Source: Lachnospiraceae bacterium (GTDB taxonomy: Bacteria > Bacillota > Clostridia > Lachnospirales > Lachnospiraceae). Taken from it: a stretch of DNA of 64,000 nucleotides. Numbering within the stretch: the stretch's first letter is position 1; the number at the start of each line of letters is the position of its first letter. Where the stretch lies: positions 62,001 to 126,000 of the forward strand of contig JAGAMG010000050.1 in the NCBI GenBank assembly GCA_017624835.1, read 5' to 3'. Below the pieces are notes generated by a model, which saw only the letters and a program-made list of their open reading frames with translations, was not told where the DNA came from and did not search any database. Position numbers and translations under genes: made by a program. Below, in pieces: positions 1 to 64,000 of the stretch.

Positions 1-1194
1 GTTCTTATGGATGCCAAGACCGGAAGAGTTCTGTATGGAAAAGCAGAGGATACACCGATGGCTATGGCAAGTACTACTAAGATTATGACTTGTATTACGA
101 TTCTGGAGCATGTAGAGGATTTGACAGAGAAGCTGACCGTTTCCGCTTATGCTGCTTCCATGCCCAAGGTGAAGCTGTACATAAAAAAGGGAGAGCAATA
201 TCCGGTACGGGAGCTTTTGTTTTCCCTGATGTTGGAATCCCACAATGATTCTGCGGTGGCGTTGGCAGAGTATGTGGGAAAGCAATACTTAAGTGAGGAA
301 CTGAAAAATAAGGATACGGCAGAATTTACCAAGGAGGAAAGTAAATTGGCGGTAGCAGCCTTTGCAAAGCTGATGAATGATAAAGCAGTGGAGCTTGGCT
401 GCAAGGATACTTGGTTTATCACGCCAAATGGATTGGATGCCACGGAAAGCGTTACCTTGGAGAATGGAAGCGTTGTAGAAAAGGAACATCATACTACGGC
501 AGCAGAGCTTGCCAGAATCATGTCCTACTGCATTTTGGAATCTCCCAAACGGGATGTGTTTTTAGAAATTACAAGAATGCCTTCTTATTCCTTTGTAGAA
601 AACGGCAGGAGCTTTACCTGCACCAATCATAATTTCTTTTTGTCAATGATGGATGGTGCGCTTTCGGGAAAAACCGGTTTTACCAATAAAGCAGGATATT
701 GTTATGTTGGAGCCTTAGAAAGGGAGGACAGAACCTTTATTGTGGCGTTGCTTGCCTGTGGCTGGCCCAATAATAAAAGCTATAAGTGGAGTGATACCAG
801 AGAATTAATGGAGTATGGTCTGGAAAATTATGATTACCGGGAATTTCAGCCTCAGGTTGAATTAAAGGATATCTTTGTGGAAAATGGAGTGGTGGAGCAG
901 GGAACACCCTATGATACAAAATATGTTTCCCTGTATGGAGAAAATCTGGAGGAGCCCATAGAAATATTGGTTTCGGAGACGGAGGAGATTGTGGTCAGAG
1001 TGGAGCAGGAGGAAAAATTCACGGCTCCTGTGTCTAAAGGAGAAGAAGCCGGAACAGTGTCCTATTTTTTGAAAGAAAAGACCGGGGAAGAGATATTGCT
1101 GAAACAGCAACCTCTCTATATTTCTGAAGATGTGTCGGAACTGAATTTTGAATATATTTTGTGGTATGTGGCGGATAAATACTGTTTGTTTTAA
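1..1194 (+). CDS. D-alanyl-D-alanine carboxypeptidase (PBP5/DacF family), 5' end outside window
   Basis: This is a serine D,D-carboxypeptidase (peptidase family S11) that trims the terminal D-Ala from peptidoglycan stem peptides outside the membrane. Numbered from the ATG at 7, the three penicillin-binding motifs are visible: SxxK as STTK (22-25), SxN as SHN (78-80) and KTG (222-224). A beta-rich C-terminal domain follows (about 280-370). The frame is open through base 1, and the motif STTK lies only 22 residues from that ATG, so the true start and signal peptide are upstream of the window. The last residues are weakly hydrophobic, as expected for the membrane-associating tail of this family. 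A terminator follows directly. Confidence 0.93.
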   Translation, partial: VLMDAKTGRVLYGKAEDTPMAMASTTKIMTCITILEHVEDLTEKLTVSAYAASMPKVKLYIKKGEQYPVRELLFSLMLESHNDSAVALAEYVGKQYLSEELKNKDTAEFTKEESKLAVAAFAKLMNDKAVELGCKDTWFITPNGLDATESVTLENGSVVEKEHHTTAAELARIMSYCILESPKRDVFLEITRMPSYSFVENGRSFTCTNHNFFLSMMDGALSGKTGFTNKAGYCYVGALEREDRTFIVALLACGWPNNKSYKWSDTRELMEYGLENYDYREFQPQVELKDIFVENGVVEQGTPYDTKYVSLYGENLEEPIEILVSETEEIVVRVEQEEKFTAPVSKGEEAGTVSYFLKEKTGEEILLKQQPLYISEDVSELNFEYILWYVADKYCLF

Positions 1195-1217
1195 AATGTT
1201 TTTTGTTAAGATTTGTA

Positions 1218-1256
1218 AAAAAATGCAATTCGTTCTTTGCGAGTTGCATTTTTTGT
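1218..1256 (+). terminator. Rho-independent terminator after the carboxypeptidase gene
   Basis: A near-perfect stem is formed by TGCAATTCG (1224-1232) and CGAGTTGCA (1240-1248), extended by an A-run on the left and a T-run on the right, with a short loop TTCTTT. It sits 24 bases after the stop codon. Confidence 0.8.
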
Positions 1257-1264
1257 GTTATACT
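1236..1264 (+). promoter_or_regulatory. Putative promoter of the biotin-decarboxylase cluster
   Basis: TATACT at 1259-1264 is preceded directly by TGT, giving an extended -10 element. The -35 position 17 bases upstream reads TTTGCG, which is weak. It overlaps the right arm of the preceding terminator and leaves a leader of roughly 100 bases. A second TATAAT at 1273-1278 lacks a well placed -35. Confidence 0.4.
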
Positions 1265-1368
1265 GTTAAGGATATAATCATGGGGGCATTTGCGTTGTTG
1301 GTAAATGTAAGTGCTTTCCCTGTTAATCAGTTTTTATTTTTTATAATATAAATGGAGGGCATGAAAGC

Positions 1369-2796
1369 ATGAGTACTACTTCAAAAGCGAGTCAAAGAAT
1401 AGCTGCTTTACTCGATGACAACAGTTTCGTTGAAATCGGCGGACTTGTAACAGCAAGAGCAACTGATTTTAACATGAAACCAAACGAAACTCCTTCTGAT
1501 GGATGTATCACCGGATACGGAGTAATTGACGGTAATCTTGTGTATGTGTACAGCCAGGATTCTTCTGTTATGAACGGAACCATTGGTGAAATGCATGCAA
1601 AGAAGATTTCCAAACTTTATGACCTGGCTATGAAAACAGGCGCACCTGTTATCGGTTTAATCGATTCTGCAGGTTTAAGATTACAGGAGGCAACTGATGC
1701 ACTTGAGGCATTTGGTGAGATTTACTTAAAGCAGACTTTAGCATCCGGTGTGATTCCTCAGATTACAGCAATCTTTGGAACCTGTGGCGGTGGTCTTGGT
1801 CTCTTCCCTACCATGACTGATTTTACTTTCATGGAAGAGAAGAATGCAAAATTATTTGTAAATGCTCCTAATGCATTGGATGGCAATGAGGTTAGCAAGT
1901 GCAACACTGCAGCTGCTGCATTCCAGGCAGAGGAAGCAGGCATTGTTGATGTGGTAGCTGATGAAGCAACCATTCTTTCCCAGATTAGAGCTTTGGTAGG
2001 ATTCCTTCCTGCTAATAATGAAGAGGATGCTCTCATTGATTGTACAGATGATTTAAATCGCGTAAATCCTGAAATTGCAGGCTGTGTTGGTGATACTACT
2101 GTAGCATTATCCATCCTTGCAGATAACAATTACTTCTTTGAAGTAAAAGCAGGATATGCAAAGAATATGGTAACCGGATTCATCAGATTGGACGGCGTAA
2201 CCGTTGGTTGTGTTGCTAACCGTGCTGAGATTCTTGATGAAGAAGGTAAGGTGGCAGAGAAGCTTGATGCTGTTCTTTCCAAGAAGGGCTGTGAGAAGGC
2301 TGCTGATTTTGTAAACTTCTGTGATGCTTTCGGTATTCCCGTACTGACTCTTACCAATGTTAAGGGTTATGAAGCTACTGTATGTTCTGAAAAGGGCATT
2401 GCAAAGGCTGCTGCAAAGCTTACATATGCATTTGCAAATGCAACCGTTCCTAAGGTAAACGTTGTAATCGGTAAGGCTTATGGTACTGCATACACTGTTA
2501 TGAATTCCAAGGCTATCGGAGCAGATTTATGTTTGGCATGGCCTAATGCAGAAATCGGTACCATGGATAGCAAACTGGCTGCAAAGATTATGTACGAAGG
2601 TCAGGGTGCTGACGTTATTAATGAAAAGGCTGCTGAGTATGAGGCTCTTGCACTTAGTGTAACCAGTGCAGCTAAGAGAGGATATGTGGACCAGGTTGTA
2701 GAAGCTGCCGATACCAGAAAGTATGTTATCGGTGCATTCGAAATGTTATTCACAAAGAGAGAAGACCGTCCTGCAAAAAAACACGGAACAGTCTAG
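1369..2796 (+). CDS. Carboxyl transferase domain protein (MmdA / transcarboxylase 12S-like)
   Basis: This is an acyl-CoA carboxyltransferase of the crotonase fold, the family of methylmalonyl-CoA decarboxylase alpha, PccB and the 12S subunit of transcarboxylase. At 475 residues it is somewhat shorter than PccB (about 510). It has two ClpP/crotonase-like halves. The glycine-rich stretch around residues 135-150 (GTCGGGLGL) and the second-half stretch near 365-395 (VVIGKAYGTAYTVMNSKA, then LCLAWPNAEIG) are the expected CoA/biotin oxyanion regions. The start follows GGAGGGC at a normal distance. The next three genes are an OadG-like subunit, a biotin carrier and the Na+-pump beta subunit, so it probably acts on carboxybiotin carried by the gene product at 3634. 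The acyl-CoA substrate cannot be read from sequence. Confidence 0.88.
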   Translation: MSTTSKASQRIAALLDDNSFVEIGGLVTARATDFNMKPNETPSDGCITGYGVIDGNLVYVYSQDSSVMNGTIGEMHAKKISKLYDLAMKTGAPVIGLIDSAGLRLQEATDALEAFGEIYLKQTLASGVIPQITAIFGTCGGGLGLFPTMTDFTFMEEKNAKLFVNAPNALDGNEVSKCNTAAAAFQAEEAGIVDVVADEATILSQIRALVGFLPANNEEDALIDCTDDLNRVNPEIAGCVGDTTVALSILADNNYFFEVKAGYAKNMVTGFIRLDGVTVGCVANRAEILDEEGKVAEKLDAVLSKKGCEKAADFVNFCDAFGIPVLTLTNVKGYEATVCSEKGIAKAAAKLTYAFANATVPKVNVVIGKAYGTAYTVMNSKAIGADLCLAWPNAEIGTMDSKLAAKIMYEGQGADVINEKAAEYEALALSVTSAAKRGYVDQVVEAADTRKYVIGAFEMLFTKREDRPAKKHGTV

Positions 2797-2812
2797 AAAG
2801 GGTGATTATAAG

Positions 2813-3604
2813 ATGAAGAAATTTTTAAGCTTATTATGCATGATTACCTGTGTCTTTGGATTAACAGCTTGTGGAAGCAGTGAGGCGTATACCGAATATG
2901 AGCTGAGTAAGATGGAAGCTGCAAAAAACTACGCAATCCAATATGTGATTCCAACCATGGAAAGCTTTAAGGATGCGGAAAGTGTAGCCGTGCTGAAGGA
3001 ATGTACCGCAGAAGAGGTAGAATACTTGGTAGCTAAAAATAAGGGCTTTAGTGTGGATGGTTATGCGTTTATGACAGCTATCGAATCCTTTAACTCTGCT
3101 TATGAAACCGTTGGTAATCTGAAAAGTATTGGTGAGGCTACGGCTGAAATCGATGGAAAGCAGATTATTGTACGTGTGGCTGTAGAGTGTGAACAGGAAA
3201 CAGCGGAGGCAGAGCTTGTATTTACAAACGATATGTTTACGACTTTAGAGTCTGCTGCATTGAATCCTAAAGCAACCATGGCTGATTTGATGGCTAAAGC
3301 CGGAATGAATACCTTAATCGGTATGGGTACAGTGTTTGCTGTATTGCTTTTAATTAGCTTTATCATTTCATGCTTTACCATTATTTCAAAGATTCAGGCA
3401 AAATCTTCCCAGAAAGAAAAGAAGGAAGAGGTAAAAGAAACCGCGATTGAGAATGTAGTAGCACAGATTGCTACTCAGGAAGAGAGCGTGGAACTTGTTG
3501 ATGATTATGAGCTGGTAGCAGTTATTGCGGCAGCGATTGCGGCAAGCCAGGGAGCAACTTCTACGGATGGATTTGTTGTTCGTTCAATCCGCAGAAAGCG
3601 TTAA
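2813..3604 (+). CDS. OadG-family lipoprotein (decarboxylase gamma-like subunit)
   Basis: A 263-residue protein with a lipoprotein signal peptide (lipobox LTAC, Cys20), an extracytoplasmic domain of about 145 residues, one membrane span (about 168-191), a charged K/E segment and a C-terminal tail LVAVIAAAIAASQG...RRKR. The span plus charged tail matches OadG, the small gamma subunit that anchors Na+ decarboxylases and helps assembly. Classical OadG is about 80-120 residues, so the exported lipidated N-terminal domain is an addition. The ATG at 2813 is chosen because AAAGGGTGATTA precedes it and the signal peptide starts there; upstream in-frame codons overlap the previous gene. Confidence 0.8.
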   Translation: MKKFLSLLCMITCVFGLTACGSSEAYTEYELSKMEAAKNYAIQYVIPTMESFKDAESVAVLKECTAEEVEYLVAKNKGFSVDGYAFMTAIESFNSAYETVGNLKSIGEATAEIDGKQIIVRVAVECEQETAEAELVFTNDMFTTLESAALNPKATMADLMAKAGMNTLIGMGTVFAVLLLISFIISCFTIISKIQAKSSQKEKKEEVKETAIENVVAQIATQEESVELVDDYELVAVIAAAIAASQGATSTDGFVVRSIRRKR

Positions 3605-3633
3605 ATGAAATTTAAAATATGGAGGAATTAAAA

Positions 3634-4032
3634 ATGAAAAATTATACCATTATCGTTAATGGAAACGTATATAACGTAGTAGTAGAAGAAGGCGTTACCG
3701 CAGGCGCTCCTGTAGCAGCTCCTGTAGCTGCACCCGCAGCACCTAAGGCAGCACCCGTAGCAGCACCTGCTGCACCAGCAACTCCTGCAGCAGCACCTAA
3801 GGCGGCCGGTGCAGCTGGCAGTATCAAGGTTGAAGCTGGTGCGGCTGGTAAGATCTTCAAGATTGAAGCTAATGTAGGTCAGGCTGTAAAGGCTGGAGAA
3901 GCAGTTGTTATTTTGGAAGCTATGAAGATGGAAATTCCTGTAGTAGCTCCTCAGGATGGAACTGTAGCAAGCATTGATGTAGCAGTTGGTGACGCTGTTG
4001 AGGCTGGTGCTGTACTTGCAACCTTAAACTAA
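3634..4032 (+). CDS. Biotin carboxyl carrier protein of the decarboxylase/transcarboxylase
   Basis: This 132-residue protein carries the biotin that shuttles CO2 between carboxyltransferase and decarboxylase subunits. The first about 22 residues form a beta-strand cap, residues 23-62 are an Ala/Pro-rich flexible hinge, and residues 63-132 are a biotinyl domain with EAMKME, where Lys98 would be biotinylated. GGAGG at 3621-3625 sets the start at 3634; the in-frame ATG at 3619 overlaps that ribosome binding site. It is a stand-alone carrier: neither carboxyltransferase in this cluster (1369-2796, 5538-6965) carries its own biotin domain, so both may share it. It resembles the 1.3S subunit of transcarboxylase and the gamma/delta carriers of Na+ decarboxylases. 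Confidence 0.93.
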   Translation: MKNYTIIVNGNVYNVVVEEGVTAGAPVAAPVAAPAAPKAAPVAAPAAPATPAAAPKAAGAAGSIKVEAGAAGKIFKIEANVGQAVKAGEAVVILEAMKMEIPVVAPQDGTVASIDVAVGDAVEAGAVLATLN

Positions 4033-4077
4033 TCTATAAAGATTAGCAGCTAAAGCAAAACAACAGGAGGTCAACAA

Positions 4078-5229
4078 ATGGATTATATACTAAATACGCT
4101 TGACAACCTTATTCATCAGACAGCATTTTTTAACCTGACCTGGGGAAATTATGTGATGATTGCGGTTGCATGCTTTTTCCTTTATTTAGCTATCCGCCAT
4201 GAATTTGAGCCGTTGCTTTTGGTTCCCATTGCATTTGGTATGTTATTGGTAAATATTTATCCTGACATTATGATGCATCCGGAAGATGCAGCAAATGGCG
4301 CAGGCGGATTACTGTATTACTTTTATATGTTAGATGAATTGGCAATTTTACCTTCCCTTATTTTCATGGGTGTAGGAGCGATGACTGACTTTGGTCCTTT
4401 GATTGCCAATCCTAAGAGCTTTTTGCTTGGTGCAGCGGCACAGTTTGGTATTTTCGCTGCATATTTCGGGGCTATCTGGTTGGGCTTCAACGACAAAGCA
4501 GCAGCAGCTATCTCCATTATCGGTGGTGCGGATGGTCCTACATCAATCTTCCTTGCAGGTAAGTTGGGACAGACTGCAATTATGGGACCTATCGCAGTAG
4601 CGGCATATTCCTATATGGCATTGGTTCCCGTTATTCAGCCCCCTATTATGAAGCTGTTAACAACAGAGCAGGAAAGAAAAATCAAAATGGGTCAGCTTCG
4701 TCCGGTATCCAAGCTGGAAAAGATTCTCTTCCCCATCGTTGTTACCATTGTAGTATGTTTGATTCTTCCTACAACAGCTCCATTGGTAGGTATGCTGATG
4801 CTTGGTAACCTCTTTAGAGAGTCCGGTGTTGTAAGACAGTTAACAGAAACTGCTTCCAATGCATTGATGTACATCGTAGTTATTTTGCTTGGTACTTCCG
4901 TAGGTGCTACCACAAGTGCAGAAGCATTCTTAAATATGGATACCATTTGTATCGTTATCTTAGGTTTGGTTGCATTTATGTTTGGTACTGCGGCAGGTGT
5001 ATTATTTGGTAAAGCTATGTGCGTGGCAACCAAGGGGAAGGTTAATCCTCTGATTGGTTCCGCAGGTGTATCCGCAGTGCCCATGGCAGCTCGTGTATCT
5101 CAGAAGGTTGGTGCAGAGGCAGATCCTACTAACTTCCTTTTGATGCATGCTATGGGACCTAACGTTGCCGGTGTTATCGGAACAGCGGTTGCAGCAGGTA
5201 CATTTATGGCCATCTTTGGAGTGTTCTAG
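4078..5229 (+). CDS. oadB: Na+-translocating decarboxylase beta subunit (OadB/MmdB/GcdB family)
   Basis: This integral membrane subunit decarboxylates carboxybiotin and exports Na+. The 383 residues hold about ten hydrophobic segments. The family signature GGADGPTSIF (about residues 149-158) is intact and includes the Asp needed for Na+/proton handling, and a second conserved Asn/Gly/Pro-rich stretch (GPNVAGVIGTAVAAG) lies near the C-terminus. GGAGG precedes the ATG closely. The location after the biotin carrier makes it the ion pump of this cluster. The symbol names the family; whether the natural substrate is oxaloacetate, methylmalonyl-CoA or another acid depends on which carboxyltransferase partners with it. 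Confidence 0.93.
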   Translation: MDYILNTLDNLIHQTAFFNLTWGNYVMIAVACFFLYLAIRHEFEPLLLVPIAFGMLLVNIYPDIMMHPEDAANGAGGLLYYFYMLDELAILPSLIFMGVGAMTDFGPLIANPKSFLLGAAAQFGIFAAYFGAIWLGFNDKAAAAISIIGGADGPTSIFLAGKLGQTAIMGPIAVAAYSYMALVPVIQPPIMKLLTTEQERKIKMGQLRPVSKLEKILFPIVVTIVVCLILPTTAPLVGMLMLGNLFRESGVVRQLTETASNALMYIVVILLGTSVGATTSAEAFLNMDTICIVILGLVAFMFGTAAGVLFGKAMCVATKGKVNPLIGSAGVSAVPMAARVSQKVGAEADPTNFLLMHAMGPNVAGVIGTAVAAGTFMAIFGVF

Positions 5230-5245
5230 GTTTTTGAAGGGTGAC

Positions 5246-5388
5246 GCCGTGAAACGCTGGTAATTCTTATTTCGACACGCTTTCGCTCGGACCAAAACGT
5301 AGCGGTACTAAGCCGCTAAAATACAGCGGCTAAGGACCGACGTTTTGCTACGGTCTGCATAAGAACAACCAGCGCTCCGCGGCCGTGT
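5246..5388 (+). repeat. Long imperfect palindromic element (about 140 bp)
   Basis: The outer arms pair: GCCGTGAAACGCTGGTAATTCTTAT type sequence at 5246-5270 against the complement at about 5359-5385, with only scattered mismatches. The centre holds a perfect stem AGCCGCT (5311-5317)/AGCGGCT (5325-5331). Between them AAAACGT (5294-5300) faces ACGTTTT (about 5340-5346). It lies in the only gap of the biotin cluster, between the beta subunit and oadA, has no long ORF and no poly-T tail directly after it. It looks like a non-autonomous repeat rather than a simple terminator, although it could also act as one. Confidence 0.7.
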
Positions 5389-5389
5389 A

Positions 5390-5537
5390 TTGAAATAACT
5401 TAGAAAACCTTGTATATGAGCCATAAAATGTTCATGCTACAAGGGGAAAATAAAAACAATGGTTTCAACTATGGGTTGAAATTGTGGAATATTAGTTTGT
5501 GAGATATTCATTAAAAATATTATGGAGGAATTCGTAA
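5390..5537 (+). promoter_or_regulatory. Putative oadA promoter and structured leader
   Basis: TTGAAA (5390-5395) and TATATG (5413-5418) are 17 bases apart and could be a promoter with a weak -10. Two hairpins follow: CCTTGTA (5408-5414)/TACAAGG (5438-5444) and TTTCAAC (5463-5469)/GTTGAAA (5475-5481). GGAGG then lies 5 to 9 bases before the oadA ATG. The hairpins lack a T-run, so their role is unclear. Confidence 0.35.
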
Positions 5538-6965
5538 ATGTCAGAACAAGTAAAGAAACCGATTAAAATTACGGAAACTATATTACGTGATGCTCATCAG
5601 TCTCTGATTGCTACCAGAATGCCTACCGATTTCATGCTTCCTATCGTTGAGAAGATGGATCAGGTTGGATATCATTCTGTAGAGTGTTGGGGTGGTGCTA
5701 CCTTTGATGCATCCCTTCGTTTCTTAAAGGAAGATCCCTGGGACAGACTTAGAAAGCTGCGTGATGGTTTCAAGAATACCAAATTGCAGATGTTATTCCG
5801 TGGTCAGAACATTTTGGGTTACAGACCTTATGCTGATGACGTGGTAGAGTACTTCGTACAGAAGTCCATCTCTAACGGTATTGATATCATTCGTATTTTC
5901 GACTGCTTAAATGACCTTCGTAACTTACAGGCTGCTGTAGATGCAACCAATAAGTTCAAGGCACAGGAAGGCAGAGGACATGCTCAGATTGCATTGTCTT
6001 ATACCTTAGGTGATGCTTATACCTTAGAGTATTGGGCAGATACCGCAAAGAAGATTGAAGAGATGGGTGCAGATTCCATCTGTATCAAGGATATGGCAGG
6101 TCTGCTTGTTCCTTACAAGGCAACCGAGCTGATTACCGCTATGAAGAGCCAGACCAAGCTTCCTATCCAGTTACATACTCACTATACCTCCGGTGTAGCT
6201 AGTATGACTTACTTAAAGGCTGTAGAGGCTGGTGTTGATGTTATCGATACCGCAATGAGTCCTTTTGCTCTGGGTACTTCCCAGCCTGCAACTGAGGTTA
6301 TGGTTGAAACCTTCCGTGGCACCGAGTATGATACCGGATTTGACCAGAATCTCCTTGCAGAAATCGCTGATTACTTCAGACCTTACAGAGATGAGTGTTT
6401 GGCTAGCGGATTGCTCAATCCTAAGGTTATGGGTGTTGATATTAAGACTCTGCTTTATCAGGTACCCGGCGGTATGCTTTCCAACATGGTTAGCCAGTTG
6501 AAAGAGCAGAATGCAGAAGATAAGTACTATGATGTATTGAAAGAGATTCCTGAGGTTCGTAAAGACCTTGGTGAGCCTCCTTTGGTTACTCCTTCTTCTC
6601 AGATCGTTGGTACTCAGGCAGTATTTAACGTACTTATGGGCGAGCGTTACAAGATGGCTACCAAGGAGACCAAGGCAGTTCTTCGTGGTGAATATGGTCA
6701 GACCATTAAGCCTATGAATCAGGAAGTTATTGACAAGGTTATCCCCGGTGAGGAGAGAATTACCTGCCGTTACGCAGACCTGATTGAGAACGAATTAGAT
6801 AAGCTGGAAGGTGAAATGGCTGAATGGAAGCAGCAGGATGAGGACGTACTGAGCTACGCTCTGTTCCCTCAGGTTGCTACTGACTTCTTCAAATATCGTC
6901 AGGCTCAGCAGGAAAAGGTTGATATGACCCAGGCTGACACCAAGAATGGGGCATATCCTGTGTAA
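5538..6965 (+). CDS. oadA: Oxaloacetate decarboxylase alpha / pyruvate carboxylase subunit B / transcarboxylase 5S-type
   Basis: A 475-residue carboxyltransferase of the HMGL-like TIM-barrel family, which moves CO2 between oxaloacetate (or pyruvate) and biotin. The N-terminus has the family hallmark TETILRDAHQSLIATR (about 11-26) with the metal-binding Asp. The carbamylated Lys sits in CIKDMAGLL (about 180-188) and the metal-binding pair in QLHTHYTSG (about 214-222). The conserved C-terminal PYC/OAD domain follows to about 460. There is no C-terminal biotinyl domain, unlike Klebsiella OadA, so it must use the separate carrier at 3634-4032. GGAGGAATTCGTAA precedes the ATG. A strong terminator follows. 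Confidence 0.93.
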   Translation: MSEQVKKPIKITETILRDAHQSLIATRMPTDFMLPIVEKMDQVGYHSVECWGGATFDASLRFLKEDPWDRLRKLRDGFKNTKLQMLFRGQNILGYRPYADDVVEYFVQKSISNGIDIIRIFDCLNDLRNLQAAVDATNKFKAQEGRGHAQIALSYTLGDAYTLEYWADTAKKIEEMGADSICIKDMAGLLVPYKATELITAMKSQTKLPIQLHTHYTSGVASMTYLKAVEAGVDVIDTAMSPFALGTSQPATEVMVETFRGTEYDTGFDQNLLAEIADYFRPYRDECLASGLLNPKVMGVDIKTLLYQVPGGMLSNMVSQLKEQNAEDKYYDVLKEIPEVRKDLGEPPLVTPSSQIVGTQAVFNVLMGERYKMATKETKAVLRGEYGQTIKPMNQEVIDKVIPGEERITCRYADLIENELDKLEGEMAEWKQQDEDVLSYALFPQVATDFFKYRQAQQEKVDMTQADTKNGAYPV

Positions 6966-6998
6966 GCTACAAGCCGAACAATAGGAAAAATAATGATG

Positions 6999-7046
6999 GT
7001 TGGGAAAGAGCATTTATGTTCTTTCCCAACTATTTTTATTTTTTCT
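6999..7046 (+). terminator. Terminator after oadA
   Basis: GTTGGGAAAGA (6999-7009) pairs perfectly with TCTTTCCCAAC (7020-7030), with a loop of about ten bases, followed by a T-rich tail. Confidence 0.88.
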
Positions 7047-7049
7047 ATT

Positions 7050-7124
7050 AGTGGGCGACTGCCCATCATCCGCATGAAGTGTTAGCTTTATGCGGATGGT
7101 TCGGCGAAAGGATGCCGAAGACTG
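7050..7124. other. Spacer with short hairpins before the palindromic element
   Basis: CATCCGCAT (7068-7076) pairs with ATGCGGATG (7090-7098), and TCGGC (7101-7105) with GCCGA (7114-7118). No coding potential is seen. These may be the outer part of the neighbouring inverted-repeat element. Confidence 0.4.
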
Positions 7125-7365
7125 TGGAGGGGATAGCGGTGCTAGGGGTATATTTTTGTGCGGAGCTTCGAATGGGAATTTTCTAATTGGGTGGATGTAA
7201 AAGGTTGGCAGTTTCCGGGTCGGCTTCAGGGGCGCGTCCTGCGCCTTGAAGCCTAAAATGCACATCCGTGTGCATTTTACCCTAGGTTGTGTGTCACCCA
7301 ATAAGAAAATGTCACCATTCTTCGCAATGCACAAAAATATACCCCTAGCACCGCCATCCCCAGCC
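7125..7365 (+). repeat. About 240-bp inverted-repeat (MITE-like) element
   Basis: Two arms of nearly 70 bases pair with each other: about 7127-7193 and 7295-7364. The core of the match, GGTGCTAGGGGTATATTTTT and its complement, is uninterrupted, and the inner ends GGGTG/CACCC also match. The centre has two more hairpins: GGCTTCA...TGAAGCC (7222-7253) with a GGCGCG-rich interior, and the perfect AAAATGCACA/TGTGCATTTT (about 7255-7278). There is no transposase gene. A 117-codon minus-strand frame crosses it, which I read as a by-product of the palindrome. Confidence 0.75.
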
Positions 7366-7474
7366 AAAGTTCTTCATCAGTAGTTGCACAAGAAAATCGT
7401 GGGAAAAAGTAGAACGTTATTTGTTTTGAATTATATATTGGATTCTAAAAGGGGATACAAGTAAGCTTAGAGTA

Positions 7475-7483
7475 TGTTATAAT
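7475..7483 (+). promoter_or_regulatory. Possible extended -10 promoter of the accessory gene run
   Basis: TGTTATAAT (7475-7483) is a full extended -10 hexamer about 34 bases before the first ATG of the run. No convincing -35 is found at 17 bases upstream (ATACAA). The preceding 7366-7474 holds nothing else that I can recognise. Confidence 0.4.
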
Positions 7484-7516
7484 CTTGTTAAATCTTGATG
7501 TTAGTGGTGGAAAAAG

Positions 7517-8125
7517 ATGCTGGAAAAATATACTTATATAAATCATTCATGCTCTGATAATGATATTGTTCAAAAGATAGAATCGTTATTTTTATCAAAT
7601 AACCAACAGAAAAGGTATGAACATATCTGCTCGGTTACAAAACGAATTGATAGGATTGCCATACAGTATGAATTGGATAGAGAAAAGTGTCGGCTTTCTT
7701 CAATGTTGCATGATATAAGTACTTTGATAAAATGGGCGGATATGCTTGCTTATGCAAAGGATAATGATTGGAAGTTATGTGATGCTGAAATATCACATCC
7801 ATTTCTATTGCATCAACGGATTTCGGAAGTAGTTGCGCGTGAAGATTTTGGTATAACTGATTGTGACGTATTAGATGCAATAGCATTTCATACTTCTTTA
7901 TGTGAGAAGGCATCACAGTACCAAATGGCATTATTTATTGCAGATAAGTTAGATTGGAGTATTGGTGGTTATCCGCCTTATTATGAACAGATGTCAGATG
8001 CATTAAATATTTCTTTAGAAGCAGCTTGCTATGAATATGTAAAATATATGGAATGTGATGGGAAAATGGCAAGCATTCATTCTGATTGGGCAAAGGCAGT
8101 TAGGTGGTTGAAAGGATTTTTTTAG
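7517..8125 (+). CDS. HD-domain phosphohydrolase (YqeK-like)
   Basis: A 202-residue HD-domain protein, close in layout to YqeK, the symmetrical diadenosine tetraphosphate hydrolase. The metal ligands are in place: His36 (RYEHICSV), His65-Asp66 (SSMLHD), His94 and His99 in a HPFLLH segment, His125 (AIAFHT) and Asp143 (IADKLD). Genuine YqeK usually lies beside nadD and rsfS; here it is the first gene of an unrelated accessory run, so the substrate may differ. The start has a modest purine-rich ribosome binding site. Codon and base use are AT-richer than the oadA region. Confidence 0.75.
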   Translation: MLEKYTYINHSCSDNDIVQKIESLFLSNNQQKRYEHICSVTKRIDRIAIQYELDREKCRLSSMLHDISTLIKWADMLAYAKDNDWKLCDAEISHPFLLHQRISEVVAREDFGITDCDVLDAIAFHTSLCEKASQYQMALFIADKLDWSIGGYPPYYEQMSDALNISLEAACYEYVKYMECDGKMASIHSDWAKAVRWLKGFF

Positions 8126-8177
8126 AAGAATGTATATTGAAGAAATGTTGGATTTATGAATAACAGAGGTGCAAGTT

Positions 8178-8804
8178 ATGATGAACAGGAACGTTTTCTT
8201 TCTGCTGGGGTGTCCGTGCTCTGGAAAGACAACAGTAGGAAAAATATTGGCTCAAAAATACAATATGTATTATTTCAGTGGTGACGAGAAACGGTTTTAT
8301 TACTATCGATTTGCAGATGCATCAAAGCATAAGTATATGACAAAGAATACATCTGACTTTTGGGATTGGTCGTTGGCTGAAATGGTTGATTGGGAAAAAG
8401 GTGTTATTTCAGAGCAGACTCCGTATATCTTAGAAGATTTAAATAAGCTGTCAGAGCATCATGAATTTGTGTTGTTTGAAGGAATGTTAGATATGGAATG
8501 TCTTTCAAATAACGTGGTTTCAGACCATATTGTATACCTTACGGTTGAACGGAATATTTGCGAAAAGGAGTTTTTTAGCCGCAAGGATCACAATGCAATG
8601 ATAACTGCTATTATGAACACGTCAGGAATTTCCGACGCAGAAAAAATGCGTAGAATAGAAATGCGAAAAGCCGCTGCCATCGATGCATTTTATGAAAAAC
8701 CGGAAAAAAGCGGAATTCAAAGCTATTCAAGAAGTGATATCATGTCGCCTTCAGAGATGGCAGAACGAATAGAAAAGTTTTTTGGTTTAACAAATAATCT
8801 ATAA
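8178..8804 (+). CDS. P-loop kinase-like / AAA-type ATPase protein
   Basis: A 208-residue nucleotide-binding protein with a Walker A motif GCPCSGKTT near the N-terminus (about 11-19), as in small-molecule kinases of the shikimate/gluconate kinase fold. A second feature, HHEFVLFEGMLDM, resembles a Walker B region. No lid-domain signature identifies a substrate. The ATG at 8178 is chosen because GAGGTG lies 6 bases upstream; a GTG at 8169 would place the start inside that site. It follows the HD protein by about 50 bases and precedes a GNAT gene. It could be a phosphotransferase of the kind that modifies small molecules; that is inference. Confidence 0.65.
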   Translation: MMNRNVFFLLGCPCSGKTTVGKILAQKYNMYYFSGDEKRFYYYRFADASKHKYMTKNTSDFWDWSLAEMVDWEKGVISEQTPYILEDLNKLSEHHEFVLFEGMLDMECLSNNVVSDHIVYLTVERNICEKEFFSRKDHNAMITAIMNTSGISDAEKMRRIEMRKAAAIDAFYEKPEKSGIQSYSRSDIMSPSEMAERIEKFFGLTNNL

Positions 8805-8855
8805 TTTATGGAGGGCGAAAAAAGTTAGTAAACAAGCAAATGTCGGAGGTGCATT

Positions 8856-9302
8856 ATGATTATCAGAAAAGCTAAAAGTGCAGATGCAAATGACTTAAAA
8901 GTATTATACTTTGATTATTTAACACATTTTCCACCAACGGAAGAACAGGATATGAATTTATGGCAGAATCTTCTTGATAAGTTCGAGAAAGATGAAAATA
9001 TGTATTTGTTAGTTGGAGAAGAAGATGGGAAAGTTGTTTCATCCGTACAAATGGCGATAATTGAAAGTTTAACGCATAATGTTAGACCGTTTGCTGTTAT
9101 TGAAAATGTAGTAACGCATATGGCTTATAGAAATAAAGGTTATGCGTCAGCCTTATTGGAAAGAGCATCAGAAATTGCAAGAGAACGTAGATGCTATAAA
9201 GTTTTTCTTGAAACAGGCTCAAATAAAGAAAGTACATTAGCTTTTTATAGAAACAATGGTTTTGCAATAGACGAGAAGCATTCTTGCTTAAAGCGTTTAT
9301 AA
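8856..9302 (+). CDS. GNAT-family N-acetyltransferase
   Basis: A 148-residue single-domain GNAT protein that would transfer acetyl from acetyl-CoA to an amine. The acetyl-CoA loop is seen as THMAYRNKGYASALLERASEI (about 88-108; R/Q-x-x-G-x-G/A pattern as RNKGYA), preceded by the beta-4 strand and followed by FYRNNGFAI, the usual C-terminal motif. CGGAGGTG precedes the ATG. Substrate cannot be predicted. It belongs to the single-strand accessory run. Confidence 0.85.
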   Translation: MIIRKAKSADANDLKVLYFDYLTHFPPTEEQDMNLWQNLLDKFEKDENMYLLVGEEDGKVVSSVQMAIIESLTHNVRPFAVIENVVTHMAYRNKGYASALLERASEIARERRCYKVFLETGSNKESTLAFYRNNGFAIDEKHSCLKRL

Positions 9303-9309
9303 TTCTAAT

Positions 9310-9362
9310 TTAGTGGCGTAGGGTATTAGTTCCCTCGACTTATGGCGGGAAATCTAATGAAT
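9310..9362 (+). other. Hairpin in the gap before the P5C-reductase-like gene
   Basis: ATTAG...CTAAT and TTCCC...GGGAA form a stem with bulges across about 9327-9360, with a loop of roughly ten bases. No T-run follows. It may be a weak transcription pause or an mRNA processing structure. Confidence 0.3.
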
Positions 9363-9397
9363 AGAGATAAAAAATCTTGATTATGTAGGTGAAAGAA

Positions 9398-10207
9398 ATG
9401 AGAATTGGTATTATAGGATATGGACATTTAGGTAAGGCTTTAGTCAGGGGATTGATATTAACTGGTTTTAGCCAAAACGATATTGACATCAACGCCCGAA
9501 CACAAAAGACAAGAGATTGTGTTCGGGATGGATTTAAGGATATTTATGTAACTGACAATAAAGAAGAGTTAGTTAATCGAACAGATGTGATTATATTAGT
9601 AACAGAGCCTAAAAATGCTAAAGAGGTATTGAATGAAATTAAAGACTATAAAATCGACGCAAAGATAATTGTAAGTTTTATGGCTGGAATTACAATCGCA
9701 GAAATAAAGAGCATGTTAGGCAAAAAACAAGATACAGTTAAATTGTTTAGAGTTATGCCCAATATCGCAATTCAAGACGGAAATGGTGTTATAGGTGTTA
9801 CATATGAAGAACAGGATTATGAAAAATTTCAAGATGTACTTAATGTGTTGAAGAAATTGGGATATGTATTGAGGATGGACGAAGATTCGTTAAATCATAT
9901 TACTGTAACAGCTGCAAGCGGGTTGGCTTTTGCAGCTTGTATGATGAATTCATATCAGAAAGCTAGTAATACACTTATCAATGACGACGAAAAAAGTAAA
10001 GAAATAACCATTCGTATTTTTGAGAATGTTATAAATATGGTTAAGAGAGAGAACTGTTCTTTTGATGATATTATTTGTCGTATTACTACAAAAGGTGGAA
10101 CTACTGAGGCTGGGATGAAGAATTTAAATCAGGAGTTGATTACAGAGAACCTTGAAATATGTATGAAAAAATCGTATGAAAAAACAAATAACATTACATC
10201 AAATTGA
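9398..10207 (+). CDS. Pyrroline-5-carboxylate reductase-like protein
   Basis: A 269-residue NAD(P)-dependent reductase of the ProC family, which makes proline from pyrroline-5-carboxylate. The Rossmann motif GIIGYGHLG starts at residue 4. The family markers RVMPN (near 120) and TTKGGTTEAG (near 230, the substrate-loop and dimer helix signature) are both present, so the fold call is firm. There are no proA or proB genes nearby, and the gene lies within an accessory run of modifying enzymes, so it may act on a related imine. The ATG at 9398 follows AGGTG; the GTG at 9389 is less well spaced. Confidence 0.85.
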   Translation: MRIGIIGYGHLGKALVRGLILTGFSQNDIDINARTQKTRDCVRDGFKDIYVTDNKEELVNRTDVIILVTEPKNAKEVLNEIKDYKIDAKIIVSFMAGITIAEIKSMLGKKQDTVKLFRVMPNIAIQDGNGVIGVTYEEQDYEKFQDVLNVLKKLGYVLRMDEDSLNHITVTAASGLAFAACMMNSYQKASNTLINDDEKSKEITIRIFENVINMVKRENCSFDDIICRITTKGGTTEAGMKNLNQELITENLEICMKKSYEKTNNITSN

Positions 10208-10230
10208 TACATATAAAAAAGGAGAGTCCC

Positions 10231-11148
10231 ATGCGATATCCGCTAGATAAAGAATTAAAATCAATTTCGTTTCTAAAGCCGCCGACAAATAGAAAGATAT
10301 ATCCAATTATGGGCATAGTAATGAAGGTTTTTAAATGTAAGTCGGATGAAAAAGTAAATGTGACAGTTCATAGGATACATGGATATGAAAATGGAGTACT
10401 GAATACTTATGTGATTGAGCCTAAAAACTCCGATAATAATATGCCTTGTCTTGTGTTCTTTCATGGTGGTGGCTTTATGCTAAAGGCATCCGGTGTACAT
10501 TACAAAATTGCTAAGGAATATGCCTACAGACTTCCCTGTAAGGTGGTTTATGTGGATTATCGGCTTGCTCCGAAGTATTCATTTCCGGTACCGGTTGAAG
10601 ATTGCTTCGAAACTTACAGGTGGGTGTTGGATAATGCAGATATGTTGGGAATAAACAAAGACAGAATTGTGATTGGCGGAGACAGTGCCGGTGGTAATCT
10701 TGCTGCCGCAGTAACATTTATGGCGAGAGATAGAAAACTACAGTTACCAATAGCTGCTTTGTTAATTTATCCTGCCACAGACAGGCGTATGATTACGGAG
10801 TCCATGAAAAAATATAAGGATACTCCTGTATGGGACGCAAGACGCAATCAATTGATGTGGAACTCATACCTAAAAGGGCAGATGCCGGAACCTATGGAGT
10901 ATGCCTCACCAATAGAAGCGGCTTCGTTAGAAAAGTTTCCCAGAAGTTACATAGAAGCAGCGGAATATGACTGCCTTCGTGATGAAGGGATTATGTTTGG
11001 TGAAAGGTTAAGAGAAGCAGGGGTAGATGTGCAGTTGTATGAAATTAAGAATGCCTGTCATGGGTTTGAAACCGCTGTTGATAGTTCAATTACAAGGGAA
11101 TGTATGAACAGGAGAGTTAAGTGGCTTAGAGAAATATTAGTGCAATGA
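10231..11148 (+). CDS. Alpha/beta hydrolase (hormone-sensitive-lipase family esterase)
   Basis: A 305-residue carboxylesterase of the HSL family (bacterial family IV). The oxyanion motif HGGGF (78-82), nucleophile elbow GDSAGG with Ser152, acid Asp247 (EYDCLRDEG) and base His277 (ACHGFE) form a complete triad. No signal peptide is present, so it is cytoplasmic. AAGGAGAG 4 bases before the ATG decides the start; an in-frame TTG at 10204 overlaps the preceding stop and is rejected. Followed after 10 bases by a second, unrelated alpha/beta hydrolase, so the two are probably co-transcribed. Confidence 0.88.
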   Translation: MRYPLDKELKSISFLKPPTNRKIYPIMGIVMKVFKCKSDEKVNVTVHRIHGYENGVLNTYVIEPKNSDNNMPCLVFFHGGGFMLKASGVHYKIAKEYAYRLPCKVVYVDYRLAPKYSFPVPVEDCFETYRWVLDNADMLGINKDRIVIGGDSAGGNLAAAVTFMARDRKLQLPIAALLIYPATDRRMITESMKKYKDTPVWDARRNQLMWNSYLKGQMPEPMEYASPIEAASLEKFPRSYIEAAEYDCLRDEGIMFGERLREAGVDVQLYEIKNACHGFETAVDSSITRECMNRRVKWLREILVQ

Positions 11149-11158
11149 AGGTGATAAA

Positions 11159-11974
11159 ATGATTGAAAAGACATATAAAACAGCATCAGGGGTCATACAT
11201 TATTGGGTCAATATTTTAGATGCAAAGAAAGTAACCTTGGTGTTTCTTCCGGGCTTAACAGCAGACCATAGATTGTTTGATAAGCAAATTGAGTATTTTG
11301 AGAATAAGTATAATGTTCTTGTGTGGGATGCGCCGGCACATGCGGCTTCGTGGCCATTCAAATTTGATTTTAGTTTAGCGGATAAGGCGCAGTGGTTGTA
11401 TCAGATTCTGGAACAAGAAGAAATAGAAAATCCCGTTATTATAGGACAGTCCATGGGTGGTTATGTTGGTCAGGCATTTGCAGAATTGTATCCCAAGAGA
11501 ATAAAGGGATTTATATCCATTGATTCAGCACCATTGCAAAGAAGATATATAACAGGTATTGAATTATGGCTGTTGAAGAGAATGGAGCCTGTGTACTATT
11601 ATTATCCATGGAAATCCCTGCTTAAGACGGGAACCAATGGGGTGGCAATGTCCGAGTATGGCAGGAAGCTTATGTACGATATCATGATGGCCTATGATGG
11701 GGATAAAAAAAGATATGCTCAAATATCGGGGTATGGATTTAAAATTTTGGCAGAAGCCATAGAAAAAGATTTGGAGTATGCAATTAACTGTCCGGCATTA
11801 CTGATTTGTGGGGAAAAAGACAGAGCCGGTTCATGCATCAGATATAATAAGGCATGGCATAAGAATACCAATATTCCGATTCAATGGATAAAGGATGCAG
11901 GGCATAATTCCAATACTGATAAACCGGAGCAAATAAATGAATTGATTGAAACTGTAATCAGGCAAGTGCAATGA
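11159..11974 (+). CDS. Alpha/beta hydrolase (lipase/esterase-like)
   Basis: A 271-residue alpha/beta-hydrolase of the classical Abhydrolase_1 type. The nucleophile elbow is GQSMGG with Ser98; the acid is likely the Asp in LLICGEKDRAG and the base the His in GHNSNTDKPEQ near the C-terminus. The HG-type oxyanion motif is replaced by LPGLTADHR (30-38). It is cytoplasmic by sequence. Tight spacing to the upstream esterase gene and the downstream methyltransferase suggests an operon. Substrate is unknown. Confidence 0.83.
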   Translation: MIEKTYKTASGVIHYWVNILDAKKVTLVFLPGLTADHRLFDKQIEYFENKYNVLVWDAPAHAASWPFKFDFSLADKAQWLYQILEQEEIENPVIIGQSMGGYVGQAFAELYPKRIKGFISIDSAPLQRRYITGIELWLLKRMEPVYYYYPWKSLLKTGTNGVAMSEYGRKLMYDIMMAYDGDKKRYAQISGYGFKILAEAIEKDLEYAINCPALLICGEKDRAGSCIRYNKAWHKNTNIPIQWIKDAGHNSNTDKPEQINELIETVIRQVQ

Positions 11975-11990
11975 TAAAAGGAAGTCAAGC

Positions 11991-12779
11991 ATGAATAATG
12001 TAAACAAAACATTATATATTCCACTATATGGGAAGGCATATGTGAGTAAGAAAAATATTATCCTTCAAGATAAAAAAGCAGAGGACATTTGGGAAAATGC
12101 CGGATTGGCACTTAAAGGAAAATCCAAGTCGAAATGGTTGGCATATTATATGGCGATGCGCTCTGCTATTTACGATGAATGGGTAAGACAGGAGATTAGA
12201 AATAACCCTAACATTATTGTGTTGCATATTGGTTGTGGTCTGGACAGCAGAATCGAAAGAGTGGCTACAAAAGATACACAGTGGTATGATATTGATTTTC
12301 CGGATGTCATAGAAGAGAGAAAAAAGTATTATGTGGAATCAGATTTTTATCATATGTTGCCAACGGATATGAGAAACTCTGAATGGAATAAATGTATTGA
12401 AGGTAATCATGATGCTATGATTATTCTTGAGGGTGTCAGTATGTATTTCCGGCCGGAAGAATTGGTTGAATTATTAGCAAACCTTTGTGGGCATTTTAGA
12501 ACCATTAAACTTTTGATGGATTGTTATACGGAACGTGCCGCCAAAGCGTCAAAATATAAGAATCCTATCAATGATGTGGGAGTTACTGTCGTATATGGAT
12601 ATGATAATCCCCAGAAATTGGCGAAAAAGTCAGGTTTACTGTTTGAGAAAGAACATAGTATGACTCCTCAGAAATATATCGATGAGTTACAGGGGATGGA
12701 AAGAATAATCTTTAAGTATTTGTTTGCAGGAAAAATTGCGAAAGCGATGTATAGGATGTATGAATTTAAGAAGAGATAG
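11991..12779 (+). CDS. Class I SAM-dependent methyltransferase (PPM/leucine carboxyl methyltransferase-like)
   Basis: A 262-residue methyltransferase resembling the PPM1/TcmP O-methyltransferase family. The N-terminal YGKAYVSK and the SAM motif HIGCGLDSR (79-87), then WYDIDFPDVIEERK and GVSMYF, follow the PPM pattern (GxGxD, D-x-P, E-x-V-x-x-Y). Bacterial members often modify polyketide carboxylates or serve unknown roles. The gene follows the hydrolases by 16 bases and is AT-rich like its neighbours. Confidence 0.82.
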   Translation: MNNVNKTLYIPLYGKAYVSKKNIILQDKKAEDIWENAGLALKGKSKSKWLAYYMAMRSAIYDEWVRQEIRNNPNIIVLHIGCGLDSRIERVATKDTQWYDIDFPDVIEERKKYYVESDFYHMLPTDMRNSEWNKCIEGNHDAMIILEGVSMYFRPEELVELLANLCGHFRTIKLLMDCYTERAAKASKYKNPINDVGVTVVYGYDNPQKLAKKSGLLFEKEHSMTPQKYIDELQGMERIIFKYLFAGKIAKAMYRMYEFKKR

Positions 12780-12830
12780 GAATGAATACTAAAGCAGTTT
12801 TCGTATGGAGAAGAGAGGGGAGATACAAAA

Positions 12831-13448
12831 GTGTTTAAAAATTTAAAATGGCTGTTTTTTGATGTGGGTTCAACCTTAATGGACGAGCACACTGCATATG
12901 AGCATCGTATGAAGGATATAGCAAGGTTGGCTAATGTTCCTTATGAAGAGGTTTATGAAAAGGCAATGGAGCTTTACAAAGACAATAAAAAGGGGGATAT
13001 TGAGATTGCTAAAGCATTAGGTGTGGAATTGCCTAAATGGCATAAAGAGGATGAAATTTTATATGATGATGCAGAGAAGTGTTTGGAAATCTTAAGCAGA
13101 AGATATAAAATAGGGATTATTGCAAATCAATCCTTAGGGACCAAAGAACGTTTGAAAAAGCATGGAGTATTGCGTTATATTGATATGGTGGTTGCTTCTG
13201 CGGAAGAAGGCGTTGCCAAGCCGGATAAAAGGATATTTGAAATTGCATTAAAGAGAGCAGAGTGCGAACCGGGTAATGCTATCATGATTGGAGATAGAAT
13301 TGATAATGATATTATTCCTGCTAAGTCATTGGGAATGCATACCATATGGGTAAAACAGGGCTTTGGACGGTATTGGAATATTACTAAAGAAATAGAAAGG
13401 GCAGACTGTGCAGTTGATAGTTTGACTGAACTTTTTGATATTCTATAA
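12831..13448 (+). CDS. HAD-superfamily hydrolase
   Basis: A 205-residue haloacid-dehalogenase phosphatase. Motif I is FFDVGSTLMD, in which the second catalytic Asp is replaced: DVGST has Asp at the first position but Gly-Ser instead of the usual DxD. Motif II is IIANQS, motif III the Lys in AKPDKRIFE and motif IV GDRIDNDIIPA, all intact. The altered motif I is common in the subgroup of HADs with an odd second residue and may lower phosphatase activity. A GTG start preceded by AGGGGAG is used. It is the first of two HAD genes in this run. Confidence 0.82.
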   Translation: MFKNLKWLFFDVGSTLMDEHTAYEHRMKDIARLANVPYEEVYEKAMELYKDNKKGDIEIAKALGVELPKWHKEDEILYDDAEKCLEILSRRYKIGIIANQSLGTKERLKKHGVLRYIDMVVASAEEGVAKPDKRIFEIALKRAECEPGNAIMIGDRIDNDIIPAKSLGMHTIWVKQGFGRYWNITKEIERADCAVDSLTELFDIL

Positions 13449-13490
13449 AATAATTTTAGAATGTTGCAAGTTTTAGGGAGGTAAAGGGTG

Positions 13491-14102
13491 ATGGCCTATG
13501 ATTTTACAACATTGAAATGCAATTTAGAAAAGAAGGGGTATCAGGTACATATATTTGACACAAAAGAAGAAGCAGCCGAATATATCAATAGTCAGATAGA
13601 TAGGAGAACGGTGGGCTTAGGTGGTTCTGTAACGATTCATCAGATGGAGCTGTTTAGTAAGCTTTCAACACACAATACTGTTTATTGGCATGAGGAAAAG
13701 CCGGAAGATATGACGGTAATGGAAACCAGAAAAGCGGCTACTTGTTCGGAAATCTATATCAGTTCGGTTAATGCTATTTCCGAGGCAGGAGAAATTGTAA
13801 ATATTGATAATACAGGTAATCGTGTGGCAGCTATTTCCTTTGGTCCTTCTGAGGTTTATCTTGTAATTGGTGAAAATAAGGTTGCTACCGATTTGGAATC
13901 AACCCTGCATCGTGCTCGTAATATTGCTGCGCCATTAAATGCCAAGCGCCTGAATAGAAAGACCCCATGTGCACGGAAGGGAGATAAATGTTATAATTGT
14001 AATAGTCCGGAGCGGATATGCAGAAATCTTTCTGTGTTATGGGACAAGCCTACCGGAGCAAATTATCATGTGATTTTGATTCAAGAGAAGCTAGGTTATT
14101 GA
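13491..14102 (+). CDS. LUD-domain (lactate utilization protein-like, DUF162)
   Basis: A 203-residue protein with a LUD domain, the fold of LutC/LutB involved in lactate oxidation and of related redox proteins. Typical segments are VGLGGSVTIHQMEL and TCSEIYISSVNAISEAGEIVNIDNTGNRVA, and NKVATDLESTLHRARNIAAP. A C-terminal Cys cluster (CARKGDKCYNC..., then CRNL) could bind metal or Fe-S. No lutA or lutB neighbour is present, so the lactate role is not supported here. GGGAGGT before the ATG sets the start; a GTG three bases earlier is possible. Confidence 0.83.
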   Translation: MAYDFTTLKCNLEKKGYQVHIFDTKEEAAEYINSQIDRRTVGLGGSVTIHQMELFSKLSTHNTVYWHEEKPEDMTVMETRKAATCSEIYISSVNAISEAGEIVNIDNTGNRVAAISFGPSEVYLVIGENKVATDLESTLHRARNIAAPLNAKRLNRKTPCARKGDKCYNCNSPERICRNLSVLWDKPTGANYHVILIQEKLGY

Positions 14103-14122
14103 CTTGGAAAAGAGGAAGAAGA

Positions 14123-14788
14123 ATGCGAGCAGTCATTTTTGATATGTTTGAGACATTAATTACACACTATCAGAGTCCGTTATATTTTGGTGCCCAGATG
14201 GCGGCAGATGCGGGAATTCCGGAAAAGAGGTTCCGAGAGCTTTGGTGCCCCACGGAGGATGCCCGTTCTATTGGGGAAATGACTTTAGAAGAAGCCATAG
14301 AAATGATTTTGAAAGAGTGCAATTGTGATTCTCCCACTCTGTTAAAGGAATTGATGGGGAAACGGATTGCTGCAAAAGAAGAGTGTTTCCGACACTTGCA
14401 CCCGGAAATTATTCCTATGCTTTCCACATTAAAGGAAAAGGGAATTTTAATTGGATTAATCAGTAACTGCTTTTCTGAGGAAGCGGAAGTGATCCGAAAA
14501 AGCAAATTATTCTCCTATTTTGATGAAGTGTTTCTTTCCTATGAGCAGGGAGTTCAAAAGCCTGACCGGGAGATTTATCATAGGTGCATGTCTGCTCTTT
14601 CTGTGAGCGCAGAAGAATGTCTCTATGTTGGGGATGGGGGAAGCAAGGAGTTGGAAGCTGCCAAAGAGTTAGGAATGAAGGCTGTTCAGGCAGTTTGGTA
14701 TTTGCAGGAGGGAACTACCCAGCCTGTAGGGAGAAAAAATGATTTTGTTCAAATAGAAACGCCTTTGGGTGTGTTAAATTATTTATAA
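14123..14788 (+). CDS. HAD-superfamily hydrolase (phosphoglycolate phosphatase-like)
   Basis: A 221-residue HAD hydrolase. Motif I is IFDMFETL, again lacking the second Asp of DxD in the standard form. Motif II is LISNCF, motif III lies in GVQKPDREIYHRC and motif IV is YVGDGGSKELEAA. The upstream in-frame extension to 14018 would overlap the LUD gene deeply; the ATG at 14123 has a purine-rich AGAGGAAGA before it and gives a normal family N-terminus. It precedes the ferredoxin gene by 14 bases. Confidence 0.85.
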   Translation: MRAVIFDMFETLITHYQSPLYFGAQMAADAGIPEKRFRELWCPTEDARSIGEMTLEEAIEMILKECNCDSPTLLKELMGKRIAAKEECFRHLHPEIIPMLSTLKEKGILIGLISNCFSEEAEVIRKSKLFSYFDEVFLSYEQGVQKPDREIYHRCMSALSVSAEECLYVGDGGSKELEAAKELGMKAVQAVWYLQEGTTQPVGRKNDFVQIETPLGVLNYL

Positions 14789-14802
14789 AGGAGATTAAGA
14801 TT

Positions 14803-15570
14803 ATGGAGATTTCAAAGGTAACAGCAATTTATTTTTCTGCCACAGGAACCAATAAACGGTCAGTATGTACGATTGCACAGGAATTTGTAGAGAAGATAGA
14901 GACAGTGGATGTGACTATGTGGAATTCTGTGGAACAGGAGAGAACATTTGAAGAAGAGGAGTTAGTGGTCATTGGTGCGCCGGTATATGGTGGAAGAATT
15001 TATGAAGGTGCCAGAGAACGCTTTACTCATTTTCATGGTAAGAATACGCCTTGCATCGTAACAGTAACCTACGGTAATCGTCATTATGATGATGCACTTT
15101 TGGAACTTGCAGATTTGATGAAAACTCAGGGCTTCCGTGTAGTGGCAGGTGCAGCACTAATTGGGCAGCACACCTACGGAGATATTCAAAAGGGGCGTCC
15201 TAATGAACAGGATTTAGAGGAAGATAGGATTTTTGCAAAAAAGGTAAAGGAAAAGCTACAAAATTCTGATTGGCAGGAGCCTCATATTCCCGGAAATTCC
15301 CCTTACAAGGATGGTGGTAATGGAGGTGCATTCCGACCATTAACAAATGAGAAATGTGTCGGCTGTGGAATTTGTGTTGCAAAATGTCCTCAGGGAGCAA
15401 TTCAGGCTGACTGTAAGACCATTGATGATAAATGCATTGCCTGTTTCCGTTGTATTCAGGTCTGTCCTGTAAAGGCAAAAAATATGGATACCCCCGAATA
15501 CATAGAATTTGCGGAGAATTTCTCTAAAAGATTGGAAGCACGCAGGGAAAATGAGTGGTTTTTTGATTAG
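14803..15570 (+). CDS. EFR1-family flavodoxin/ferredoxin protein
   Basis: A 255-residue protein with an N-terminal flavodoxin-like domain (FSATGTNKR phosphate loop near residues 11-19; GAPVYGGR about 61-68) and two C-terminal 4Fe-4S clusters (CVGCGICVAKCP and CIACFRCIQVCP, about 185-225). This matches the EFR1 family of electron-transfer proteins in anaerobes. It is soluble. Neighbours do not give a definite redox partner, though the LUD protein upstream is a possible one. GGAGATTAAG precedes the ATG. Confidence 0.9.
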   Translation: MEISKVTAIYFSATGTNKRSVCTIAQEFVEKIETVDVTMWNSVEQERTFEEEELVVIGAPVYGGRIYEGARERFTHFHGKNTPCIVTVTYGNRHYDDALLELADLMKTQGFRVVAGAALIGQHTYGDIQKGRPNEQDLEEDRIFAKKVKEKLQNSDWQEPHIPGNSPYKDGGNGGAFRPLTNEKCVGCGICVAKCPQGAIQADCKTIDDKCIACFRCIQVCPVKAKNMDTPEYIEFAENFSKRLEARRENEWFFD

Positions 15571-15598
15571 GAGAATAGCAGAGGATAGTGGAATACAA

Positions 15599-16159
15599 AT
15601 GAAAAATGGTGGTCTTATTTCAAGAGGTGATGTAGCTCTTCGAGCAATGAAAAATACAAAAAAGGATATGGAATTACTGCTGGAATGGCTCAATAATCCA
15701 CTGGTACTTCAGTATGTATATGGAGAAGATGCTCCGTGGGATATGGAAAAGGTGTTAGCTAATTTTGCAGAGAATACAACAGGTGTTGGAGATGCTACAG
15801 CTTGTTTTATCCTGTATGAGGGGAAAGAGATTGGTTATCTGCAATATTATCCGGTTCAAGAAGATAGCTATAAATATAATACTTTGGCCACTTATGAAAA
15901 AGTAAAGGGTGGTTATGGTGTGGATATGTTTATTGGGATTCCTGCGCTTTGGAATCAAGGAATCGGGAAGCAGATTATAAATATCTTTGGGGAGTATTGT
16001 AAGAAGCAGCTGGGGATACATAGATTATGTGCGGATCCATCGACTGAAAATGAGAGGGCATTAAAATTTTGGGAAAAGGTAGGTTTTGTACCTTTGGAGA
16101 CTATTGAAGACTATGATGATAGCAGTAAGCTGAGCATTTTAATGGAAAAAAGCATTTAG
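15599..16159 (+). CDS. GNAT acetyltransferase resembling aminoglycoside 6'-N-acetyltransferase
   Basis: A GNAT protein of about 186 residues from the ATG at 15599, with the AAC(6')-type arrangement: LLLEWLNNPLVLQYVYGED near the N-terminus, GVDMFIGIPALWNQGIGKQI carrying the acetyl-CoA loop (QGIGKQ), and CADPSTENERALKFWEKVGF at the end. Similarity to AAC(6') acetyltransferases is structural; drug modification is not shown. The start is uncertain: an in-frame ATG at 15551 has AGGGA close by but overlaps the ferredoxin gene. Confidence 0.75.
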   Translation: MKNGGLISRGDVALRAMKNTKKDMELLLEWLNNPLVLQYVYGEDAPWDMEKVLANFAENTTGVGDATACFILYEGKEIGYLQYYPVQEDSYKYNTLATYEKVKGGYGVDMFIGIPALWNQGIGKQIINIFGEYCKKQLGIHRLCADPSTENERALKFWEKVGFVPLETIEDYDDSSKLSILMEKSI

Positions 16160-16209
16160 GTTAGGGTGACATTTGAGAAAGTAATTTAAATGAGAGAAAA
16201 GGAGAAAAT

Positions 16210-16977
16210 ATGGAGAAACAGAGTATACAAAAGAAAGGAATTAATTCCAACCGACTGAAAACCATCGCAATCATTGCCATGACTATTGACCATTTGGTCA
16301 GTGTTATCTGGCCGGGATATCCCAAGGATTGGTGGATTATTGTTTTACATATCATAGGTAGATTGACAGCACCAACTATGTGGTTTTTGATTGCAGAAGG
16401 CTATCATTATACGCGCAATGTGAAAAAGTATATTGGACGTTTATTTTTATTTGCAATTATTTCGCACTTTGCCTATAACTTTGCATTTGGGATTCCTTTT
16501 ATTCCTTTCCAAACCAGTGTTTTTAACCAAACTAGTGTTATTTGGTCTTTGGCATGGGGTGTAGTGGCAATTGCACTTACGGATGAAAAGAATTTCGCTT
16601 TAAAAGGTTGGCAGAAGAGCGTTCTTGTTATGATAATCTGTTTAATTACCTTCTGCTCCGATTGGAGTTGTATAGCAGTGCTGGCAATTCTTGCAATATA
16701 CGGAAACCGCGGAAATCTGAAAAAGCAGGTATCCGGCATGATGATTTGGGTATTGATGTATGCAGTAATATATTTCCTGTTTATAGATAAGGTATATGGT
16801 ATTCTTCAATTATTTGTAATCATTTGCGTACCCTTCATCAAGCAATACAACGGCGAACGGGGAAAATGGAAGGGTATGAAATGGTTCTTTTACATTTATT
16901 ATCCTGCGCATTTGATTGTTTGTGGAATCATTCGCGTTTTACTGCATGGCAATATTGGGGTGATGATAGGAGGCTAG
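16210..16977 (+). CDS. TraX-family membrane protein
   Basis: A 255-residue integral membrane protein with about eight hydrophobic segments. The N-terminal stretch LKTIAIIAMTIDHLVSVIWP, then RLTAPTMWFLIAEGYHYTRN, and the C-terminal FYIYYPAHLIV are the TraX signature (DH, G-R-x-x-x-P, YPxH). In the F plasmid TraX acetylates pilin N-termini; many Firmicutes carry chromosomal homologues with no pilin. No conjugation genes are here. AAAGGAG lies just before the ATG. It is the last gene before the 53-bp array. Confidence 0.88.
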   Translation: MEKQSIQKKGINSNRLKTIAIIAMTIDHLVSVIWPGYPKDWWIIVLHIIGRLTAPTMWFLIAEGYHYTRNVKKYIGRLFLFAIISHFAYNFAFGIPFIPFQTSVFNQTSVIWSLAWGVVAIALTDEKNFALKGWQKSVLVMIICLITFCSDWSCIAVLAILAIYGNRGNLKKQVSGMMIWVLMYAVIYFLFIDKVYGILQLFVIICVPFIKQYNGERGKWKGMKWFFYIYYPAHLIVCGIIRVLLHGNIGVMIGG

Positions 16978-16978
16978 G

Positions 16979-17357
16979 TAATTGTAGGAGTAATTTAGTA
17001 TACCAATTTAATATGAAAAAAATAAATTTGCTTGGTTTAATTTAAAGCAGTATTCCCAACAAAAATGAGAATTGTACAAAAAGGTTGGTATAGATATAAA
17101 AAGAAATCCCAACTAAATAGAGAAAGATTTAATAGAATTGGTATAATAATAAAATACAATTCCAACTAATTAGAATATTTTACAATAAAATTGGTATAGG
17201 AAGCAAAAGTTATCCCAACGAGATAGAAAAAATTATAATTCAGTTGGTATAGGAAGCAAAAGTTGTCCCAACGAGGTAGAAAAAATCGTAATTCAGTTGG
17301 TATAGGATACGAAATTCATCCCAATGAATTAGAAAAATCAGCAATAAAGTTGGTATA
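16979..17357 (+). repeat. 53-bp tandem repeat array (about 7 units, strictly periodic)
   Basis: TTGGTATA (or TTGGTTTA in the first) recurs at 17032, 17085, 17138, 17191, 17244, 17297 and 17350: every spacing is exactly 53 bases. Each unit also carries (T)CCCAAC about 22 bases later, so TTGG and CCAA arms face each other, and most then have TAGAAA or similar. A half unit lacking TTGG (CCAA at 17003) is in phase before the first. Units at 17191 and 17244 are nearly identical; the outer ones have drifted. No ORF spans it convincingly. Confidence 0.95.
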
Positions 17358-17375
17358 ATCCCCTTTATTCCCCTC

Positions 17376-17404
17376 TTGACAAGCTTTCTTGCACAAAGTA
17401 AAAT
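17376..17404 (+). promoter_or_regulatory. Promoter of the TetR gene
   Basis: TTGACA (17376-17381) and TAAAAT (17399-17404) are 17 bases apart, a consensus -35 with a good -10. It gives a leader of about 130 bases before the ATG at 17545. Confidence 0.75.
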
Positions 17405-17416
17405 AACAAGTGTTAT
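17403..17416. promoter_or_regulatory. Candidate TetR operator over the start site
   Basis: ATAACA (17403-17408) and TGTTAT (17411-17416) form an inverted repeat with a two-base centre, overlapping the -10 and the expected start of transcription. This is the normal position for an autoregulatory TetR operator. Confidence 0.5.
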
Positions 17417-17431
17417 ATGCACAGGGACTTG

Positions 17432-17516
17432 AGTTGCAAAAAGATGTAAGTTGCAAAAAGATGTAAGTTGCAAAAAGACGTAAGGTGCAAAAGGATTTAT
17501 ATTGCATAAGGAATTG
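17432..17516 (+). repeat. 17-bp tandem repeats in the TetR leader
   Basis: AGTTGCAAAAAGATGTA recurs at 17432, 17449 and 17466 (the third with one change), a more diverged copy starts at 17483 and a fifth, partial, at 17500. The period is exactly 17 bases. The block lies wholly between promoter and start codon of the TetR gene. Confidence 0.92.
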
Positions 17517-17544
17517 TGTCGCAAGCGGCGGAATGAGAGGGATT

Positions 17545-18096
17545 ATGGCACGCAAGGAGATTATTACAGTTCAAAATATATTGGATACGGCATTTACCAT
17601 GACGAGAGAGGAAGGCTTCGCCAATGTAACTGCCAGAAAAGTTGCTGCAAAGGCTGGTTGTTCTACCCAGCCTATTTTTCGCGTATATAAAAATATGGAC
17701 GAGCTGCTGGATGCGGTGTATGCCCAGGCGGAAACCTTTTTTCAAGATTATTACAGCTTGTATCCCAGAACCGGTAAGACTCCTTTTTCCAATTTGGGAA
17801 TGGCGTATATTAAATTTGCACGGGAAGAAAGATATTTGTTTGAGCTTTTATTTATTGCAGATAATCCCCGTAAGAAAAGCATGTATGAGCTTTTAAACGG
17901 TAAGGTGGGAAATGTGGTGTATGAAATTAATCTTGCCAGAGTACAGGGCTGTCCTGACCCGGGAGATTTATTTATGAAAATGTGGATTTTTATTCATGGT
18001 GCAGCCTGCATGGCTATGACAGGTGACTATGATTTGTCGGACCGGGAAACTTTGGATTTGCTGGAGCGTTCTTATAATGCTTTTGTGGGTATGTAA
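17545..18096 (+). CDS. TetR/AcrR-family transcriptional regulator
   Basis: A 183-residue repressor. The N-terminal helix-turn-helix is seen at about residues 20-50 (NVTARKVAAKAGCSTQPIFRVYKNMDELL), followed by an all-helical ligand-binding domain with no recognisable ligand signature. The ATG at 17545 follows GAGAGGG; a longer frame from 17485 would start inside the 17-bp repeat block. No transporter or enzyme follows directly; the next gene is an RpiR regulator, so the target may be itself or the upstream accessory run. Confidence 0.9.
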   Translation: MARKEIITVQNILDTAFTMTREEGFANVTARKVAAKAGCSTQPIFRVYKNMDELLDAVYAQAETFFQDYYSLYPRTGKTPFSNLGMAYIKFAREERYLFELLFIADNPRKKSMYELLNGKVGNVVYEINLARVQGCPDPGDLFMKMWIFIHGAACMAMTGDYDLSDRETLDLLERSYNAFVGM

Positions 18097-18119
18097 TAGG
18101 ATAAGGAGTGTACTTGGAT

Positions 18120-19040
18120 ATGAAAAAGGCAAATGATTTATTTGGCAGGATGAATGAGCGTTATGACCGTATGAGTAAAAGTCATAAGGCAATTTCCAAT
18201 TACATATATGAGCATTATGATCAGGCGGTATTTATGACGGCTGCAAAGCTGGGGGAAACCTTGGGAATCAGTGAATCCACGGTGGTGCGTTTTGCATCGG
18301 GAATCGGCTATGAAGGTTATCCTGAGTTTCAAAAAGCATTGGAGGAATGTGTTAAGGGTAAGCTTAATAATGTGCAGAAAATAGATGCCAAGTATGGCAG
18401 AAGCTCTCAGTCAGAAATCCTCACCTCCGTACTAAATGCGGATATAGAAAAATTGCAGGATACCATAGAAAATCTGGATCCGGCGGCATTTGAATCGGCG
18501 GTAACTACCATACTTTCCGCAGAAACTATTTATATCATGGGACTTCGCAGTAATGAACCTCTTGCAGCATTTTTACATTTTTATTTGAATATGATTCGTG
18601 GAAATGTGGTGCTTCTGAATACCACCAGTGTCAGTGAAACCTTTGAACAGATGATACGCATCAGCAACAAGGATTGTTTTATCGGAATCAGTTTTCCCAG
18701 ATATTCCATGCGTACCTTAAAAGCCATGGAATTTGCCAATGACCGCAATGCCAAGGTAATTGCCATTACAGATACCATCCATTCTCCCATGAATTTGTAT
18801 TCTTCCTGTAATTTGCTTGCAAGAAGCGACATGGTTTCCATTGTGGATTCTTTGGTGGCACCTTTAAGTGTAATTAATGCCTTGGTAGTAGCATTGTGTC
18901 TGAAGTGTCCTCATGAAGTAAAACGGAATCTGGAGACCTTGGAGGAAACCTGGAACAATTATCAGGTATATTTAAACGATGAAATTAATTTTATTGATGA
19001 TGAACCTATGCTGAATTATTCTCTGCGGAAAGAAGATTAA
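18120..19040 (+). CDS. MurR/RpiR-family transcriptional regulator
   Basis: A 306-residue regulator with an N-terminal HTH_6 domain (about 15-85, including ISESTVVRFASGIGYEGYPEFQKAL) and a C-terminal SIS domain (about 130-260) that binds phosphosugars. RpiR members control amino-sugar and pentose use. No sugar genes are adjacent. AAGGAG lies 11 bases before the ATG; a TTG at 18114 is better spaced and could be the real start. Tandem arrangement with the BaiN-type gene after it (4 bases) suggests co-transcription. Confidence 0.88.
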   Translation: MKKANDLFGRMNERYDRMSKSHKAISNYIYEHYDQAVFMTAAKLGETLGISESTVVRFASGIGYEGYPEFQKALEECVKGKLNNVQKIDAKYGRSSQSEILTSVLNADIEKLQDTIENLDPAAFESAVTTILSAETIYIMGLRSNEPLAAFLHFYLNMIRGNVVLLNTTSVSETFEQMIRISNKDCFIGISFPRYSMRTLKAMEFANDRNAKVIAITDTIHSPMNLYSSCNLLARSDMVSIVDSLVAPLSVINALVVALCLKCPHEVKRNLETLEETWNNYQVYLNDEINFIDDEPMLNYSLRKED

Positions 19041-19044
19041 AGAA

Positions 19045-20337
19045 ATGAGTAAAGTTTTAGTAGTGGGCGGGGGTGCTGCAGGAATGATGGCAGCCATAGC
19101 CGCCGCGGATAACGGACATAAGGTTACCCTTTTGGAAAAAAATGAGAAGCTTGGAAAAAAGCTTTTTATTACGGGAAAAGGACGCTGTAATGTAACCAAT
19201 GCAGCGGATATGGAAGTGCTTTTTGATAATGTATGTACCAATGAAAAGTTTTTGTACAGTGCATTTTATCAGTTTGACAATAGAGCCGTTATGGCCTTTG
19301 TGGAAAAAGCAGGGTGTCCTCTAAAAATTGAACGGGGAGACAGAGTATTTCCGGTATCGGATCATTCTTCGGATGTGATAGCAGCATTCCAAAGGGAATT
19401 AAAAAAACGGAATGTAGAGATACTTCTAAATACGGAAGTAAAACAGCTTTTATTTGAAGAATTATCTGAGGATTGCATTGATGGAAAGGAAAACATAAAG
19501 GAAAAAAAGAAGAAGCAGACCAGTCGGGTGGTTGGAGTAGAGCTTGCAAAAGAAAAAGCATTAATGGCAGACTCCGTAATACTTTGTACCGGAGGCATTT
19601 CCTATCCCAGCACCGGTTCCACCGGAGACGGGCACCGATTTGCAGCAAATTGCGGACATAAAATAGTGGAATGTAAACCTGCCTTGGTTCCCTTGGAAAC
19701 CGTGGAAAAGTGGTGTGGGGATTTAATGGGGCTTTCTCTGCGAAATGTAGATTTGCAGATGTACAATGGGAAAAAAGAACTTTATCATGGTTTTGGAGAA
19801 ATGCTCTTTACTCACTTTGGAGTCAGTGGTCCTCTGGTGTTAAGTGCCAGCAGCTTTTACGGGAAGGCAAAAAAGGATAAGGGAGAGGTAATGCTTTATA
19901 TTGACCTAAAGCCGGCTCTTGACTTGGAACAATTGGACAAACGTCTGCTTCGAGATTTTGAGGAACATAAAAATAAGCAGTTTAAAAATGCATTAAATGG
20001 TCTGTTCCCTAATAAACTGATTCCTGTTATGATAGAGCTTTCCGGTATTGATCCGGATAAAAAAATAAATGAAATTACTAAGGAGGAGCGCAGAAGCTTT
20101 GCAATGCTGATAAAGAGTCTGCCTCTTAGAGTGAGCGGAACCCGTCCCTTTGCAGAGGCAATTATTACTCAGGGGGGCGTATCGGTAAAGGATGTAAATC
20201 CTTCTACCATGGAATCCAAAAAGGTAAAGGGACTTTATTTTGCAGGAGAATTATTGGATTTGGATGCTATGACGGGGGGATTTAATTTGCAGATTGCCTG
20301 GTCAACAGGATATCTTGCAGGAAGCAGTATTGAATGA
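19045..20337 (+). CDS. NAD(P)/FAD-dependent oxidoreductase (HI0933/BaiN family)
   Basis: A 430-residue flavoprotein with the FAD Rossmann motif VVGGGAAGMMAA at residue 6, the family marker GKKLFITGKGRCNVTN (about 37-52), CTGGISYPSTGSTGDG (about 186-201) and a C-terminal FAD-binding stretch GLYFAGELLDLDAMTGGFNLQIAWSTG. HI0933-like proteins are widespread and of poorly known function; BaiN of C. scindens is a member linked to bile acid reduction. Its place just before cmk is a conserved pattern in Clostridia. Its stop overlaps the start region of the cmk frame but the cmk ATG lies 42 bases further on. Confidence 0.9.
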   Translation: MSKVLVVGGGAAGMMAAIAAADNGHKVTLLEKNEKLGKKLFITGKGRCNVTNAADMEVLFDNVCTNEKFLYSAFYQFDNRAVMAFVEKAGCPLKIERGDRVFPVSDHSSDVIAAFQRELKKRNVEILLNTEVKQLLFEELSEDCIDGKENIKEKKKKQTSRVVGVELAKEKALMADSVILCTGGISYPSTGSTGDGHRFAANCGHKIVECKPALVPLETVEKWCGDLMGLSLRNVDLQMYNGKKELYHGFGEMLFTHFGVSGPLVLSASSFYGKAKKDKGEVMLYIDLKPALDLEQLDKRLLRDFEEHKNKQFKNALNGLFPNKLIPVMIELSGIDPDKKINEITKEERRSFAMLIKSLPLRVSGTRPFAEAIITQGGVSVKDVNPSTMESKKVKGLYFAGELLDLDAMTGGFNLQIAWSTGYLAGSSIE

Positions 20338-20378
20338 TAAAGGCAGGAAAATACGAAAAATATCGGAGGAGAAAAATT

Positions 20379-21083
20379 ATGAGCTATAATGTTGCAATTG
20401 ATGGACCTGCAGGTGCCGGTAAAAGTACTATTGCCAAGGCTGTGGCAAAAAAGAAAAATTTGATTTATGTGGATACCGGAGCTATGTATCGTGCCATGGC
20501 AGTATTCATGATTCGGGAAGGTATTTCGGTGGATGATGTGGATGCTATTTGCAGTAAATGTCAGGAGGCAGATATTACCCTTGGTTATGAAAATGGTGAG
20601 CAGGTAGTTTATCTGGCAGGGGAAAATGTAAATGCTTATTTGAGAACAGAAGAGGTTGGCAATATGGCATCTGCAATCAGTCCTCATCCTCCGGTTCGTG
20701 CAAAATTAGTTGAGTTGCAGAAGGCTTTGGCAGCAAAAAATGATTGCATTATGGATGGTCGTGATATCGGAACCTGCGTGCTTCCTAATGCACAGGTGAA
20801 AATTTATTTAACTGCTAGTAGTGAAGTGCGGGCAAAACGCCGATATGATGAACTGACAGCAAAGGGTGAAAGCTGCGATTTGGAAAAAATTAAAGCAGAT
20901 ATCGAAGAACGGGATTATCGTGATATGCACAGAGAGCATTCTCCCCTAAAACAGGCAGAGGATGCAATTTTGGTAGATACATCCCAGATGACCATTGATG
21001 AGGTAATAGAGCATATTATCTGTATTTGTGATTCGGCGAGAAAATTAGAAAAAATTTGTAAGAGCATGGAGAACGCAGAATAA
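20379..21083 (+). CDS. cmk: Cytidylate kinase
   Basis: A 234-residue (d)CMP kinase that feeds pyrimidine nucleotides to nucleic acid synthesis. The Walker A motif is GPAGAGKST (8-17), DTGAMYRA and the substrate-binding region MDGRDIGTCVLP are intact, as are the Arg residues of the lid (RYDELTAKG, HREHSPLKQAEDA). GGAGGAG lies before the ATG; in-frame codons upstream to 20334 are rejected. The order cmk-ispH-rpsA is a common Clostridial operon. Confidence 0.96.
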   Translation: MSYNVAIDGPAGAGKSTIAKAVAKKKNLIYVDTGAMYRAMAVFMIREGISVDDVDAICSKCQEADITLGYENGEQVVYLAGENVNAYLRTEEVGNMASAISPHPPVRAKLVELQKALAAKNDCIMDGRDIGTCVLPNAQVKIYLTASSEVRAKRRYDELTAKGESCDLEKIKADIEERDYRDMHREHSPLKQAEDAILVDTSQMTIDEVIEHIICICDSARKLEKICKSMENAE

Positions 21084-21950
21084 ATGGAAGTAAAATTGGC
21101 AGAATGTGCAGGCTTTTGCTTTGGGGTAAAGCGTGCGGTAGATACTGTGTATGAACAATTGAAAACAGGGAAAACTATATATACCTATGGTCCCATTGTC
21201 CACAATGAAGCTGTGGTAAAGGAATTGGAGGAAAAAGGGGTACAGGTTATTGAAAATAAGGAAGAACTGCTTGCTATGAGCCCGGTAGCGCAGGCTGGTA
21301 GTGCAGCAGTAATTATCCGTGCCCATGGAGTGCCCAGAGAGATTTATGATATTATTGAAAGCAAGGGCTTTGAATGCGTAGATGCAACCTGTCCCTTTGT
21401 AAAGCGCATCCATAAAATTGTGGAGAAGGCTGGAACGGAAGGAAAGCATGTGATTATCGTTGGAAACCCGGGACATCCCGAGGTGGAGGGGATCAAAGGA
21501 TGGTGTCAGGGTCCTGTAACCATTTTGGAAACTCCCGAGGAAGCAGAAAATTTTGTCTCTAAAAAGGATGAAAATATCTGTATCGTTTCTCAAACGACAT
21601 TTAACTACAATAAATTTCAATATATAGTTGAAATTTTTCAGAAAAAAGGTTACAATGATAGTGTTGTGAACACTATCTGTAATGCGACGGAAGAACGACA
21701 GAGGTCTGCCAAGGTACTTGCGGCGGAGGCTGACGTTATGATAGTAATAGGAGGAAGGCACAGCTCCAACACTCGGAAGCTGTACGAAATCTGCAGCAGG
21801 GAGTGTGCAAACACCTATTTTATACAGACACTGGATGACTTGCATTTAGAGCTACCTAAAGCTGTTCGACTGGTGGGTATTACTGCGGGGGCTTCCACCC
21901 CAAATAAATTAATTGAGGAGGTTCAAAATTATGTCAGAATTAACTTTTGA
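21084..21950 (+). CDS. ispH: 4-hydroxy-3-methylbut-2-enyl diphosphate reductase
   Basis: The last enzyme of the MEP isoprenoid pathway, an Fe-S enzyme that makes IPP and DMAPP. The 288 residues carry the three cluster cysteines (AGFCFGVKRA at 9-18, DATCPFV near 98, and ICNATEERQ near 195), His residues YGPIVHNEAV and GHPEVEG, and the ending ITAGASTPNKLIEEV. The ATG follows the cmk stop with no gap, pointing to coupled translation. Its last 20 bases overlap the rpsA start in a different frame. Confidence 0.96.
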   Translation: MEVKLAECAGFCFGVKRAVDTVYEQLKTGKTIYTYGPIVHNEAVVKELEEKGVQVIENKEELLAMSPVAQAGSAAVIIRAHGVPREIYDIIESKGFECVDATCPFVKRIHKIVEKAGTEGKHVIIVGNPGHPEVEGIKGWCQGPVTILETPEEAENFVSKKDENICIVSQTTFNYNKFQYIVEIFQKKGYNDSVVNTICNATEERQRSAKVLAAEADVMIVIGGRHSSNTRKLYEICSRECANTYFIQTLDDLHLELPKAVRLVGITAGASTPNKLIEEVQNYVRINF

Positions 21951-23076
21951 ACAAATGTTGGAAGAATCATTAAAGACAATACATGCAGGAGAGGTAGTCG
22001 AAGGTACAGTTATCGATGTGAAGCCGGATGAGATTATTCTGAACATCGGATACAAGTCAGACGGTATTCTTACCAAGAATGAATATACAAATGACTCTAG
22101 TGTTGACCTGACTACAGTTGTTAAGCCTGGTGACACAATGGAGGTTAAGATTCTTAAAGTAAATGATGGAGAAGGACAGGTTCTGCTTACTTACAAGCGT
22201 CTGGCTGCAGACAGAGGCAATAAGAGAATTGAAGAAGCCTTCAACAATAAAGAAGTATTAACTGCAACCGTTGCACAGGTTCTTGATGGCGGTTTAAGCG
22301 TAGTTGTAGAAGAAGTTAGAATCTTCATTCCTGCTAGTCTTGTTTCTGATTCCTACGAGAAGGATTTGACCAAGTATGCAGGTCAGGAGATTGAATTCGT
22401 TATCAGCGAGTACAATCCTAAGAGAAGAAGATACATTGGTGATCGTAAGCAGCTTATTGTTGCTAAGAAGGCTGAACTGCAGAAGGAACTCTTTGAGAAG
22501 ATTAAAGAGGGCGATGTAGTAGAAGGTACTGTTAAGAACGTTACCGACTTTGGTGCATTTATCGACCTTGGCGGAGCTGATGGTCTGCTTCACATTTCTG
22601 AGATGTCCTGGGGTAGAGTTGAGCATCCCAAGAAGGTATTCAAGATTGGGGACAAGCTCAATGTATTAATTAAAGAAATCAGTGGCAACAAGATTGCTCT
22701 GTCTCTTAAATTTGATGATGCAAATCCTTGGAAAGATGCAGAGACCAAGTATGCAGTTGGTAATGTTGTAACCGGTAAGGTTGCAAGAATGACTGACTTT
22801 GGTGCTTTCGTAGAGCTTGAGGCTGGTGTGGATGCATTACTTCATGTATCTCAGATTTCCAAAGAGCACATTGAGAAACCTTCTGATGTATTAAGTGTTG
22901 GTGAAGAGGTAACAGCAAAGGTTGTTGATTTCAACGTAACTGACAAGAAGATTTCCCTGAGCATTAAGGCAATGTTTGCTCCTGAACCCACTGCAGAAGC
23001 AGAAGAGGATGAGGATGCAGATGTTGTATCTGTAGATATTGATGCTGTGATTGCAGCAGAAGCTGAAGAAGAGTAA
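21931..23076 (+). CDS. rpsA: 30S ribosomal protein S1 (four S1 domains)
   Basis: A 381-residue S1-type RNA-binding protein with four OB-fold S1 repeats, at about residues 18-88, 105-170, 191-260 and 275-345, then an acidic tail rich in Glu/Asp. Firmicute S1 homologues are shorter than the six-domain E. coli protein. GAGGAGG at 21915-21921 inside the ispH end fixes the ATG at 21931. In many Clostridia ispH and S1 are fused; here they are separate frames overlapping by 20 bases. A hairpin follows at 23101-23139. Confidence 0.93.
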   Translation: MSELTFEQMLEESLKTIHAGEVVEGTVIDVKPDEIILNIGYKSDGILTKNEYTNDSSVDLTTVVKPGDTMEVKILKVNDGEGQVLLTYKRLAADRGNKRIEEAFNNKEVLTATVAQVLDGGLSVVVEEVRIFIPASLVSDSYEKDLTKYAGQEIEFVISEYNPKRRRYIGDRKQLIVAKKAELQKELFEKIKEGDVVEGTVKNVTDFGAFIDLGGADGLLHISEMSWGRVEHPKKVFKIGDKLNVLIKEISGNKIALSLKFDDANPWKDAETKYAVGNVVTGKVARMTDFGAFVELEAGVDALLHVSQISKEHIEKPSDVLSVGEEVTAKVVDFNVTDKKISLSIKAMFAPEPTAEAEEDEDADVVSVDIDAVIAAEAEEE

Positions 23077-23100
23077 GATAGAGATTAATAAAGTACAGTT

Positions 23101-23139
23101 TACGCCATAGTGTATTCCTTAGAGTATCACTATGGTGTA
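23101..23139 (+). terminator. Hairpin after rpsA (probable attenuator or terminator)
   Basis: TACGCCATAGTG (23101-23112) pairs with CACTATGGTGTA (23128-23139), twelve pairs with one G-T. The following sequence is only mildly T-rich, so termination may be partial. Confidence 0.5.
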
Positions 23140-23179
23140 TTACTATACAGAATACTTTGGAAAAAGGTGGTTGATATCT

Positions 23180-23956
23180 ATGGCATATGATTATGAGTAT
23201 TTTAAAAAAGAGATAATGGCGCTTACAACGATTGATTTAAATTGCTACAAGGAAAAACAGATGAAGCGTCGTATTGATACTTTGATTTCCAAGCATAAAA
23301 TTGTAGGCTATGATAAATATGTGCAGGCTCTGAAGGACGATAAGGCAATGTTTGAGGAGTTTGTGAATTATATCACCATTAATGTATCAGAATTTTACAG
23401 AAATCCTGACCAGTGGAAGATTTTGGATGAGACGATTTTCCCTGAGTTGATTTCTAAATTTGGAAAAAATTTAAAAATATGGAGTGCTGCCTGCTCCACA
23501 GGTGATGAACCCTATTCCCTTGTAATGGCGTTATCCAGACATCTGCCGTTAAATCAGATAAAAATCTATGCTACGGATTTGGATAAGCAGGTTATTGCCA
23601 AGGCAAAGGTGGGATTATATTCGGATAAGAGTATTGTATCGGTGCCGGAAGACCTGAAAAAGAAATATTTTACTCAGGTAGGACCTTCCTATAAAATCGC
23701 GGATGAGATTAAAGCCAGAGTGGAATTTAAAGAACATAATTTGTTAAAGGATACCTATCCAACTGATTATCATTTGATTGTTTGTCGTAATGTATTGATT
23801 TATTTTACGGAAGAAGCAAAGGATGAGGTGTTCCGCAAGTATTGCAAATCCCTTGCCAGTGGAGGAATCCTGTTTATTGGAAGCACTGAGCAGATTATGA
23901 ACTACAAGGATGTAGGATTTGAACGAAAGAATTCATTCTTTTATGTAAAACCGTAG
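23180..23956 (+). CDS. cheR: CheR-type protein-glutamate methyltransferase
   Basis: A 258-residue chemoreceptor methyltransferase. It has the short all-helical N-domain (about 1-70) and the SAM-binding C-domain with IWSAACSTGDEPYSLVM (about 98-114), YATDLDKQVI and LIVCRNVLIYF. AGGTGG at 8 bases and the MAYDYEYF start decide for 23180 over 23132. No other chemotaxis or flagellar gene is near, so either the rest is elsewhere or it modifies a different target. Its stop codon sits inside the left arm of the downstream hairpin. Confidence 0.92.
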   Translation: MAYDYEYFKKEIMALTTIDLNCYKEKQMKRRIDTLISKHKIVGYDKYVQALKDDKAMFEEFVNYITINVSEFYRNPDQWKILDETIFPELISKFGKNLKIWSAACSTGDEPYSLVMALSRHLPLNQIKIYATDLDKQVIAKAKVGLYSDKSIVSVPEDLKKKYFTQVGPSYKIADEIKARVEFKEHNLLKDTYPTDYHLIVCRNVLIYFTEEAKDEVFRKYCKSLASGGILFIGSTEQIMNYKDVGFERKNSFFYVKP

Positions 23957-23990
23957 GTTTCTGAAAAGAAACCTACGGTAATACTTTTTC
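23950..23990 (+). terminator. Perfect GAAA-loop hairpin overlapping the cheR stop
   Basis: ACCGTAGGTTTCT (23950-23962) and AGAAACCTACGGT (23967-23979) form a 13-base perfect stem with a GAAA loop, followed by AATACTTTTTCT. The cheR stop lies in the left arm. Confidence 0.75.
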
Positions 23991-24004
23991 TGTGGAGGAT
24001 GATG

Positions 24005-26275
24005 ATGAAAATTACAGATATGGTAAAAGGGAAAAGAGCTCTTTTGCTAAGTCAAATTAGTATAATGGTTGTGGTATGCCTATTGTGGCTTTTGAATCGT
24101 GGAAATGCATTTCAAAAGACCTATTCTTTGGATGAATTCAATGTTTCGGAAGCAGCAATTGTAGGACAGGATGTTACCATTGATGATACTATGAGCTCGG
24201 GAGGTGTGTTTTTGGAAACTCCCATGCTTTCTTTGGGAAAAGGGGTATATCAGGTAAATGTGGGCTACAATGCAAATATAATTGGAAATAGTATTTCTGT
24301 AAATTCAGAAAGCCTTGAAGAAGGAAAGTTACTGTGTTCAGATGCTATATTAAATCCCCATCTTCATAACGTGGCAATGACTTTGGAATTGAAAGAAGGG
24401 GCTGAGGATATCTGCCTTTCGGCAAATTTTGGTGGAAGTGGATACATAAGTATTACAAATGTTAGCATTTTTGAGACCAGTGTATTATATAAAAGAAATA
24501 TTTTTTATGGATTTTTGTTATGTGTGATGTTAGCACTTATCTATGCTTTTTTTGAAAGTACTAAGGAAACTAAGGGTGTGATGCTTGCTTTGTCCGGTAT
24601 TTTCCTGATATCTGTGCTGCCAATGTTTAATGACTATCTGATATATGGGCACGACCTTCATTTCCATTTGTTACGTATTGAAGGAATGAAGCTTGGTTTT
24701 TCAAAAGGAATTTTTCCGGTCAAGATTCATCCGCTTTGGCTACAGGATTATGGCTATGCAGTAGGCGTTTTTTATGGAGATTTGGCATTGTATTTTCCGG
24801 CAGTTCTTCGTTTGCTGGGAATATCGGTTCAGGATTCCTATAAATTTTTTGTGGCAGCGATGAATCTGGGGACAATACTGATTGCTTATTATTCCTTTAA
24901 GCGGATTTTTGCCAGTAGAGTGGCCGGTATTTTGGCAAGTATGCTTTGCTGTTTAAATTATTTCAGATTGTTGGATTTATATCGGCGAGTAGCTATTGGA
25001 GAATGTCTGGGAATTATGTTGTTTCCCCTTGTATTTTTAGCCTTTTATTTGGTGCTGACAGAGACAAATGAGAAAAATTGGTGGAAATACGCCATTCTTA
25101 CTGCATTTGCGTTAACCGGGCTGTTACAATCCCATATTATAAGCAGTGGTATGGCATGTGTATTTATCCTGTTTTTCTGTATTATCTGTATCAAAAAAGT
25201 ATTCCAAAAGTATATTTTCCGTTCCTTGGCGTTGGCTGCGGGACTGACAGTACTGTTAAATGTGGGATTCTATGTGCCTTTTTTGGATTATTATAACGGA
25301 GAAATCGGAATTGCCTCCGAGGAATGGGCAGGAAATGCGTTTTATAGTGGGATTCAAAGATACGGGACGAATTTGATTGAAATGTTCAGTATGTTGAATT
25401 ATGAACCGGGAACAGGATTTATGCTTGAGGATGTAAAATCAGGCTATGCCATAGGAACTTCTTTTGGAGTGGGTATTTTACTTTTTCTCGCGTTTTTGAT
25501 TTGTAGGTTTGGAAAATTCCGTAAGGATAAGAACTTTAAATTAGCAATTATTTGTTTTTCCTTGGGATGTTTTATGTTGTTTATGAGTACCATATATTTT
25601 CCCTGGGATGCTTTGGCAGAATTGGGAGCTGTAGTAGAAAAGGTTTGTGGTACATTACAGTATCCATGGCGTATGCTTGCACCGGGATTGGTATTTTTGT
25701 GCTTTGCTTTTTGTTATGTGGTTTGTTATATACAGAAGAATTGTAGCAAAAAGGTTTTGGTTGTGGTGATGGCAGGTATGACAGCATTTATGCTGTTGGA
25801 TTCCGGATGGTCCATATATGACAGATTGGTAAACGGAGGAACAATATATGTTCATGCCACTGAAGATATTAATACCATGCATATTGCCACAGAAGATTAC
25901 CTTCCCATAGGTACGGATGCGGAGGAAATCGAAGGCGGCTGGATAAATAAATTAGGAATTTCTTCCTTGGAATCCTATGTTAAGGATGGTACGGAAATAA
26001 ATTGTAGCATAAAGGCGGAAGAACAGGGCGGTTATGTTGAATTTCCCTTAAATTATTATAAATATTATTTTTGTAAAGATAATTTAGGGCAATTCCTTCC
26101 GGTTTCTGCAGGCTATAACGGAATGCTACGAGTTACTTTTCCTGCAAATTATGAGGGCAGTATTCAGGTGGCATTTAAGGAACCGTGGTTTTGGAGATTG
26201 GCTGAGCTGATATCGGCGTTAACCTTATGCGGATGTGTTGCGGTACTTGTTTGGGATAGAAGAAAGAAGGAATAA
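24005..26275 (+). CDS. Large polytopic membrane protein (YfhO / GT-C-like)
   Basis: A 756-residue membrane protein. An N-terminal span (about 13-32) is followed by an extracytoplasmic beta-rich domain to about 165, a block of roughly ten further spans (about 165-600) and a C-terminal extracytoplasmic domain closed by one span (about 735-752). The loop HDLHFHLLRIEGMKLG after the second or third span is the kind of acidic first-loop site seen in GT-C glycosyltransferases and in the YfhO family that flips or transfers lipid-linked sugars. Three ATGs in a row occur; 24005 is best spaced from GGAGG. Substrate is unknown. A bidirectional terminator follows. Confidence 0.72.
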   Translation: MKITDMVKGKRALLLSQISIMVVVCLLWLLNRGNAFQKTYSLDEFNVSEAAIVGQDVTIDDTMSSGGVFLETPMLSLGKGVYQVNVGYNANIIGNSISVNSESLEEGKLLCSDAILNPHLHNVAMTLELKEGAEDICLSANFGGSGYISITNVSIFETSVLYKRNIFYGFLLCVMLALIYAFFESTKETKGVMLALSGIFLISVLPMFNDYLIYGHDLHFHLLRIEGMKLGFSKGIFPVKIHPLWLQDYGYAVGVFYGDLALYFPAVLRLLGISVQDSYKFFVAAMNLGTILIAYYSFKRIFASRVAGILASMLCCLNYFRLLDLYRRVAIGECLGIMLFPLVFLAFYLVLTETNEKNWWKYAILTAFALTGLLQSHIISSGMACVFILFFCIICIKKVFQKYIFRSLALAAGLTVLLNVGFYVPFLDYYNGEIGIASEEWAGNAFYSGIQRYGTNLIEMFSMLNYEPGTGFMLEDVKSGYAIGTSFGVGILLFLAFLICRFGKFRKDKNFKLAIICFSLGCFMLFMSTIYFPWDALAELGAVVEKVCGTLQYPWRMLAPGLVFLCFAFCYVVCYIQKNCSKKVLVVVMAGMTAFMLLDSGWSIYDRLVNGGTIYVHATEDINTMHIATEDYLPIGTDAEEIEGGWINKLGISSLESYVKDGTEINCSIKAEEQGGYVEFPLNYYKYYFCKDNLGQFLPVSAGYNGMLRVTFPANYEGSIQVAFKEPWFWRLAELISALTLCGCVAVLVWDRRKKE

Positions 26276-26277
26276 AA

Positions 26278-26330
26278 GTAAAGGCCTGTGGGTGTTTCAT
26301 TTACCCTACAGGCCTTGTCTTTTTGTATAT
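26278..26330. terminator. Bidirectional terminator between convergent genes
   Basis: AAGGCCTGTGGGT and ACCCTACAGGCCTT (26281-26316) pair with one bulge, with an A-rich left flank and T-rich right flank, so it can serve both strands. Confidence 0.82.
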
Positions 26331-26341
26331 ACCTTTAATAA

Positions 26342-27448
26342 TTAATAGATGGATGCAATCATATTGATTACATGTGCCGCATAGGCAGTAAAGCCACGCC
26401 GATCCTTTTTGATTTCATCAGTTAGCTCAAAGAAATATTCCCGACTCTTGTAATCCCGTTTGAAAAAGGGCTCGAATAGGATTTCCCATTGGGGAAGATA
26501 GCTGGAAAATTTTCTGGTGTAGCAGTTAGCAGCAGATGCCTGAATGCGATGCTCCTTATTTACAAAGCTGGCAACGGATTTGTGTAGTGCTACATCCTCC
26601 GCTGGCAGATAGTAGTAATCCTTGTAATTGGAGTAGAAAAACTTTAATTCTTCTTCATAAATGGGAACCTTTAAGGTGGCTTCACCGCCTTCCCCGCGGA
26701 AATAGCAATTATTTGCGGAGGCACTTACCGGTTGGGGTAAGGGAGTGGGAAACTGAATGGTTATCAAGATTTCCTTGCGCTTGTTTCCATTTAAATCCTT
26801 ATAGTAATTGGCCTGTACCTTTTTGGCTTTTAAGGTATTTTCATTGAATAAATCATAATATGCCAATATGGGCAGGGTTTGCAACATACCCTTTAAATCA
26901 TCAGCATTGTGAAGAAATAATGCTTTTTCGGAAAATTCACTGGGAGATTTAATATAATCAAGGTAAATACCGATTAATTCTCCGCCTGAAAAAACATCCT
27001 TGCGGTTGATACCTAAAAATTGTTCCAAAGTCTTTTGCTTGCAGTTAGGCAGCTTTAGGAAAAACTTATAGGGAGAGATTCTTTTATACAAATCAATTCC
27101 CTGAAAATGCTGAAAGGAATAGGGTAATTCCAGCTGTTGGCATTTTTGGGTAAGAAAGGGCAGGTCAAAATTATTGCCGTTGAAATGTATCAGGTATTTA
27201 TAGTCCTGTGCAAATAAAAAGAAGGATTTAATTAATTGTGTCTCCTGGCTGTAGTTTTCTGCAAACCATTGGATGGTATGCCAATGATTATCCTTGTAAT
27301 AAGCACAGCCTATCATATAAAGATAGGAGGAACGGGCAGTAAATCCTGTGGTTTCTATATCAAGAAATAAAATTTGCTCTAAGGGGGCTATTTTTTCCAA
27401 AGGATAGGATAAGTGAAAGCCCTTAAGTGTTTCTTCGGAAATTCTCAT
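26342..27448 (-). CDS. Ribonuclease H-like / DnaQ-fold exonuclease (YprB-like)
   Basis: A 368-residue protein with an RNase H-like 3'-5' exonuclease domain: DIETTG (about 29-34, first catalytic Asp and Glu), HFNGNNFDLPFL (about 88-99, second Asp), and HNADDLKGM (about 180-188, third Asp). This is the YprB type that is widespread in Clostridia. The C-terminal about 150 residues have no domain I recognise. The start at 27448 is chosen because GAGG lies six bases upstream; the frame opens at 27460. It is transcribed alone and toward the membrane-protein gene. Confidence 0.85.
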   Translation of the reverse strand: MRISEETLKGFHLSYPLEKIAPLEQILFLDIETTGFTARSSYLYMIGCAYYKDNHWHTIQWFAENYSQETQLIKSFFLFAQDYKYLIHFNGNNFDLPFLTQKCQQLELPYSFQHFQGIDLYKRISPYKFFLKLPNCKQKTLEQFLGINRKDVFSGGELIGIYLDYIKSPSEFSEKALFLHNADDLKGMLQTLPILAYYDLFNENTLKAKKVQANYYKDLNGNKRKEILITIQFPTPLPQPVSASANNCYFRGEGGEATLKVPIYEEELKFFYSNYKDYYYLPAEDVALHKSVASFVNKEHRIQASAANCYTRKFSSYLPQWEILFEPFFKRDYKSREYFFELTDEIKKDRRGFTAYAAHVINMIASIY

Positions 27449-27649
27449 GATAGACCTCATTTCTTTGTTTAGTGTGCAAGTGGTTCACAGTATAAAGCAT
27501 GCATTCGCATGTTTTTATCATAGCACAAAAATAAAAATTACAGTAGTATTTTATTGAAAAAAATAGTATATTAAGTAGAAAGAATAAAAATCACAAATTT
27601 CGATAAAATTTTTATGAATTTTGTAGATAGAAGAAAGGAAAAGGAAGAT

Positions 27650-28984
27650 ATGGCAAAGCTTACATTTGTGGGTGGCGTGCATCCCTACGACGGAAAGGAT
27701 TTATCCAAGGACAAGCCGATTCAGGATGTGCTTCCGAAAGGAGATTTGGTTTATCCTGTATCCCAGCATATAGGCGCACCGGCAAATCCCATCGTAAAGA
27801 AAGGTGACCGGGTGTTGGTAGGTCAGAAAATTGCGGAGAGTGGCGGTTTTGTGTCCGCTCCTGTTTACGCCTCCGTTTCGGGAACTGTAAAGGCGGTGGA
27901 GCCAAGACGGGTGGTAACCGGCGATAATGTAATGAGTATTGTAGTGGAAAATGATGATTTGTACGAGGAGGTAGGATTTTATCCGGTAGCCCCTGTGGAA
28001 AAGCTGACCAAAGAAGAAATTTTGGATGCCATCAAAGAAGCAGGTGTGGTTGGTATGGGAGGTGCGGGTTTTCCCACCCATGTGAAGCTGTCCCCTAAGG
28101 AGCCGGATAAGATAGAATATGTGATTGCAAACTGTGCAGAGTGTGAACCCTATTTGACCTCTGATTATCGCAGAATGTTAGAGGAGCCGGAAAAGGTAAT
28201 CGGCGGATTGAAAATTGTATTACGTCTGTTTGATAATGCCCGAGGTATTCTGGCAGTGGAGGATAATAAACCGGATTGTATCTCTCTGTTAAAGCAGCTT
28301 ACCAAGGATGAAAAGAACATTACGGTAAAGGCGTTGAAGACAAAATATCCCCAGGGTGCAGAGCGTCAGTTGATTTATGCCACCACAGGAAGACAGATTA
28401 ATTCCACCATGCTTCCAGCAGATGCCGGTTGTGTGGTAGATAATGTGGATACTTTGGTTGCAATTTATCGTGCGGTTACGGAGGGACGACCTCTTATGGA
28501 GCGTATTGTAACAGTAACCGGAGATGCTATCAATGACCCTCGCAATTTCCGTGTGCGCATCGGTACCAATTATAGACAATTGGTAGAGGCGGCAGGAGGC
28601 TTTAAGGGTGCCGAGGGAACCCCGGGTTTTCCGGAAAAGATAATATGTGGTGGTCCCATGATGGGATTTGCTATGTTTGATTTGGATGTACCTACCACCA
28701 AAACCTCTACAGCGCTACTTGCTTTTACTAAGGATGAGGTATCTGCTTATGAGGAAGGTCCCTGTATTAATTGTGGGCGTTGTGTAGAGGTTTGTCCGGG
28801 AAGAGTCATTCCCAGCCGTCTGGCAGATTGTGCAGCCCATTTTGACGAAGAAGGCTTTTTAGAAAATAACGGTATGGAATGCTGTGAATGTGGTTGCTGT
28901 AGCTTTGTATGTCCTGCAAAGCGTCCGTTGACTCAGCAGATTAAATCCATGCGTAAGATTCAGCTTGGAAAGAGAAAGAAATAG
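27650..28984 (+). CDS. rnfC: Rnf complex subunit RnfC
   Basis: The NADH-binding peripheral subunit of the Rnf ferredoxin:NAD+ oxidoreductase. The 444 residues include the barrel-sandwich/SLBB-like regions with VVGMGGAGFPTHVKL (about 133-147, NADH/FMN loop) and two C-terminal 4Fe-4S clusters, CINCGRCVEVCP and CCECGCCSFVCP (about 368-425). The ATG at 27650 has AAGGAAG upstream; the longer frame to 27614 lacks one. First gene of rnfCDGEAB, with 12 bases to rnfD. Confidence 0.97.
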   Translation: MAKLTFVGGVHPYDGKDLSKDKPIQDVLPKGDLVYPVSQHIGAPANPIVKKGDRVLVGQKIAESGGFVSAPVYASVSGTVKAVEPRRVVTGDNVMSIVVENDDLYEEVGFYPVAPVEKLTKEEILDAIKEAGVVGMGGAGFPTHVKLSPKEPDKIEYVIANCAECEPYLTSDYRRMLEEPEKVIGGLKIVLRLFDNARGILAVEDNKPDCISLLKQLTKDEKNITVKALKTKYPQGAERQLIYATTGRQINSTMLPADAGCVVDNVDTLVAIYRAVTEGRPLMERIVTVTGDAINDPRNFRVRIGTNYRQLVEAAGGFKGAEGTPGFPEKIICGGPMMGFAMFDLDVPTTKTSTALLAFTKDEVSAYEEGPCINCGRCVEVCPGRVIPSRLADCAAHFDEEGFLENNGMECCECGCCSFVCPAKRPLTQQIKSMRKIQLGKRKK

Positions 28985-28996
28985 GGAGGAAAGACA

Positions 28997-29932
28997 GTGA
29001 GTGACCTTTTTAAAGTATCATCCAATCCCCATATCCGTTCCAAGGTAACCACCAATGGAATTATGCTGGCGGTAATTGTTGCATTAATGCCGGCTGCGGG
29101 ATTTGGAATTTATAATTTTGGACCAAGAGCTTTGGCTGTGATTGCAGTTACAGTAGGAGCTACAGTATTGACAGAATATTTATTTGGCTTATATCGCAAG
29201 AAATTAACCGTGACGGATTTGTCCGCTGTGGTAACCGGTATTTTACTGGCATTAAATTTACCGGTAAATATTCCTTTATGGATGGCAGCCTTAGGCGGCA
29301 TATTTGCCATTCTGGTAGTAAAAATGTTATTTGGCGGTTTGGGACAGAACTTTATGAACCCCGCTTTGGCGGCCAGATGCTTTTTATTGATTTCCTTTCC
29401 CTTACAAATGACGGATTTTAGTTGTGATGCGTATACCGGAGCAACTCCTCTGGCAGCGTTAAAGGCTGGGGAGAGTGTGAATGTGATGGATATGATAGTG
29501 GGACATACCGCAGGAACTATCGGTGAGACTTCCATGATTGCCATTGTGCTTGGTGCCTGTATTTTGATTTTACTGGGAGTCATAGATTTACGAATTCCCG
29601 GAAGCTACATAGTAACCTTTGTATTATTTGTAGGAATTTTTGGTGGACATGGCTTTGATCCTGCTTACCTGTCTGCGCAGTTGGCAGGTGGCGGTCTGAT
29701 GCTGGGAGCCTTCTTTATGGCAACGGATTATGTAACCAGACCCATTACCATAAAAGGACAGTATTTGTTCGGTATTTTCCTGGGGCTTATGACCGGTATT
29801 TTCCGAATTTTCGGTCCGGGAGCAGAGGGCGTTTCCTATGCCATTATTTTAGGCAACCTTTTGGTGCCTCTGATTGAGAAGGTTACGAAACCGAGAGCCT
29901 TCGGAATGGGAGGTAAGAAGCATGAAAAATAA
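28997..29932 (+). CDS. rnfD: Rnf complex subunit RnfD
   Basis: A membrane subunit of 311 residues with about nine spans that carries a covalently bound FMN. The flavinylation motif is DAYTGATPLAA (about 148-158), where the Thr of TGAT takes FMN. GTG start with GGGAGGA upstream at 6 bases. The end overlaps rnfG by 11 bases, typical of this operon. Confidence 0.96.
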   Translation: MSDLFKVSSNPHIRSKVTTNGIMLAVIVALMPAAGFGIYNFGPRALAVIAVTVGATVLTEYLFGLYRKKLTVTDLSAVVTGILLALNLPVNIPLWMAALGGIFAILVVKMLFGGLGQNFMNPALAARCFLLISFPLQMTDFSCDAYTGATPLAALKAGESVNVMDMIVGHTAGTIGETSMIAIVLGACILILLGVIDLRIPGSYIVTFVLFVGIFGGHGFDPAYLSAQLAGGGLMLGAFFMATDYVTRPITIKGQYLFGIFLGLMTGIFRIFGPGAEGVSYAIILGNLLVPLIEKVTKPRAFGMGGKKHEK

Positions 29933-30554
29933 TAATGATGTAAAAGTGATGTTGAAGGAAGCGGGTATCCTCTTTGCCATTACATTAATTGCAGGCTTAG
30001 TGCTGGGCTTTGTATATGAGCTTACGAAAGAACCCATCCGTGTGCAGCAGGAATTAGCAGTACAAAAGGCTTGTCAGGCAGTATTTGCAGATGCAGCAAG
30101 CTTTGAAAAACTGGAATATGTCGTACCCGAAGGAGAGGGTGCAATGGCAGAGACTCTGGCTGCAAATGGAGTAGAAATAGGAACTGTGTTTGAGGCCTTT
30201 GATGTCGCAGGAACCGCTCAGGGATATGTGGTGGAATCCACTACACATGAAGGTTATGGCGGTGACATTGTATTGTATGTAGGTGTGAGAAATGATGGAA
30301 CCTTAAATGGTGTGTCTCTGTTAAAAATAGCAGAGACACCCGGTCTTGGTATGCAGGCGGAGGATGTTTTGGTGCCGCAGTTTAGTAATAAACAGGTAGA
30401 AAGCTTTACTTATACCAAAACAGGAAGCCAGTCTGACAGTGAGATTGATGCAATCAGCGGTGCAACTGTTACTACAAAGGCAGTTACCAATGCGGTAAAC
30501 GGAGCCCTTGTGGTAGCAGCAAGTTTAAGAGAGGGAGGTGCCGCAAATGAATAA
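29922..30554 (+). CDS. rnfG: Rnf complex subunit RnfG
   Basis: A 210-residue subunit with one N-terminal span (about 12-32) and an extracytoplasmic FMN-binding domain. The second covalent flavin site is ISGATVTTKAV (about 175-185). GGGAGG precedes the ATG at 29922; the longer frame to 29874 lies inside rnfD. The start overlaps rnfD and the end overlaps the rnfE ribosome site. Confidence 0.95.
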   Translation: MKNNNDVKVMLKEAGILFAITLIAGLVLGFVYELTKEPIRVQQELAVQKACQAVFADAASFEKLEYVVPEGEGAMAETLAANGVEIGTVFEAFDVAGTAQGYVVESTTHEGYGGDIVLYVGVRNDGTLNGVSLLKIAETPGLGMQAEDVLVPQFSNKQVESFTYTKTGSQSDSEIDAISGATVTTKAVTNAVNGALVVAASLREGGAANE

Positions 30555-31374
30555 AGCCGGTGAGAGACTTTTTAATGGTCTGATTAAAGAAAATCCCACC
30601 TTTGTATTGATGCTGGGTATGTGTCCTACTCTTGCGGTTACCACATCTGCCATGAATGGTTTGGGCATGGGACTTACCACAGCCGTGGTATTGGCACTTA
30701 GTAATATGATTATTTCTGTATTGCGTGGAATTATTCCCAACAGAGTGCGTATCCCCGCATTTATTGTAATTATTGCATCCTTTGTAACAGTAGTACAGTT
30801 GCTTTTGGAGGCATATATCCCTGCCTTAAATACAGCTTTGGGAATGTACATTCCTTTGATTGTTGTAAACTGTATCATTTTGGGAAGAGCGGAAAGCTAT
30901 GCTTATTTTAACGGACCAATTCCTTCTTTATTTGATGGTATTGGTATGGGTCTTGGTTTTACCTTTGCATTAACCTGTATTGGTGCGGTGCGTGAGATTT
31001 TGGGTGCCGGTAAGATTTTTGATATTCAGATTATGCCGGATTCTTACACTCCCATTGGTATTTTCGTACTTGCACCCGGCGCATTCTTTGTATTGGCAGC
31101 ATTAACTGCTTTTCAGAATTTTCTAAAAAATAGAAGAGCTCGTGCAGGTAAACCTTATGAAAAAATACAGTCCGGTTGTAGTGAGGATTGTATGAATTGT
31201 TCTGATAAGGGCTGTTCCAAGCGTTTTTATGATGATTCTAAGTCGAAGGTTGAAGAAAAGGCAAAAGAAACAACTGACAAAAAAGAAGCAGTAGAGACAA
31301 AGACAGAAAAGATAGAAGAAGCTGAGGAAGAAAAAGAATTGGAAGTAGTAGACTTGGAAAAGGAGGACAAATAA
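30547..31374 (+). CDS. rnfE: Rnf complex subunit RnfE with a Cys- and charge-rich C-terminal tail
   Basis: A 275-residue membrane subunit. Residues 1-200 have six spans and the RnfA/E core, including the Cys-containing half-site TCIGAVREILGAG. Beyond the last span (about 175-200) comes an extension of about 70 residues: a CSEDCMNCSDKGC cluster and then a run of Lys/Glu. Simple RnfE is about 200 residues, so this tail is an addition. GGAGGTGCCGCAA leads to the ATG at 30547. The stop abuts the rnfA ATG. Confidence 0.94.
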   Translation: MNKAGERLFNGLIKENPTFVLMLGMCPTLAVTTSAMNGLGMGLTTAVVLALSNMIISVLRGIIPNRVRIPAFIVIIASFVTVVQLLLEAYIPALNTALGMYIPLIVVNCIILGRAESYAYFNGPIPSLFDGIGMGLGFTFALTCIGAVREILGAGKIFDIQIMPDSYTPIGIFVLAPGAFFVLAALTAFQNFLKNRRARAGKPYEKIQSGCSEDCMNCSDKGCSKRFYDDSKSKVEEKAKETTDKKEAVETKTEKIEEAEEEKELEVVDLEKEDK

Positions 31375-31959
31375 ATGGATAACGTGAAAGAGTTATTGGT
31401 TATTTTAATCAGCTCCTCCCTGGTAAGTAATGTTGTACTGAGTCAGTTTTTGGGCTTATGTCCTTTTCTTGGTGTGTCAAGAAAGATTAAAACTGCGGCA
31501 GGTATGGGAACTGCAGTTATTTTTGTTATTACTCTTGCCAGCGCAGTGGCAGGTGTGATTTATAAGTATGTGCTACAGGCATTTGGTATTGAATATTTGC
31601 AGACCATTGTATTTATTCTTGTAATTGCTGCATTGGTACAGTTTGTGGAGATGTTTCTCAGAAAGGCAATGCCCTCTCTTTATGAAGCATTGGGAGTATA
31701 TCTGCCTTTGATTACGACCAACTGTGCAGTGCTTGGTGTGGCTATCAGCAACGTACAGAAGGAATACGATATTCTGACAGGTGTTGTAAATGGTTTTGCT
31801 ACTTCAGCAGGATTTACCATTTCTATCGTAATCCTTGCAGGACTTCGTGAAAAGATGGAATATAATGATGTGCCGGAATCCTTTAAGGGAATGCCTACCG
31901 TACTGCTGACAGCAGGACTTATGGCAATTGCCTTCTGTGGATTCTCAGGCTTATTGTAG
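31375..31959 (+). CDS. rnfA: Rnf complex subunit RnfA
   Basis: A 194-residue membrane protein with six spans, homologous to RnfE and inverted in topology. The conserved stretch VLSQFLGLCPFLGVSRK (about 19-35) has the Cys that helps hold a shared Fe-S cluster, and TTNCAVLGVAISN (about 111-123) is its partner half. It starts on the base after the rnfE stop, suggesting coupled translation, and is followed by rnfB after 13 bases. Confidence 0.96.
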   Translation: MDNVKELLVILISSSLVSNVVLSQFLGLCPFLGVSRKIKTAAGMGTAVIFVITLASAVAGVIYKYVLQAFGIEYLQTIVFILVIAALVQFVEMFLRKAMPSLYEALGVYLPLITTNCAVLGVAISNVQKEYDILTGVVNGFATSAGFTISIVILAGLREKMEYNDVPESFKGMPTVLLTAGLMAIAFCGFSGLL

Positions 31960-31972
31960 GAAGGAGAAGACG

Positions 31973-32770
31973 ATGAGTATAACAGGTATTATTACAGCGG
32001 CAGCTGTAGTAGGAGCAGTTGGTATTTTTGTTGGTCTTTTTCTGGGCGTAGCAGGTATCAAGTTTAAAGTAGAAGTGGATGAAAAAGAAGAGGCAGTGCT
32101 TTCTGCACTTCCGGGAAATAATTGTGGTGGATGTGGCTATGCGGGCTGTTCCGGTCTGGCGGCAGCGATTGCTAAGGGGGAGGCGCCTGTAAATGCCTGT
32201 CCTGTAGGTGGAGAAGCAGTGGGTAATCAGATTGCGGAGATTATGGGTGTGGCCGCGGAGGCTTCTGTAAAGAAGGTAGCTTTTGTACATTGTCAGGGAG
32301 ATTGTGATAAGGCAAAGGTTGATTACGAGTACAGTGGTATTACAGATTGCCGTATGATGGGCTTTGTACCCGGGGGTGGTCCCAAGACCTGTAACAGCGG
32401 CTGTCTGGGCTACGGAACCTGTGCACAGGTATGTCCCTTTGGAGCCATTACTGTGGAAAATGGTGTAGCAGTGGTGAATAAGGATAAGTGTAAGGCTTGC
32501 GGAAAATGTGTGGAGGTATGTCCTAAGCATTTGATTTCCTTAATTCCTTATGATGCTAAATTTGCAGTGGCATGTAGTTCTACGGATAAAGGTCCTGTTG
32601 CCATGAAAGCATGTACCAGTGCATGTATCGGTTGTGGTCTTTGTATGAAGGCATGTCCCAATGGTGCAGTGAAGGTAGAAAACTTCCATGCCATTATTGA
32701 TCAGGAGAAATGCGTAGGATGTGGATTGTGCGCAGAAAAATGTCCCAAGAAAGCAATTGTAAAGGCATAA
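31973..32770 (+). CDS. rnfB: Rnf complex subunit RnfB (polyferredoxin)
   Basis: The ferredoxin-accepting subunit, 265 residues. An N-terminal span (about 3-25) is followed by a 4Fe-4S domain of the CGGCGYAGC type (about 46-80) and several ferredoxin motifs: CNSGCLGYGTCAQVCP, CKACGKCVEVCP, CTSACIGCGLCMKACP and CVGCGLCAEKCP. Length and cluster number fit RnfB. GGAAGGAG before the ATG. It is the last rnf gene; a GH25 lysozyme gene starts 13 bases on and may share the transcript. Confidence 0.96.
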   Translation: MSITGIITAAAVVGAVGIFVGLFLGVAGIKFKVEVDEKEEAVLSALPGNNCGGCGYAGCSGLAAAIAKGEAPVNACPVGGEAVGNQIAEIMGVAAEASVKKVAFVHCQGDCDKAKVDYEYSGITDCRMMGFVPGGGPKTCNSGCLGYGTCAQVCPFGAITVENGVAVVNKDKCKACGKCVEVCPKHLISLIPYDAKFAVACSSTDKGPVAMKACTSACIGCGLCMKACPNGAVKVENFHAIIDQEKCVGCGLCAEKCPKKAIVKA

Positions 32771-32783
32771 AGGAGGAGCAGCT

Positions 32784-33905
32784 ATGCGTTTGCCGGAAGA
32801 TTATGAAGAACGTTCCGGGATAACACCTACTATCATCAGTGCGGTGGTGGCGGTAACTCTGTTTATCGGTGTGATTTTGGCAGTGGTTTTGATGATGAAT
32901 GAACAAAAAAAACCCTCCCCCAATCAAAATATTCAGGCGGCTGTGTCTGCAACAGTACAGACACAGTCAAATAACAAAAGCCAATATCCGGATACGGATG
33001 AATTGGTAACGGGAAGTACACTTTCTCCAAAGGATTTTGATTTTTGGGATATGTATCCCAATCAGACGCCGGCACCTGCCGCAACACAGATGCCGGAAGC
33101 AAAACCGGAGGAAACTCAGGAACCGGTGGAAACTGACCCTTCTAAGGATGGAAAGCATACTCTGATAAAATCAGCAAATGGGAAAGAAGAATGGGTGTTA
33201 ATCAGTCCCTATCTTCCCAAGCATGAATATGATTTTACCAAGCTGGTATGTCAATCCAATATTATGAAATACTATGAGGATGGCAAGCAGGTTTCCTATG
33301 TGGGAACGGATATTTCCAAATATCAGGATTACGTGGATTTTGTAAAGCTGAAGAAAGCCGGAATTGATTTTGTAATGATTCGTGTAGGTGCCAGAGGCTA
33401 CGGAAGTGGTCAGATTGTAATTGATGAGTATTTTCTGGATAATATAAAACGTGCTACGGATGCCGGACTAGAAGTGGGAGTTTATTTCTTCTCTCAAGCC
33501 ATTACGGTAGAAGAGGCGGTGGAAGAAGCCAATGTTGTGTTGGAAAATATAAAGGATTACAAGGTTTCCTATCCGGTTGCTTTTGATATGGAGCATGTGG
33601 ATAATGACACTGCAAGAATTGATAACCTGACCAAAACGGATAAGACAACCATTACTCAGGCTTTTTTGGATACCATAAGACTTGCAGGCTATAAGACTGT
33701 TATTTATGGAGAAAAGGAATGGCTGATTAAGGAAATCGATATGTCCAAGCTGACGGGCTATGACGTATGGCTGGCACAGACGGAGGATATACCGGATTAT
33801 CCCTATCAGTTTACCATGTGGCAGTATAGTACCAATGCCACTTTGGATGGTATTGCAGGATATGCAAATTTGAATATCAGCTTTATTGATTATGCTGAAA
33901 AATAA
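32784..33905 (+). CDS. Membrane-anchored GH25 lysozyme-like protein
   Basis: A 373-residue muramidase-family protein. Residues 1-18 are cytoplasmic, 19-39 span the membrane, 40-130 are a Pro/Thr/Gln-rich linker and about 172-373 form the GH25 barrel. Catalytic acids are present: TDISKYQ (Asp) and FDMEHVD (DxE). It would cut peptidoglycan outside the membrane. AGGAGGAG precedes the ATG. It is immediately downstream of rnfB, but the functional link is not evident. Confidence 0.9.
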   Translation: MRLPEDYEERSGITPTIISAVVAVTLFIGVILAVVLMMNEQKKPSPNQNIQAAVSATVQTQSNNKSQYPDTDELVTGSTLSPKDFDFWDMYPNQTPAPAATQMPEAKPEETQEPVETDPSKDGKHTLIKSANGKEEWVLISPYLPKHEYDFTKLVCQSNIMKYYEDGKQVSYVGTDISKYQDYVDFVKLKKAGIDFVMIRVGARGYGSGQIVIDEYFLDNIKRATDAGLEVGVYFFSQAITVEEAVEEANVVLENIKDYKVSYPVAFDMEHVDNDTARIDNLTKTDKTTITQAFLDTIRLAGYKTVIYGEKEWLIKEIDMSKLTGYDVWLAQTEDIPDYPYQFTMWQYSTNATLDGIAGYANLNISFIDYAEK

Positions 33906-33909
33906 TACA

Positions 33910-34758
33910 CTAAGGTTTGTAATTAAGAATCTTAGGTGAAATTTCAATCTGAGTGTAAATTTCAGCATATTTGCTGGGTGGAATTTCATCAATATAATTA
34001 GGGGTAAATTTTTTGGATAATCCATTTTTTTGGAGAATGTCAATTGCCTTGTTATAGGCAATTGCGGCCTCCAATTCGGTAGCATATTTTCCGATTACAT
34101 AATTTCCCTTGATATGAATGCGGGCAGTATAGAGATACTGTCCGTTTTTTAATTGGGTAGAACGAATCCCATGATAAATATTATGAATTTCCAGATTTTC
34201 ACGGCGAAAATCGGTGGGGTCGCCATTGATAAAGCAAAAATCCACTCCGGGAACGGCATAATTTTTAATGCCATAGCGGGAAGCAATATTTATCTGCATA
34301 CCATAATCTGCCACAAAGTAGTGATTTCCACGGCACATAATCTTGTGGGAGGAGTAAAAAAACAAATCATCCATATCGAATTTTAAAATATGGGTGGGAG
34401 ATAAATAATAGTAGAAAAGCCGTTGCCCCATATAAATGGGGGTACCGAAATAAATTCCATTGTCACGGAAATTGAGCAAAGATACCCATTTTTCAAAAGC
34501 AAGAGGAGAGGAGGTGCGGTAGTCATTCAGGGTAAGATTTAGGTCGGATATCAACTTTAACCCTTCTAAATAAGCATGATGAGCTTCTAAGGGGGTGGAG
34601 AAGCTTCCCAAGCTGATATGTTTTCTGCGGTAGGTTAAAGAGGAACGAAAATAGACCTCACCGCTTTTTTTGACTGCGGAGAAGACTCCTTCATAATGTT
34701 CTTGATTTTGGGTGTCTTTTTGGGTATATCCCTTATCTTCCGATGAAAATTTGCTCAT
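33910..34758 (-). CDS. AP2-HNH-AP2 type DNA-binding protein with a degenerate nuclease core
   Basis: A 282-residue protein. Residues 22-67 and 196-243 both look like AP2/ERF-type beta-sheet DNA-binding domains: YEGVFSAVKKSGEVYFRSSL ending in GSFSTPLEAHHAYLEG, and HGIRSTQLKNGQYLYTARI ending in GKYATELEAAIAYNKAI. Between them, residues 131-192 resemble an HNH homing endonuclease core ending in INGDPTDFRRENLEIHN. The two His expected before that motif are Phe/Cys here, so cleavage is unlikely. It may be a domesticated regulator. GAGG 7 bases upstream sets the start. It is convergent with the lysozyme gene, with only 4 bases between. Confidence 0.7.
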   Translation of the reverse strand: MSKFSSEDKGYTQKDTQNQEHYEGVFSAVKKSGEVYFRSSLTYRRKHISLGSFSTPLEAHHAYLEGLKLISDLNLTLNDYRTSSPLAFEKWVSLLNFRDNGIYFGTPIYMGQRLFYYYLSPTHILKFDMDDLFFYSSHKIMCRGNHYFVADYGMQINIASRYGIKNYAVPGVDFCFINGDPTDFRRENLEIHNIYHGIRSTQLKNGQYLYTARIHIKGNYVIGKYATELEAAIAYNKAIDILQKNGLSKKFTPNYIDEIPPSKYAEIYTQIEISPKILNYKP

Positions 34759-34786
34759 ATTCTGTCCTCGCTCATTTGATAGTCTG

Positions 34787-34815
34787 AGTATAACATTTTT
34801 TAGAAAGATACACAA
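34787..34815 (-). promoter_or_regulatory. Promoter of the AP2/HNH gene
   Basis: On the minus strand TTGTGT (34815-34810) and TATACT (34792-34787) are 17 bases apart, and TGT directly before TATACT makes it an extended -10. It lies 28 bases before the start codon. Confidence 0.6.
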
Positions 34816-34887
34816 TTTAGAAATATTTTGAAAGCATGTCTCATAAAATGAATATAACGAATGATTTGCAAGAAAGGGTTTTGTGGA

Positions 34888-35508
34888 ATGTATAAGAAAG
34901 CCATGAGCTGTCTACTGATAATAAATCTTTTGTTTTTATTTAGTTTTTTGAGTATCAGGGGCATGGAGGAAACCAGAAAAGCGGCAGTGCCTGCTGCCAG
35001 TTGGAAATTGGACGAGGCTGCGCTGGCAAACAGGGAAAGCAGTACCTTGGGAATTGCTAAGGTGGCAGCATCCGGACAGCGCGTTGTAGATTGTAATGTA
35101 TTGGAAATGGAATGGAAATATCCCCTTGCTGTCTCAGAGTGGGAAGTACTTTGCAGAATTGTGGAAGCGGAAGCCGGTGGAGAGGATGAAGAGGGAAAGC
35201 TGTTGGTAGCCAATGTGGTGCTGAATCGGGTAAACAGTGATAAATTCCCGGATACCGTTTCTGAAGTGGTTTTTCAAAAAGAGCAGGGAGTTACTCAATT
35301 TTCACCGGTATCCAATGGACGGTATTATTGTGTGGAAATCAGTGAAGAAACCATAAATGCAGTGGGACGAGCCATGAAGGGAGAGGACATTTCACAAGGG
35401 GCTTTATATTTTGCTGCCAGAAAATATGCGGATAGTGACAGAATGCGTTGGTTTGATGAAAATTTGACTTTTCTTTTTCAACATGGAGGACATGAATTTT
35501 TTAAATAG
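34888..35508 (+). CDS. Cell wall hydrolase, SleB-type
   Basis: A 206-residue exported protein with an N-terminal hydrophobic segment (about 6-22) and a SleB (Hydrolase_2) domain from about residue 85: WEVLCRIVEAEAGGEDEEGK with the catalytic Glu, VANVVLNRVNSDKFPDTV, then VTQFSPVSNGRYY and GALYFAARKY. This family cuts spore cortex or cell wall glycan. The ATG at 34888 is next to GTGGA; the longer frame to 34861 would disrupt the signal segment. Spore genes are not otherwise present here except the SpoIID-like gene at 48121. Confidence 0.88.
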   Translation: MYKKAMSCLLIINLLFLFSFLSIRGMEETRKAAVPAASWKLDEAALANRESSTLGIAKVAASGQRVVDCNVLEMEWKYPLAVSEWEVLCRIVEAEAGGEDEEGKLLVANVVLNRVNSDKFPDTVSEVVFQKEQGVTQFSPVSNGRYYCVEISEETINAVGRAMKGEDISQGALYFAARKYADSDRMRWFDENLTFLFQHGGHEFFK

Positions 35509-35542
35509 CACTTTTGCGCGGTAAAGTATTACATTAAAGTGA

Positions 35543-35571
35543 TTGCAAGTGAAGAAAAAGTATGCTATACT
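35543..35571 (+). promoter_or_regulatory. thrC promoter
   Basis: TTGCAA (35543-35548) and TATACT (35566-35571) are 17 bases apart. The leader is about 100 bases with no clear hairpin. Confidence 0.65.
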
Positions 35572-35676
35572 AACTAAAATTTGACCTGTAGCAAAATCTA
35601 AAATGAAAGAAGCATGCGGGCAGAACAACATAGGATTAGGATGAGGTTGTATCACAGCCTTAAAACGGAGGAGATT

Positions 35677-37164
35677 ATGGAAGTATTTTATAATAGTACC
35701 AGAAGCACAGGAACACCTGTGAAGGCTTCAGAAGCAATTTTAAAGGGACTTTCCGATGATGGCGGATTGTTTGTGCCGGATCATATTCCTGCATTGGATA
35801 AGAGCTTAAAAGAGCTTTCTGCTATGAACTATCAGGAAGTGGCTTATGAAGTAATGAAGCTTTATCTGACAGACTTTACCGAGGAAGAGTTGAAAAACTG
35901 TATTAACAGAGCATATGATTCCAAATTTGACACAGAGGTAATTGCGCCCATGGTAGAAGCGGAAGGTGCTTACTATTTGGAATTATTCCATGGTTCTACC
36001 ATTGCCTTTAAGGATATGGCATTGTCCATTCTGCCTCATTTGATGATTACTTCTGCACGTAAGAATCATATCAAGAATGAAATCGTGATTTTAACTGCAA
36101 CCAGCGGTGATACCGGTAAGGCTGCTTTGGCAGGCTTTGCAGGGGTAGAGGGCACCAGAATTATTGTATTTTATCCTAAGAACGGTGTCAGCCCCATTCA
36201 GGAGAAGCAGATGGTTACCCAGAAGGGTGACAATACTTTGGTAGTAGGTATTCATGGCAACTTTGATGATGCCCAGACCGGAGTGAAAATGATTTTCTCC
36301 GATAAGGAGCTGGCAAAAGAAATGGATGAGAAGGGCTTTCAGTTCTCCTCAGCTAATTCCATTAATATTGGTCGTCTGGTACCTCAGATTTGCTATTATG
36401 TATATGCTTATGCACAGCTGCTTGCAGAGGAGAAGATTACCGATGGCGAGGTTATCAATGTAGTAGTTCCTACCGGAAACTTTGGTAATATTTTGGCAGC
36501 ATTCTATGCTAAGAATATGGGTGTGCCCATTGGTAAATTAATCTGCGCATCCAATGATAATAAGGTACTTTATGATTTCTTCAGTACCGGTACATACGAC
36601 AGAAACAGAGAGTTTATGCTGACCACATCTCCTTCCATGGATATTTTGATTTCCAGCAACTTAGAGCGTCTGATTTACCGTATTGCAGGTAATGATGCAG
36701 CTAAGAATGCAGAATTAATGGCGGCATTGAGCGGTCAGGGTAAATATGAAATTACCGATGATATGAAGGCTCAGTTAGTTGATTTCTACGGAAATTATGC
36801 AAATGAGACTGAGACAGCAGAGGAGATTAAGCGTCTCTACAATAACTGCGGCTATGTGCTTGATACCCACACTTCCGTTGCTTCCGCAGTATATCAGAAG
36901 TATGTGGCTGAGACAGGGGATAATGCAAAGACAGTAATTGCTTCCACTGCAAGTCCTTTCAAATTTACCAGAAGCGTTATGAATGCCATTGATGCAAAAT
37001 ATGATGCTATGAGTGATTTTGAGCTTGTGGATGAGCTTTCCAAGATTGCAAATGTAAAGGTTCCTAATGCAATCGAAGAGATTCGTACCGCGCCCGTGCT
37101 TCATGATAAGCAGTGTGATGTGGATAAGATGAAGGATACCGTTAAGGGATTTTTGAATATGTAA
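35677..37164 (+). CDS. thrC: Threonine synthase
   Basis: A 495-residue PLP enzyme that converts O-phosphohomoserine to threonine. The pattern FYNSTRSTG...ILKGLSDDGGLFVP at the start, and FHGSTIAFKDMALSILP (about 97-113, with the PLP Lys in FKD) and TATSGDTGKAALAGF (about 132-146) are those of the long fungal/gamma-proteobacterial-type threonine synthase. GGAGGAGATT lies before the ATG at 35677; in-frame ATG and other starts upstream to 35614 are less well placed. Single gene unit with its own promoter and terminator. Confidence 0.96.
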   Translation: MEVFYNSTRSTGTPVKASEAILKGLSDDGGLFVPDHIPALDKSLKELSAMNYQEVAYEVMKLYLTDFTEEELKNCINRAYDSKFDTEVIAPMVEAEGAYYLELFHGSTIAFKDMALSILPHLMITSARKNHIKNEIVILTATSGDTGKAALAGFAGVEGTRIIVFYPKNGVSPIQEKQMVTQKGDNTLVVGIHGNFDDAQTGVKMIFSDKELAKEMDEKGFQFSSANSINIGRLVPQICYYVYAYAQLLAEEKITDGEVINVVVPTGNFGNILAAFYAKNMGVPIGKLICASNDNKVLYDFFSTGTYDRNREFMLTTSPSMDILISSNLERLIYRIAGNDAAKNAELMAALSGQGKYEITDDMKAQLVDFYGNYANETETAEEIKRLYNNCGYVLDTHTSVASAVYQKYVAETGDNAKTVIASTASPFKFTRSVMNAIDAKYDAMSDFELVDELSKIANVKVPNAIEEIRTAPVLHDKQCDVDKMKDTVKGFLNM

Positions 37165-37194
37165 CAGATAATCAAAGCTCTTGAGGGCTTTGGG

Positions 37195-37227
37195 TAAGGG
37201 GCTGGCTATTATAGTCAGCCTCTTTTT
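37195..37227 (+). terminator. Terminator after thrC
   Basis: AGGGGCTGGCT and AGTCAGCCTC (about 37197-37221) pair around ATTAT with one or two G-T pairs, followed by TTTTT. Confidence 0.75.
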
Positions 37228-37228
37228 G

Positions 37229-37257
37229 TTGTAGTGGCCTTTGGTTTGTGGTAAAAT
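37229..37257 (+). promoter_or_regulatory. Possible promoter of the oligogalacturonate lyase gene
   Basis: TTGTAG (37229-37234) and TAAAAT (37252-37257) are 17 bases apart, directly after the thrC terminator. Confidence 0.45.
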
Positions 37258-37303
37258 AATCTTGTGACTGAAAGACAAAATACTCGTTTAGGAGGACACA
37301 AGG

Positions 37304-38497
37304 ATGAAAATAGGAGATAAGCTGCAAAACGATTTTGTAAGACAAACCGATCCCCATACAGGGATTACCATGACCCGATTAACCAGCCCGGATGTTACCA
37401 GTCATCATATGTATTTTTATAATCGTATGACCAGTACGGATGGTAAAAAACTCTTAATGTGTCAGGAGAGGGACGAAAAGCGTCAGCTCTATCTTCTGGA
37501 TTTGGAAAATGGCGAGATGGAGCAGTTGACAGAGGGGGATGGGATTGCGGATTATGATGGCTACTTATCTCCTAATAATAAAGAACTTATCTATTCACAG
37601 AATGGTAACTATTATCGCATGAACTTAGAAACCAAAGAAAAAACAATGATTTATCAGTCTCCCGAGGGGTGGAAGGTGGGGGCTGCCGGTATGAGTGATG
37701 ATTTTCGCTATATGGCAGTAATTGCAACCAAGATAGATACGTTGACACATACGGATGAACGTACCGGTTGGAATTCCTTTGCTGCTACCTGTCTGGCGAA
37801 GCCTCTTTGCAGAATGGTATATATTGATGTGGAGCAGAGAACAAGCCATGTGGTTTTAGAGACTAATTGTTGGTTGGGACATCCCCAGATTCGTCCCGGC
37901 GACCCGGATACCATTATGTTTTGTCATGAAGGCCCCTATGATTTGATAGATGCCAGACTTTGGCTGGTACAGAAGGACGGAAGCAACCTGCGCTGCTGTA
38001 GGGAGCAGCCAAACGACCTGATTCTGACCCACGAATTCTGGCTGCCAAGTGGTGAGAAGCTGGCTTTTGTATATCGGGAAACTACCGGTGATTTAATTGA
38101 AAATATCCGTATGATTGACCCGGTAACCTTGGAAGAAGAAATCTTTATGGAATGTTCTCCTTATGCGCATTTTATCTGTGATAAAAAGTATAAATATATG
38201 GTAGGCGATTCCCAGGGAAGCGACCTGCCCATCCATCTTCTCACGGAGGAAGACCGCAGGAAATTGAAGGAGAATGTACTGAATGATTTCCTTTATCTGG
38301 TAGATGTAGAAAAGCGGAAGGAATACAAGCTTTGCTACCACGGTACATCTTGGTCGCCGGAATATGGTAACTCTCAGGATACCCATCCACATCCCTGCTT
38401 TACGGAGGATAATCAGAAGATTATCTTTACCTCTGACAAGGATGGCAGACCCTGTATCTATATGATTGATTTGAAGGATGTTCCTTTTGCGGAATAA
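37304..38497 (+). CDS. Oligogalacturonate lyase (PL22 family)
   Basis: A 397-residue beta-propeller lyase that splits unsaturated oligogalacturonides from pectin inside the cell. The start (MKIGDKLQNDF...DPHTGITMTRLTSPD) and the metal-site residues, GHPQIRPGD, FCHEGPYD, THEFWLPSG and DTHPHPCFTED, are as in Erwinia Ogl. There is no signal peptide. GGAGGACACAAGG precedes the ATG. No other pectin gene such as KdgR, KduI or a polygalacturonase lies in this window, so it is isolated here. Confidence 0.92.
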   Translation: MKIGDKLQNDFVRQTDPHTGITMTRLTSPDVTSHHMYFYNRMTSTDGKKLLMCQERDEKRQLYLLDLENGEMEQLTEGDGIADYDGYLSPNNKELIYSQNGNYYRMNLETKEKTMIYQSPEGWKVGAAGMSDDFRYMAVIATKIDTLTHTDERTGWNSFAATCLAKPLCRMVYIDVEQRTSHVVLETNCWLGHPQIRPGDPDTIMFCHEGPYDLIDARLWLVQKDGSNLRCCREQPNDLILTHEFWLPSGEKLAFVYRETTGDLIENIRMIDPVTLEEEIFMECSPYAHFICDKKYKYMVGDSQGSDLPIHLLTEEDRRKLKENVLNDFLYLVDVEKRKEYKLCYHGTSWSPEYGNSQDTHPHPCFTEDNQKIIFTSDKDGRPCIYMIDLKDVPFAE

Positions 38498-38530
38498 TCT
38501 GAATAGGAATTAGGAATAGAACTAAGAATA

Positions 38531-38576
38531 GAGACCACTATCTGGGCAGTGTCACTTGCCTAGGTGGTGGTTTTAT
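38531..38576 (+). terminator. Probable terminator after the lyase gene
   Basis: ACCAC...GGGCA and TGCCTAGGTGGT pair with a bulge (about 38533-38568), followed by GGTTTTATT. A weak T-run makes it moderately certain. Confidence 0.5.
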
Positions 38577-38615
38577 TGTATGATAAAACGAAATGGGGAG
38601 AAATGGAGGGAGAGT

Positions 38616-40430
38616 ATGAGGGCATCCTATTTAAAAAATAATTTATACATATTAAAGCTACTTTGGGGCATAAGCAAAGGAAGAGTTGTAGCAGATTTGT
38701 TGCAAAGCTTTTTTGGATATGCTTCATGGGTTTTCTATGACATTATCTTTATCAAATTTTTAGTATCATCCATAGAGACGGGCAGAACCTTTGAAGAGAT
38801 AATGCTGTTTTTGGTGGTAAGTGCATTGGTTTTTCTGATACCTTCAGCATTTGATGGTTGGTATACCCATATATACAAAGAAAAGACCAATACGGATATC
38901 TTCGGAAAGGTCAATACCATGCTTTTTGACAAAGCCACAGAGGTTGAGCTTGCCTGTTATGAGGATACGGAATTTTACAATAAATTTACCTTCGCAATGA
39001 AGGATTGTCATATCAGAATGGCAGAGATTCTGGAAAATATTTGTCTTATTTTTTCCAGCGTGATAGCGGCAGTGTTTTCCCTATATTATATGTTTCTGAT
39101 TGACCATTTTGTAATTATATTTATCCTGGGACCGATAATCGGTAATTTTGTTTTCGGTAAGCTGATTAATGAGGTGAAGTTCAAGCAGAAGAAGGAAAGT
39201 ATACCTTATACCAGAAAGATGGACTACGTAAACAGAAGCATCTATTTATCCGATTATGCCAAGGAACTTCGGATGACGTCAGTTTTTGAGGTGCTGAAAA
39301 AGTTGTATATGGAAGGATTTTCAGGGGTAATAGGCAAGATTAAGGAATATCAGGGAAAGGAAATCAGACTTGTTCTGTGGAGAAATATTTTTACTTTTGT
39401 TGTGATTTTTCAGGGAGTAATGTTTTATTCCATGTATTGTACTTTGGTAACAAAGAGTATTACAATCAGTGGTTTCGCAGTATTGTTTTCTGCCATGAGT
39501 TCTGTGGCATGGATGGTAATTCAGGCATCAAAATCAATACTGAAAAGCTATGAGGACACCTTGTACATTGCAAATATGAAAGCGTTTTTGGAATATGAGC
39601 CCAAGCTTAATGAGAGACAAAAGGGATTGATGCCTTTAAAGGTAGAAGAAGCAGGAAAGGAAGTTCTTGCATTTAAAGATGTTTCCTTTACTTACAAAGG
39701 ACAGGAGCTTCCCACACTAAAAGATTTGAATATGACAATACATAATAAAGAAAAGATTGCCATTGTGGGACATAATGGTGCAGGGAAAACCACATTTATT
39801 AAACTGTTAATGCGTTTATATGATGTTGCGGAGGGATGTATTACTTATGGTGGCGTAAATATCAAAGAGATGGACATAGAGGAGTATAGAAAGCTGTTTG
39901 GTACTGCATTTCAGGATTATCAGGTATTTGCGCTGACGGTGGCGGAAAATGTGCTGATGCGAAAGCCGGAAACGGAAGAGGATTACAGAAAGGTGGAAGA
40001 TTGTCTTAAGCGTGCGGGAGTTTATGATAAAATTTTATCACTTCCTAAAGGCATGGATACGATTCTTACCAAGGAATTTGCAGAGGATGGAGCGGTTCTT
40101 TCCGGTGGTGAGTTACAAAAGGTTGCGGTGGCAAGGGCTTTTGCCAAGGAATATGACATTGCCGTTTTTGATGAGCCTTCCAGTGCGTTGGATCCCGTAG
40201 CGGAATATAAATTGTATGAGAATATTATTGAGGCAGGAAGGGACAAGACTGTTATATTTATATCTCATAGATTGTATGCAGCCAGTCTTGCGGACAAAAT
40301 TTATATGTTTGAGGATGGTCGCATTATAGAGCAGGGAAGCCATGAGGAGCTTATGAAGCTGGATGGAAAGTATGCGGATATGTTCCATAAACAGGCAAAA
40401 AATTATCAGGGAGGTGATTTGAATGAATAA
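38616..40430 (+). CDS. ABC transporter, half 1 (fused TM and ATPase)
   Basis: A 604-residue ABC half-transporter: six spans in residues 20-325, then an ATPase domain (about 360-595) with Walker A GHNGAGKTT, Q-loop AFQDYQVF, signature LSGGELQK, Walker B AVFDEPSSALDP and the switch FISHR. All catalytic residues seem intact. GGAGGGAGAG before the ATG at 38616. It overlaps the next half-transporter by 8 bases, so the two very probably form a heterodimer. The spans are typical of exporters; no leader peptide or biosynthesis gene lies nearby, so the cargo is unknown. Confidence 0.92.
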   Translation: MRASYLKNNLYILKLLWGISKGRVVADLLQSFFGYASWVFYDIIFIKFLVSSIETGRTFEEIMLFLVVSALVFLIPSAFDGWYTHIYKEKTNTDIFGKVNTMLFDKATEVELACYEDTEFYNKFTFAMKDCHIRMAEILENICLIFSSVIAAVFSLYYMFLIDHFVIIFILGPIIGNFVFGKLINEVKFKQKKESIPYTRKMDYVNRSIYLSDYAKELRMTSVFEVLKKLYMEGFSGVIGKIKEYQGKEIRLVLWRNIFTFVVIFQGVMFYSMYCTLVTKSITISGFAVLFSAMSSVAWMVIQASKSILKSYEDTLYIANMKAFLEYEPKLNERQKGLMPLKVEEAGKEVLAFKDVSFTYKGQELPTLKDLNMTIHNKEKIAIVGHNGAGKTTFIKLLMRLYDVAEGCITYGGVNIKEMDIEEYRKLFGTAFQDYQVFALTVAENVLMRKPETEEDYRKVEDCLKRAGVYDKILSLPKGMDTILTKEFAEDGAVLSGGELQKVAVARAFAKEYDIAVFDEPSSALDPVAEYKLYENIIEAGRDKTVIFISHRLYAASLADKIYMFEDGRIIEQGSHEELMKLDGKYADMFHKQAKNYQGGDLNE

Positions 40431-42237
40431 GGATAATAAGAATCTCCCTAAAATGAGCATTAAGAGAAGTATTTCCAATATATTTTTTATGCTTGGAATT
40501 GTAATGAAGTACACTCCCGGATATTTCATTATCATGTGCTTATTTGAAATCTATTCTTCTGTTGAAGTATTTGTGGAATTTACCTATGCAAGCAAATATC
40601 TTCTTGATATTATCGAGAATGGTGGAAGCTTTGGTAAGGCAGTACGTTTCATGCTGTTTATACTTGCCATTGTAATAATAAAGCTTCTGTGGGCACCAGT
40701 GATGGAAAATAGTATTACTCCCAAAGCAAGGGAAACGCTATACATGAAGCTGCGCCTTGAAATGTATGAAAAGGCAGTTTCCCTGGATTTAAACAGATAT
40801 GATAATCCCAAGTATTATAATGAGTTTGTGTGGAGTATCAGCGAGGCTTCCGGGCGAATGGATAAGATTCTGAACGACGTGGGTAAATTTGTAGGCAACA
40901 TTACAAGAATTTTTGCGAACGGTGTGTTTTTCCTTGCCTTTGATATGCTGGGCATTGCCTTTGTTTTGGTAAGTCTTGTGATTAATGTAGCAGGCCGGTC
41001 CGTTGTGGGCAAGCTTAATTTTGCAAGGGATGGGGAACTAAAACCCATAGAGAGAAAGCGTAGCTATTTTAACAGAATATTTTATCTGAATGATTATGCT
41101 AAGGAAATTCGCCTGAATCCTGTTGAAGATATGCTCAAGGAAGAATTTAATGAGACAAATGAAAAAGTATACCCTATTATCAAGAAGTATGGAAAGAAGC
41201 AGTTTTTAGCTAATTTTGTTTCATCCTATATTGCCAATGATGTATTGATTACGGTAGTGTATTTGGGATATCTGGTATACAAAACGGTGGTGTTAAAGGC
41301 ATTTACTTATGGAAGTATGATTGCTTTGTTTCAAGCATCCTCAAGTCTTAAAAATTCCCTTAGGAATGTGGCATTGTTATTCCCGGAATTTCAACAGCAC
41401 AGCCTGTATGTGGAAAAAATAAGAACCTTTCTTGCCTTTGAAAGTGAAATCCGCTCCGGTGATAAATTGATTGAGAGTAATGAATTCAAGGAGCTTACCA
41501 TTGAGAATATCAGGTTTGCATATGGGAATGATGCCGATACCATTAAGGATGTGTCCATGTCGGTAAAGGCAGGAGAAAAGATTGCCATAGTTGGTTACAA
41601 CGGAGCGGGAAAGAGTACCCTTATTAAACTGATTCTGAGATTATATGATGTGAATTCAGGAGCCATTAAGGTAAACGGAATAAATATCAAAGAGTATGAT
41701 AAGAAATCTTACAGCAACTTGTTTGCTACTGTTTTTCAGGATTATAAGCTTTTTGCAACTACAATTGCGGATAATGTTAAGATGGATGTGGCTTGGGAAA
41801 ATGAGTATGCTGAGATTATAAAGGCTCTTGAGCATAGTGGATTTGGGGAGAGACTTGAGTCTTTGGCAGATGGTGTGAATACGAAGCTTACCAGAGAATT
41901 TGATGAGGATGGAATCAATTTATCCGGTGGTGAGGCCCAGAAGGTAGCGATTGCAAGAACCTTTTTCAAATACTGTCCGGTAATTATATTGGATGAGCCC
42001 TCCAGTGCTCTTGACCCCATAAGCGAGTATAAGCTGAATGAGGTTATGATGCAGGCAGCAGCCAATAAAGCTGTTATTTTCATTTCTCACAGACTTTCCA
42101 GTACGATTATGGCTGATAGGATTTATATGTTTGAAAAGGGAAGAATTATTGAGCAGGGAAGCCATGAGGAGCTTATGAAGCTGAATGGAAAGTATGCGGA
42201 GATGTTTAATTTGCAGGCTGAAAAATATAGGAATTAA
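40423..42237 (+). CDS. ABC transporter, half 2 (fused TM and ATPase)
   Basis: A second 604-residue half-transporter, equal in length to the first. Six spans occupy about 35-325, and the ATPase (about 360-595) has GYNGAGKST, FQDYKLF, LSGGEAQK, IILDEPSSALDP and FISHR. Both sites look competent for ATP hydrolysis. The C-terminal EQGSHEELMKL stretch and its codons are nearly the same as in half 1. GGAGGTG is inside the end of the upstream gene. Transcribed with half 1; deoC follows after 76 bases. Confidence 0.92.
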   Translation: MNKDNKNLPKMSIKRSISNIFFMLGIVMKYTPGYFIIMCLFEIYSSVEVFVEFTYASKYLLDIIENGGSFGKAVRFMLFILAIVIIKLLWAPVMENSITPKARETLYMKLRLEMYEKAVSLDLNRYDNPKYYNEFVWSISEASGRMDKILNDVGKFVGNITRIFANGVFFLAFDMLGIAFVLVSLVINVAGRSVVGKLNFARDGELKPIERKRSYFNRIFYLNDYAKEIRLNPVEDMLKEEFNETNEKVYPIIKKYGKKQFLANFVSSYIANDVLITVVYLGYLVYKTVVLKAFTYGSMIALFQASSSLKNSLRNVALLFPEFQQHSLYVEKIRTFLAFESEIRSGDKLIESNEFKELTIENIRFAYGNDADTIKDVSMSVKAGEKIAIVGYNGAGKSTLIKLILRLYDVNSGAIKVNGINIKEYDKKSYSNLFATVFQDYKLFATTIADNVKMDVAWENEYAEIIKALEHSGFGERLESLADGVNTKLTREFDEDGINLSGGEAQKVAIARTFFKYCPVIILDEPSSALDPISEYKLNEVMMQAAANKAVIFISHRLSSTIMADRIYMFEKGRIIEQGSHEELMKLNGKYAEMFNLQAEKYRN

Positions 42238-42313
42238 AATATAATCGTAATTGTATTTTGTTTTTTGAAGTATTAGAATAATAGGAAGAATGAGTAAGAA
42301 ATAGGAGGGCATT

Positions 42314-42979
42314 ATGACAGCAAAAGAAATGTTAAGTAAGGTAGACCATACACAGTTAAAGGCATTTGCTACATGGGAGGATATCGTTGCGCTCTGTGAG
42401 GAAGCAATTACCTATCAGACTGCAAGTGTTTGTGTTCCCCCTGCCTATATTAAGAGAATCCATGATACCTATGGAGAGAAAATAAATATTTGTACTGTAG
42501 TAGGCTTTCCTTTAGGCTATAGTGTAACAGAGGCGAAGAAAGCAGAAATTGTACAGGCACTTAAGGATGGCTGTAATGAAATTGATATGGTGGTGAATAT
42601 CAGTGATGTGAAGAATGGTCTGTTTGATAAAGTGGAGGAGGAAATCCGCCAACTGAAAGCAGCCTGTGGCGAGCATATCCTGAAGGTTATCATTGAAACC
42701 TGTTATCTTACCGAGGAAGAGAAGATTGCCATGTGCAAGGCAGTAACCAATGCAGGAGCAGATTATATCAAGACCTCTACCGGATTTGGTACGGATGGTG
42801 CTACCAAAGAAGATATTGAGCTTTTTAAAAAGCATATTGGAACCAATGTAAAAATGAAGGCAGCAGGCGGAGTGTCCACCTTGGAAGATTTAGAGATGTT
42901 TATTGCTCTTGGCTGTGACCGCATTGGAACCTCTAGGGCAGTTGGTCTTTTGAAAGGAGAACTTACAGAGGGGTATTAG
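42314..42979 (+). CDS. deoC: Deoxyribose-phosphate aldolase
   Basis: A 221-residue class I aldolase that splits deoxyribose-5-phosphate to acetaldehyde and glyceraldehyde-3-phosphate. DHTQLKAFAT (11-20), TVVGFPLGYSV (about 60-70), DMVVNIS and the Schiff-base Lys in DYIKTSTGFG (about 151-160) and the second Lys in VKMKAAGGVS are all there. GGAGGGC precedes the ATG. Nucleoside uptake or phosphorylase genes are not adjacent. Confidence 0.96.
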   Translation: MTAKEMLSKVDHTQLKAFATWEDIVALCEEAITYQTASVCVPPAYIKRIHDTYGEKINICTVVGFPLGYSVTEAKKAEIVQALKDGCNEIDMVVNISDVKNGLFDKVEEEIRQLKAACGEHILKVIIETCYLTEEEKIAMCKAVTNAGADYIKTSTGFGTDGATKEDIELFKKHIGTNVKMKAAGGVSTLEDLEMFIALGCDRIGTSRAVGLLKGELTEGY

Positions 42980-43065
42980 GAATAAGAACTAATAGCAGTA
43001 TGATAGGATAAGAGCTGCTTGGAAAAGAGTGAATTTAAATGTTAGAAAAAAAGAAAGGTTTATGA

Positions 43066-44919
43066 ATGACCATGGAGAATTTAGTGATTCAGGAAAGATT
43101 AGCGTTGCTTAGAAGTGCTATGCAGGCAGCTGGCATAGATTTTTACATGATGCCCACTGCAGATTTTCATAATTCAGAGTATGTAAACGACTATTTTAAG
43201 GTAAGAGAGTATTTCTGTAATTTCTCCGGCTCCAATGGTACCCTTTTGGTATGGCAGGAGGGTGCAGGGCTTTGGACGGATGGAAGGTATTTTATTCAGG
43301 CAGAGAAGGAACTGGAAGGTACTACGGTAGATTTGTTCCGCATGCTGGAAGAGGGTGTACCTACCATTGAGGAATTTTTGAAAGAAAAGATGGAGAATGG
43401 GCAGACTCTGGGCTTTGACGGAAGAGTGATTTCTGCCATGAATGGCAAGCGATATGAAAAAGCATTGGCTGATAAAAGGATTCAATTTGCCTATGATAAG
43501 GATTTGGCAGAGGGTATCTGGACGGACAGACCGGACTTCCCGGCAGGAAAGGTAACTGTGCTGGGTGAGGATGTTGCCGGTAAGAGTGTGGAGGAAAAGC
43601 TGCAGGAAACACGTGAAAAAATGGCAGCGGAGGGAGCAGACAATTTGCTCTTAACCAAGCTGGATGATATTATGTGGCTTTTTAATATCCGTGGCTGTGA
43701 TGTGGAGTGTAATCCGGTGGCAATGTCCTATGCGTATATTACAGAAGAGTCTGCACTTCTTTTTATCCAATCAAAGGCGCTGGATTCGAAGGTGCAGGAG
43801 TATTTGGCAGGACATCGCGTTATTGTAAAGGAATATACGGAAATCGTTGAGTATCTCAGTGAGCTTTCCGGGAAAAGATGTATTTTGCTGGATAACCGTT
43901 ATTGCAGCTATATGCTGTACAGGCTTCTTTACGGAAAGCAGAATTTGATTGAGAAGAAAAATCCTACAGAAATTCTAAAGGCAAGAAAGAATCCTGTGGA
44001 AATTGCCAATATGGAAAAAATCTATCTGAAGGATAGTGTGGCAGTTACGAAATTTATTTATTGGCTTAAAACCAATATCGGTAAGCAGGAAATTACAGAA
44101 ATCAGTGCAGCGGATTATCTGGAAAAGCTGCGCCGGGAAATTCCGGAATTTTTGGATTTGTCCTTTCCTACCATTGCCGGCTATAAAGAAAATGGTGCCA
44201 TTGTGCATTATACGGCTACAGAGGAAAGCAATGCAACTCTTGCTCCTGAGGGGATGCTTTTGGTGGATTCCGGTGGACAATATGTGGGAGGCACCACGGA
44301 TGTAACCAGAACCATTGTATTAGGAGCTGTTTCTGATGAAATGAAGCTGCATTATACTCTGGTGGCAGCAGGAATGCTGCAATTATCTGCAGCACGTTGG
44401 ATTTATGGTTGTACCGGACGTAATCTTGATATTTTGGCGCGCCAGCCCCTTTGGAATATTGGAAAGGATTATAATCATGGCACCGGACATGGTATCGGAT
44501 ACATTTTGAATGTACATGAAGGTCCACAGAATTTGAGATGGCGTTTTACGGAAGGTATGACTGAGGCGGTGCTGGAGGATGGCATGCTGACCTCCAATGA
44601 GCCCGGACTTTATATTCAGGGAAGCCATGGTATCCGTATTGAAAATGCCATGATTGCCAAGAATGATGTGAAAAATGAATATGGACAGTTTATGCATTTT
44701 GAAACCCTTACCTGGGTTCCCTTGGATATGGATGCCATTGATGAAAGATATTTGACGGATACCACCTGGGCGCTTTTGTATGCTTATCAGAGAGAAGTAT
44801 ATGATAAAATTTCTCCTTATTTAACAGAGGAAGAGCGGGAGTGGCTAAGGAAAGAGACCAAGGCTGATTCTACCGTTATTTTGAAAAAAGGAAGTCATGA
44901 AGATACAATGAGCGTATAG
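43066..44919 (+). CDS. Xaa-Pro aminopeptidase (M24B)
   Basis: A 617-residue three-domain aminopeptidase P, like the eukaryotic and long bacterial form (about 600 residues). The first two domains are creatinase-N type (about 10-145 and 160-310); the catalytic pita-bread domain (about 315-560) has metal ligands in LLVDSGGQYVGGTTDVTRT, HGTGHGIGYILNVHEGP and TSNEPGLY...GIRIEN. It cleaves X-Pro dipeptide ends in the cytoplasm. Start at 43066 or an ATG two codons later; AAAGG precedes it weakly. Confidence 0.94.
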   Translation: MTMENLVIQERLALLRSAMQAAGIDFYMMPTADFHNSEYVNDYFKVREYFCNFSGSNGTLLVWQEGAGLWTDGRYFIQAEKELEGTTVDLFRMLEEGVPTIEEFLKEKMENGQTLGFDGRVISAMNGKRYEKALADKRIQFAYDKDLAEGIWTDRPDFPAGKVTVLGEDVAGKSVEEKLQETREKMAAEGADNLLLTKLDDIMWLFNIRGCDVECNPVAMSYAYITEESALLFIQSKALDSKVQEYLAGHRVIVKEYTEIVEYLSELSGKRCILLDNRYCSYMLYRLLYGKQNLIEKKNPTEILKARKNPVEIANMEKIYLKDSVAVTKFIYWLKTNIGKQEITEISAADYLEKLRREIPEFLDLSFPTIAGYKENGAIVHYTATEESNATLAPEGMLLVDSGGQYVGGTTDVTRTIVLGAVSDEMKLHYTLVAAGMLQLSAARWIYGCTGRNLDILARQPLWNIGKDYNHGTGHGIGYILNVHEGPQNLRWRFTEGMTEAVLEDGMLTSNEPGLYIQGSHGIRIENAMIAKNDVKNEYGQFMHFETLTWVPLDMDAIDERYLTDTTWALLYAYQREVYDKISPYLTEEEREWLRKETKADSTVILKKGSHEDTMSV

Positions 44920-44923
44920 AGGT

Positions 44924-44972
44924 AAATGGCAATGACAATTTATAAAAACGAGATAAATTTTCATTGCCATTT
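44924..44972 (+). terminator. Inverted repeat after the aminopeptidase gene
   Basis: AAATGGCAATGA (44924-44935) and TCATTGCCATTT (44961-44972) are perfect complements, and ATTTAT/ATAAAT continue the stem inside. A T-run is poor, so it may end transcription only in part. Confidence 0.6.
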
Positions 44973-44973
44973 A

Positions 44974-45002
44974 TTGACTTTTGAGTATACATTTGAGATA
45001 AT
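44974..45002 (+). promoter_or_regulatory. pckA promoter
   Basis: TTGACT (44974-44979) and GATAAT (44997-45002) are 17 bases apart. The leader to the pckA ATG is about 170 bases. Confidence 0.7.
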
Positions 45003-45049
45003 GTAAGAGCCTATAATAATCGATAGTGGGGAACTAGCGATTATTTAAA

Positions 45050-45155
45050 CAAAAAGCTGCCTCCCAGAACAAGGTTCTGGGGGTATTATGGTTGAATTGA
45101 CATGTTCAACCCCCCGGAATTGATTGTCCCAAAGCGGACAGAAGGGAGCCAAAAT
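45050..45155 (+). promoter_or_regulatory. Structured pckA leader (three stem-loops)
   Basis: CCCAGAAC/GTTCTGGG (about 45063-45081), GGTTGAA/TTCAACC (about 45091-45112) and TGTCC/GGACA (about 45127-45141) form successive hairpins. GTTCTGGGGG in the first could alternatively pair with CCCCCC after the second, so a switch between forms is possible. No known riboswitch class is recognised. Confidence 0.45.
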
Positions 45156-45179
45156 ACATAATTAAGGAGGACGCATTAA

Positions 45180-46892
45180 ATGTCAACAAAAGCTTATTAT
45201 CCGATTTCTGAAATTGGCGCAGGCAAGCCTGGTTTCAGCAAAACACGTTCTATCATTGAAGGTGCTTTCTACGGAAATAATGTAGTAAAGGTTAACACCT
45301 TAAGAGAGGCATATGAATTAGCTAAGAATTCACCCGGTACCATCGTTACCGACATGCCTATCTACAAAGCAGAAGAGCAGGGTCTGGAGAGAGATTCTAA
45401 GGTTCTGTTATTCAACGACGGTGCAGTTACCGGTCGTTATGCTCAGGCTCGTCGTATCAAGGGAGAGCCCGGTGTAGATGAGACAAAATTAGATAAAGTA
45501 GTTATGGATGCTATTTACAAGACTCGTTGGATGACTCTGTATCATGCAGAGTGCTATATCGGTCTTGATCCTGAATTTATGGTAAAGGCACACCTTCTGA
45601 TTCCTGAAGGAGAAGAGAACATTCTTTACAACTGGATGTTAAACTTCCAGTATATCAATGAGGAATATGCAAAAATGTATGCAAATTCCCAGCCTGTAGG
45701 TAACGGCAATGAGCCTGATATCTACATTTTCTCCAATCCTCAGTGGGAGCCCACTCCCAGCCCTGATGTAGATTACAGCTGCTTAAGCGATGACTTAACT
45801 CTGTGCTACTTCGATACTGACCAGAACTGTGCTGCAATCCTTGGTATGAAATACTTTGGTGAGCACAAGAAGGGTACTTTGACCATGGCTTGGGCACTTG
45901 CTAACAGAAATGGTTATGCATCCTGCCACGGTGGACAGAAGGAGTACATCTTAGCTGATGGTTCCAAGTATGTTGCTTCTGTATATGGTCTGTCCGGATC
46001 CGGTAAGTCTACTTTGACTCATGCTAAGCATGGCGGAAAGTATGACATTAAGGTTCTTCATGATGATGCTTTCATTATCAATACTGATACCTGTGCATCC
46101 ATCGCACTTGAGCCTTCTTACTTCGATAAGACCGCTGATTATCCTACCGGTTGTGAAGATAACAAGTTCCTGCTTACCGCACAGAACGTATCTGCAACTC
46201 TGGATGAGGATGGCAAGGTTCAGTTAGTTACTGAGGATATCAGAAATGGTAACGGACGTGCAATTAAGTCCAAATTATGGTCTCCTAACCGTGTAGATAA
46301 GATTGACGCTCCTGTTAATGCTATCTTCTGGATTATGAAAGACCCTGTAATTCCTCCCGTACTGAAATTAAAGGGTGCTGCTTTAGCATCTGTTATGGGT
46401 GCAACTCTGGCTACCAAGACCTCTTCCGCAGAGCGTGTTGCTGCTGGTACCGATATGAACGCACTTCGTTTCGTTCCTTATGCTAATCCTTTCAGAACCT
46501 ATCCTCTGGCTAACGACTATGAGAAGTTCAAGAAGCTGGTAGAAGAGAAGAACGTAGATTGCTATATCGTTAACACCGGTGACTTCATGGGCACCAAGGT
46601 TAAGCCTGCTGATACTCTTGGTATCTTAGAGACCATCGTTGAAGGTAAGGCTAAATTCGAGCAGTGGGGCAAGTTCGAGGATATCGAAATCATGTATGAT
46701 TGGTCCGGAAAGACTGCTGACTTCACTCCTAATCTTCAGGACGCTTCCTACCTTGAGGCACTTAAGGCTGCAATGCAGAGCCGTGTAGGCGCTGTTGAAG
46801 GCTTCGCTACCAAGAAGGAAGGTTATGATAAGCTTCCTGATGAAGCATTAGCAGCTTTGAAGAAGCTTGTTGATGAGGCATCTGCTCTGTAA
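45180..46892 (+). CDS. pckA: Phosphoenolpyruvate carboxykinase (ATP)
   Basis: A 570-residue PEP carboxykinase that interconverts oxaloacetate and PEP with ATP/ADP; in fermenting anaerobes it can run in the CO2-fixing direction. The kinase loop GLSGSGKSTLT (about 273-283), the metal site HDDAFI and the Arg-rich RFVPYANPFRTYP stretch support this. It is longer than the usual 530-540 residues of the family. AAGGAGG precedes the ATG. Codon use is strongly biased to preferred codons, as in highly expressed genes. It links well with the oxaloacetate-forming cluster at 1369-6965. Confidence 0.95.
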   Translation: MSTKAYYPISEIGAGKPGFSKTRSIIEGAFYGNNVVKVNTLREAYELAKNSPGTIVTDMPIYKAEEQGLERDSKVLLFNDGAVTGRYAQARRIKGEPGVDETKLDKVVMDAIYKTRWMTLYHAECYIGLDPEFMVKAHLLIPEGEENILYNWMLNFQYINEEYAKMYANSQPVGNGNEPDIYIFSNPQWEPTPSPDVDYSCLSDDLTLCYFDTDQNCAAILGMKYFGEHKKGTLTMAWALANRNGYASCHGGQKEYILADGSKYVASVYGLSGSGKSTLTHAKHGGKYDIKVLHDDAFIINTDTCASIALEPSYFDKTADYPTGCEDNKFLLTAQNVSATLDEDGKVQLVTEDIRNGNGRAIKSKLWSPNRVDKIDAPVNAIFWIMKDPVIPPVLKLKGAALASVMGATLATKTSSAERVAAGTDMNALRFVPYANPFRTYPLANDYEKFKKLVEEKNVDCYIVNTGDFMGTKVKPADTLGILETIVEGKAKFEQWGKFEDIEIMYDWSGKTADFTPNLQDASYLEALKAAMQSRVGAVEGFATKKEGYDKLPDEALAALKKLVDEASAL

Positions 46893-46915
46893 TTATTAGG
46901 AATATGTAGTAATTG

Positions 46916-46947
46916 ACCACGGAAAGATTATCTTTCCGTGGTTTTTT
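46916..46947 (+). terminator. Terminator after pckA
   Basis: CCACGGAAAGA (46917-46927) and TCTTTCCGTGG (46931-46941) are a perfect stem with loop TTA and a TTTTTT tail. Confidence 0.93.
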
Positions 46948-46990
46948 CATCAAAGAAATTTATAAAAAAATAATTTGGGAAAAATTTCAG

Positions 46991-47019
46991 TTGTAATCTG
47001 ACAGTGGATTGGCTATAAT
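46991..47019 (+). promoter_or_regulatory. 6S RNA promoter
   Basis: TTGTAA (46991-46996) and TATAAT (47014-47019) are 17 bases apart, a near-consensus sigma-A promoter about 7 bases before the RNA start. Confidence 0.75.
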
Positions 47020-47025
47020 AGAATT

Positions 47026-47215
47026 AACCTGAGATGTGCGATAACTCTTGCTAATTTTGAACCTACATTTTCTTTAAACGGGATTCCTATATTGCCAAGT
47101 GGCTGTCAAGCCCTCACTCATTCATGAGGATTGGAAGGGAAGGCAAAAGGTTGGTTGCGGTTACCCACCTAGCATTGCTAGGAGTCAAAAAGTAAGAGGC
47201 GGCATTTTGGGGATA
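47026..47215 (+). ncRNA. ssrS: 6S RNA
   Basis: A noncoding RNA of about 190 bases that binds the sigma-A RNA polymerase. The closing stem CCTGAGATGT (47029-47038) pairs with GGCATTTTGGG (about 47201-47211), as in the 6S consensus. An apical hairpin has CCTCA/TGAGG (about 47115-47132). The 3' side of the central bubble holds a small hairpin CCTAGC/GCTAGG (47167-47182). It has its own promoter and a terminator after it and no ORF. Ends are estimated. Confidence 0.82.
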
Positions 47216-47226
47216 TACAAAAGAAA

Positions 47227-47260
47227 AAGGGCTGTTGTACAATAGGTACAACAGCCTTTA
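47227..47260 (+). terminator. Terminator after 6S RNA
   Basis: GGCTGTTGTAC (47230-47240) and GTACAACAGCC (47246-47256) pair perfectly around AATAG, with a weak TTTA tail. It lies 40 bases before the AraC gene. Confidence 0.75.
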
Positions 47261-47299
47261 AATATACAATAAAGATACAAAGAGGGAAGAGAATAGGTT

Positions 47300-48124
47300 A
47301 TGGTACATAACAGACCTTTTTATGAAAGCCGAGAAATGTTTTATGATTGTCATATCTGGAAACATCCCAATTATCCCATCCATTTGCACAAGCATTTAGA
47401 ATTTGCCTATGTGGCAGGAGGAGAACTTTCCATGACTGTAGGTGGTGTGGAATATATAGTCAGAGAAGGGGAGTGTATGCTGGTATTTCCATATCAGATA
47501 CATGAGTTTTCTTCCAAGGGGGATGTGGATTTGACTTTGGTCATAGCAGATATGGAATATATGGGAGAATTTCAGGAAGAGCTGGCTGCATATGAGTTAA
47601 AGAGTCCCTTTTTTCATAAGGAAGAGTTGTCTTCCTATGGGCAGAAAATTTTAGAATTAATACGGGAAAGTGCCTATGATACCAATGTTCCATATCAATT
47701 GGATAAGGGCTTGTTTATGGTATTGCTTACGGATGTTTTTCATAATTTGCCATTGCTTCCAAGACAAAAAAATGTAGATTTGAGCATGGCACAAAAGCTT
47801 TTGCAATATATTAATGAAAATATTATGCAGGAGATTTCTGCAACGGAGGTGGCGAGAGCTTTGGGAATCAGTCCTTTTTATTTGTCCCATATTTTTTCGG
47901 AGGAACTGAAAACTTCTTTTCCCACTTATGTGTCCCAGCAGAGATTGTCCTATGCCTGTGATATGTTGAGGAGTACCACAAAAAGTGTGACAGAGATTGC
48001 TTATGATACCGGATTCGGAAATATAAGAAGTTTTCATCGCTGCTTTAAAAAACAGTTTGGATGTACTCCCACAGAATGGAGAAATGAAAATAGAAGAGAG
48101 GAAATTGAGAGGGCGGGTTATTGA
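47300..48124 (+). CDS. AraC-family transcriptional regulator
   Basis: A 274-residue regulator with an N-terminal cupin (about 20-100; YPIHLHKHLEFAYVAGGELS... and EGECMLVFPYQIHEF) and a C-terminal double helix-turn-helix (about 170-268; ARALGISPFYLSHIFSEEL, then IAYDTGFGNIRSFHRCFKKQFGCTPTEWR). Such regulators usually sense sugars. No sugar operon follows: the next gene, coding for a SpoIID-like protein, starts inside its stop codon, which may be chance overlap or coupling. Confidence 0.92.
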   Translation: MVHNRPFYESREMFYDCHIWKHPNYPIHLHKHLEFAYVAGGELSMTVGGVEYIVREGECMLVFPYQIHEFSSKGDVDLTLVIADMEYMGEFQEELAAYELKSPFFHKEELSSYGQKILELIRESAYDTNVPYQLDKGLFMVLLTDVFHNLPLLPRQKNVDLSMAQKLLQYINENIMQEISATEVARALGISPFYLSHIFSEELKTSFPTYVSQQRLSYACDMLRSTTKSVTEIAYDTGFGNIRSFHRCFKKQFGCTPTEWRNENRREEIERAGY

Positions 48125-50073
48125 GTAGAAAGCGAACACATTTAAATAAATCCCAGAGAATGCAGCTGAAAGCGTTTATCTGTGTATCGGGTATCTTGCT
48201 ATTATTGTTGTTGTTTCTTGGAAAGATAGTAATATCCCTACTACATAAGGAGCCGGAGCAAAAGCCGGAGCCGGAAGTACATATTCCTATAATGGAACTG
48301 TATTCAAATGTATGGATAATGGAAGCGGATGCAGAAAAAATCATGGTATTCCGGGATGGGGCGGAAGAAACCTATTATTATGGAGATGGTGTAAATGTAG
48401 CTGCGGATGGAAGTCAGGTTTACGGAGATTTGGTGCGGGAACAAATTGCAGATATTACCCTGTCCGATGGAAAGGTTGACAAGATAGAAGTAAAGCAGGA
48501 AAAGGTAAATGGCAAGATATTGAGTGCTGATGCAGATGGTGTTGAGATAGAAGGAATGGGGAAGCTGCCCTTGGCAAAGGATTATAAGGGGTATCGTATA
48601 TTTAATATCCTTGAGATGTGCACCATAGAAGATTTACCCTTTGGTTATGATTTTGCAGATTTGGTATTGGATAACGGTCAGATTTGTGCCCTTTTACTTG
48701 CAAAGGAAGAGGCTATGGAGTATATTCGTGTTTTGATTAAAGCCTCTGATTACTCCGGTCTTTTGCATGAGGAAGTGACAGTTACTTCGGATAGTGATTT
48801 TACGGTACAATACGGAAACTATGATAATTTGCAATATGAAGAACATCCTGCCGGGGAGGAAATTGTAATAGGCAGGGATAGCGAATATTTAGCCGGTGGA
48901 AGAGTTAGTATTCTTCCTAAGGTAATTACCGGAAAGGTTATTTTAAATAGTGTAAACAGAAATCAAGGAATTCCAAGCTATAGAGGACATATGGAATTGG
49001 TAGGGACAAATGATGGCATTGCTGTGATTAATCAGGTTACCTTAGAGGAATATTTATATAGTGTAGTTCCCAGCGAAATGCCTTCTTCTTACCCGGAGGA
49101 GGCGTTGAAAGCTCAGGCAATCTGCGCCAGAACCTATGCCTACGGACATATGCTTCATGCAGGATATCCTGAGTATGGTGCTCATGTGGATGACAGTACC
49201 TCCTATCAGGTCTACAATAATATTTTGGAGCAGGAAAGTACTACTACGGCCGCCAAGGGAACCTATGGGCAGCTTTTGTTTACAGAAGGTGGTGCACTGG
49301 CGGGAACCTATTATTATTCCACCTCCTGCGGAGTGGGAACGGATGCAAAGGTTTGGAAGACGGAAGCGGCACAGAATATAACCTATCTGAAAGCAAAGGC
49401 TTTGAACAAAAGTAGTATGCAGAGGGAATTGACGGGAGAGGTTGACCAGGAAAATGCAGAGGATGTTGGTGTGGCTTTGCAGGATGAGGAAGCTTTTGCG
49501 GAATTTATTTCTGTTATCCGTGAGGATGACTTTGAGGTGGCAGAAGGGTGGTATCGCTGGAATTATCAAGTAGAAAGCATTGATACAGAGCATATGCTGG
49601 AGGTACTTCAAAAAAGGTACAATGCTAATGAAAAGTTGGTTTTGACACAAAAGGATGAAGAGTTTGTCAGTGAACCTATAGAGGAGTTGGAGCAGATAAC
49701 AGACCTGTATGTGGAAAAACGTGGTGTGGGCGGAATTGCCGATGAGCTTATTATTGAGACAAAGAAGCATACTTATAAGGTGATTTCCGAGCATAATATA
49801 CGTTATGTCCTAAATGATGGAGAAAGTAAAATTCACAGACAGGATGGCAGCAAGGTTGCTTCGCCCAATTTACTGCCCAGTGGATTCTTTATTTTAGAGC
49901 CTGAAAAGGAAAATGATGTGGTAACAGGCTACAGCCTGAACGGAGGGGGATTTGGGCACGGCGTAGGAATGAGTCAGAATGGTGCCAGAAGTATGGCAAA
50001 ATGTGGTTATACCTCAGAACAGATTTTACTATTCTTCTATGAAAATTGCTATATTGCGAATGTATATGAGTAG
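48121..50073 (+). CDS. SpoIID/LytB-domain protein
   Basis: A 650-residue exported protein with an N-terminal span (about 18-38), an unassigned domain to about 280 and a SpoIID domain (about 285-650) containing EYLYSVVPSEMPSSYPEEALKAQAICARTYA and GFGHGVGMSQNGARSMAKCGYT. SpoIID is a lytic transglycosylase acting in spore engulfment and LytB an amidase enhancer. At 650 residues it is about twice the length of SpoIID. TTG start overlaps the AraC stop by four bases, with GAGAGGGCGGG before it. Confidence 0.88.
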   Translation: MSRKRTHLNKSQRMQLKAFICVSGILLLLLLFLGKIVISLLHKEPEQKPEPEVHIPIMELYSNVWIMEADAEKIMVFRDGAEETYYYGDGVNVAADGSQVYGDLVREQIADITLSDGKVDKIEVKQEKVNGKILSADADGVEIEGMGKLPLAKDYKGYRIFNILEMCTIEDLPFGYDFADLVLDNGQICALLLAKEEAMEYIRVLIKASDYSGLLHEEVTVTSDSDFTVQYGNYDNLQYEEHPAGEEIVIGRDSEYLAGGRVSILPKVITGKVILNSVNRNQGIPSYRGHMELVGTNDGIAVINQVTLEEYLYSVVPSEMPSSYPEEALKAQAICARTYAYGHMLHAGYPEYGAHVDDSTSYQVYNNILEQESTTTAAKGTYGQLLFTEGGALAGTYYYSTSCGVGTDAKVWKTEAAQNITYLKAKALNKSSMQRELTGEVDQENAEDVGVALQDEEAFAEFISVIREDDFEVAEGWYRWNYQVESIDTEHMLEVLQKRYNANEKLVLTQKDEEFVSEPIEELEQITDLYVEKRGVGGIADELIIETKKHTYKVISEHNIRYVLNDGESKIHRQDGSKVASPNLLPSGFFILEPEKENDVVTGYSLNGGGFGHGVGMSQNGARSMAKCGYTSEQILLFFYENCYIANVYE

Positions 50074-50100
50074 ACCTTTTGAGGAAAGGAAGCAAAGGAT

Positions 50101-50907
50101 ATGTTGAGAAAAGGGATTACCCTGGTACTTAGTATTGCAAAACAGATAAAAAAGCAGAATATAAGTGCATTTGCAGCAAGTACAGCCTTTTTCTTTTTTC
50201 TGTCGCTGGTTCCCATGTTGGTGATGGTGTGTACGATAATTCCCTATACGCCTTTGACAGAAAAAAATTTGGTGGCTGTGATTACAGAATTGACACCGGA
50301 TGCCATGGATGCTTTGGCAGAAAATTTGATAGCTGAGGTCTATGAAAAATCGGCTGGAATCCTTTCCGTAGCAATTATTGCCACTATCTGGTCGGCGGGA
50401 AAGGGAGTGATGGCATTGATGCAGGGCTTGAATGTAATTTCAGGAGTGGAGGAAGATAGAAATTATTTTGTGGTGCGGTTGGTTTCTTCCTTTTATACAG
50501 TCATAATGCTGCTTATTATGCTAATGTCCCTGGTGATAATGGTGTTTGGAAATGAACTTGTGGAGCTTGCGCTGTATCGCATTCCACAATTACAGGTGAT
50601 TGTAGCTTTTTTTATGAATTTTCGGTTTGTGCTGGTGTGGTTTGTGCTTTCTGTTTTGTTTGCCATGATATATGCGTATATTCCCAATGAGAAGCTGAAA
50701 TTCAGGGAACAATTGACAGGAGCTATGTTTTCGGCCATCGGCTGGAGTGTATTTTCCTGGTGTTTTTCCATTTATGTAAGCAGGATGGGGGCAGGTATTT
50801 ATGGTAGCTTGTCTGTGATTATTCTGGTGATGATTTGGATGTATGTGTGTATGTATATTGTGATGATAGGAGCTTACTTGAATCATTATTTTAATCGGAG
50901 CAAATAA
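50101..50907 (+). CDS. YihY/virulence factor BrkB-family membrane protein
   Basis: A 268-residue polytopic membrane protein with about six hydrophobic segments; the start STAFFFFLSLVPMLVMVCTIIPYTPL, the mid-region SAGKGVMALMQGLNVISGV and the end IYGSLSVIILVMIWMYVCMYIVMIGAYLN fit the YihY family. Its function is not established. Follows the SpoIID-like gene by 27 bases in the same direction. Confidence 0.88.
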   Translation: MLRKGITLVLSIAKQIKKQNISAFAASTAFFFFLSLVPMLVMVCTIIPYTPLTEKNLVAVITELTPDAMDALAENLIAEVYEKSAGILSVAIIATIWSAGKGVMALMQGLNVISGVEEDRNYFVVRLVSSFYTVIMLLIMLMSLVIMVFGNELVELALYRIPQLQVIVAFFMNFRFVLVWFVLSVLFAMIYAYIPNEKLKFREQLTGAMFSAIGWSVFSWCFSIYVSRMGAGIYGSLSVIILVMIWMYVCMYIVMIGAYLNHYFNRSK

Positions 50908-50943
50908 AGAGCATTCGTGTGATAATATAAAAGTTTAAAATGA

Positions 50944-50986
50944 AAACCCGGAAAATGTTTCAAACATTTCTCGGGTTTTTCTTAGG
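50944..50986 (+). terminator. Terminator after the YihY gene
   Basis: AACCCG and CGGGTT bracket AAATGTTT/AAACATTT around a CA loop (50944-50979), followed by TTTTT. A mismatched pair is inside the stem. It may also stop the convergent GH3 transcript. Confidence 0.8.
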
Positions 50987-51033
50987 AGAATATATGAATA
51001 AAGAATGCACTTAAGTGATGGTTAGTAATGCGT

Positions 51034-53115
51034 TTATATAGTGATCTCCATAGCGGTATCTGAGGAGAAACCAACGGAAATGGTAGCTCCGGTTCCATCA
51101 AAGATACGTTCTCCGGCTTCATTGACTAGGCTGAAAGCAGAAGTGGGAATGGTAAGTCGGAAGGAACCGTTTTCCCCTTTTTTCAGTGCAATACGCTGGA
51201 AGGCTGCCAACTTCTTGTTGGGAACTTCCCAAGTACTTCCATTTACATGTACATAGAGCTGTAAAACCTCATCTACATCATAAGCACTTTCGTTTTTGCA
51301 GTTGACAGTACAGGTAATATCTTGTTTCTGAGCATCTGTAAAGGAGAAAGGTACTGCAAGATTTTCGATGGTAAGATTACCATAGGTAAGACCATAACCA
51401 AAGCAACGCCAAGGCTTTTCGCTCATATAGCGGTAGGTACGCTCTTTCATGGAGTAATCCGTGATATCCGGCAGCGTGTTTGTATTGTAATAGAAGGTAA
51501 GGGGCAGCTTTCCGCAAGCAGCAGCCTTGCCAAATAAAATATCAGCAACTGCGCGGCCACCTTCGCCACCGGGATACCATACCTGCATAATGGCTCTTGC
51601 CTGTTCCTCATAGGCGGATAAATCCATGGGGCTTCCGGAAGCGTTAAGGATAATCACGGGCTTGCCGGTTGCAAGAACTCTTTCGACTAACTCACGCTGT
51701 ACCTTGGGGAGCAGGAGATCGGGCTTGTCACCGCTGGCAAATTCATTGCCGGTATCTCCCTGTTCTCCTTCTAAGGTAGCATCTAAGCCTACACATAGGA
51801 TAACCAAATCAGAATTTTCTGCAGCAAAGGCGGCTTCAATAACCCGGTAGTTTTCCTGAGGTCTGCCTACTCGGGGCTCTTTAATCAGTTGACAGCCCTG
51901 TCCGTAATGTAATTGAATATCCAAAGCGTCGCAGTAAGCACGGATACCTTCTAAGAGAGTAATGGTTCTGGCAGGTGTGCCACTGTAATTTCCAACCAAA
52001 GCATTGGCACTGTCTGCGTTGGGACCGATAACTGCAATGGTTTTATAATGTTCTGTTTTCAAGGGCAAGATACCGTCGTTTTTCAGTAATACGCAGCTTT
52101 TTACTGCTGTTTCATATGCAAGTTCTAAATGCTCCTTGCAGCCAACTACGCTATAAGGAATTTCGTCCAGACCGGATTTATCAAACATTCCCAGTAGGAA
52201 GCGGGTGGTAAACAAGCGTACAGCACTGCGTTTGATTTCTTCCGCAGTAACCTTCTTTTTCTGATAAGCTGTCATCAGATGCTCGTAGGTACAGCCACAG
52301 TTTACATCACAGCCCATTTTCAGTGCGAGAGCAGCGGAATCCTCAGGCTTCTTTGTAACCATGTGATGTTCATGGAAATCACGGATTGCCCAACAGTCAG
52401 AAACATAATGTCCCCGGAACTGCCATTTATCACGCAAAACCCCGTTCATCAAATAGTTGTGGGCACAACAGGGTTCTCCGTTGGTACGGTTGTAAGCTCC
52501 CATAACAGCTTCTACATTAGCTTTGGTAACACAAGCCTCAAAGGCTGGAAGATAGGTTTCCCATAAATCCTTATCAGTAGGTCTTGCATCAAATTCATGG
52601 CGAAGTCCTTCGGGACCGGAGTGTACTGCAAAGTGCTTTGCGCAAGCAGCGGTCATCATATAGCCATCCTTCTTGGTTTGAAGACCTTCTACAAACGCAC
52701 AGCCCAAAGCGGCGGTAAGTACAGGGTCTTCCCCATAGGTTTCCTGACCGCGTCCCCAGCGGGGGTCACGGAAAATGTTGATATTGGGAGCCCACATGGT
52801 AAGTCCCTTGTATTGGGTGCGGTCATTGTGGGGGGAATAGGCGTTATATTTTGCCCTGGTTTCTACTGCAATAGCAGATGCAATCCGATGTAATAAATCT
52901 ACATCAAAAGTAGCCCCCATGCCGATAGCCTGGGGGAAACAGGTAGCAGTACCGGCTCTTGCCACCCCGTGCAGAGCTTCGTTCCACCAATTATATTCCG
53001 GTATGTTTAATCTGGGAATGGCAGGGGCTTTGTAGCGAAGCTGTCCGGCAGCTTCTTCAACAGTCATTTGCGCCACAAGGGCTTCCGCTTTTTGGCTTGC
53101 TTCTTCTCTGGTCAT
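51034..53115 (-). CDS. Glycoside hydrolase family 3 (beta-glucosidase/xylosidase type)
   Basis: A 693-residue GH3 enzyme that removes terminal beta-linked sugars. The first domain has NEALHGVARAG (about 45-55), AKHFAVHSGPEG (159-170) and the nucleophile Asp240 in GHYVSDCWAI. The second domain holds VIGPNADSANALVGNY and GLDATLEGEQGD (acid-base region), with a fibronectin-III-like C-terminal domain. The NEALHG pattern is common among beta-xylosidases. No signal peptide is seen, so it is cytoplasmic. CGGAGG precedes the start. Confidence 0.92.
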   Translation of the reverse strand: MTREEASQKAEALVAQMTVEEAAGQLRYKAPAIPRLNIPEYNWWNEALHGVARAGTATCFPQAIGMGATFDVDLLHRIASAIAVETRAKYNAYSPHNDRTQYKGLTMWAPNINIFRDPRWGRGQETYGEDPVLTAALGCAFVEGLQTKKDGYMMTAACAKHFAVHSGPEGLRHEFDARPTDKDLWETYLPAFEACVTKANVEAVMGAYNRTNGEPCCAHNYLMNGVLRDKWQFRGHYVSDCWAIRDFHEHHMVTKKPEDSAALALKMGCDVNCGCTYEHLMTAYQKKKVTAEEIKRSAVRLFTTRFLLGMFDKSGLDEIPYSVVGCKEHLELAYETAVKSCVLLKNDGILPLKTEHYKTIAVIGPNADSANALVGNYSGTPARTITLLEGIRAYCDALDIQLHYGQGCQLIKEPRVGRPQENYRVIEAAFAAENSDLVILCVGLDATLEGEQGDTGNEFASGDKPDLLLPKVQRELVERVLATGKPVIILNASGSPMDLSAYEEQARAIMQVWYPGGEGGRAVADILFGKAAACGKLPLTFYYNTNTLPDITDYSMKERTYRYMSEKPWRCFGYGLTYGNLTIENLAVPFSFTDAQKQDITCTVNCKNESAYDVDEVLQLYVHVNGSTWEVPNKKLAAFQRIALKKGENGSFRLTIPTSAFSLVNEAGERIFDGTGATISVGFSSDTAMEITI

Positions 53116-53276
53116 GAGGTACCTCCGTTTTAGTTTGATAATTTATTTTATTTACTTGTTTTGTTGATTGGGGAATTTGTTTAATCTTATATTAGGACAT
53201 TTATTAAGGAAATGCGCGTCAAAAAGCATGATATAGTAGGACAAAAATTGCAGTGTAGAGAATATCTTAGGCATAT

Positions 53277-53305
53277 TTGCATTCTATAAGACCTCATGAT
53301 ATAAT
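53277..53305 (+). promoter_or_regulatory. Promoter of the secreted BIG2 protein
   Basis: TTGCAT (53277-53282) and TATAAT (53300-53305) are 17 bases apart. GGGGA/TCCCC (about 53312-53324) then forms a small hairpin at the expected 5' end of the mRNA. Confidence 0.65.
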
Positions 53306-53374
53306 TATTTGGGGAGTAATCCCCATATTTACTAGAGAAAATGGATGAAACACTTAATTAAATGAGGCAGAAAA

Positions 53375-55453
53375 ATGAAAGTATTGATAAGATTAGTGAT
53401 AATTTTATTATCACTAATGATGATAAGCACACCGGTTTTGGAGGTGTCGGCGGCGAAACATAAGGATATGTTCAAAAAAGCGGATAGTATTAAGGGAATG
53501 CAGGGGACAATATATGCTTCCACATTTGGTGGGGTAGACCATAATCTGATGAATTTGCATTTGGATGAATGTATCTTTGAACCGGGCAGTACAGGGTGGA
53601 AATTCAAATATGAATTTGAAGGAGAAACCTTCTATTTCAATGATCCGCTAGGATATGACTTTATTTCGCGGAGTAATAAAAACAATATGTCCATTAGCAT
53701 CGTATTCCTTTTGAGAATGCGAAAGGATGCACATGGCAATAGTTCAGAATTCCTGATAGATTCTGCATCTCGTAAGGCAGGCTATGCCTATTATGCACCT
53801 AACTGTGATTTGAGTACCTATGGAGGTCGGGCAATTCGTGCGTACTGGCATTTCCTCATGGAAAAATTACAAAAAGAGGGAAGTCATATTGATAACTTTA
53901 TTTTGGGCAATGAGGTAAATATGCCCAATTCATGGCATTACAGTGGCGGTGTAGATAATCAGACAGTGGCAAATAAATATGCGGATGCGTTCTATATTAT
54001 GTATAGTGCGGTGAAAAAGTATTCGGACGTGTCGCGTTGCAGTGTCAGTGTTGATCATAGTTGGAATCACGATGATGTTGGCAGGGGTATTACAGTAAAA
54101 AAATTTCTCCATATGTTTAATGACAGATTGGAACAGCATGAGGAAAATGTGGAATGGTGTGTTTCCGCACATTTGTATCCGGGATTGCTCTTTGATACCA
54201 GAATCTGGAAACATCCCTACGGTTTGGCAACCAATAGCAGTGATACCAAAATGGTTGACGGTACGAATCTTTCTGTGATGACGAATTATATTCGGGAGGA
54301 GTTTGGTGTAGAACATCGCGTTATGTTGACGGAGCAGGGGTTTGGTAATGCATTTGGACAGGAAGCTCAGGCGGCATGTCTTGCCTATACCTATTATGCA
54401 GCAAAATATGACCCAATGGTGGATAGCTTTCTTATTTTGAACGCAGATGCAGGCAGTACAGTATATGCAGGTAAGGTCTATGGTATGAATTTCAAAATTG
54501 ATGGTACTCTGGCAGGGGAGGTTTATACCAAAATTGATAATGGAAACGAAGAAGATCAGCAGTGGATTGCAGATGTATGCCTTCCTGTTATCGGAGTTAG
54601 CTCTTGGAGCGAGGTTATTCCTAATTTTGGAAACACTCCGAACCGAGATTTTTCTTTGGTATCAGATATTCAGATAGAAGAGAAAGATTTGACAATAAAT
54701 GTGCCCGATACCTATACTTTACATGTGGCAGTGTTACCGGAGAATGCGGATAATAAGACACTTACATGGTTCTCATCGGATGAATCCGTCGTGACTGTAA
54801 AGGATGGTGTGTTAACTGCGATGCAACCTGGGACTGCAACGATTACCGCCAGTGCAACGGATGGGGCGAAGGTAAGTGCTGTATGTGAGGTAAATGTACA
54901 ACAGTTGGTGACGGGGGTTGGGTTGAGTGAAAAACATATTGCCTTATTTCCGGGAAAAAACCATACTTTAAATGCGAGCGTGACACCGGAGAATGCGGAT
55001 AATAAGACACTTACATGGTCTTCATCGGATAAATCCATTGTGAGCGTAGAGAATGGTAAGCTTACGGCAAAGCAACTGGGACATGCAGTGGTAACTGCCA
55101 CAGCGACAGATGGCAGTAAAGTATATGACAGATGTGAAGTCATGGTGATACAGCCGGTAGCTGAAATCGTACTGAGTGAAAATGTATTGGAGATGAAGGT
55201 TGGAAAAAACTATACCTTGCAGGCCAATGCCTTGCCGGAAGATGCAGGTAACCGAAATTTGATTTGGAAATCTGAAAATGATGAAATTGTCACAGCTTTT
55301 GGGTATGGTAATTTGAGTGCGAAAGCGGAGGGAACCACTAAGATTATCGCTTCAGCCACGGACGGCAGCGGTGTCTGCGCGGAATGTACCGTTATCGTAA
55401 CAAATAATTTGTTCAATGAGATTGCTAATTTTTTCGCAAATATTTGGGAATAA
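53375..55453 (+). CDS. Secreted DUF5722-like putative glycosidase with three BIG2 domains
   Basis: A 692-residue exported protein with a signal peptide (cleavage near VSA-A, about 26). Residues 40-425 look like a TIM-barrel glycosidase-like domain of the DUF5722 type: Glu180 in ILGNEVNMPNSW and Glu320 in VMLTEQGFG are placed as the acid/base and nucleophile of clan GH-A. Three BIG2 Ig-like repeats follow (about 430-505, 510-590, 595-680). There is no LPxTG or other anchor. No sugar specificity is known. Divergent from the GH3 gene, which may share a role. Confidence 0.8.
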   Translation: MKVLIRLVIILLSLMMISTPVLEVSAAKHKDMFKKADSIKGMQGTIYASTFGGVDHNLMNLHLDECIFEPGSTGWKFKYEFEGETFYFNDPLGYDFISRSNKNNMSISIVFLLRMRKDAHGNSSEFLIDSASRKAGYAYYAPNCDLSTYGGRAIRAYWHFLMEKLQKEGSHIDNFILGNEVNMPNSWHYSGGVDNQTVANKYADAFYIMYSAVKKYSDVSRCSVSVDHSWNHDDVGRGITVKKFLHMFNDRLEQHEENVEWCVSAHLYPGLLFDTRIWKHPYGLATNSSDTKMVDGTNLSVMTNYIREEFGVEHRVMLTEQGFGNAFGQEAQAACLAYTYYAAKYDPMVDSFLILNADAGSTVYAGKVYGMNFKIDGTLAGEVYTKIDNGNEEDQQWIADVCLPVIGVSSWSEVIPNFGNTPNRDFSLVSDIQIEEKDLTINVPDTYTLHVAVLPENADNKTLTWFSSDESVVTVKDGVLTAMQPGTATITASATDGAKVSAVCEVNVQQLVTGVGLSEKHIALFPGKNHTLNASVTPENADNKTLTWSSSDKSIVSVENGKLTAKQLGHAVVTATATDGSKVYDRCEVMVIQPVAEIVLSENVLEMKVGKNYTLQANALPEDAGNRNLIWKSENDEIVTAFGYGNLSAKAEGTTKIIASATDGSGVCAECTVIVTNNLFNEIANFFANIWE
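54736..55032 (+). repeat. Recent intragenic duplication between BIG2 repeats
   Basis: A 35-base stretch beginning ACCGGAGAATGCGGATAATA is identical at 54736-54770 and 54985-55019, in the same frame, 249 bases (83 codons) apart. The following bases also match nearly. Confidence 0.9.
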
Positions 55454-55508
55454 ATGACTTGAGTTTCCGCAAATTGTAATTTTAAAATGAATGTAGCCTG
55501 TAAAAGCC

Positions 55509-55537
55509 TTGACATTTTCCACCAAAATCACTACAAT
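55509..55537 (+). promoter_or_regulatory. pheST promoter
   Basis: TTGACA (55509-55514) and TACAAT (55532-55537) are 17 bases apart. It drives the T-box leader. Confidence 0.8.
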
Positions 55538-55543
55538 AATAGG

Positions 55544-55870
55544 CAGTGAATAAAGGCAATGATGGTACACAGTAGAATATTATTTCCTTTCAGAGAGAGG
55601 AGGTCACCGGCTGCAAGCCTCCTTAAGTTCAGATAATATTTGAATTTCCTACCGGAGCTGCTTGGAGGAAACAATTGGTGCAGACAGGGTATAAGTGCTC
55701 GGAGAACTGCACGAAATTAGAAAGTAATCCAAGCCGGGTGGCGCACGTTAAGCGTAAATGAGAGCCCAATTTTTGAGAGAGACTTTTCTAAAACAAAAAT
55801 GGGAAATAGGGTGGTACCGCGGAAATATTCGTCCCTTGTTACATGAAAGTGTAGCAAGGGATTTTCTTAT
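55544..55870 (+). promoter_or_regulatory. T-box riboswitch (tRNA-Phe responsive) of pheST
   Basis: The T-box sequence GGGTGGTACCGCGG (55809-55822) is followed by a terminator CCCTTG.../...GCAAGGG (about 55833-55860) with a T-rich tail; the T-box can pair with it to form the antiterminator. Stem I is upstream (about 55595-55700). The likely specifier is TTC (55646-55648) in TGAATTTCCT, matching Phe. It lies directly before pheS, so uncharged tRNA-Phe should allow read-through. Confidence 0.9.
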
Positions 55871-55972
55871 GCATTGCGCGGAAGACAACATGCGCACATC
55901 ATGTGGCAGGTAAAGCAGTGCACGGCTGTAAACATAACAGGCAAAAATTCAGAAAAAGAAAGGATGAACAAA

Positions 55973-56998
55973 ATGAACGCAAGTTTAGAGCAGATTAAGC
56001 AGGAAATTATTTCCGGCGCAGAGGAGTTAAATTCCTCCAAAGAAGTATATGAGTTCAGAAAGAAATTTTTGGATGGTAAGACCGGTAAAATCGGTCTGTT
56101 AATGCGAGAAATGAAGAACATTCCTCCGGAGCAGAGAGCGGATTACGGAAAAGGTGTAAATGAACTGAAGGAATGGGCTTTGGGCTTTATTGTGGAATTG
56201 GATGAGAAGATGAAGGCAAAGGAATTACAGGCAAGATATGAGTCTGAGAAGATTGATATTTCCCTGCCTTCTGTAGAGACTGAGGAAGGAAATCTTCATC
56301 CCATTACTCTGATTCGCAATCAGTTAATTGATATTTTTGCAGGAATGGGCTTTGAGATTTATGAAGGTGCTGAAATTGAAACCGACTATTATAACTTTAC
56401 AGCATTAAATACCCCTCAGGATCATCCGGCAAGAGATATGCAGGATACCTTTTATCTGTCACCGGAATTCTTACTGCGTACCCAGACATCCGCTGGACAA
56501 ATTCATGTAATGGAGGCAAAACAGCCCCCTATCAAGATTTTGTCCCCCGGTAAGGTATTCCGTTCCGATGATGATGCTACCCATTCTCCTATGTTTACCC
56601 AGATGGAAGGTTTGGTAGTGGACAAGGGAATTACCTTATGTGACTTACAGGGAATGCTGGATGTTTTTGTAAAGAAGATTTACGGAGAGGGTACCAAGAC
56701 CAGACTTCGTCCTTCCTATTTCCCTTTCACAGAGCCTTCTGTAGAAGTGGACTGTAGCTGTTTTGAATGTGGCGGAACCGGCTGTAAGCTTTGTAAGGGT
56801 ACCGGCTGGATTGAGATTTTAGGTGCCGGTGTGGTAAATAACAAGGTGCTTGAGAACTGTGGAATTGATTCCAATGAATACAGTGGATTTGCTTTTGGTA
56901 TCGGTATTGAACGTACTGCAATGTTGAAATATGGCATTAACAACATTAAGCTTTTGTTTGAATCCGATTTGCGTGTATTAAAGCAGTTGAACGATTAA
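55973..56998 (+). CDS. pheS: Phenylalanine-tRNA ligase alpha subunit
   Basis: A 341-residue class II aminoacyl-tRNA synthetase alpha chain. Motif 2 region [21 protein letters not shown] (about 195-215), motif 3 [15 protein letters not shown] (about 303-317) and the Cys-rich [24 protein letters not shown] stretch are as in Firmicute PheS. AGG nine bases before the ATG at 55973 supports this start; an ATG at 55964 and the frame to 55874 run into the leader. Followed by pheT after 25 bases. Confidence 0.96.
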
Positions 56999-57023
56999 TT
57001 ATGGAAAGGTAAGGTATTAAATT

Positions 57024-59444
57024 ATGATAACACCCCTTAGTTGGTTGAAGGAATATGTAGATATAGATGTAACCCCTCAGGAGTTACAGGACAAATTGTT
57101 TTCCTGTGGTTTTGAAGTTGAAGAATTATATGAAGTTGGTAAGGATATCAGCAAGGTTGTAGTAGGAAAGGTTTTGACCTGTGAAGCCATTCCGGATACC
57201 CATTTGCATGTATGCCAGGTGGATTGTGGAAGCTACGGAACCTTCCAGATTTGCTGTGGCGCAGATAATGTAGCAGCAGGAGGCAAATTCCCCGCTGCAT
57301 TGGTAGGTGCAACCGTGTACGCTATCGCAAAGGATCATAAGACCGTAGAGGGCGTTATGACCATTGGAAAGGGCAAGCTTCGCGGCTATGAATCCCATGG
57401 TATGCTTTGCTCCGGCGTAGAGCTTGGTGTCAGTGAAAATATGTATCCCGGTGCAGGCTATAACGGACTTCTGGTTTTGCCTGAGGATGCAGAAGTGGGT
57501 GCGGATGTTAAACCCATCCTTGGCCTGGATGATTGGATTTTTGATATTGCAATTACCGCAAACCGTCCTGACTGCCAGAGTATTCTGGGTATTGCAAGAG
57601 AAGTAGCTGCAATTCTGGAGAAGGATTTAAAAATGCCTGCATTGAACTACACGGAGACAGAGGCAGAGTTGGAGGGCTTTACTGTAACGGTGGATTGTCC
57701 TGATTTGTGCCCCAGATATAGTGCTCATTATGTAACCGATGTAAAAATCGGCGAGTCCCCTGCGTGGATGAAGAGAAGACTTGCGTTAGTAGGAATTGAT
57801 GCCATTTCCAATGTGGTAGATATTACTAACTATATTTTGAAGGAGCTGGGTCAGCCCATGCATGCCTTTGATTTGACTACACTGGAAGGCAATGCTATTA
57901 ATGTAAGACGTGCCAAGAATGGCGAGCCTATTACCACTCTGGACGGACAGGACTTAACTCTTACCGATGCCAATATGGTAATCTGTGATGGTGTGAAGCC
58001 TGTTGCTTTGGCCGGTGTTATGGGTGGTTTAAATTCTGAAATCCGTGAGACCACAAGCGCAGTATTGTTTGAGTCTGCAAAATTTGCCCGTGACAATATC
58101 AGAAGAACCTCCAGAGCATTGGGAAAACGTTCCGATTCCAGCGCGCGTTATGAAAAGGGTGTGGATGAATATGCAACCGTTATGGCATTAAAGCGTGCCC
58201 TTCATTTGATCGAGGAACTTGGATGTGGTAAGGTAGGTCGTACCCATGCAGATGTCAATACCGGAAACAGTGTAGAACCCAGAGAAGTAAGTGTAAGTAT
58301 TGATAAGGTAAATAAATGCTTAGGTATTGTAGTGCCCAACGAGGAGATTCTGAAAATTATGAAGAATCTGTCCTTTGCTCCTGTAATTAATGGGGATACT
58401 CTGACTGTTCAGGTACCTGCCTATCGTGAGGATATTGAAGGCTATCAGGACATTGCAGAGGAAGTTATCCGTATGTATGGCTATGAGCATGTGGTTCCTG
58501 CCTTTATGCCTTCTGCACAGGTTACCATCGGTGGCTTGAATTTAACACAGAAGACGGAATTAAGATTGAAGAAGGCTCTTTGCAGCGTAGGTGCTTATGA
58601 ATGTATTCATTATTCCTTCTTCTCACCTACCGATTTGGATTTATTGAGATTCCCTGAGGATGCAGTGGAGCGTAAGGCAATTCGTCTGATGAACCCCATC
58701 AGTGAGGAACTGTCCTTAATGAGAACCACTCTGGCAGCATCTATGATTAATGCAGTTGCCCGTAATCAGAAGAAGGGCAATCTGGAAGGAAGATTATTTG
58801 AAATCGGTAATGTATTTATGCCCTATGAGCTTCCTTTGACACAGTATCCTGATGAAAAGCCCAGACTTTGTGTAGGTATCTTTGGTGAGAAGGAAAGCTT
58901 CTATACCATGAAGGGAATTGCAGAAAAGATTGCAGATACCTTACAGTTAACCTTTACCTATGAGAATATGAGCAATACCTTTTTACATCCTTATCAGACA
59001 GCCAAGATTCTCTGCGAAGGCGTAGAGGTTGGTTACTTTGGAAAGCTTGCTTATGATATTGCAGATTCCTGTGATTTGCGTACCCAGATGTTTATTTTAG
59101 AGATGGATTTGAAGGTGCTTTCCCAGTGGTATGGCAAGAAACCTGTATTTACTCCGCTGCCTAAGTTCCCTGAGGAGACAAGAGATTTGGCACTTGTTGC
59201 AGACAAGACCACTACCTGTGGTGAAATTGAGGCTGTTATGAAAGAGGCCTGCAAGTATATTACTAAGATCTCCCTCTTTGATATTTACGAGGGAGAACAG
59301 ATTGCGGCTGATAAGAAGAGTATGGCATTTACAGTAGTATTTACTCCCAAGGAGGAGGCATTTACTACAGAAAGCGTGGACGCTTTTGTAAAGAAAATCT
59401 TAAAACAGCTGAATAAGAAATATGGTGTGGAATTAAGAAGCTAA
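57024..59444 (+). CDS. pheT: Phenylalanine-tRNA ligase beta subunit
   Basis: An 806-residue subunit with the tRNA-binding EMAP/OB domain (about 40-150), B3/B4 editing domain (about 210-390), B5 (about 400-475), the core-like synthetase domain and the C-terminal ferredoxin-fold anticodon domain (about 712-805, FPEETRDLALVADK...). Standard length and order. In operon with pheS under the T-box. Confidence 0.97.
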   Translation: MITPLSWLKEYVDIDVTPQELQDKLFSCGFEVEELYEVGKDISKVVVGKVLTCEAIPDTHLHVCQVDCGSYGTFQICCGADNVAAGGKFPAALVGATVYAIAKDHKTVEGVMTIGKGKLRGYESHGMLCSGVELGVSENMYPGAGYNGLLVLPEDAEVGADVKPILGLDDWIFDIAITANRPDCQSILGIAREVAAILEKDLKMPALNYTETEAELEGFTVTVDCPDLCPRYSAHYVTDVKIGESPAWMKRRLALVGIDAISNVVDITNYILKELGQPMHAFDLTTLEGNAINVRRAKNGEPITTLDGQDLTLTDANMVICDGVKPVALAGVMGGLNSEIRETTSAVLFESAKFARDNIRRTSRALGKRSDSSARYEKGVDEYATVMALKRALHLIEELGCGKVGRTHADVNTGNSVEPREVSVSIDKVNKCLGIVVPNEEILKIMKNLSFAPVINGDTLTVQVPAYREDIEGYQDIAEEVIRMYGYEHVVPAFMPSAQVTIGGLNLTQKTELRLKKALCSVGAYECIHYSFFSPTDLDLLRFPEDAVERKAIRLMNPISEELSLMRTTLAASMINAVARNQKKGNLEGRLFEIGNVFMPYELPLTQYPDEKPRLCVGIFGEKESFYTMKGIAEKIADTLQLTFTYENMSNTFLHPYQTAKILCEGVEVGYFGKLAYDIADSCDLRTQMFILEMDLKVLSQWYGKKPVFTPLPKFPEETRDLALVADKTTTCGEIEAVMKEACKYITKISLFDIYEGEQIAADKKSMAFTVVFTPKEEAFTTESVDAFVKKILKQLNKKYGVELRS

Positions 59445-59455
59445 GGAGGTGCCGG

Positions 59456-60883
59456 ATGGAAAAGAAAAATGTATGGGAAACCTATGATGTAGCACAGCTT
59501 GCGGAATTGGAGCAGCTGAATGCTGAGTATAGAGAGTTTTTGGATAGCGGAAAGACTGAGCGGGAATGTGTGGATACCATTGTAAATACCATTGAAGCTG
59601 CCGGTTATAGAGAGCTTGAGACTGTAATCAAAGAGGGAAGTACCCTGAAAACAGGAGATAAGGTATACAGTGTATGGATGAATAAGGCTGTTGCCATGTT
59701 CCAGATTGGAAGAAATCCCTTGGCAGAGGGTATGAATATTTTGGGAGCCCATATTGACAGCCCCAGACTGGATATTAAGCAGAATCCCCTGTATGAGGAT
59801 GGCGGTTTTGCTTACCTTGACACCCATTATTACGGTGGTGTCAAGAAATATCAGTGGGTAACCATTCCCCTTGCAATCCATGGTGTGATTGTGAAGAAGG
59901 ATGGTACTACCGTGGAAATCAATATTGGTGAAAATGAAGAGGAACCGGTATTCTTTATCTCTGATTTGTTAATTCACCTGTCCCAGGAGCAGTTGGAGAA
60001 GAAGGCGGCCAAGGTGATTGAGGGCGAAGCACTGGATATTATCATTGGCAATAAGCCTTTGGTAATTGACAAGACGGAAGGAGCAACTGAAGATGCAGAG
60101 GCTAAGAAAGCCGGCAAGGATGCTGTAAAGACCGGCGTGCTTAATATTCTGAAAGAGACCTATGATATTGAGGAAGAGGACTTTATTTCTGCGGAATTAG
60201 AGGTAGTACCTGCCGGAAAGGCAAGGGAAGCAGGCTTTGACCGCAGTATGATTCTGGCTTACGGTCAGGATGACAGAGTATGTGCTTTTACTTCCTTGAA
60301 GGCAATGCTGGATACGGATGTAATGGACAGAACCAAATGTTGCATTTTGGTAGATAAAGAGGAAATCGGTTCCGTGGGTGCTACCGGTATGCAGTCCCGC
60401 TTCTTTGAAAATGCAGTGGCTGAGGTACTGAATCTGACAGGAGAGTACAGTGAACTGAATCTGAGAAGATGTCTGGCACATTGTTGTATGCTGTCCTCCG
60501 ATGTAAGCAGCGCCTTTGATCCCTCCTTTGCAGGAAGCTTTGACCGTAAGAATGTGGCGACTCTGGGCGGCGGTATGGTATTTAATAAATTTACCGGAGC
60601 CAGAGGTAAGTCCGGTTCCAATGATGCCAATGCAGAGTATTTGGCACATTTACGCAGTATTTTGGCAGAAAAGAAGGTGCAGTTTCAGACTGCAGAGCTT
60701 GGAAAGGTGGACCTTGGCGGTGGCGGAACCATTGCTTATATTTTGGCATTATACGGTATGAACGTAATTGACAGTGGTGTGGCTGTAATGAATATGCATG
60801 CACCCTGGGAGGCAACCAGCAAGGCTGATGTATACGAGGCATATCGCGGTTACAAGGCATTTGTAGAGTGTGCCGGACTGTGA
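59456..60883 (+). CDS. M18-family aminopeptidase
   Basis: A 475-residue zinc aminopeptidase. Metal ligands are seen in [20 protein letters not shown] (about 99-118), the catalytic pair [14 protein letters not shown] (about 302-315), [12 protein letters not shown] and the C-terminal [12 protein letters not shown]. It belongs to the aspartyl aminopeptidase-like family common in Firmicutes. GGAGGTG precedes the ATG, 12 bases after the pheT stop, so probably in the same operon. Confidence 0.93.
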
Positions 60884-60891
60884 GGAACAAC

Positions 60892-61938
60892 ATGACAGAG
60901 CTTAAGAAATCAGATTTTTATTTTGACCTGCCCCAGGAATTAATTGCCCAGGATCCTCTGGAGGATCGTTCTTCCTCCAGACTGCTGGTGCTGAATAAGG
61001 ATACCGGAAAGGTTTCCCATCATGTTTTCCGGGATATTTTGGATTACTTGCATGAGGGAGACTGTCTGGTATTAAACAATACCAAGGTAATTCCGGCAAG
61101 ACTGTTAGGAGAACGGGAAGGAACCGGAGCCCATGTGGAAGTTCTCTTGCTAAAAAGAAGAGAGGGCGATGTTTGGGAAACCTTAGTAAAACCCGGTAAA
61201 AAGTGTAGACCGGGCACCAGATTGGAATTTGGTGGTGGTTTGTTGAGAGCGGAAGTGCTGGAGACTGTGGAAGAGGGGAATCGCCTGATTCATTTTGAGT
61301 ATGAAGGGATTTTTGAAGAGGTATTGGACAGACTGGGTGAGATGCCTTTGCCACCCTATATTACTCACAAGCTTCAGGATAAGACCCGTTATCAGACTGT
61401 TTACGCCAAGTATGAAGGTTCAGCAGCAGCACCCACTGCCGGTTTACATTTTACAAAGGAGCTTTTAGCACAGATAGAAGAAAAAGGAGTGCGGATTGCT
61501 TACGTAACTCTCCATGTAGGATTGGGAACCTTCAGACCTGTAAAGGAAGAAAATGTGTTGGAGCATCATATGCATTCGGAATTTTATCAGGTTTCCAAAG
61601 AGGCTGCGGAGAGTATCAACAGCACCAAGGAAAAGGGTGGCAGAGTAATTTGTGTGGGAACCACAAGCTGTCGTACCGTGGAAAGTGCCGCGGATGAAAA
61701 TGGCAGGGTGCAAGTGGGCTGTGATAATACGGAGATTTTTATTTATCCCGGATATCAATTTAAGGTATTAGATGCATTAATTACTAATTTTCATTTACCG
61801 GAATCTACCCTTGTAATGTTGGTATCAGCACTTGCGGGAAGAGAAAATGTGTTGTATGCTTATAAGGAAGCAATTCAGGAGAAATATCGTTTTTTCAGTT
61901 TCGGAGATGCGATGTTTATCGGTGAGGGCGCAGAATAG
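60892..61938 (+). CDS. queA: S-adenosylmethionine:tRNA ribosyltransferase-isomerase
   Basis: A 348-residue enzyme that makes epoxyqueuosine on tRNA. Family markers: [14 protein letters not shown] (6-19), [47 protein letters not shown] and [14 protein letters not shown], and [21 protein letters not shown] is 8 bases before the ATG at 60892, which follows the aminopeptidase stop closely. Other queuosine genes (tgt) are not in the window. Confidence 0.97.
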
Positions 61939-61952
61939 GAGAAGGTTACATT

Positions 61953-62285
61953 ATGGAAGAAAAAAGAAAAAACAAAAGAACAGAAATGAATTCCAAGCTG
62001 CTGATAAAAAGAGTGGATGGAGAAGAAGAAAAGGCAGTATCCATTGCTATTCAGGATGTTTCCAAGACGGGTATCGGGTTTACCTGTAGAGAACCCTTGG
62101 GAATAGGAGAGGTATATGAATCCTACCTGACCATTTGGACCAAGGAAGTAATCCATGCCTTTTTACAGATTGTAAGAATTGAAATGGCTGAGAAAGGCTT
62201 CATTTATGGGGCTGAATTTATCGGTATGCCGGAAATGGAAGCGGCAAGAATTGAAGTATATCAGACGGTAACAGATAATGAATAA
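61953..62285 (+). CDS. PilZ-domain protein
   Basis: A 110-residue protein consisting of one PilZ domain, the c-di-GMP binding fold. The two ligand motifs are RKNKR (5-9, RxxxR) and DVSKTG (about 32-37, DxSxxG), with the rest forming the barrel. AGGAGAAGG precedes the ATG. It is co-oriented with queA and overlaps the VanZ-like gene by 8 bases. c-di-GMP may control its partner, which cannot be identified. Confidence 0.88.
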   Translation: MEEKRKNKRTEMNSKLLIKRVDGEEEKAVSIAIQDVSKTGIGFTCREPLGIGEVYESYLTIWTKEVIHAFLQIVRIEMAEKGFIYGAEFIGMPEMEAARIEVYQTVTDNE

Positions 62286-62796
62286 AAATTTCCCTATCAA
62301 AAAGCTGGCAGTCAGTATAGTGGCTGCCATGCTTCTTTTATGCCTATATCGTATTATTTTTTCTTTTTCCGGGCAGGACGGAGAAACCTCCGGCGGCCTA
62401 AGCTATATGATATCGGAAAAATGTGTTGATTTCATCAGTAATCTGACCGGAAAGGGATGGACGGATGGTTTTCGTGTAAGTCTGGCTGAGTATTTTGAAC
62501 ATCCCATTCGTAAATTTGCTCATTTTGCAGAGTATGCCTGTATGGGGCTTCTTGTATATACCATGTGGAGACCTTGGAAGAAACCGGATAGAAAACTGTA
62601 TTTTTTGGTGATTCTGTGGGTGCTTTTATCAGCAGCCGGGGATGAGATTCATCAGTTGTTTGTGCCCGGAAGATGGGGGAGTGTGGCGGATGTGCTTTTG
62701 GATACCTGTGGCGGTATTTTCGGTATACTCTGTTGTGTGACATGTGAATATTTTTGTTTGCGTAGAAGAAAACGAAAAATGAAATATAAAAAATAA
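62278..62796 (+). CDS. VanZ-like family membrane protein
   Basis: A 172-residue membrane protein with an N-terminal span (about 11-29) and three more, and the VanZ core: HPIRKFAHFAEYACMGLLVYTMW and SAAGDEIHQLFVPGRWGSVADVLLDTCGG. VanZ homologues are linked to teicoplanin tolerance, but here the gene has no van cluster context. Starts within the PilZ gene end. Confidence 0.9.
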   Translation: MNKNFPIKKLAVSIVAAMLLLCLYRIIFSFSGQDGETSGGLSYMISEKCVDFISNLTGKGWTDGFRVSLAEYFEHPIRKFAHFAEYACMGLLVYTMWRPWKKPDRKLYFLVILWVLLSAAGDEIHQLFVPGRWGSVADVLLDTCGGIFGILCCVTCEYFCLRRRKRKMKYKK

Positions 62797-62845
62797 AAAC
62801 CATCCTGATTATGCATGGAAAAGTGCCATACAGGATGGTTTTTAA
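62794..62845. terminator. Bidirectional terminator between VanZ and tyrA genes
   Basis: AAAACCATCCTG (about 62796-62808) and CAGGATGGTTTT (62831-62842) are perfect complements with A and T flanks, serving both converging genes. Confidence 0.88.
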
Positions 62846-62863
62846 TGTTTTAAGTAATATTAT

Positions 62864-63964
62864 TTATAACTTTACATGAACGGTATAACCCTTGCCCATT
62901 AAAATGCTTTTTGCCTTCTCAATGGAATCTTCTTCATAAAATTCAATTCTTAATACACCACCCTCAAATTCCCTGTTATGGGTAATGCCAATATTCTTGA
63001 TACTGATATTTTGAAGAGCAAGGATGGTTGCAATGGCTGCCAAAGCACCGGGTTCGTCAGGAATATCAATAGTAATGGAAAAATCCCGTTTGATGGGACC
63101 GCTGGAAGCATTAATAAAGGAGTCTCTGTAAATTCTGGCACTGTCAAAAAGCTCATACAGGGCATTGTCGTTTTGGACATCAATTTCCTTCTTAAAGTCA
63201 GTCAGAGCATGAATATAATCCCCTAATAACTTTGAAATATTTTCTGTATTGGTAAGGCAGATTTGCTGCCACATAGTAGCGGAGGAAGAAGCAATACGGG
63301 TAATATCCTTGAACCCTCCGGCGGCTACCATTTTCATGATACCATCAGCAGAATCGCTGTCCCTTATTAAATTTACCAAAGCAGCGGCCACTACATGCGG
63401 GAGGTGGCTGATTGCTGCAGTGACATAGTCATGCTGTTCATAGTTTAATACCAAAGGAATCGCACCCAATGTCTGCACCAAATCACGGTATGCAGTCAGC
63501 TTTTCATCCGGAACGGAAGGGGTAGGGGAGAGGATGTAGTAAGCATTTTCCAAAAGTACAGCTTTGGAATTGATGAAGCCTACACGTTCGCTGCCTGCCA
63601 TGGGGTGCCCGCCGATAAACTGATGCTCCAGACCGGCAGCCTTGATGGTCTTATGAATCTCTGTCTTTACACTGCCCACATCGGTAAGCAGACATTGGGG
63701 AGATATTACTGTTTTAACGGCTTCCAGATTTTCATCATTTTTCTGAACCGGAGCACATAAAAATAGATAGTCGCAATTGCTGAAAGAAGAATCGATGGCA
63801 TTCGTAATGACATCTGCGATTCCTTCCTCCTTTGCAAGAGCAAGCGTATCTTTATTAATATCATATGCAATGATTTGCGATTCAGGAAGCTTTTCGCGGA
63901 TAGCTCTGGCTATGGAGCCGCCGATTAACCCCAGACCTACAAAACCACAGGTTATTTTTTTCAT
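62864..63964 (-). CDS. tyrA: Prephenate dehydrogenase with C-terminal ACT domain
   Basis: A 366-residue NAD-dependent enzyme for tyrosine synthesis. The Rossmann motif FVGLGLIGGS lies at residues 8-17, then GSVKTEIHKT, GGHPMAGSERVGF (about 128-140) and HDYVTAAISHLPHVVAAAL, as in Firmicute TyrA. The last about 75 residues are an ACT domain (DIPDEPGALAAIATILA) for feedback by Tyr or similar. AAAGAGG is upstream of the ATG at 63964; the frame opens 10 codons earlier. The start region beyond 63964 belongs to an unseen upstream neighbour. Confidence 0.95.
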   Translation of the reverse strand: MKKITCGFVGLGLIGGSIARAIREKLPESQIIAYDINKDTLALAKEEGIADVITNAIDSSFSNCDYLFLCAPVQKNDENLEAVKTVISPQCLLTDVGSVKTEIHKTIKAAGLEHQFIGGHPMAGSERVGFINSKAVLLENAYYILSPTPSVPDEKLTAYRDLVQTLGAIPLVLNYEQHDYVTAAISHLPHVVAAALVNLIRDSDSADGIMKMVAAGGFKDITRIASSSATMWQQICLTNTENISKLLGDYIHALTDFKKEIDVQNDNALYELFDSARIYRDSFINASSGPIKRDFSITIDIPDEPGALAAIATILALQNISIKNIGITHNREFEGGVLRIEFYEEDSIEKAKSILMGKGYTVHVKL

Positions 63965-64000
63965 AGCAGCCTCTTTTCTGTTCAGACGCGGCATTACACT

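What the first reader, a model, noticed from the sequence alone, without database searches (positions are those of the whole stretch)
16979..17357. Exactly periodic 53-bp array of spaced inverted repeats
Seven TTGGTATA boxes occur at exact 53-base steps (17032 to 17350), each with CCCAAC about 22 bases on. Outer copies have lost much sequence identity, but spacing and the two boxes are kept. 53 bp is about five helical turns, so every box faces the same side of the DNA. Drift outside the boxes with constant spacing suggests selection for a protein-bound or RNA-hairpin array, not a recent slippage product. It lies between the accessory run and the TetR gene.
Basis: partly seen in the sequence, partly recalled or inferred. 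Interest (0 to 1): 0.8.

Follow-up and report, generated by a model that had tools for sequence, protein, structure and literature searches.

The report
Genome-wide evenly spaced inverted-site arrays
The 53-base repeat is one of at least nine arrays in this bacterium in which short mirror-image DNA signals are held at a fixed spacing while most of the sequence between them changes, and arrays of the same layout turn up in about a dozen scattered related species; they look like docking strips for a DNA-binding protein that is still unknown.

Summary
In detail: 14 boxes (seven CCAA, seven TTGG) share one exact 53-bp phase at 17003-17353; 5,000 shuffles gave at most 3. It is not a single oddity. 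The same genome has nine such arrays: TTGG-N20-CCAA-N25-TTGG occurs 80 times, backwards control 0. A scan of 84,980 species genomes returned 30 stretches, all in Lachnospiraceae/Clostridiales MAGs. Two more species show the same geometry with TCGG or TAGG boxes. Beyond chain ends the next box lay at +-1 bp in 28 cases, elsewhere within 8 bp in 4, and in SIG299 spacing is kept though spacers are nearly unrelated. A letter beside the boxes varies between species and is usually complementary in the partner (132 of 187 units, only 25 of 47 here). Best reading: docking arrays for a sequence-specific DNA-binding protein, not identified. TetR is unlikely: its promoter has another palindrome. REP/BIME is disfavoured: no Y1/RAYT match in 7 of 11 array genomes. 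Against a DNA-only reading: spacers are purine-rich on the sense strand, and 15 of 19 arrays fold better as RNA than shuffles. What the arrays do is inferred.

The parts
17003..17353 (.). array core: seven CCAA-N25-TTGG dyads joined by 20-bp linkers, period 53 bp
17003..17035 (.). dyad 1, left end of the array (CCAA ... TTGG)
17056..17088 (.). dyad 2
17109..17141 (.). dyad 3
17162..17194 (.). dyad 4
17215..17247 (.). dyad 5
17268..17300 (.). dyad 6
17321..17353 (.). dyad 7, right end of the array
16210..16977 (+). flanking gene, TraX family (PF05857); first box lies 26 bp after its stop
17376..17404 (+). promoter-like site TTGACA-17-TAAAAT (11 of 12) before the TetR gene, outside the array
17403..17416 (.). 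palindrome ATAACA-AG-TGTTAT, likely operator of the TetR gene, seen in five relatives
17545..18096 (+). flanking TetR-family regulator gene (start as in the finding; the ORF list starts it at GTG 17485)

Best explanation
The array is one member of a genome-wide family of protein-docking strips. Shown: (1) the unit is a pair of inverted half-sites of about 11 bp, consensus WTTHGTTGGKW, facing each other across the 25-bp spacer, most often with an A-tract at its centre; units are joined by a 20-bp linker, so half-sites alternate in orientation and the pattern recurs every 53 bp, about five helical turns. If the half-site is taken as the 11 bp from -5 to +5 around the first T of TTGG, centres are 26 and 27 bp apart, i.e. 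even steps of about 2.5 turns. (2) Spacing is kept to +-1 bp while spacers, and between species even half-site letters, drift. (3) The letter two bases before TTGG has a preferred state in several species, usually complementary in the facing half-site. Inferred: a sequence-specific DNA-binding protein binds each inverted pair, bends or wraps the DNA at the A-tract, and packs side by side with the next pair, which fixes the spacing; letters change between species because protein and sites evolve together. Inferred with less confidence: such strips act in gene gaps and untranslated regions as structural, insulating or roadblock elements, since the neighbouring genes share no theme.
For: Nine arrays in the genome, 80 strict pattern hits against 0 control. 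In 749 kb of it, chains of six or more loose boxes occur at 24/29 spacing (34 overlapping chains, all in the nine arrays), against 0, 0, 0, 1, 0 and 0 for six other spacings. TTGG to CCAA is 24 bp 198 times, 23 or 25 bp 16 times; CCAA to TTGG is 29 bp 205 times, 28 or 30 bp 35 times; every other distance at most 9 times. Beyond 82 chain ends, where offset 0 cannot occur by construction, a next box lay at +-1 in 28 cases and at other offsets up to +-8 in 4. In SIG299 adjacent spacer cores are 41% identical (29 pairs) against 28% by composition. Position 5/27: SIG299 A/T in 23 of 24 units, RGIG4203 G/C in 36 and T/A in 12 of 60, RGIG1692 T/A in 16 of 18; array-consensus letters complementary in 35 of 42 arrays, shuffles mean 14.3, maximum 24. 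Central A-tract: 0.87, 0.87, 0.73 A over 40 arrays, at a place no search pattern fixed. Same geometry with TCGG or TAGG boxes in G370 and G234.
Against: No binding protein was found: Pfam scans of 40 neighbours of arrays in other genomes show no DNA-binding family twice; the own-genome neighbours outside the window were only read by eye (response-regulator-like genes near C37, C39 and C47 were not scanned). Spacers are more purine-rich on the sense strand than other gene gaps (0.72-0.83 against 0.57-0.59 in G000, RGIG4203, RGIG5355, RGIG1692, RGIG3012; 0.62-0.68 against 0.56-0.57 in SIG299, RGIG8677, E04), above one half in 35 of 39 array segments with a defined direction. The A-tract is mostly one-stranded within an array; a symmetric dimer does not predict that. 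15 of 19 arrays fold at z -2.5 or lower on the sense strand, and raw energy is lower on the sense strand in 13 of 19. Complementarity at 5/27 is only 25 of 47 units in G000 and 4 of 12 in RGIG5355, and pairs -3, 6, 7 and 8 do not exceed shuffles. In one search each array was turned so that its 25-bp spacer has more A than T, which inflates A over T though not its central place. Box conservation in loci found by pattern is true by construction.
Confidence: 0.6

Rival explanations
1. RNA-hairpin array: the purine-rich strand is transcribed in gene gaps and UTRs, CCAAC/GUUGG stems expose A-rich loops, and an RNA-binding protein or RNase reads them.
For: Complementarity and covariation of the stem; A-tract at the loop centre; sense-strand purine excess, 35 of 39 array segments; 15 of 19 arrays fold at z -2.5 or lower on the sense strand, raw energy lower on the sense strand in 13 of 19; positions before a likely terminator (C33, C47) or next to a ribosome-binding site (C39, L149, and L146 as printed).
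Against: Within arrays, single changes to G-T (33) are no commoner than to A-C (43) summed over eight pair positions, although pair 7/25 alone has 7 against 1. On the sense strand predicted folds form 1 to 4 of the local CCAA-TTGG hairpins per array, and by z-score the antisense strand is the more extreme in 15 of 19 (window z -1.5 sense, -1.9 antisense; C23 +1.7 sense). Loop and linker lengths rarely vary by more than 1. Rfam finds nothing on the arrays searched. Some divergent arrays mix A and T centres (L143, L126, L124).
Confidence: 0.2
2. REP/BIME-like mobile palindromes spread by a Y1 (RAYT) transposase, with no cell function of their own.
For: Alternating inverted units at regular spacing in gene gaps, as described for BIMEs (PMC2817692, passages); patchy distribution; the G234 half-site TAGTAGG contains GTAG, the letters at the foot of many REPs.
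Against: No Y1_Tnp (PF01797) match in G000 or in 6 of the other 10 array genomes searched, while 7 of 15 array-free genomes of the genus have one (G234 and G370 not searched). No shared core palindrome between arrays; GTAG near the box in 20 of 403 half-sites of the TTGG-type arrays. Spacer length is fixed, where inter-REP segments vary in length.
Confidence: 0.1
3. Neutral tandem duplication that merely kept its period.
For: Neighbouring units are more alike than distant ones (adjacent 0.66, between arrays 0.41 in G000).
Against: The same spacing recurs in separate arrays and species, and in SIG299 adjacent spacers are near random identity; next boxes beyond chain ends at +-1.
Confidence: 0.04
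4. Operator array of the adjacent TetR regulator.
For: Position next to the gene only.
Against: A separate palindrome at that gene's promoter in five relatives without the array; eight other arrays lie on other contigs.
Confidence: 0.02

Closest known systems
REP elements and BIMEs (bacterial interspersed mosaic elements)
   Same: Gene gaps, many loci, alternating inverted units at regular spacing; BIMEs bind proteins such as gyrase and IHF (PMC2817692, passages).
   Different: No common palindrome across arrays, GTAG near the box in only 20 of 403 TTGG-type half-sites (but present in G234), no Y1 match in 7 of 11 genomes; geometry kept instead of sequence; spacer length fixed.
Centromere-like site arrays such as sopC of plasmid F (recalled)
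   Same: Tandem repeats each holding an inverted repeat; about 43-bp period recalled for sopC.
   Different: Nine or more loci; no ParA or ParB family among the 49 neighbour proteins scanned.
pTERF tandem-repeat DNA-binding proteins of ruminant-gut Clostridia MAGs (PMC11417379: abstract, the pTERF section and passages seen)
   Same: A possible reader: proteins from the same kind of organisms, with binding sites that differ between homologues.
   Different: The reported site ACTNNNAGTC occurs in none of the five array stretches checked; a scan for internally repeated proteins in 749 kb of this genome listed none that I recognise as such, by eye. A lead only.
Integron attC sites (recalled consensus RYYYAAC / GTTRRRY)
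   Same: Some arrays read ACCCAAC ... GTTGGGT.
   Different: No genes between units, 53-bp period, many loci; the window array (TCCCAAC ... GTTGGTA) does not fit the recalled consensus.

Membership tests
REP/BIME | regularly spaced inverted units in alternating orientation | tested here: met
REP/BIME | extragenic position | tested here: inconclusive
   own genome: the eight arrays other than the window lie outside the open frames of 90 aa or more kept by my caller, and the window array lies between TraX and TetR apart from a 94-aa frame on the other strand; in other genomes 14 of 30 loci have a frame of 80 aa or more over the array, 11 of them on the strand opposite to the A-rich one, not resolved
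REP/BIME | shared palindromic REP sequence with GTAG foot | tested here: not met
   only short half-sites are shared between arrays; GTAG near the box in 20 of 403 half-sites; exception: the G234 half-site contains GTAG
REP/BIME | cognate Y1 transposase (RAYT) in the genome | tested here: not met
   no PF01797 match in G000 (84.8% complete), G162, G163, G165, G167, G168, G170 (the last doubtful as an array genome); matches in G164, G166, G169, G171
CRISPR array | long conserved repeats with unique spacers | tested here: not met
   no repeat of full length is conserved; between-box parts are alike within most arrays (not in SIG299). Cas genes were not searched for beyond the neighbours
sopC/parS-type centromere | adjacent ParA/ParB genes | tested here: not met
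   no ParA/ParB family among 49 neighbour proteins
structured RNA family | match to a known Rfam family | tested here: not met
   Searches (window, gathering; six loci, E up to 1): no match on the arrays
structured RNA family | compensatory changes with G-U intermediates | tested here: not met
   compensation present, G-T (33) not favoured over A-C (43)
target array of a sequence-specific DNA-binding protein | binding protein identified | not testable with these tools
TetR operator | site conserved with the TetR gene in relatives | tested here: not met
   another palindrome goes with the gene in five relatives; the array does not

The most novel reading that the evidence does not exclude
A chromosome-wide address system, not described in the papers listed by five searches here, in scattered Lachnospiraceae: strips of evenly stepped, alternately inverted 11-bp sites read by a lineage-specific DNA-binding protein (possibly a tandem-repeat protein with re-settable specificity, of the pTERF type) that polymerises along them. 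Geometry is invariant and the letters are re-written species by species.
Probability: 0.3. Interest if true: 0.9.

Novelty: new variant of a known kind. Interest (0 to 1): 0.74.

Why it matters
If right, these bacteria carry a protein-DNA array whose geometry is conserved while its code drifts between species. That would give a direct way to find the reader protein (it should track the arrays and the species-specific letter) and to study how a binding protein and about a hundred chromosomal sites change specificity together. It would also add a nucleoid or gene-boundary element to a large bacterial family.

Tried and rejected
BLAST of the window array in 61 genomes found one more array piece in the own genome, five matches to the TetR promoter palindrome, and six short matches in other genomes (G011, G048, G010, G025, G059 twice). 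I fetched the first three of these; no chain of five boxes showed in them. Viral contigs: the four-box pattern hit 13, a control with the same 53-bp period and shifted inner spacing hit 26, so these are chance; two further patterns gave 0. Plasmids (query: array L149) and phages (query: window array): no BLAST match. Neighbour genes in Pfam: no shared theme. RAYT/REP disfavoured. Empty-site comparison at C11 failed because gene order is not kept. The pTERF site is absent from five array stretches; scans for internally repeated proteins gave no candidate, by eye. Terminator scans of nine gaps were mixed: one before, one inside, one after an array, six without (it missed a weaker hairpin after C47 that I see).

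Rows left out. L139 (RUG14246) fits the pattern but overlaps an open frame and lacks the A-tract by eye; doubtful. Alignment A2 used 42 of the 45 two-unit stretches (L131, L139 and L148 dropped); it gave models and pair counts. Searches used 8 of the 9 own arrays: C1 (L153) has no chain of five exact boxes. still includes L131 and L139; one search does not. One search leaves out both. One search scored only ten candidates a genome with strict filters, so it can miss arrays.

Literature: five searches; none of the listed titles or abstract starts describes such arrays. Most subscription journals are outside that library.

Full report
1. The observation. In the window, CCAA starts at 17003, 17056, 17109, 17162, 17215, 17268 and 17321, and TTGG at 17032, 17085, 17138, 17191, 17244, 17297 and 17350, all in one exact 53-bp phase. 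Fourteen boxes in one phase compares with at most 3 in 5,000 dinucleotide shuffles. Over six consecutive 53-bp units 18 of 53 columns are identical. In its natural register the array starts with CCAA and ends with TTGG.

2. It is a family. The first search turned up a second array piece on contig C49; a BLAST search with that array found further ones on C33 and C11. The strict pattern TTGG-N20-CCAA-N25-TTGG then gave 80 hits (39 forward, 41 reverse), control 0, in nine arrays on contigs C1, C11, C23, C33, C37, C39, C45 (the window), C47 and C49. In 749 kb of the genome (the window plus the other array contigs) a looser search with TNGG/CCNA boxes and +-1 tolerance found the same nine arrays; six other spacings gave 0, 0, 0, 1, 0 and 0 chains.

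3. Distribution. Of 138 genomes of the same genus, 37 including the own have at least one three-box hit, but no other has more than four. A five-box pattern over 84,980 species genomes gave 30 stretches in ten MAGs, 29 in records titled Lachnospiraceae and one titled Clostridiales; equal base frequencies would give about 0.5 hits by chance (my arithmetic). Three-box counts in these ten genomes run from 3 to 114, against 0 to 2 for the control. One of the ten (RUG14246, L139, count 3) is doubtful. In a family sample of 299 genomes (298 genera) the four-box pattern occurs in 2: the own genome and G458, whose match coordinates equal those of SIG299. A profile of two units over 397 genomes of the family found those two plus G234 and G370. 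So arrays are known here in 12 species, plus one doubtful. The distribution looks patchy: G030 (84% complete), whose GroEL is 98% identical to that of G000, has no three-box hit, while the nine undoubted named array genomes have GroEL identities of 82-89%, RUG14246 67%, and six array-free genomes of the genus 92-98%. Strict patterns miss diverged arrays, so absence means absence of the pattern.

4. Geometry before letters. Around the arrays the TTGG-to-CCAA distance is 24 bp in 198 cases and 23 or 25 in 16; CCAA to TTGG is 29 bp in 205 cases and 28 or 30 in 35; no other distance occurs more than nine times. Because loci were found through exact spacing, I looked beyond 82 chain ends, where the next box cannot lie at offset 0: one lay at +-1 in 28 cases and at any other offset up to 8 in 4. 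In SIG299 adjacent spacer cores are 41% identical, against 28% expected from composition, and those of different arrays 31%; in G000 the figures are 66%, 35% and 41%, in RGIG4203 79%, 36% and 43%. Spacing has therefore outlived the sequence, most clearly in SIG299. In G234 a run of 17 boxes reads CCGA/TAGG (the first CCTA) and another of 7 reads CCTA/TAGG; in G370 runs of six to ten boxes read CCGA/TCGG or mix with CCAA/TTGG, at 24/29 spacing with +-1 allowed.

5. The half-site. Folded over all boxes, the half-site is WTTHGTTGGKW. At H the facing half-sites are complementary in 132 of 187 units: 23 of 24 in SIG299 (A/T), 48 of 60 in RGIG4203 (G/C 36, T/A 12), 16 of 18 in RGIG1692 (T/A), 4 of 4, 3 of 4 and 2 of 2 in RGIG3161, RGIG3012 and SUG387, but 25 of 47 in G000, 5 of 9 in RGIG8677, 2 of 4 in E04, 4 of 12 in RGIG5355 and 0 of 3 in RUG14246. 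Array consensus letters are complementary at this pair in 35 of 42 arrays (shuffles mean 14.3, maximum 24) and exceed shuffles at pairs -2, -1 and 4, but not at -3, 6, 7 and 8. Pair counts on alignment A2 also exceed their shuffles and slid versions in covariation score, both for the CCAA-TTGG dyad and for the TTGG-CCAA dyad. A third element is an A-tract at the centre of the 25-bp spacer (0.87, 0.87, 0.73 A over 40 arrays); arrays were turned by A against T content first, which inflates A over T. It is weak in SIG299, where 9 of 24 centres have none; the centre of the 20-bp linker has no tract in 151 of 186 units, but has one in most units of RGIG8677 and RGIG1692.

6. DNA or RNA. For RNA: complementarity, a one-stranded A-tract within most arrays, a purine excess on the sense strand (above one half in 35 of 39 array segments with a defined direction), positions inside likely transcripts, and folds at z -2.5 or lower on the sense strand in 15 of 19 arrays, with raw energy lower on the sense strand in 13 of 19. 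Against: no G-U preference (33 G-T against 43 A-C single changes), 1 to 4 local hairpins per array in the sense-strand folds, z-scores more extreme on the antisense strand in 15 of 19, near-fixed loop and linker lengths, and no Rfam match. Letters that agree in both half-sites are what co-evolution with a binding protein would give; base pairing would give them too, so this point alone does not decide. A purine-rich sense strand may also be kept because hairpins followed by U runs would terminate transcripts; this is inference.

7. Place and neighbours. The arrays of G000 lie between genes as far as my simple gene caller shows: after TraX and before the TetR promoter in the window, upstream of the groES promoter region (C49; compared with six relatives), before a likely terminator (C33, C47), or next to a ribosome-binding site (C39). 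In other genomes 14 of 30 loci have an open frame of 80 aa or more over the array, 11 on the strand opposite to the A-rich one; I did not resolve these. Forty neighbouring proteins in other genomes are diverse enzymes, transporters and regulators. So a single regulon is unlikely, and a structural, insulating or roadblock role is the better guess. This last step is inference.

8. What it is not. The TetR gene has its own palindrome at the promoter in five relatives. REP/BIME membership fails on shared sequence and on RAYT, with the exception that the G234 half-site contains GTAG. CRISPR, plasmid-type centromere and known RNA families fail on the tested features. A lead is the pTERF family of tandem-repeat DNA-binding proteins found in ruminant-gut Clostridia MAGs (PMC11417379; abstract, pTERF section and passages seen); its published site does not occur in five array stretches, and no such protein was recognised in the quarter of the genome that I scanned. 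Five literature searches listed no description of these arrays.

9. Verdict. A real, strongly non-random, clade-restricted array family with near-invariant geometry and drifting letters. Protein docking on DNA is the best-supported explanation; the protein and the benefit to the cell are unknown.

Noticed in passing
window 17432-17496: 3.8 copies of a 17-bp repeat (AGTTGCAAAAAGATGTA) between the TetR promoter and the TetR gene, unrelated to the 53-bp array.
   Followed up: no
window 17393-17417: Promoter-operator segment around AAGTAAAATAACAAGTGTTATA is found upstream of TetR-RpiR in five relatives; a likely autoregulation site.
   Followed up: partly
L009 4808-4951: 10-bp tandem repeats beside the array before groES; six relatives have other sequence there.
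   Followed up: no
L155 about 2720-2860 (minus strand): Another short tandem repeat (GCCGAAGAAGTCTTAA type) between promoter and gene after array C23.
   Followed up: no
window 55550-55839, 7163-7327, 47023-47217: Rfam matches: T-box leader, TwoAYGGAY RNA and 6S RNA.
   Followed up: no
window 6999-7048: A hairpin with TTGGG...CCCAA arms scores with the two-unit model but has 26-bp spacing; it looks like an ordinary stem-loop.
   Followed up: partly
L144 and L146 (RGIG4203): Arrays near genes with aminoglycoside nucleotidyltransferase-type domains (PF04439, PF13427); read only as neighbours.
   Followed up: no
L291 from base 1 and L283 (G000 contig C39): Open frames with many heptad-like repeats (EMRQKND, EQKLENT), probably coiled coils.
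   Followed up: no
L139 5-167 (RUG14246): A 53-bp repeat that fits the box pattern but overlaps an open frame and lacks the A-tract; probably a different repeat.
   Followed up: partly
L154 5083-6054 and L125 297-1238: A DUF1848-like protein lies within 2 kb of array C11 in G000 (by eye) and directly after an array in RGIG4203 (PF08902); may be chance.
   Followed up: no
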